Notes under the pieces: generated by a model | Told to the model about the DNA's origin: nothing | Seen by the model: only the letters and a program-made list of their open reading frames with translations | The model's database searches: none | NCBI GenBank assembly: GCA_023301405.1 | Contig: JALZUX010000409.1 | Coordinates: 1 to 12,664 of the forward strand | DNA: 12,664 bases | From: Granulosicoccaceae bacterium | GTDB taxonomy: Bacteria; Pseudomonadota; Gammaproteobacteria; Granulosicoccales; Granulosicoccaceae | Reading direction: 5' to 3' | Made by a program: the position numbers and the translations under genes | Shown: positions 1-12,664 of the stretch, piece by piece | Numbering within the stretch: the first letter of the stretch is position 1 | Layout of the letters: every line of letters begins with the position of its first letter

Positions 1-1
1 A

Positions 2-100
2 GCACCGGTAGCTGAAGCAGCGGTAGCTGAGGCACCAGCCGCTGAAGCAGCAGCACCGGTGGCAGATGCTCCTGCTGCAAGTGATGAAGCTCCTAAGTAG
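2..100 (+). CDS. rpsB: 30S ribosomal protein S2, C-terminal tail (partial)
   Basis: This frame is open from the window edge to a TAG at 98-100 and encodes 32 residues composed almost entirely of Ala, Pro, Glu, Val and Asp, ending SDEAPK. No conserved S2 core is visible. The assignment rests on position: rpsB directly precedes tsf in nearly all bacteria, and many gammaproteobacterial S2 proteins end in an Ala/Glu-rich, probably disordered extension. S2 binds the 30S head late in assembly. The DNA of the tail is internally repetitive: GCACCGGT occurs at 2-9 and 53-60, and GCTGAAGCAG at 11-20 and 41-50, suggesting growth by slippage. The call is an inference from context; another low-complexity protein end cannot be excluded. 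Confidence 0.75.
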   Translation, partial: APVAEAAVAEAPAAEAAAPVADAPAASDEAPK

Positions 101-130
101 CTAGGTGATTCGTCTAGATTGACAAAGCAT

Positions 131-147
131 CGGCAGTGTCACTGCCG
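131..147 (+). promoter_or_regulatory. Perfect hairpin in rpsB-tsf spacer
   Basis: CGGCAGT and ACTGCCG form a perfect 7-bp stem around a GTC loop, 30 nt after the rpsB stop. The following bases are ATTGTGG, not a T-run, so it is not a standard Rho-independent terminator. In E. coli a partial terminator between rpsB and tsf adjusts the S2:EF-Ts ratio. A similar attenuating or mRNA-processing role is inferred here. Confidence 0.5.
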
Positions 148-164
148 ATTGTGGTGTTCCAGAG

Positions 165-187
165 CGGAAGGTGATTTAAACTTTCCG
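165..187 (+). promoter_or_regulatory. Second hairpin in rpsB-tsf spacer
   Basis: CGGAAGGT (165-172) pairs with ACTTTCCG (180-187), including one G-U wobble, around a 7-nt A/T-rich loop. It lies 17 nt after the first hairpin and 72 nt before tsf. No T-run follows. It may act with the first hairpin in attenuation or as an RNA-stability element; this is inferred from structure only. Confidence 0.35.
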
Positions 188-259
188 TTGCTAGCTTGAA
201 CATCGCCTGTCTAAAGTAAGAGCTGAATGCTCGAATAATTAAGAAATAGGTCAAAAGAA

Positions 260-1135
260 ATGGCTATTACAGCGGCAATGGTTAAGGAACTGCGCGAGCG
301 AACTGGCGCAGGCATGATGGAGTGCAAAAAAGCACTAGTAGAAGCTGACGGCGATATGGATACAGCTGCAGAGCAAATGCGGATCTCTGGGTTGGCGAAG
401 GCAGATAAGAAATCTGGCCGAACCGCTGCGGAAGGCGTGATTGCGATCGAGGCTGCGTCTGACGGTAAGGCCGTAGCGATGGCAGAAGTAAACTGTGAGA
501 CTGATTTTGTTGCGAAAGGCGACGATTTTATTTCCTTCGCTCAATCTGTTTGCAAGGCAGTGTTGGCTGCCAGTCCGGCAGACAATGACGCGCTTGACGC
601 TATCGACATGGATGGGCACACGCTTGACCATATACGACACGAATTAGTTGCCAAGCTTGGTGAGAATATTCAGGTGCGGCGTTTTGTGCGCCATGAAGTC
701 TCTACAGGTTCGATCGGTGTCTACCAGCATGGAGAGCGTATTGGTGTTGTCACAGAAGTGACAGGTGGAGCTGAGGCGATTCCGCGGGATATCGCTATGC
801 ACGTTGCTGCAAGCAGTCCTGTGTGTATTGACGAGTCAGAGGTGCCTGCAGAACTCCTTGAGAAAGAGAAATCAATTCTTGTTGCTGAGGCAGCAGATAG
901 CGGTAAGCCAGCTGAAATCATAGAGAAAATGGTGCAAGGTCGCTTACGTAAGTACTTGGCTGAAATTACGTTGGTGGGGCAACCCTACGTGAAAGATCCT
1001 GACCAAACCGTTGAGAAACTACTTAAGTCAGCAGATGCCAAGGTTAACTTTTTCTCACGCTATGAAGTCGGCGAAGGCATCGAAAAGAAGGTGGAGAACT
1101 TTGCAGAAGAAGTCATGGCGCAAGTCAATAAGTAG
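260..1135 (+). CDS. tsf: Elongation factor Ts
   Basis: EF-Ts is the cytoplasmic guanine-nucleotide exchange factor that releases GDP from EF-Tu. The 291-residue product has the usual length. Its N-terminal UBA-like helical domain (about 1-55) contains the family signature [16 protein letters not shown]. The TDFV motif that inserts near the EF-Tu Mg site is at residues 81-84. The core and coiled-coil region follow and the protein ends EEVMAQVNK. The ATG start fits the conserved [13 protein letters not shown] beginning. The ribosome binding site is weak (AGG about 10 nt upstream), which fits coupling to rpsB transcription and attenuation in the spacer. The gene is complete with no odd residues seen, and it is followed closely by a strong terminator. 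Confidence 0.98.
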
Positions 1136-1192
1136 GGCTTTAAGCTATTCCGAGATTTTCAGGCCGTTGGTTTAGGCTTGCAGTCTTTGGTT

Positions 1193-1222
1193 AAAAAGCC
1201 GGCTAAAGTGCCGGCTTTTTTT
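1193..1222 (+). terminator. Rho-independent terminator after tsf
   Basis: A-run plus GCCGGC (1193-1203), loop TAAAGT, then GCCGGC followed by seven T (1210-1222). The six G/C pairs are extended by five A-T pairs. It lies 57 nt after the tsf stop and should end the rpsB-tsf transcript. It separates tsf from the downstream pyrH remnant and frr. Confidence 0.93.
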
Positions 1223-1254
1223 ATAGGCACAAGCTAAAAGGACACTAGTATAAG

Positions 1255-1766
1255 GCGATGATGCTTTTTCTAGGATTCTGTTTTTCTGATTTGTTAAAGA
1301 AAAAGGCCTATATCACTAATAGATCGGTAAGCGCATTGACTTCGATTGATGATGTCACCTTGGTTTCCGCTAGTGGAAATAAGTAGATATCCCATATAAT
1401 GGTGTGTTGACTAACCCTCAATAGACCATAACGGTTTTAGCTTGGAGGTATCCGTGCTTCGTCACAGAGGTTGTAGCAAGTTTGCGTGCAGCACTCACCA
1501 GTGCTGATATCATGGTGAAGTCACTAAAAAAAGGATTGGTTTAGATGCTGAGCTCTTGAGGTTTGAGGGGTAAAAAGCAGGAAGGCCTTACCTGCTGCGA
1601 AAAGCAAGTTCGAAAGAATTCGCCTTATGGATATCGCAACAATGATGATTCGCAAGAATCATAAAACTGCTGCTTAAAAGTGTTTAATATGAATGTTCCT
1701 GATAAAACGGTACGTGCAGCAAATTCATTTTCATCAGGCTTGACGGTCGATAGTGGGGAGTACTAA
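1255..1766 (+). pseudogene. pyrH: Decayed UMP kinase gene, 5' end lost
   Basis: No intact gene lies between tsf and frr, where pyrH normally sits, but translation in shifting frames matches the C-terminal two-thirds of PyrH in order. (1) 1258-1386: GFCFSDLLKKKAYITNRSVS resembles E. coli residues about 89-110 (GLAMRDALHRAYVNARLMS); this is the weakest block. (2) 1449-1544: YPCFVTEVVASLR then SADIMVKS aligns without gaps to NPFFTTDSAACLR and EADVVLKA (about 140-164), ending at a TAG after GLV. (3) 1603-1676, another frame: FERIRLMDIA matches LEKELKVMDLA. (4) 1668-1766, a third frame: LKVFNMNVP matches IRVFNMNKP (about 215-223), ending in a TAA two bases before frr. The span is close to that expected for E. 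coli residues 76-241 (about 500 bp), so small indels and substitutions dominate downstream while the first 75 or so codons, with the start, are gone. PyrH phosphorylates UMP to UDP and is normally essential. Alignments were made by eye against remembered PyrH sequence. Confidence 0.87.
1755..1760 (+). promoter_or_regulatory. Ribosome binding site of frr, inside pyrH remnant
   Basis: GGGGAG lies 8 nt before the frr ATG and is embedded in the last codons of the pyrH remnant. It fixes the frr start and gives a reason why the 3' end of the dead gene could be retained. Confidence 0.8.
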
Positions 1767-1768
1767 AA

Positions 1769-2326
1769 ATGATTGAAGATATCAAAAAAGACGCCGGAAT
1801 TCGCATGACCAAGAGCCTTGACTCTTTGCAGCAAGATTTCAGTCGAATTCGTACGGGGCGTGCGCATCCCAGTTTGCTTGATCATATTAAGATAGATTAC
1901 TACGGTAATGCATCGGCATTAAATCAGGTGGCCAAGGTGAATATTGAAGATTCCCGAACCCTAACGGTCACTCCGTGGGAAAAAGATATGGTCGCACCGA
2001 TTGAAAAAGCTATCTTGAACTCAGACCTTGGTCTTAATCCGTCTAGTGCGGGTACGGTTATCCGTATACCAATGCCGCCACTGACCGAAGAGCGACGTAA
2101 AGATTTGGTGCGTGTTGTCCGTCAAGAGGCTGAGAATGCTCGCGTGAGTGTGCGGAACATTCGCCGTGATGCCAACAGTGATCTGAAGGAGTTGCAGAAA
2201 GAGAAAGAAATTTCTGAAGATGAAGAGCGAAAAGGTCAGGATGCCATACAGAAAATCACTGATCAGCATATCTCTAAAGTTGAGGAGCTGCTGAAAGGTA
2301 AAGAAACTGAACTGATGGAAGTATAG
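1769..2326 (+). CDS. frr: Ribosome recycling factor
   Basis: RRF works with EF-G in the cytoplasm to split the post-termination ribosome. The product is 185 residues, the standard length. Domain I three-helix bundle segments flank the small domain II (about 31-104). Visible conserved features include [15 protein letters not shown] near the N-terminus, [10 protein letters not shown], and IRRDAN at 131-136, with the functionally important Arg132. The start follows a good GGGGAG site. In relatives frr is co-transcribed with pyrH; here the upstream neighbour is a pyrH remnant and a terminator ends the tsf transcript, so frr must rely on its own promoter within 1223-1768. I found no convincing -35/-10 pair there. 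Confidence 0.98.
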
Positions 2327-2422
2327 CAAGCTAAACGACTATGCTGCGCACGATTGTCTTTGGCTGTTAAAGTAACATACAGCTGACAAGCGTCGGTATG
2401 TCCCTAATAATGAATTTTTCGA

Positions 2423-3169
2423 ATGAATAGTTTGGTGAGTGATTTGCCGGAACATATTGTCATCATCATGGACGGTAATGGCAGGTGGGCGCAACAACGC
2501 AGTTTGCCCAGAAGTAGCGGGCATCAAGCCGGTGTAAAGGCGACTCGAAAAATTGTGGAGCATTGTGCCCGGTTGGGTGTAGGTGCTTTAACCGTTTACG
2601 CATTCAGCAGTGAAAACTGGCGGCGCCCTGAAAAGGAAGTCAGCTTTTTGATGGAGTTGTTCTTACGTGCGCTGAAAAATGAAATAGACAAATTGCATAA
2701 AAATAATATTGTGGTTAATTTCATCGGTGAGGTTCAGAGCTTTCCTGAAAATTTGCAACAACAAATAGCGACGGCCCAAGCGAAAACAGCGGGCAATACG
2801 GGAATGAAGCTTAATATTGCGGTCAACTACGGTGGGCGCCGTGAGTTGGTGGTGGCGATGAAAAGCATTGCAGCCGAAGTTGAGAGCGGCGCGATCACGG
2901 TCGACCAGATCGATGATGAACTCATCACACAGCACTCTTGGCTAAGCGACGGGATTGAGCCGGATCTGTTTATAAGAACCGGCGGGGATCAACGTTTAAG
3001 TAATTTTCTGCTCTGGCATCTCGCGTACACCGAACTTGTGTTTACTAAGACGCTATGGCCTGATTTCGGCGGTGACGAGCTTGACCAAGCGATCACGAGT
3101 TTTGCTCAGCGGCAACGGCGATTCGGTCAGACAGGTGAGCAAGTACTGCAACAAGAAGATGATGTATAA
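2423..3169 (+). CDS. uppS: Undecaprenyl diphosphate synthase
   Basis: This cis-prenyltransferase adds eight isopentenyl units to farnesyl diphosphate to make the C55 lipid carrier precursor used for peptidoglycan and O-antigen. The 248-residue protein has every signature: the diphosphate-binding loop IMDGNGRWA with catalytic Asp17, GHQAG, YAFSSENWRRP, and the C-terminal RTGGDQRLSNFLLW with the Arg/Ser residues that bind IPP, followed by YTELVFTKTLWPDF. The 96-nt gap from frr holds no gene. The ATG at 2423 has a weak Shine-Dalgarno, so a start a few codons later (TTG or GTG in the same frame) is possible. The gene is intact although dxr, an enzyme for making its substrate, is decayed downstream. 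Confidence 0.97.
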   Translation: MNSLVSDLPEHIVIIMDGNGRWAQQRSLPRSSGHQAGVKATRKIVEHCARLGVGALTVYAFSSENWRRPEKEVSFLMELFLRALKNEIDKLHKNNIVVNFIGEVQSFPENLQQQIATAQAKTAGNTGMKLNIAVNYGGRRELVVAMKSIAAEVESGAITVDQIDDELITQHSWLSDGIEPDLFIRTGGDQRLSNFLLWHLAYTELVFTKTLWPDFGGDELDQAITSFAQRQRRFGQTGEQVLQQEDDV

Positions 3170-3187
3170 CTTGAGTGTTGTAAGGCA

Positions 3188-3994
3188 GTGTTAAAACAAA
3201 GAATAATTACGGCCGTAGTGCTGGCAGGTGTTGTATTGTGGGCGCTGTTTGGCTGGTCTGACTTTTGGTATAGCGTCCTGTTACTTGTGGCTGCTTTTGC
3301 CTGTTCGTGGGAGTGGAGTGCATTGGGAAATATAAGTAAGCCCCTCTCTCGGGGGTTATTTAGTTCCGTTGTCACTGTAATCACATGTGTCCTTATCTGG
3401 TTTGGTTCGCCAGAGGTCATGCGCCCACTTGTTCTTGTTGCTGTGTTGTTCTGGATCGCTATTATTCTTGATCTTTACGTCAGGCCTGTGGTGAAAGCAG
3501 ACAATGTTGCGGTGCGGTGGCCCCTGCTATTGCTGGCGGCCACGATACTAGTAGTATCTGTAGCATCGCTGTACCTATTGCGGGTTGAAGAGTCTGCTGC
3601 GCTAATTGTTTACATTGTGGCTTTGGTAGCTGCCGCTGATATAGGTGCATATTTCGCTGGAAAAAAATTTGGACAGCGAAAGCTTGCTGTTGAAATCAGT
3701 CAAGGTAAGACCATCGAAGGGGCTGTTGGTGGCTTGGTAGCGGCGCTGGTGCTGGCATTGTTAGCTGGGCATTATTTCTCCAATGAGCAGACTACGGCAC
3801 TTTCTCTGTTTGTTTTTTCGGTGGTTGCTGCGGTGTTTTCTATTGCTGGTGATTTGTTTGTCAGCCGGGCAAAGCGAACAAAGGGTGTGAAGGATAGTGG
3901 AAGTCTACTGCCTGGCCACGGAGGAGTGCTGGATCGTTTTGACGGGCTGCTAGCTGCGGTCCCATGGATGGTTTTTGCCATACTTTGGGCCTGA
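3188..3994 (+). CDS. cdsA: Phosphatidate cytidylyltransferase (CDP-diglyceride synthase)
   Basis: CdsA makes CDP-diacylglycerol from CTP and phosphatidate at the inner membrane, feeding all phospholipid synthesis. The 268-residue protein is mostly hydrophobic, with roughly eight membrane segments. The family signature runs from Ser226 to Asp252 and contains AKRTKGVKD and PGHGGVLDRFD, with the metal- and CTP-binding acidic residues intact. The start is GTG at 3188, 18 nt after the uppS stop, with TAAGG just upstream; the spacing is short. Its normal downstream partner dxr survives only as a remnant beginning about 36 nt after the stop. Confidence 0.97.
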   Translation: MLKQRIITAVVLAGVVLWALFGWSDFWYSVLLLVAAFACSWEWSALGNISKPLSRGLFSSVVTVITCVLIWFGSPEVMRPLVLVAVLFWIAIILDLYVRPVVKADNVAVRWPLLLLAATILVVSVASLYLLRVEESAALIVYIVALVAAADIGAYFAGKKFGQRKLAVEISQGKTIEGAVGGLVAALVLALLAGHYFSNEQTTALSLFVFSVVAAVFSIAGDLFVSRAKRTKGVKDSGSLLPGHGGVLDRFDGLLAAVPWMVFAILWA

Positions 3995-4030
3995 GGTGCT
4001 GTGACAGTAGAGGGGAAGGTTTGAAGGCTT

Positions 4031-4705
4031 GTCATTTGTATGGCTGGTGCCGGTTTTCCAGAGGCAGTTACATGCCTATTCAGTTAGGTGCTCTGGTGTC
4101 TGTGCAAGCGATCTACTATCGCTAGTGCTCACTGTCTCTGAGGAGCCGTTTGGGAATTGGGCCAGCGCTGAAATGGAGCCTGCAATGGTTCAGCAGGCTG
4201 CCAACCATAGTATGGGCACAAACAACTCAGGTGATTGAGTAATAATGAAGACCAAAAGGCTAGAGATCTCAAAGACATGCAACCTTTTTGATGTTAGTGA
4301 GCAGCAATGTGAAGCGGTGGTGCATCCGCAAAGTGTCATTCATTCGATACTTAGGTATTCTAGAATTGACACGGGGGGCCTCTGGATCTGAACAGTATGG
4401 CGGCATTAGAATTTGAACCACCTGATGAACAGCCTGTCTTCTGTTTGACGTTGGCGCGCCAGACGATGAAGGCCGGAGGGACGGCTAATGGTGTGCTTAA
4501 TGCCGCAAATGAGTTTGCAGTTGCTAAATTTCTTGGTGAGAAGATCGCCTTTGCCGATATAGCTAAAGCAAACGCACACGCGTTACAACAGCTGTCTTTA
4601 ATGGCGGCAGGTACCGTTGAAGAGCTGAAAAGCATGGATACCGTTGCCCGGCCTTGCGCCGATGATTTTATTAGTAGCGGACTAACCTCCGTGGGGCTGA
4701 ATTAA
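4031..4705 (+). pseudogene. dxr: Decayed DXP reductoisomerase gene; only the C-terminal domain frame open
   Basis: Dxr converts 1-deoxy-xylulose-5-phosphate to MEP, the committed step of non-mevalonate isoprenoid synthesis. In its usual place between cdsA and rseP I see ordered fragments. (1) 4031-4087: VICMAGAGFPEAVTCL, like AAIVGAAGLLPTL, ending in a TAG (weak). (2) 4125-4238: LTVSEEPF (for LTGSGGPF) and NHSMG (for NWSMG), then TGA where E. coli has Ser222. (3) The same frame continues after the TGA with KRLE, then CEAVVHPQSVIHSILRY (for HPQSVIHSMVRY) and RIDTGG. About 25 residues are missing between RY and RIDTGG. (4) A frameshift in a run of six G at 4373-4378 leads into PLDLNSMAALEFEPPDE and an open frame to the TAA at 4703-4705, covering the C-terminal helical domain including GVLNAANEFAVAKFL. 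The first 100 or so residues (NADPH-binding region) are absent, and residues equivalent to His209, Trp212 and Asn227 are changed. An ATG at 4397 could start a 102-residue fragment but has no clear ribosome binding site. Catalysis is not possible. Confidence 0.93.
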
Positions 4706-6084
4706 TGCAAAGTTTTCTACTGAGTCTGGTCGCATTTATTGTTGCGATCGGCATTTTAGTGTCTATTCACGAGTTTGGTCACTATTGGGTCGCTCGCAAA
4801 ATGGGCGTTAAGGTTCTGCGGTTTTCCGTTGGGTTCGGTAAGCCTTTATGGAAGAAGGTCGCTGGCGAGGATCAAACTGAATACGTACTTGCGGCTATTC
4901 CATTGGGTGGCTACGTAAAAATGCTTGATGAGAGAGAGGGAGATGTGCCGGCGGAGGATCTTGATCGGGCGTTCAATCGCAAGAACGTCTGGGCCCGGAT
5001 CGCCATTGTACTCGCCGGTCCTGTTGCTAATTTGATATTGGCGGTATTTCTGTATTGGTTGATTTTTATTGTTGGCATCACTGGTATTGCACCTATAGTC
5101 GGCGCGCCAGTGGCCAAATCTCCTGCTGCAGACGCCGGTTTTGTTGAGGGCGACCGAATCACTCAAGTAGCAGGCAAGGAGACCCCTACCTGGGATACAG
5201 TTTATGTTGGTTTGCTAGACGGCATTGTTGATAGCTCGGATGGCGCCCTCGACATCACTGTAGAAACAGAGGGCGGAAGCACTGAAAAGCGTAGTCTGGC
5301 TTTGGACAGTCGGGAGTTGTTGGCCGGTAACGAAGACATCGTCTACAAGCTTGGCCTTCAGCGCTGGTGGCCTGATGTTGAGCCTGTGATTGGTGGGATT
5401 GTACCAGGTGGCGCTGCCGAGGCGGCGGGCCTACTGGCTGGAGATCGCATTCTCAGTGGTGGCGGTAAAAATATGGAGAGTTGGCGTGATTGGGTTGTAT
5501 TAATCCGTGCCAACCCCGAAAAAATGCTGCAAGTAGAGCTGCAGCGCGATGGTCAATTACTCAACATCGAGTTAACTCCCGGAACTCAAGATCTCAATGG
5601 TTCACCCATAGGTTTTATTGGTGCTCGTGAAACACAGTCACAGCAAGTAATTGATGAAAAACTGCGCACGGTGGAGCGATATTCTCCCGGCGTGGCTGTG
5701 GGTAAAGCATTGCAAAGAACCGGCGATATGATTTCTGTGAGTCTCGGAATGGTCGGTAAGTTGTTCACCGGTGAAGCCTCTCTGAAAAACACCGTGAGCG
5801 GCCCGATATCGATAGCACAGTTTGCTGGGCAGTCGGTGAGTGTGGGCATTGATCATTATCTGAACTTTATTGCGTTGGTGTCGATTAGCCTGGGGATATT
5901 TAATCTGTTTCCTGTGCCTATGCTTGATGGCGGTCATTTGCTTTATTATGCCGCTGAGGTTGTCACCGGCAAGCCTGTTTCTGAAAGAGTACAATTAGCT
6001 GGACAGCAGATTGGTCTCTTGTTGCTCGCTTGTCTTATGGTTTTTGTGTTTTACCAGGATATTTTACGGTTGCTGCCTTCTTGA
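4705..6084 (+). CDS. rseP: Site-2 intramembrane zinc metalloprotease RseP
   Basis: RseP cuts anti-sigma factor RseA within the inner membrane to release sigma-E, and also clears remnant signal peptides. The 459-residue protein starts with a membrane helix carrying the zinc site HEFGH at residues 22-26. Two periplasmic PDZ domains follow (about 115-220 and 222-310; the second has a clear GGIVPGGAAEAAGLLAGDRI). The third zinc ligand is Asp408 in PMLDGGHL, in a C-terminal membrane region. The ATG overlaps the stop of the dxr remnant (TAATG), so ribosomes terminating on the residual dxr frame could reinitiate here. A GGGG about 11 nt upstream is the only Shine-Dalgarno-like element. The gene is complete. 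Confidence 0.97.
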   Translation: MQSFLLSLVAFIVAIGILVSIHEFGHYWVARKMGVKVLRFSVGFGKPLWKKVAGEDQTEYVLAAIPLGGYVKMLDEREGDVPAEDLDRAFNRKNVWARIAIVLAGPVANLILAVFLYWLIFIVGITGIAPIVGAPVAKSPAADAGFVEGDRITQVAGKETPTWDTVYVGLLDGIVDSSDGALDITVETEGGSTEKRSLALDSRELLAGNEDIVYKLGLQRWWPDVEPVIGGIVPGGAAEAAGLLAGDRILSGGGKNMESWRDWVVLIRANPEKMLQVELQRDGQLLNIELTPGTQDLNGSPIGFIGARETQSQQVIDEKLRTVERYSPGVAVGKALQRTGDMISVSLGMVGKLFTGEASLKNTVSGPISIAQFAGQSVSVGIDHYLNFIALVSISLGIFNLFPVPMLDGGHLLYYAAEVVTGKPVSERVQLAGQQIGLLLLACLMVFVFYQDILRLLPS

Positions 6085-6481
6085 TGGTCTAGGCAAGCGC
6101 AGCTGCTGGTGAAGCCATTTCTAACGAATTTGGGGCCTTTGGTTTGTCCGAATTGGAGGAGGATCGAGTGGCCTGTGAGACGGTTGCTTTTGCGTTTACA
6201 GCAATGTCAAATTTTTCTCGCTGGGAGTGATAATCCCGTTTCAAAAACTACACGCTGTGGCTAATGACAGATGCTTGCAGTGGTGGCTGGATAAGCTTGG
6301 ATCCGCTGCAGAAGACTTGATTCGCCAGTTTTATAATAAAAAACGCAAAGCTTGTTTAGTCAACTTTTTTGTAAATTCTTTGAGGCGCTAGGCTAGTATT
6401 GCTTAGCTTTAGATCGTGTAATCCCTCTGCCAGTGGTGGGTTGGTATTCTTCGAGCGTACCCAAAACGCGCAAAACTACCA
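6085..6481. other. Long gene-poor spacer between rseP and bamA
   Basis: The 397-nt spacer is long for this junction, where rseP and bamA are usually tens of bases apart. I recognise no gene. Two unassigned open stretches exist: 6093-6230, without a usable early start, and about 6177-6391, from which a GTG at 6227 would give 54 residues containing CLQWWLDKLGSAAEDLIRQF, without a convincing ribosome binding site. They may be chance or the residue of a lost gene. The A/T-rich part at 6330-6400 is the likeliest place for a bamA promoter: TAGTAT at 6394-6399 has a possible TTGTAA at 6369-6374, but the 19-nt spacing is poor. A sigma-E-like AACTTTT occurs at 6362-6368 without a matching -10. Confidence 0.5.
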
Positions 6482-8803
6482 ATGCCATCAGGTCTTTCCC
6501 TCCATTCGCGAGGCATGCAATTATTTGCCTCGTTATGGTTGTTGTGTGCGCTTGTCACGCCGTCCGTTTCGGTAGCGCAAGAGCAACCATTCATCATCTC
6601 GGATATCGTTGTACGTGGAATCGAGCGAGTCGAGAAAGGTACTGTCCTCAGCCACCTTCCTGTTCGAACCGGAGAACGATTCGAGCCAGGGCGCGATAGT
6701 GCCCGGGTTATTCGTGCCTTGTACGAAACCGAATTATTTGGTGATGTGAGTCTGGCTCGTGACGATGATGTGCTGCTGGTCACCTTGGACGAGCGCCCCT
6801 CGATAGCCGACGTTGATATCCAAGGTAATACCGTTCTTCCTGAAGATCAGGTTAACGATACCCTGAGATCTGTAGGTCTGGCGCCGGGTCGAATTTTTCG
6901 TCGGTCTGTGCTCGACAACCTCGAGACGGAACTTCGCCAGGTTTATTTTAGTCGCGGGCAGTACGGCACTAGCGTAATTTCGTCGGTAGAAGAGTTTGCA
7001 GATAATCGTGTAAACGTAAAAATCGATATCGTTGAAGGTGGTGTTGCACGAATAAGCCATATAAATATCGTGGGCAATAAGGCGTTTAAAGAATCCCAGT
7101 TACTCGGCCTACTTGATTCAGGAGTAAAAGGCATTCTTCCTTTTGGTTCTCGAAATAAGTATTCACGTGCCAAGCTCGCAGCTGATACAGAAAAACTTCG
7201 CGCCTGGTATCTTGATCGCGGTTACTTACGCTTTGATATCGTCTCAACCCAGGTGACAATTTCACCGGATAAGGAAGATATAAACGTCACTATTAATGTT
7301 GAAGAGGGTGAGCAATATCGAGTGGGCGATATTTCCTTTACCAATAACTCTGATTTGTTAGATGATCAACAGCTTGAATCATTGATTGCTTTGACGCCGG
7401 GCAGCGTGTACTCACGCAAGCTCATGACGGAGAGTAATAGCGCTATCGCTGATCGCCTGGGAGAAGACGGTTTTGCTTTTGCACGGGTTGATGTAGTTCC
7501 TGATATAAATGAAGATGATAAAACTGTTGGCTTAAACCTGCAGGTCGACGAGGGAAAAAGAGTATACGTCAGGCGTATAGTATTCAACGGGCAAAGCCGC
7601 ACCCATGATGAAGTGCTGCGCCGTGAATTGCGTCAGGTGGAAGGCAGTCGTTTTTCGCCGCTTGCTCTAAGCAGGTCACAAACGCGCTTGCAACGGTTAC
7701 CTTATATAGAGCGAGTTGCCATCAGCACTCCTAAGGTGCCGGGCTCTGACGATCTTATCGATATTGTGATCAGCGTGAGTGAGGGTGCGTCTGGTTCTTT
7801 TGGTGCAGGTGCGGGCTACGGTACCGACGGTTTACTGTTTAATGTGAACTTTACACAGGAAAATTTGTTTGGCACGGGTGAGCGGTTTGCTTTGTCATTT
7901 GATAACAGTACAAGTCAGGATAACTTTTCAGTCTCCTATACAGATCCCTATTATACGCCAGACGGTATCAGTCGGAATGTTCGGGCCTTCATTAGAAAAA
8001 CTGACACCAGTAACTTGTCTTCTACCGCAAATTTTATTATCGATAGTTACGGTGCGAAGGTTCGTTATGGGGTGCCGCTGAGTGAGTTTTCCACTTTCAG
8101 TTTTGGCCTTGGTTATGAGAGAGTAGATGTTATTGAAACGGAGGGCTCGTCTGTACAGGTTCAAGACTTTATTGACGAGTTTGGGGACGAATATGATCTG
8201 TTTGACGTGACTTTGGGTTACACCCACGATACAAGAGATCGAACAGTTTTTGCGACTAGCGGAACCCGCAATTCGATAACGCTTGAGGCGACCTCGCCTA
8301 ATAGTGATCTTAGCTATATAAAACTGGGTTATAACTTTGAGTATTTCCGCCCCCTCTCTGAGCGCTACACTTTGGCTTTCAGCTCTCGAATTAGTTACGG
8401 AGAAGGCGAAGAAGGGCTTGAGAGTTTGCCATTTTTCAGACGCTTTTTTGCCGGCGGGATTCAGTCTGTGCGTGGGTATCGTCGAAACAGTCTAGGGCCG
8501 GAAGACTCAGAAGGTGATGCTCAAGGCGGTGATTTCAGAACGCTTGGCACGCTTGAAGTTATTTTCCCACCTCCGTTTGTCGAGTCTCCAGGGGCGACCC
8601 GAATCAGCTTATTTACAGATTTCGGTAATGTTTTTACAGATGTGTCAGACTTTGAAACTGAGGAATTAAGAGGGTCATACGGGCTTGCGTTTGTTTGGTT
8701 GGCACCTATTGGACCCCTGACATTCAGCGTTGCTGAAACTTTTAATGATTCCGAGGAAGACAGCATACAATCGTTCCAATTTACGATTGGGTCCATATTT
8801 TAA
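6482..8803 (+). CDS. bamA: Outer membrane protein assembly factor BamA
   Basis: BamA is the Omp85 barrel that inserts beta-barrel proteins into the outer membrane. The 773-residue product has a signal peptide (hydrophobic core about 13-28, likely cleavage after SVSVA, before QEQ). Five POTRA domains follow (approximately 35-105, 106-185, 188-278, 281-358 and 361-435), then a 16-strand barrel from about 440. The conserved loop-6 motif VRGY is at 663-666 in SVRGYRRNSLGPED, and the protein ends with a beta-signal finishing in Phe (FTIGSIF). Two starts are possible: 6482, chosen because it gives a basic n-region (His8, Arg10), or ATG 6515, preceded by GCGAGG at very short spacing. It is complete and a little shorter than the E. 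coli protein. Its neighbours, rseP and skp, act in the same envelope pathway. Confidence 0.97.
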   Translation: MPSGLSLHSRGMQLFASLWLLCALVTPSVSVAQEQPFIISDIVVRGIERVEKGTVLSHLPVRTGERFEPGRDSARVIRALYETELFGDVSLARDDDVLLVTLDERPSIADVDIQGNTVLPEDQVNDTLRSVGLAPGRIFRRSVLDNLETELRQVYFSRGQYGTSVISSVEEFADNRVNVKIDIVEGGVARISHINIVGNKAFKESQLLGLLDSGVKGILPFGSRNKYSRAKLAADTEKLRAWYLDRGYLRFDIVSTQVTISPDKEDINVTINVEEGEQYRVGDISFTNNSDLLDDQQLESLIALTPGSVYSRKLMTESNSAIADRLGEDGFAFARVDVVPDINEDDKTVGLNLQVDEGKRVYVRRIVFNGQSRTHDEVLRRELRQVEGSRFSPLALSRSQTRLQRLPYIERVAISTPKVPGSDDLIDIVISVSEGASGSFGAGAGYGTDGLLFNVNFTQENLFGTGERFALSFDNSTSQDNFSVSYTDPYYTPDGISRNVRAFIRKTDTSNLSSTANFIIDSYGAKVRYGVPLSEFSTFSFGLGYERVDVIETEGSSVQVQDFIDEFGDEYDLFDVTLGYTHDTRDRTVFATSGTRNSITLEATSPNSDLSYIKLGYNFEYFRPLSERYTLAFSSRISYGEGEEGLESLPFFRRFFAGGIQSVRGYRRNSLGPEDSEGDAQGGDFRTLGTLEVIFPPPFVESPGATRISLFTDFGNVFTDVSDFETEELRGSYGLAFVWLAPIGPLTFSVAETFNDSEEDSIQSFQFTIGSIF

Positions 8804-8926
8804 CGGGTGTAGATTTGTGAATAAGGCAATCGCTGTTTCTAATGCCGGGCGTTTACTGACAAACTGGTTGACATGATGATCTTGCGCGTTGTCAGAAAAA
8901 CTTCCTGTGGCTGAGTCTTGCAGGAT

Positions 8927-8930
8927 AGGA
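8927..8930 (+). promoter_or_regulatory. Ribosome binding site that sets the skp start
   Basis: AGGA lies 9 nt before GTG 8940, good spacing. It favours this start over the TTG at 8889, which would add 17 residues in front of the signal peptide and has no purine-rich site nearby. Confidence 0.7.
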
Positions 8931-8939
8931 TTAAATAAC

Positions 8940-9470
8940 GTGGTTACCCGATTCGTTGTTGTGTTGTTGTGGGGGCTCCATGCGACCGTGGGCCTTGCTG
9001 CTGATGTAAAAATTGGCTTTGTCGACATCCCTTATCTCATCGATGAAGCGCCACAAGCTCGTGCCGCAAGCATTCGTTTGGAGCAGGAGTTCGAACCAAG
9101 GCAAGCGGCGATCAAATCACGCAAGGCTGACCTCAACTTGTTGCGGACAAAGCTTGAAGATGAGGGTCTTGATCGAGCGGATCGAATCTCCACTGAACGA
9201 GAATTTAATAAAACCGAGCGTCGAGTTAAGCGCGACGAACAAGAGTTTCGAGAAGAACTTAACATTCAGAAGAATCAGGAGTTTAAGCAGGTGCGTGTTT
9301 ACGTGTTAGACGCGATAGCGGCATTCGCTAAGCTTAATCAATATGATTTAATCATTAGCGACGGTGTTTTGTTTGCTAACAAAAAAATCGATGTGACGGA
9401 ACAAGTGTTACTGCAATTGCAGCAGGCTGGTAACGCAGGATTCAATCAGTCAAATGAATCCAGTAAGTAG
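8940..9470 (+). CDS. skp: Periplasmic chaperone Skp/OmpH family
   Basis: Skp is a trimeric jellyfish-shaped chaperone that holds unfolded outer-membrane proteins on the way to BamA. From GTG 8940 the product is 176 residues. It has a signal peptide (Arg4, hydrophobic 5-19, likely cleavage after GLA, before ADVK). The mature start VKIGFVDIPYLIDEAPQA resembles the family beta strand. A long charged coiled-coil follows (Glu/Lys/Arg-rich, about 45-125), then a second strand segment YDLIISDGVLFANKKIDVTEQVL, broken here as YDLIISDGVLFANK and the following IDVTEQVL. Length and order match the family. A 136-nt gap separates it from bamA, and the stop lies 6 nt before lpxD. The longer TTG-started version from 8889 is rejected because it would bury the signal peptide. 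Confidence 0.92.
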   Translation: MVTRFVVVLLWGLHATVGLAADVKIGFVDIPYLIDEAPQARAASIRLEQEFEPRQAAIKSRKADLNLLRTKLEDEGLDRADRISTEREFNKTERRVKRDEQEFREELNIQKNQEFKQVRVYVLDAIAAFAKLNQYDLIISDGVLFANKKIDVTEQVLLQLQQAGNAGFNQSNESSK

Positions 9471-9476
9471 AGCTGC

Positions 9477-10499
9477 GTGATTTCCGGCCGAAGTTTTTCA
9501 GTGGGGCAGGTTGCTAAAGCCTTGGATGTAGCTCTGATCGGTGATCCTGAAACTCGAGTATCACGGATCGCGGCCGTTGAAAGCGCTGGTCCGGAAAGTA
9601 TCACCTTTATTACGGGCCCCGGTTATCTTGAAGCGTTGAATAGATCACAGGCCGCCGCGGTGATTGTGCCGGATTCTCTGAGTGGTGAAACATCTATCGC
9701 AAGACTCATCAGCAGTAACCCTTATCTTTGCTATGCCCAATTGACTCGGTTTTGGGTGGATCACACAGAAACGAAAAGCGCTGCACATGTGCATGCCTCT
9801 GCGGCGATTGATCCATCAGCCATACTTGAAAGCGGAGTGTCTGTGGGTGCTAGCGTGACGATCGAGGCGGGCGCTAGTGTTAAGGCAAATGCTAAGATCG
9901 GCGCTGGCAGTTTTGTCGGTGCAGGGGTCTGTGTGGGTAGTAATACAGTGATCCATCCTAATGTGACAATCATGCATGGGGTAACGATAGGTGATGGCTG
10001 TGAGGTGCATGCTGGTGCCGTTATAGGGGCCGACGGTTTTGGCTGGGCTCCAAGCCGTGATGGTTGGGAAAAAATTCATCAACTAGGTGGTGTTCGTGTA
10101 GGTGACAGAGTAAGCATCGGTGCTTGCACCACGGTCGATCGAGGGGCGCTTGACGATACCGTGATTGGTGATGGTGTGATTTTGGATAATCACATTCAGG
10201 TAGCACATAATGTCACTATTGGAGAAAACACAGCGATAGCTGGTTGTACTGGAATTGCTGGAAGCACTCATATCGGCAGGGGTTGTCGCATTGGAGGGGC
10301 GGTATCGATAGTTGGTCACATCAGTATTTGCGACAACGTCTTAATTACTGCTAATTCGTTTGTTAACCGATCTGTAAAGAAGCCCGGTAGTTATTCATCG
10401 GGGTTTCCCCTCGAAGAATCAGCAACATGGCGTAAAAACGCGGTAAGATTACGAAAGCTCGACGAGTTCATTCGCGGCTTACGAAAAACAAAACACTAA
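9477..10499 (+). CDS. lpxD: UDP-3-O-(3-hydroxyacyl)glucosamine N-acyltransferase
   Basis: LpxD adds the N-linked 3-hydroxyacyl chain from acyl-ACP to UDP-3-O-acyl-glucosamine, the third step of lipid A synthesis. The 340-residue protein has the uridine-binding N-terminal domain (about 1-100). A left-handed beta-helix of hexapeptide repeats follows (about 105-310), then a C-terminal helix (RKNAVRLRKLDEFIRGL). The catalytic His is His244 in IQVAHNVTIG (E. coli His239) and the second conserved His is His281 in IVGHISI (E. coli His276). The start is GTG at 9477, 6 nt after the skp stop, with AAGTAGAG, inside the end of skp, as ribosome binding site, which suggests coupled translation. Confidence 0.97.
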   Translation: MISGRSFSVGQVAKALDVALIGDPETRVSRIAAVESAGPESITFITGPGYLEALNRSQAAAVIVPDSLSGETSIARLISSNPYLCYAQLTRFWVDHTETKSAAHVHASAAIDPSAILESGVSVGASVTIEAGASVKANAKIGAGSFVGAGVCVGSNTVIHPNVTIMHGVTIGDGCEVHAGAVIGADGFGWAPSRDGWEKIHQLGGVRVGDRVSIGACTTVDRGALDDTVIGDGVILDNHIQVAHNVTIGENTAIAGCTGIAGSTHIGRGCRIGGAVSIVGHISICDNVLITANSFVNRSVKKPGSYSSGFPLEESATWRKNAVRLRKLDEFIRGLRKTKH

Positions 10500-10509
10500 C
10501 TAACCCTGC

Positions 10510-10515
10510 AGGTGA
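10510..10515 (+). promoter_or_regulatory. Ribosome binding site for the TTG start of fabZ
   Basis: AGGTGA lies 6 nt before TTG 10522 and supports this unusual initiator; the encoded MQELSITEIVKYLPHRYPF matches the family N-terminus. Confidence 0.8.
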
Positions 10516-10521
10516 CAAGCG

Positions 10522-10971
10522 TTGCAAGAGTTAAGTATCACCGAAATTGTTAAGTATCTGCCGCACAGGTATCCGTTTTTATTGATTGATAAAGTCATAG
10601 AGACTGAGCCTGGCGTCAAGTTGACTGCAATCAAAAACATCACCATAAATGAGCCAATTTTCACTGGTCATTTTCCGCAATTTCCAGTTTTCCCCGGAGT
10701 GCTAATTCTTGAGGCAATGGCTCAAAGTTGTGCTGTATTTGCTTTTCGTCAGCTAGGCGGGTATCCATCTGAAGAAACTTTATACTTATTGGTGGGAATC
10801 GATAAGGCAAGGTTTAAACGCCAGGTAGTGCCTGGGGACCAGCTTGTAATAGAAGTAGTTTTGGAAAAAACCAGACGCGGAATATGGCGGTTTGCAGCCA
10901 CTGGCCACGTTAGCGATAATCTCTGTTGTAGTGCAGAAATTTTAATTGCTAAAAACGAGATAGAGCTTTGA
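10522..10971 (+). CDS. fabZ: 3-hydroxyacyl-[acyl carrier protein] dehydratase FabZ
   Basis: FabZ dehydrates 3-hydroxyacyl-ACP in fatty-acid elongation and competes with LpxA and LpxD for the same hydroxyacyl-ACP pool, which is why it sits between their genes. The 149-residue hot-dog-fold protein shows LPHRYPFLLIDKV, the active-site His50 in GHFPQFPVFPG, and catalytic Glu64 in LILEAMAQ. It starts with TTG at 10522, 22 nt after the lpxD stop. The TGA overlaps the lpxA start by 4 nt. It is complete and of normal size. Confidence 0.97.
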   Translation: MQELSITEIVKYLPHRYPFLLIDKVIETEPGVKLTAIKNITINEPIFTGHFPQFPVFPGVLILEAMAQSCAVFAFRQLGGYPSEETLYLLVGIDKARFKRQVVPGDQLVIEVVLEKTRRGIWRFAATGHVSDNLCCSAEILIAKNEIEL

Positions 10972-11741
10972 TTCACCGCACTGCAATTATCGATGCTAAT
11001 GCTCAGGTGCACGAATCCTGTGAGGTTGGTCCTTATGCAGTGATCGGTGCAGACGTAAAAATTGATAAAGGCACTATTGTAGGGCCACATGTCGTGATAA
11101 ACGGGCCGACAACTATCGGTTCCGAGTGCAAGATCTTCCAGTTTGCTTCGGTTGGTGAAGATCCTCAGGACTTGAAGTTTGACGGTAAAGACAGTCGCCT
11201 TGAAATTGGCAGCCGTAATAGAATTCGTGAGTTCGTCACTATAAACCGTGGTACCGGAGGGGGTGGGGGAGTAACCAAAATCGGTGACGACAACCTGTTC
11301 ATGGCTTATGTGCATGTGGCCCATGATTGTCTTATTGGAAGCCACACGGTGTTTGCCAACTCCGCTTCACTTGCCGGTCACGTTAGTGTTGATGATCACG
11401 CCATTCTTGGTGGCTTTTCATTGATTCATCAGTTTAGCCGTGTCGGCGCCCACAGTTTTTCTGGGATGGGGTCTGTGATCAACAAGGATGTGCCTCCTTT
11501 TCTATTAGTGACAGGGCATTATGCTCAAGCGAAAGGTATAAACAAGCAAGGTTTAAAGAGGCGCGGGTTTTCAGATGTTGAAATCACAGCGCTGCAAAAA
11601 GCGTTTGTCCGCCTGATCAGGCGTAAAGGTGTAATAAATGAAGAGTCCCTTGCTGAAGTGAAGCGATTGGCTGAAAAATATCCAGCTGTGGATCAGTTTG
11701 TCAGGTTTTTGCAAGATGGTACGCGCGGGTTTGTAAGTTAA
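10968..11741 (+). CDS. lpxA: UDP-N-acetylglucosamine O-acyltransferase
   Basis: LpxA transfers a 3-hydroxyacyl chain from ACP to UDP-GlcNAc, the first step of lipid A synthesis. The 257-residue product has an N-terminal hexapeptide-repeat beta-helix (about 1-185) and a helical C-terminus with the typical GLKRRGFS. The catalytic His is His119 in VHVAHDCLIG (E. coli His125), and IHQF is at 153-156. At the hydrocarbon-ruler position, where E. coli has Gly173, this protein has Met167 (SFSGMGS). P. aeruginosa LpxA also has Met there and prefers C10 over C14 hydroxyacyl chains, so a 3-hydroxydecanoyl primary O-chain is predicted. The TTG start overlaps the fabZ stop (TTGA), indicating translational coupling. 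Confidence 0.97.
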   Translation: MIHRTAIIDANAQVHESCEVGPYAVIGADVKIDKGTIVGPHVVINGPTTIGSECKIFQFASVGEDPQDLKFDGKDSRLEIGSRNRIREFVTINRGTGGGGGVTKIGDDNLFMAYVHVAHDCLIGSHTVFANSASLAGHVSVDDHAILGGFSLIHQFSRVGAHSFSGMGSVINKDVPPFLLVTGHYAQAKGINKQGLKRRGFSDVEITALQKAFVRLIRRKGVINEESLAEVKRLAEKYPAVDQFVRFLQDGTRGFVS

Positions 11742-11790
11742 TTTAGGAGCGTAGCCACAGTTTTTATGGCGTTCACGAACCTAAATTTTT
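11740..11790. terminator. Probable terminator between convergent lpxA and lpxB
   Basis: AATTTAGG (11740-11747) pairs with CCTAAATT (11780-11787), followed by further T residues. A smaller inner pairing GCCA/TGGC (11754-11757 with 11767-11770) lies inside. The element fills the 50-nt gap between two convergent stops. The stem is A/T-rich and the loop long, so it is a weak candidate; it could serve either strand, because the minus strand reads AAAAATTTAGG into the same stem. Confidence 0.4.
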
Positions 11791-11791
11791 A

Positions 11792-12664
11792 TCAACTTAA
11801 AGCGAGGGTTCTATCGCTATCTCTTTTGGCTTGGTTTTCTTTAACCACTGATTGAATCACCTTGCATAATTGCGCGGCTGCCCCTGCGGTACCTAGCCTG
11901 TTGCGAATTGCGATAAGTTCTGATTTTTGGCTGTTATGTAATTCATCATCGGATAACAGTTGGTCAGTGTGGCTGAAAAGCGTAGCAGCGGATACATCGT
12001 CTTGCAGGAGTTCAGTGACAACCTTACGTTCAGCGATTATGTTGGTCAGGCTGATGTACTCAATAGTGAGCCACCTTTTCACAACGGCATAACTCAGCTG
12101 GTTCATTCGGTAGGCCACTGTCATAGGTACGCCAAGTATCGCAAGTTCAAGGGTGGCGGTGCCTGACGCCACCATGGCTGCCTTGCAGCTTGCTAGTAGG
12201 TTATAGTCCTGAGTATTGATTAGCGTAACCTTGGCACTGCTTTCTTCGATGTGGTCAGTGATTAGCTTTTGTTGGATGGTTTCCGCGACAGGCAAGACAA
12301 ATTCAATTTTTTCATGTTTCTCTTGAAGTTGTGTTGCCGCATCGAGCATCAGGGGTAGCAAAGAGTTAATTTCATTTTTGCGACTGCCCGGTAGCAGGGC
12401 CACCAGTGGGCCGGGGTGCTGTGATACGGTGCTGTTACTGGCATTGATAAGCTTGGTGTTGTCCAGGAGTGGATTTCCAACAAACGTGGTGGGGATATTT
12501 ACGGCTTCGAATATCTTCTTTTCGAACGGTAGAATCACTGCCATGTGATCGACAAGCTTGGCCAGCTCCTGCAGTCGGCCAGGGCGCGATGCCCAGACTT
12601 TTGGGGCGATATAATAAATGACTGGAATACCTATCGACCGCGCTTCGGCAGCGAGCTTCATGTT
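11792..12664 (-). CDS. lpxB: Lipid-A-disaccharide synthase, C-terminal three-quarters (5' end outside window)
   Basis: LpxB is a peripheral inner-membrane glycosyltransferase (GT19) that condenses UDP-diacylglucosamine with lipid X. The minus-strand frame is open to the window edge and gives 290 residues. The first visible residues (NMKLAAEARSIGIPVIYYIA) match family sequence just after a conserved DFN motif, so the Met there is internal and roughly 95 N-terminal residues lie beyond the window. Conserved blocks are KVWASRPGR, ILPFEK, FVGNPLLD, ALLPGSRKNEI, GTATLELAILGVPM, and YISLTNIIAER followed by VTELLQDDV. The C-terminus is complete (TLALS). In most relatives lpxB follows lpxA on the same strand; here it faces lpxA across a 50-nt gap. 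Confidence 0.95.
   Translation of the reverse strand, partial: NMKLAAEARSIGIPVIYYIAPKVWASRPGRLQELAKLVDHMAVILPFEKKIFEAVNIPTTFVGNPLLDNTKLINASNSTVSQHPGPLVALLPGSRKNEINSLLPLMLDAATQLQEKHEKIEFVLPVAETIQQKLITDHIEESSAKVTLINTQDYNLLASCKAAMVASGTATLELAILGVPMTVAYRMNQLSYAVVKRWLTIEYISLTNIIAERKVVTELLQDDVSAATLFSHTDQLLSDDELHNSQKSELIAIRNRLGTAGAAAQLCKVIQSVVKENQAKRDSDRTLALS

Follow-up and report, generated by a model that had tools for sequence, protein, structure and literature searches.

The gammaproteobacterial Granulosicoccaceae host of the DNA analysed here has, as its gene content strongly suggests, very probably switched isoprenoid precursor synthesis from the MEP to the mevalonate pathway. The window, that is, the whole 12,664-nucleotide stretch that was analysed, is contig C409 of a MAG (G000; 704 contigs, 4.03 Mb, 86% complete, 0.3% contamination), which we compared with 13 congeners (G001–G013) and with two further genomes, G018 and G021, that are genus mates of each other. 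In the scenario that we favour, a mevalonate operon would have been acquired laterally from a Rhodobacteraceae-like source and would have rendered the steps downstream of DXP unnecessary, after which dxr, ispG, ispF and ispH would have been eroded by deletions, frameshifts and stops; dxs would have stayed, since DXP also feeds the synthesis of thiamine and pyridoxal phosphate. The mevalonate genes in the same assembly would make the loss of dxr survivable, so that the dxr relic in the window would be the corpse of a replaced enzyme and no sign of auxotrophy.

Anatomy of a dead dxr between cdsA and rseP

Positions 3995–4705 are confirmed to hold a dead dxr in its usual slot (Table 1). The gene order cdsA-dxr-rseP is common to all 12 congener loci fetched, in which dxr carries no internal stops. 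A tblastn search of the window with E. coli Dxr recovered residues 178–262 at 4113–4358 and residues 296–389 at 4379–4660, in order and with a joint E of 1.8e-23, bearing out the initial annotation, which had recognized a dxr pseudogene from fragments in Dxr order; congener Dxr proteins, searched against 3901–4800, gave joint E values as low as 2e-46. The Pfam profile DXPR_C (PF13288) matches at 4370–4702 (E 5e-22), DXP_redisom_C matches the middle piece weakly (E 0.015, below its cut-off), and the Pfam search returned no domain upstream of the middle piece.

Table 1. The dxr remnant, its neighbours and the pyrH remnant in the window
Feature	Positions	Strand	Description
Former dxr 5' part	3995..4106	+	without recognisable Dxr similarity; ~180 codons in congeners
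dxr remnant, middle piece	4107..4358	+	frame +3; TGA at the Ser222 column, 3-residue deletion including Trp212
RIDTGG stretch	4359..4378	+	scar of a ~26-residue deletion, then frameshift
dxr remnant, C-terminal open tail	4370..4705	+	111 codons, PF13288
cdsA	3188..3994	+	intact, upstream neighbour of the dxr remnant; E. coli CdsA match E 3e-40
rseP	4705..6084	+	intact, downstream neighbour of the dxr remnant
pyrH remnant	1446..1739 (in 1136-1768)	+	three stops, between tsf and frr
Genes of the window			tsf, frr, uppS, cdsA, rseP, bamA, skp, lpxD, fabZ, lpxA, part of convergent lpxB

In the alignment to Dxr over 3995–4705, where similarity is present from 4107 onwards, the internal stop, the deletion and the frameshift that had been proposed are all visible and could be located (residue numbers are those of E. 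coli Dxr and were checked against its sequence). The TGA at 4236–4238 indeed occupies the Ser222 column. Pro210-Asn211-Trp212 are deleted in frame (NH---SMG versus NHPNWSMG), so that one of the two further active-site changes claimed, that of Trp212, holds as a deletion, whereas the other does not, His209 being kept. About 26 residues, against an earlier estimate of about 25, are absent between HSILRY and RIDTGG, and the frameshift falls between RIDTGG and PLDLNS. The tail is Dxr-like from 4379, an ATG at 4397 would give a product of 102 aa, and the TAA that ends it overlaps the ATG of rseP (TAATG). At the other end, where the NADPH-binding N-terminus had been described as gone, only 112 bases devoid of Dxr similarity separate the cdsA stop from the first Dxr-like codon (4107), in a place where congeners have about 180 codons.

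Among the active-site letters, S186, H209, K228 and E231 are kept, N227 is changed, W212 is deleted, S222 is a stop and D150–E152 are lost; we take D150, E152 and the other residues named here to be active-site residues of Dxr, and the D150–E152 region to be the one that binds metal. Instead of a single open frame of ~400 codons, the locus has two frames, one TGA and deletions; the NADPH-binding N-terminal domain (PF02670) is lacking, and the C-terminal domain PF13288 is present in the cdsA-rseP slot. With the NADPH domain, the D150–E152 region and Trp212 gone and Ser222 replaced by a stop, the prediction that this locus cannot encode DXP reductoisomerase, and thus cannot make MEP, as had been claimed, is supported. 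A search for a second dxr in the 86% complete genome found none: there was no PF02670 match (nine candidates scored), and PF13288 matched in the cdsA-rseP slot and in no other place.

Among residues invariant in the 12 congeners, G000 breaks 17 of 41 in the middle piece of dxr and 5 of 33 in the tail, compared with a baseline of 0–4.4% in nine neighbouring genes (tsf, frr, uppS, cdsA, rseP, bamA, lpxD, fabZ and lpxA; skp, with only 4 invariant columns, was left out), and decay of the whole window was accordingly rejected. Intact congener dxr genes, each left out in turn, break 0–4.2% of invariant residues over the whole gene. That an intact dxr was made to look broken by sequencing error or chimeric assembly is conceivable for a MAG of 704 contigs and 86% completeness, but we regard it as very improbable given the several separate lesions, the 17 of 41 invariant residues changed, the nine neighbouring genes that are open and conserved, the independently broken ispG on another contig and the failure to find any other dxr in this genome.

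A codon model of seven genomes, run with four neighbour genes included (G000 branch t ~5.8), gave for the middle piece a mean omega of 0.155 on the G000 branch versus 0.057 elsewhere (p ~5e-4) and for the tail 0.121 versus 0.103 (p 0.53); these p values are approximate, since the constrained fits stopped at 15 iterations, and the difference in omega between middle and tail was not significant (p 0.31). In a run of 13 genomes, the corresponding values were 0.122 versus 0.056 for the middle piece and 0.095 versus 0.107 for the tail, with the length of the G000 branch at its bound. Saturation of synonymous sites limits the use of the model, which, read roughly, indicates relaxed constraint for the middle piece. 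As both G000-branch omegas of the seven-genome run lie far below 1, dxr probably kept its function along most of that branch and died late.

The open tail could be a working leader, translated and selected because it brings ribosomes to rseP, even as the catalytic portion decays. The spacing between dxr and rseP in the 12 congeners is at most 2 bases or an overlap in G003, G008, G009 and G013, and 12–155 bases in the other eight. Of the second codon positions that do not vary among congeners, 2 of 48 are broken in the tail versus 16 of 60 in the middle piece (p 0.0017), and the codon-position differences in the tail resemble those between functional dxr genes. Against this reading, the codon model does not part the tail from the middle, and the tail breaks the 5 of 33 invariant residues given above; we consider such a leader rather unlikely, with a role in coupling to rseP being possible.

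Two other features of the window merit description. lpxB is convergent with lpxA (11741–11792), unlike in E. coli; a rearrangement in G000 was rejected as the cause, since the two genes are convergent in all 11 congener loci with both lpxA and lpxB (the twelfth locus, from G007, yielded neither). Between tsf and frr lies the remnant of pyrH, and a search of G000 gave no further PyrH. Full PyrH is present in 9 of the 16 genomes; the remaining seven (G000–G005 and G010) yielded nothing beyond the remnant or weak matches to other open frames of greater length, and in G001–G005 the tsf and frr matches are only 151–418 bases apart. The gene, encoding UMP kinase, is usually essential, and its loss on at least three separate occasions on the species tree leads us to predict a second UMP kinase in these genomes.

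The remaining MEP genes and a mevalonate operon

The damage to the MEP pathway in G000 extends beyond dxr. On another contig, ispG is a multi-lesion remnant whose pieces are still in order but in shifted frames, the middle part having been deleted, and neither ispF nor ispH gave a match in this genome of 704 contigs and 86% completeness. The absence of ispF or ispH is weak evidence by itself, because G000 and the two other operon-bearing genomes discussed below, G010 and G021, are 86%, 89% and 80% complete, respectively, and some congeners with the MEP pathway lack one of its genes as well. The dxs gene is intact, its product having 638 aa when counted from the first start and all three Pfam domains, and the translation of the adjoining gene, judged by eye, looks like that of ispA. 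We also considered that a DXR-like (DRL/DXR-II) reductoisomerase has replaced Dxr and that the MEP pathway is still running, there being strains, described in PMC3847144, that rely on DXR-II after the loss of DXR-I. Given that ispG is broken in G000 and that neither ispF nor ispH gave a match, such an enzyme would not restore the MEP route there, and we regard this explanation as very improbable.

The search for mevalonate genes called for by the initial annotation, made with HMG-CoA reductase against the G000 contigs, led to contig C635, which carries six unbroken ORFs in one operon: mvaA, fni, mvaS, two GHMP kinase genes and mvaD. Matches above the cut-offs of TIGR01835, TIGR01240 and TIGR02151 place three of the products among HMG-CoA synthases, diphosphomevalonate decarboxylases and type 2 IPP isomerases. 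The HMG-CoA reductase lies far over the cut-off of PF00368 and below that of TIGR00533; the two GHMP kinases score above their Pfam cut-off and below TIGR00549 and TIGR01220, and mevalonate kinase and phosphomevalonate kinase were told apart by operon order only. The contig, 8.4 kb in length, holds the operon and one broken gene only, without ftsB, and it is placed in G000 by binning, by similar G+C (0.496 versus 0.476) and by its mvaA, which is 83% identical to that of the congener G010. In G000, the MBL-fold hydrolase gene beside mvaD is broken into two frames (C635, L034 545–1253, minus strand); its counterpart beside mvaD in G010 is intact (254 aa, Lactamase_B_2).

The same operon bears on the idea that isoprenoid synthesis was lost altogether and that the organism lives on supplied precursors. 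The dead dxr and ispG, the failure to find ispF and ispH, and the broken pyrH would all agree with such a dependence, but six unbroken mevalonate genes in a single operon, an assembly of 4 Mb and an intact dxs argue against it, and we hold it to be highly unlikely. Replacement of the MEP route by the mevalonate route remains the favoured reading.

The operon of G010 lies on the opposite strand past eno-ftsB, from which a single MBL-fold gene separates it. In the four congeners for which this stretch was compared, the genes beyond eno-ftsB are ispD-ispF in three and ispF alone in one; the G010 stretch has no similarity to ispD or ispF (eno, ftsB and ispD at these loci were named by eye from translations). 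In the G010 operon, unlike in that of G000, mvaA and mvaS are not separated by an fni (L063 17170–17173). In G011, ispF directly follows ftsB with no ispD between (L213 6696–6804), and dxr, ispG, ispH and ispF were all found in that genome. The operon of G021 is cut by the contig end inside mvaD.

Several congeners possess a different HMG-CoA reductase (for example, L051 in G009 and L056 in G001), with no mevalonate operon in the fetched flanks. The HMG-CoA reductases of G001, G003, G005, G006, G007, G009 and G012 were rejected as members of a C635-type operon: six of the seven have no match to G000 mvaA at 1e-5, the G012 locus matches it at 36%, and none of the seven loci has an fni, mvaS, kinase or mvaD match within the fetched flanks.

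Distribution and order of the losses

PF13288 is found in 50 of the 57 genomes searched, and 12 of the 13 congeners have dxr in open frames of 406–453 codons, the exception being G010, which has none. For the 16 genomes in which ispF, ispH, ispG and dxs were also searched (G000, the 13 congeners, G018 and G021), the mevalonate operon is present in three, G000, G010 and G021, all of which lack intact dxr, ispF, ispH and ispG. The 13 genomes without this operon's HMG-CoA reductase retain dxr in 13, ispF in 12, ispH in 12 and ispG in 10 cases, the scattered misses among them being perhaps assembly gaps. The association between the operon and loss of all four genes has a Fisher p of 0.0018 with kinship among the 16 genomes ignored. 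A strong dxs match is present in G000 and G021 and absent from G010; those in G002 and G006 are only weak.

In G021, 333 bases without any similarity to Dxr at E 0.1 separate cdsA from rseP, and the G000 remnant looks like an intermediate on the path to the clean loss seen there. The dxr slot of G010 is unreadable, its contig starting inside rseP and cdsA not being found.

A species tree from ten proteins of 18 genomes (G010 has six of the ten; G007, G018 and G021 also lack some) places G000 as sister to G001 with support 100, and the dxr of G001 is intact; the clade from which G010 is excluded is supported at 97, and the node after it at 62. Since G001 keeps dxr, and G018 keeps dxr, ispF, ispH and ispG, the losses in G000 and G021 are separate, that is, dxr was lost at least twice; the loss in G010 is probably separate as well.

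The operon tree comprised 27 loci, namely G021, which fails the 75% coverage filter because its contig stops within mvaD, and 26 picked by hand from the 70 of 97 that pass it, the best 80 of 314 relatives having been kept. In this unrooted tree, G000 and G010 are sisters (support 100) on the Rhodobacteraceae side, closest to operons of alphaproteobacteria, and G021 falls with the Nitrincolaceae-type operons, the split having support 100. As the tree is unrooted, the direction of transfer can only be inferred.

A variant compatible with the main reading is that the ancestor of the genus had both pathways and that lineages lost one or the other, in place of a separate gain of the operon by G000 and by G010. 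The sister relationship of the G000 and G010 operons and the MBL-fold gene that stands beside mvaD in both would suit this course of events; however, it would need several extra operon losses, since G000 groups with G001 (support 100) in the clade that excludes G010 (support 97), and the operon proteins of G000 and G010 are closer to each other (summed branches 0.32) than their housekeeping proteins (0.69). We consider dual ancestry possible but doubtful.

Relation to known mevalonate operons and pathway switches

The closest parallel in organization is the operon of the Rhodobacteraceae member Actibacterium atlanticum, which shares all six genes and their order with that of G000 and has an mvaA 73% identical to the G000 one; mvaA of a MAG labelled Maritalea is also 73% identical, and that of Paracoccus zeaxanthinifaciens 67%. 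Unlike in the Rhodobacteraceae case, the hosts G000 and G010 are gammaproteobacterial and have an MBL-fold gene after mvaD, broken in G000. Operons of Nitrincolaceae/Oceanospirillaceae (Marinobacterium, Neptuniibacter and Amphritea by record title) are gammaproteobacterial and have the same content; the G021 operon groups with these, from which those of G000 and G010 are separated by the split with support 100. Within this single family the swap has probably taken place in two or more lineages, with operons of different types.

Close relatives that use different isoprenoid pathways within genera are already in print, and PMC13001223 also notes that operonic mevalonate genes are thought to spread laterally and that incomplete MEP sets occur. 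In its main text, neither 'granulosicocc' nor 'pseudogene' occurs, and no pathway switch in Granulosicoccaceae was found among the literature matches listed, as judged by titles and abstract starts. With paired genomes of the kind described here, one can ask about the cost of a switch, the sequence in which the MEP genes are lost and the reason for the retention of dxs. Replacement of one isoprenoid pathway by another is usually deduced from which genes a genome has or lacks, whereas in G000 displaced genes can still be read in their slots and the sister genome keeps a functional dxr; what is new is a fresh case of the known pathway diversity within genera, with the remnants in place and an intact sister genome for comparison.
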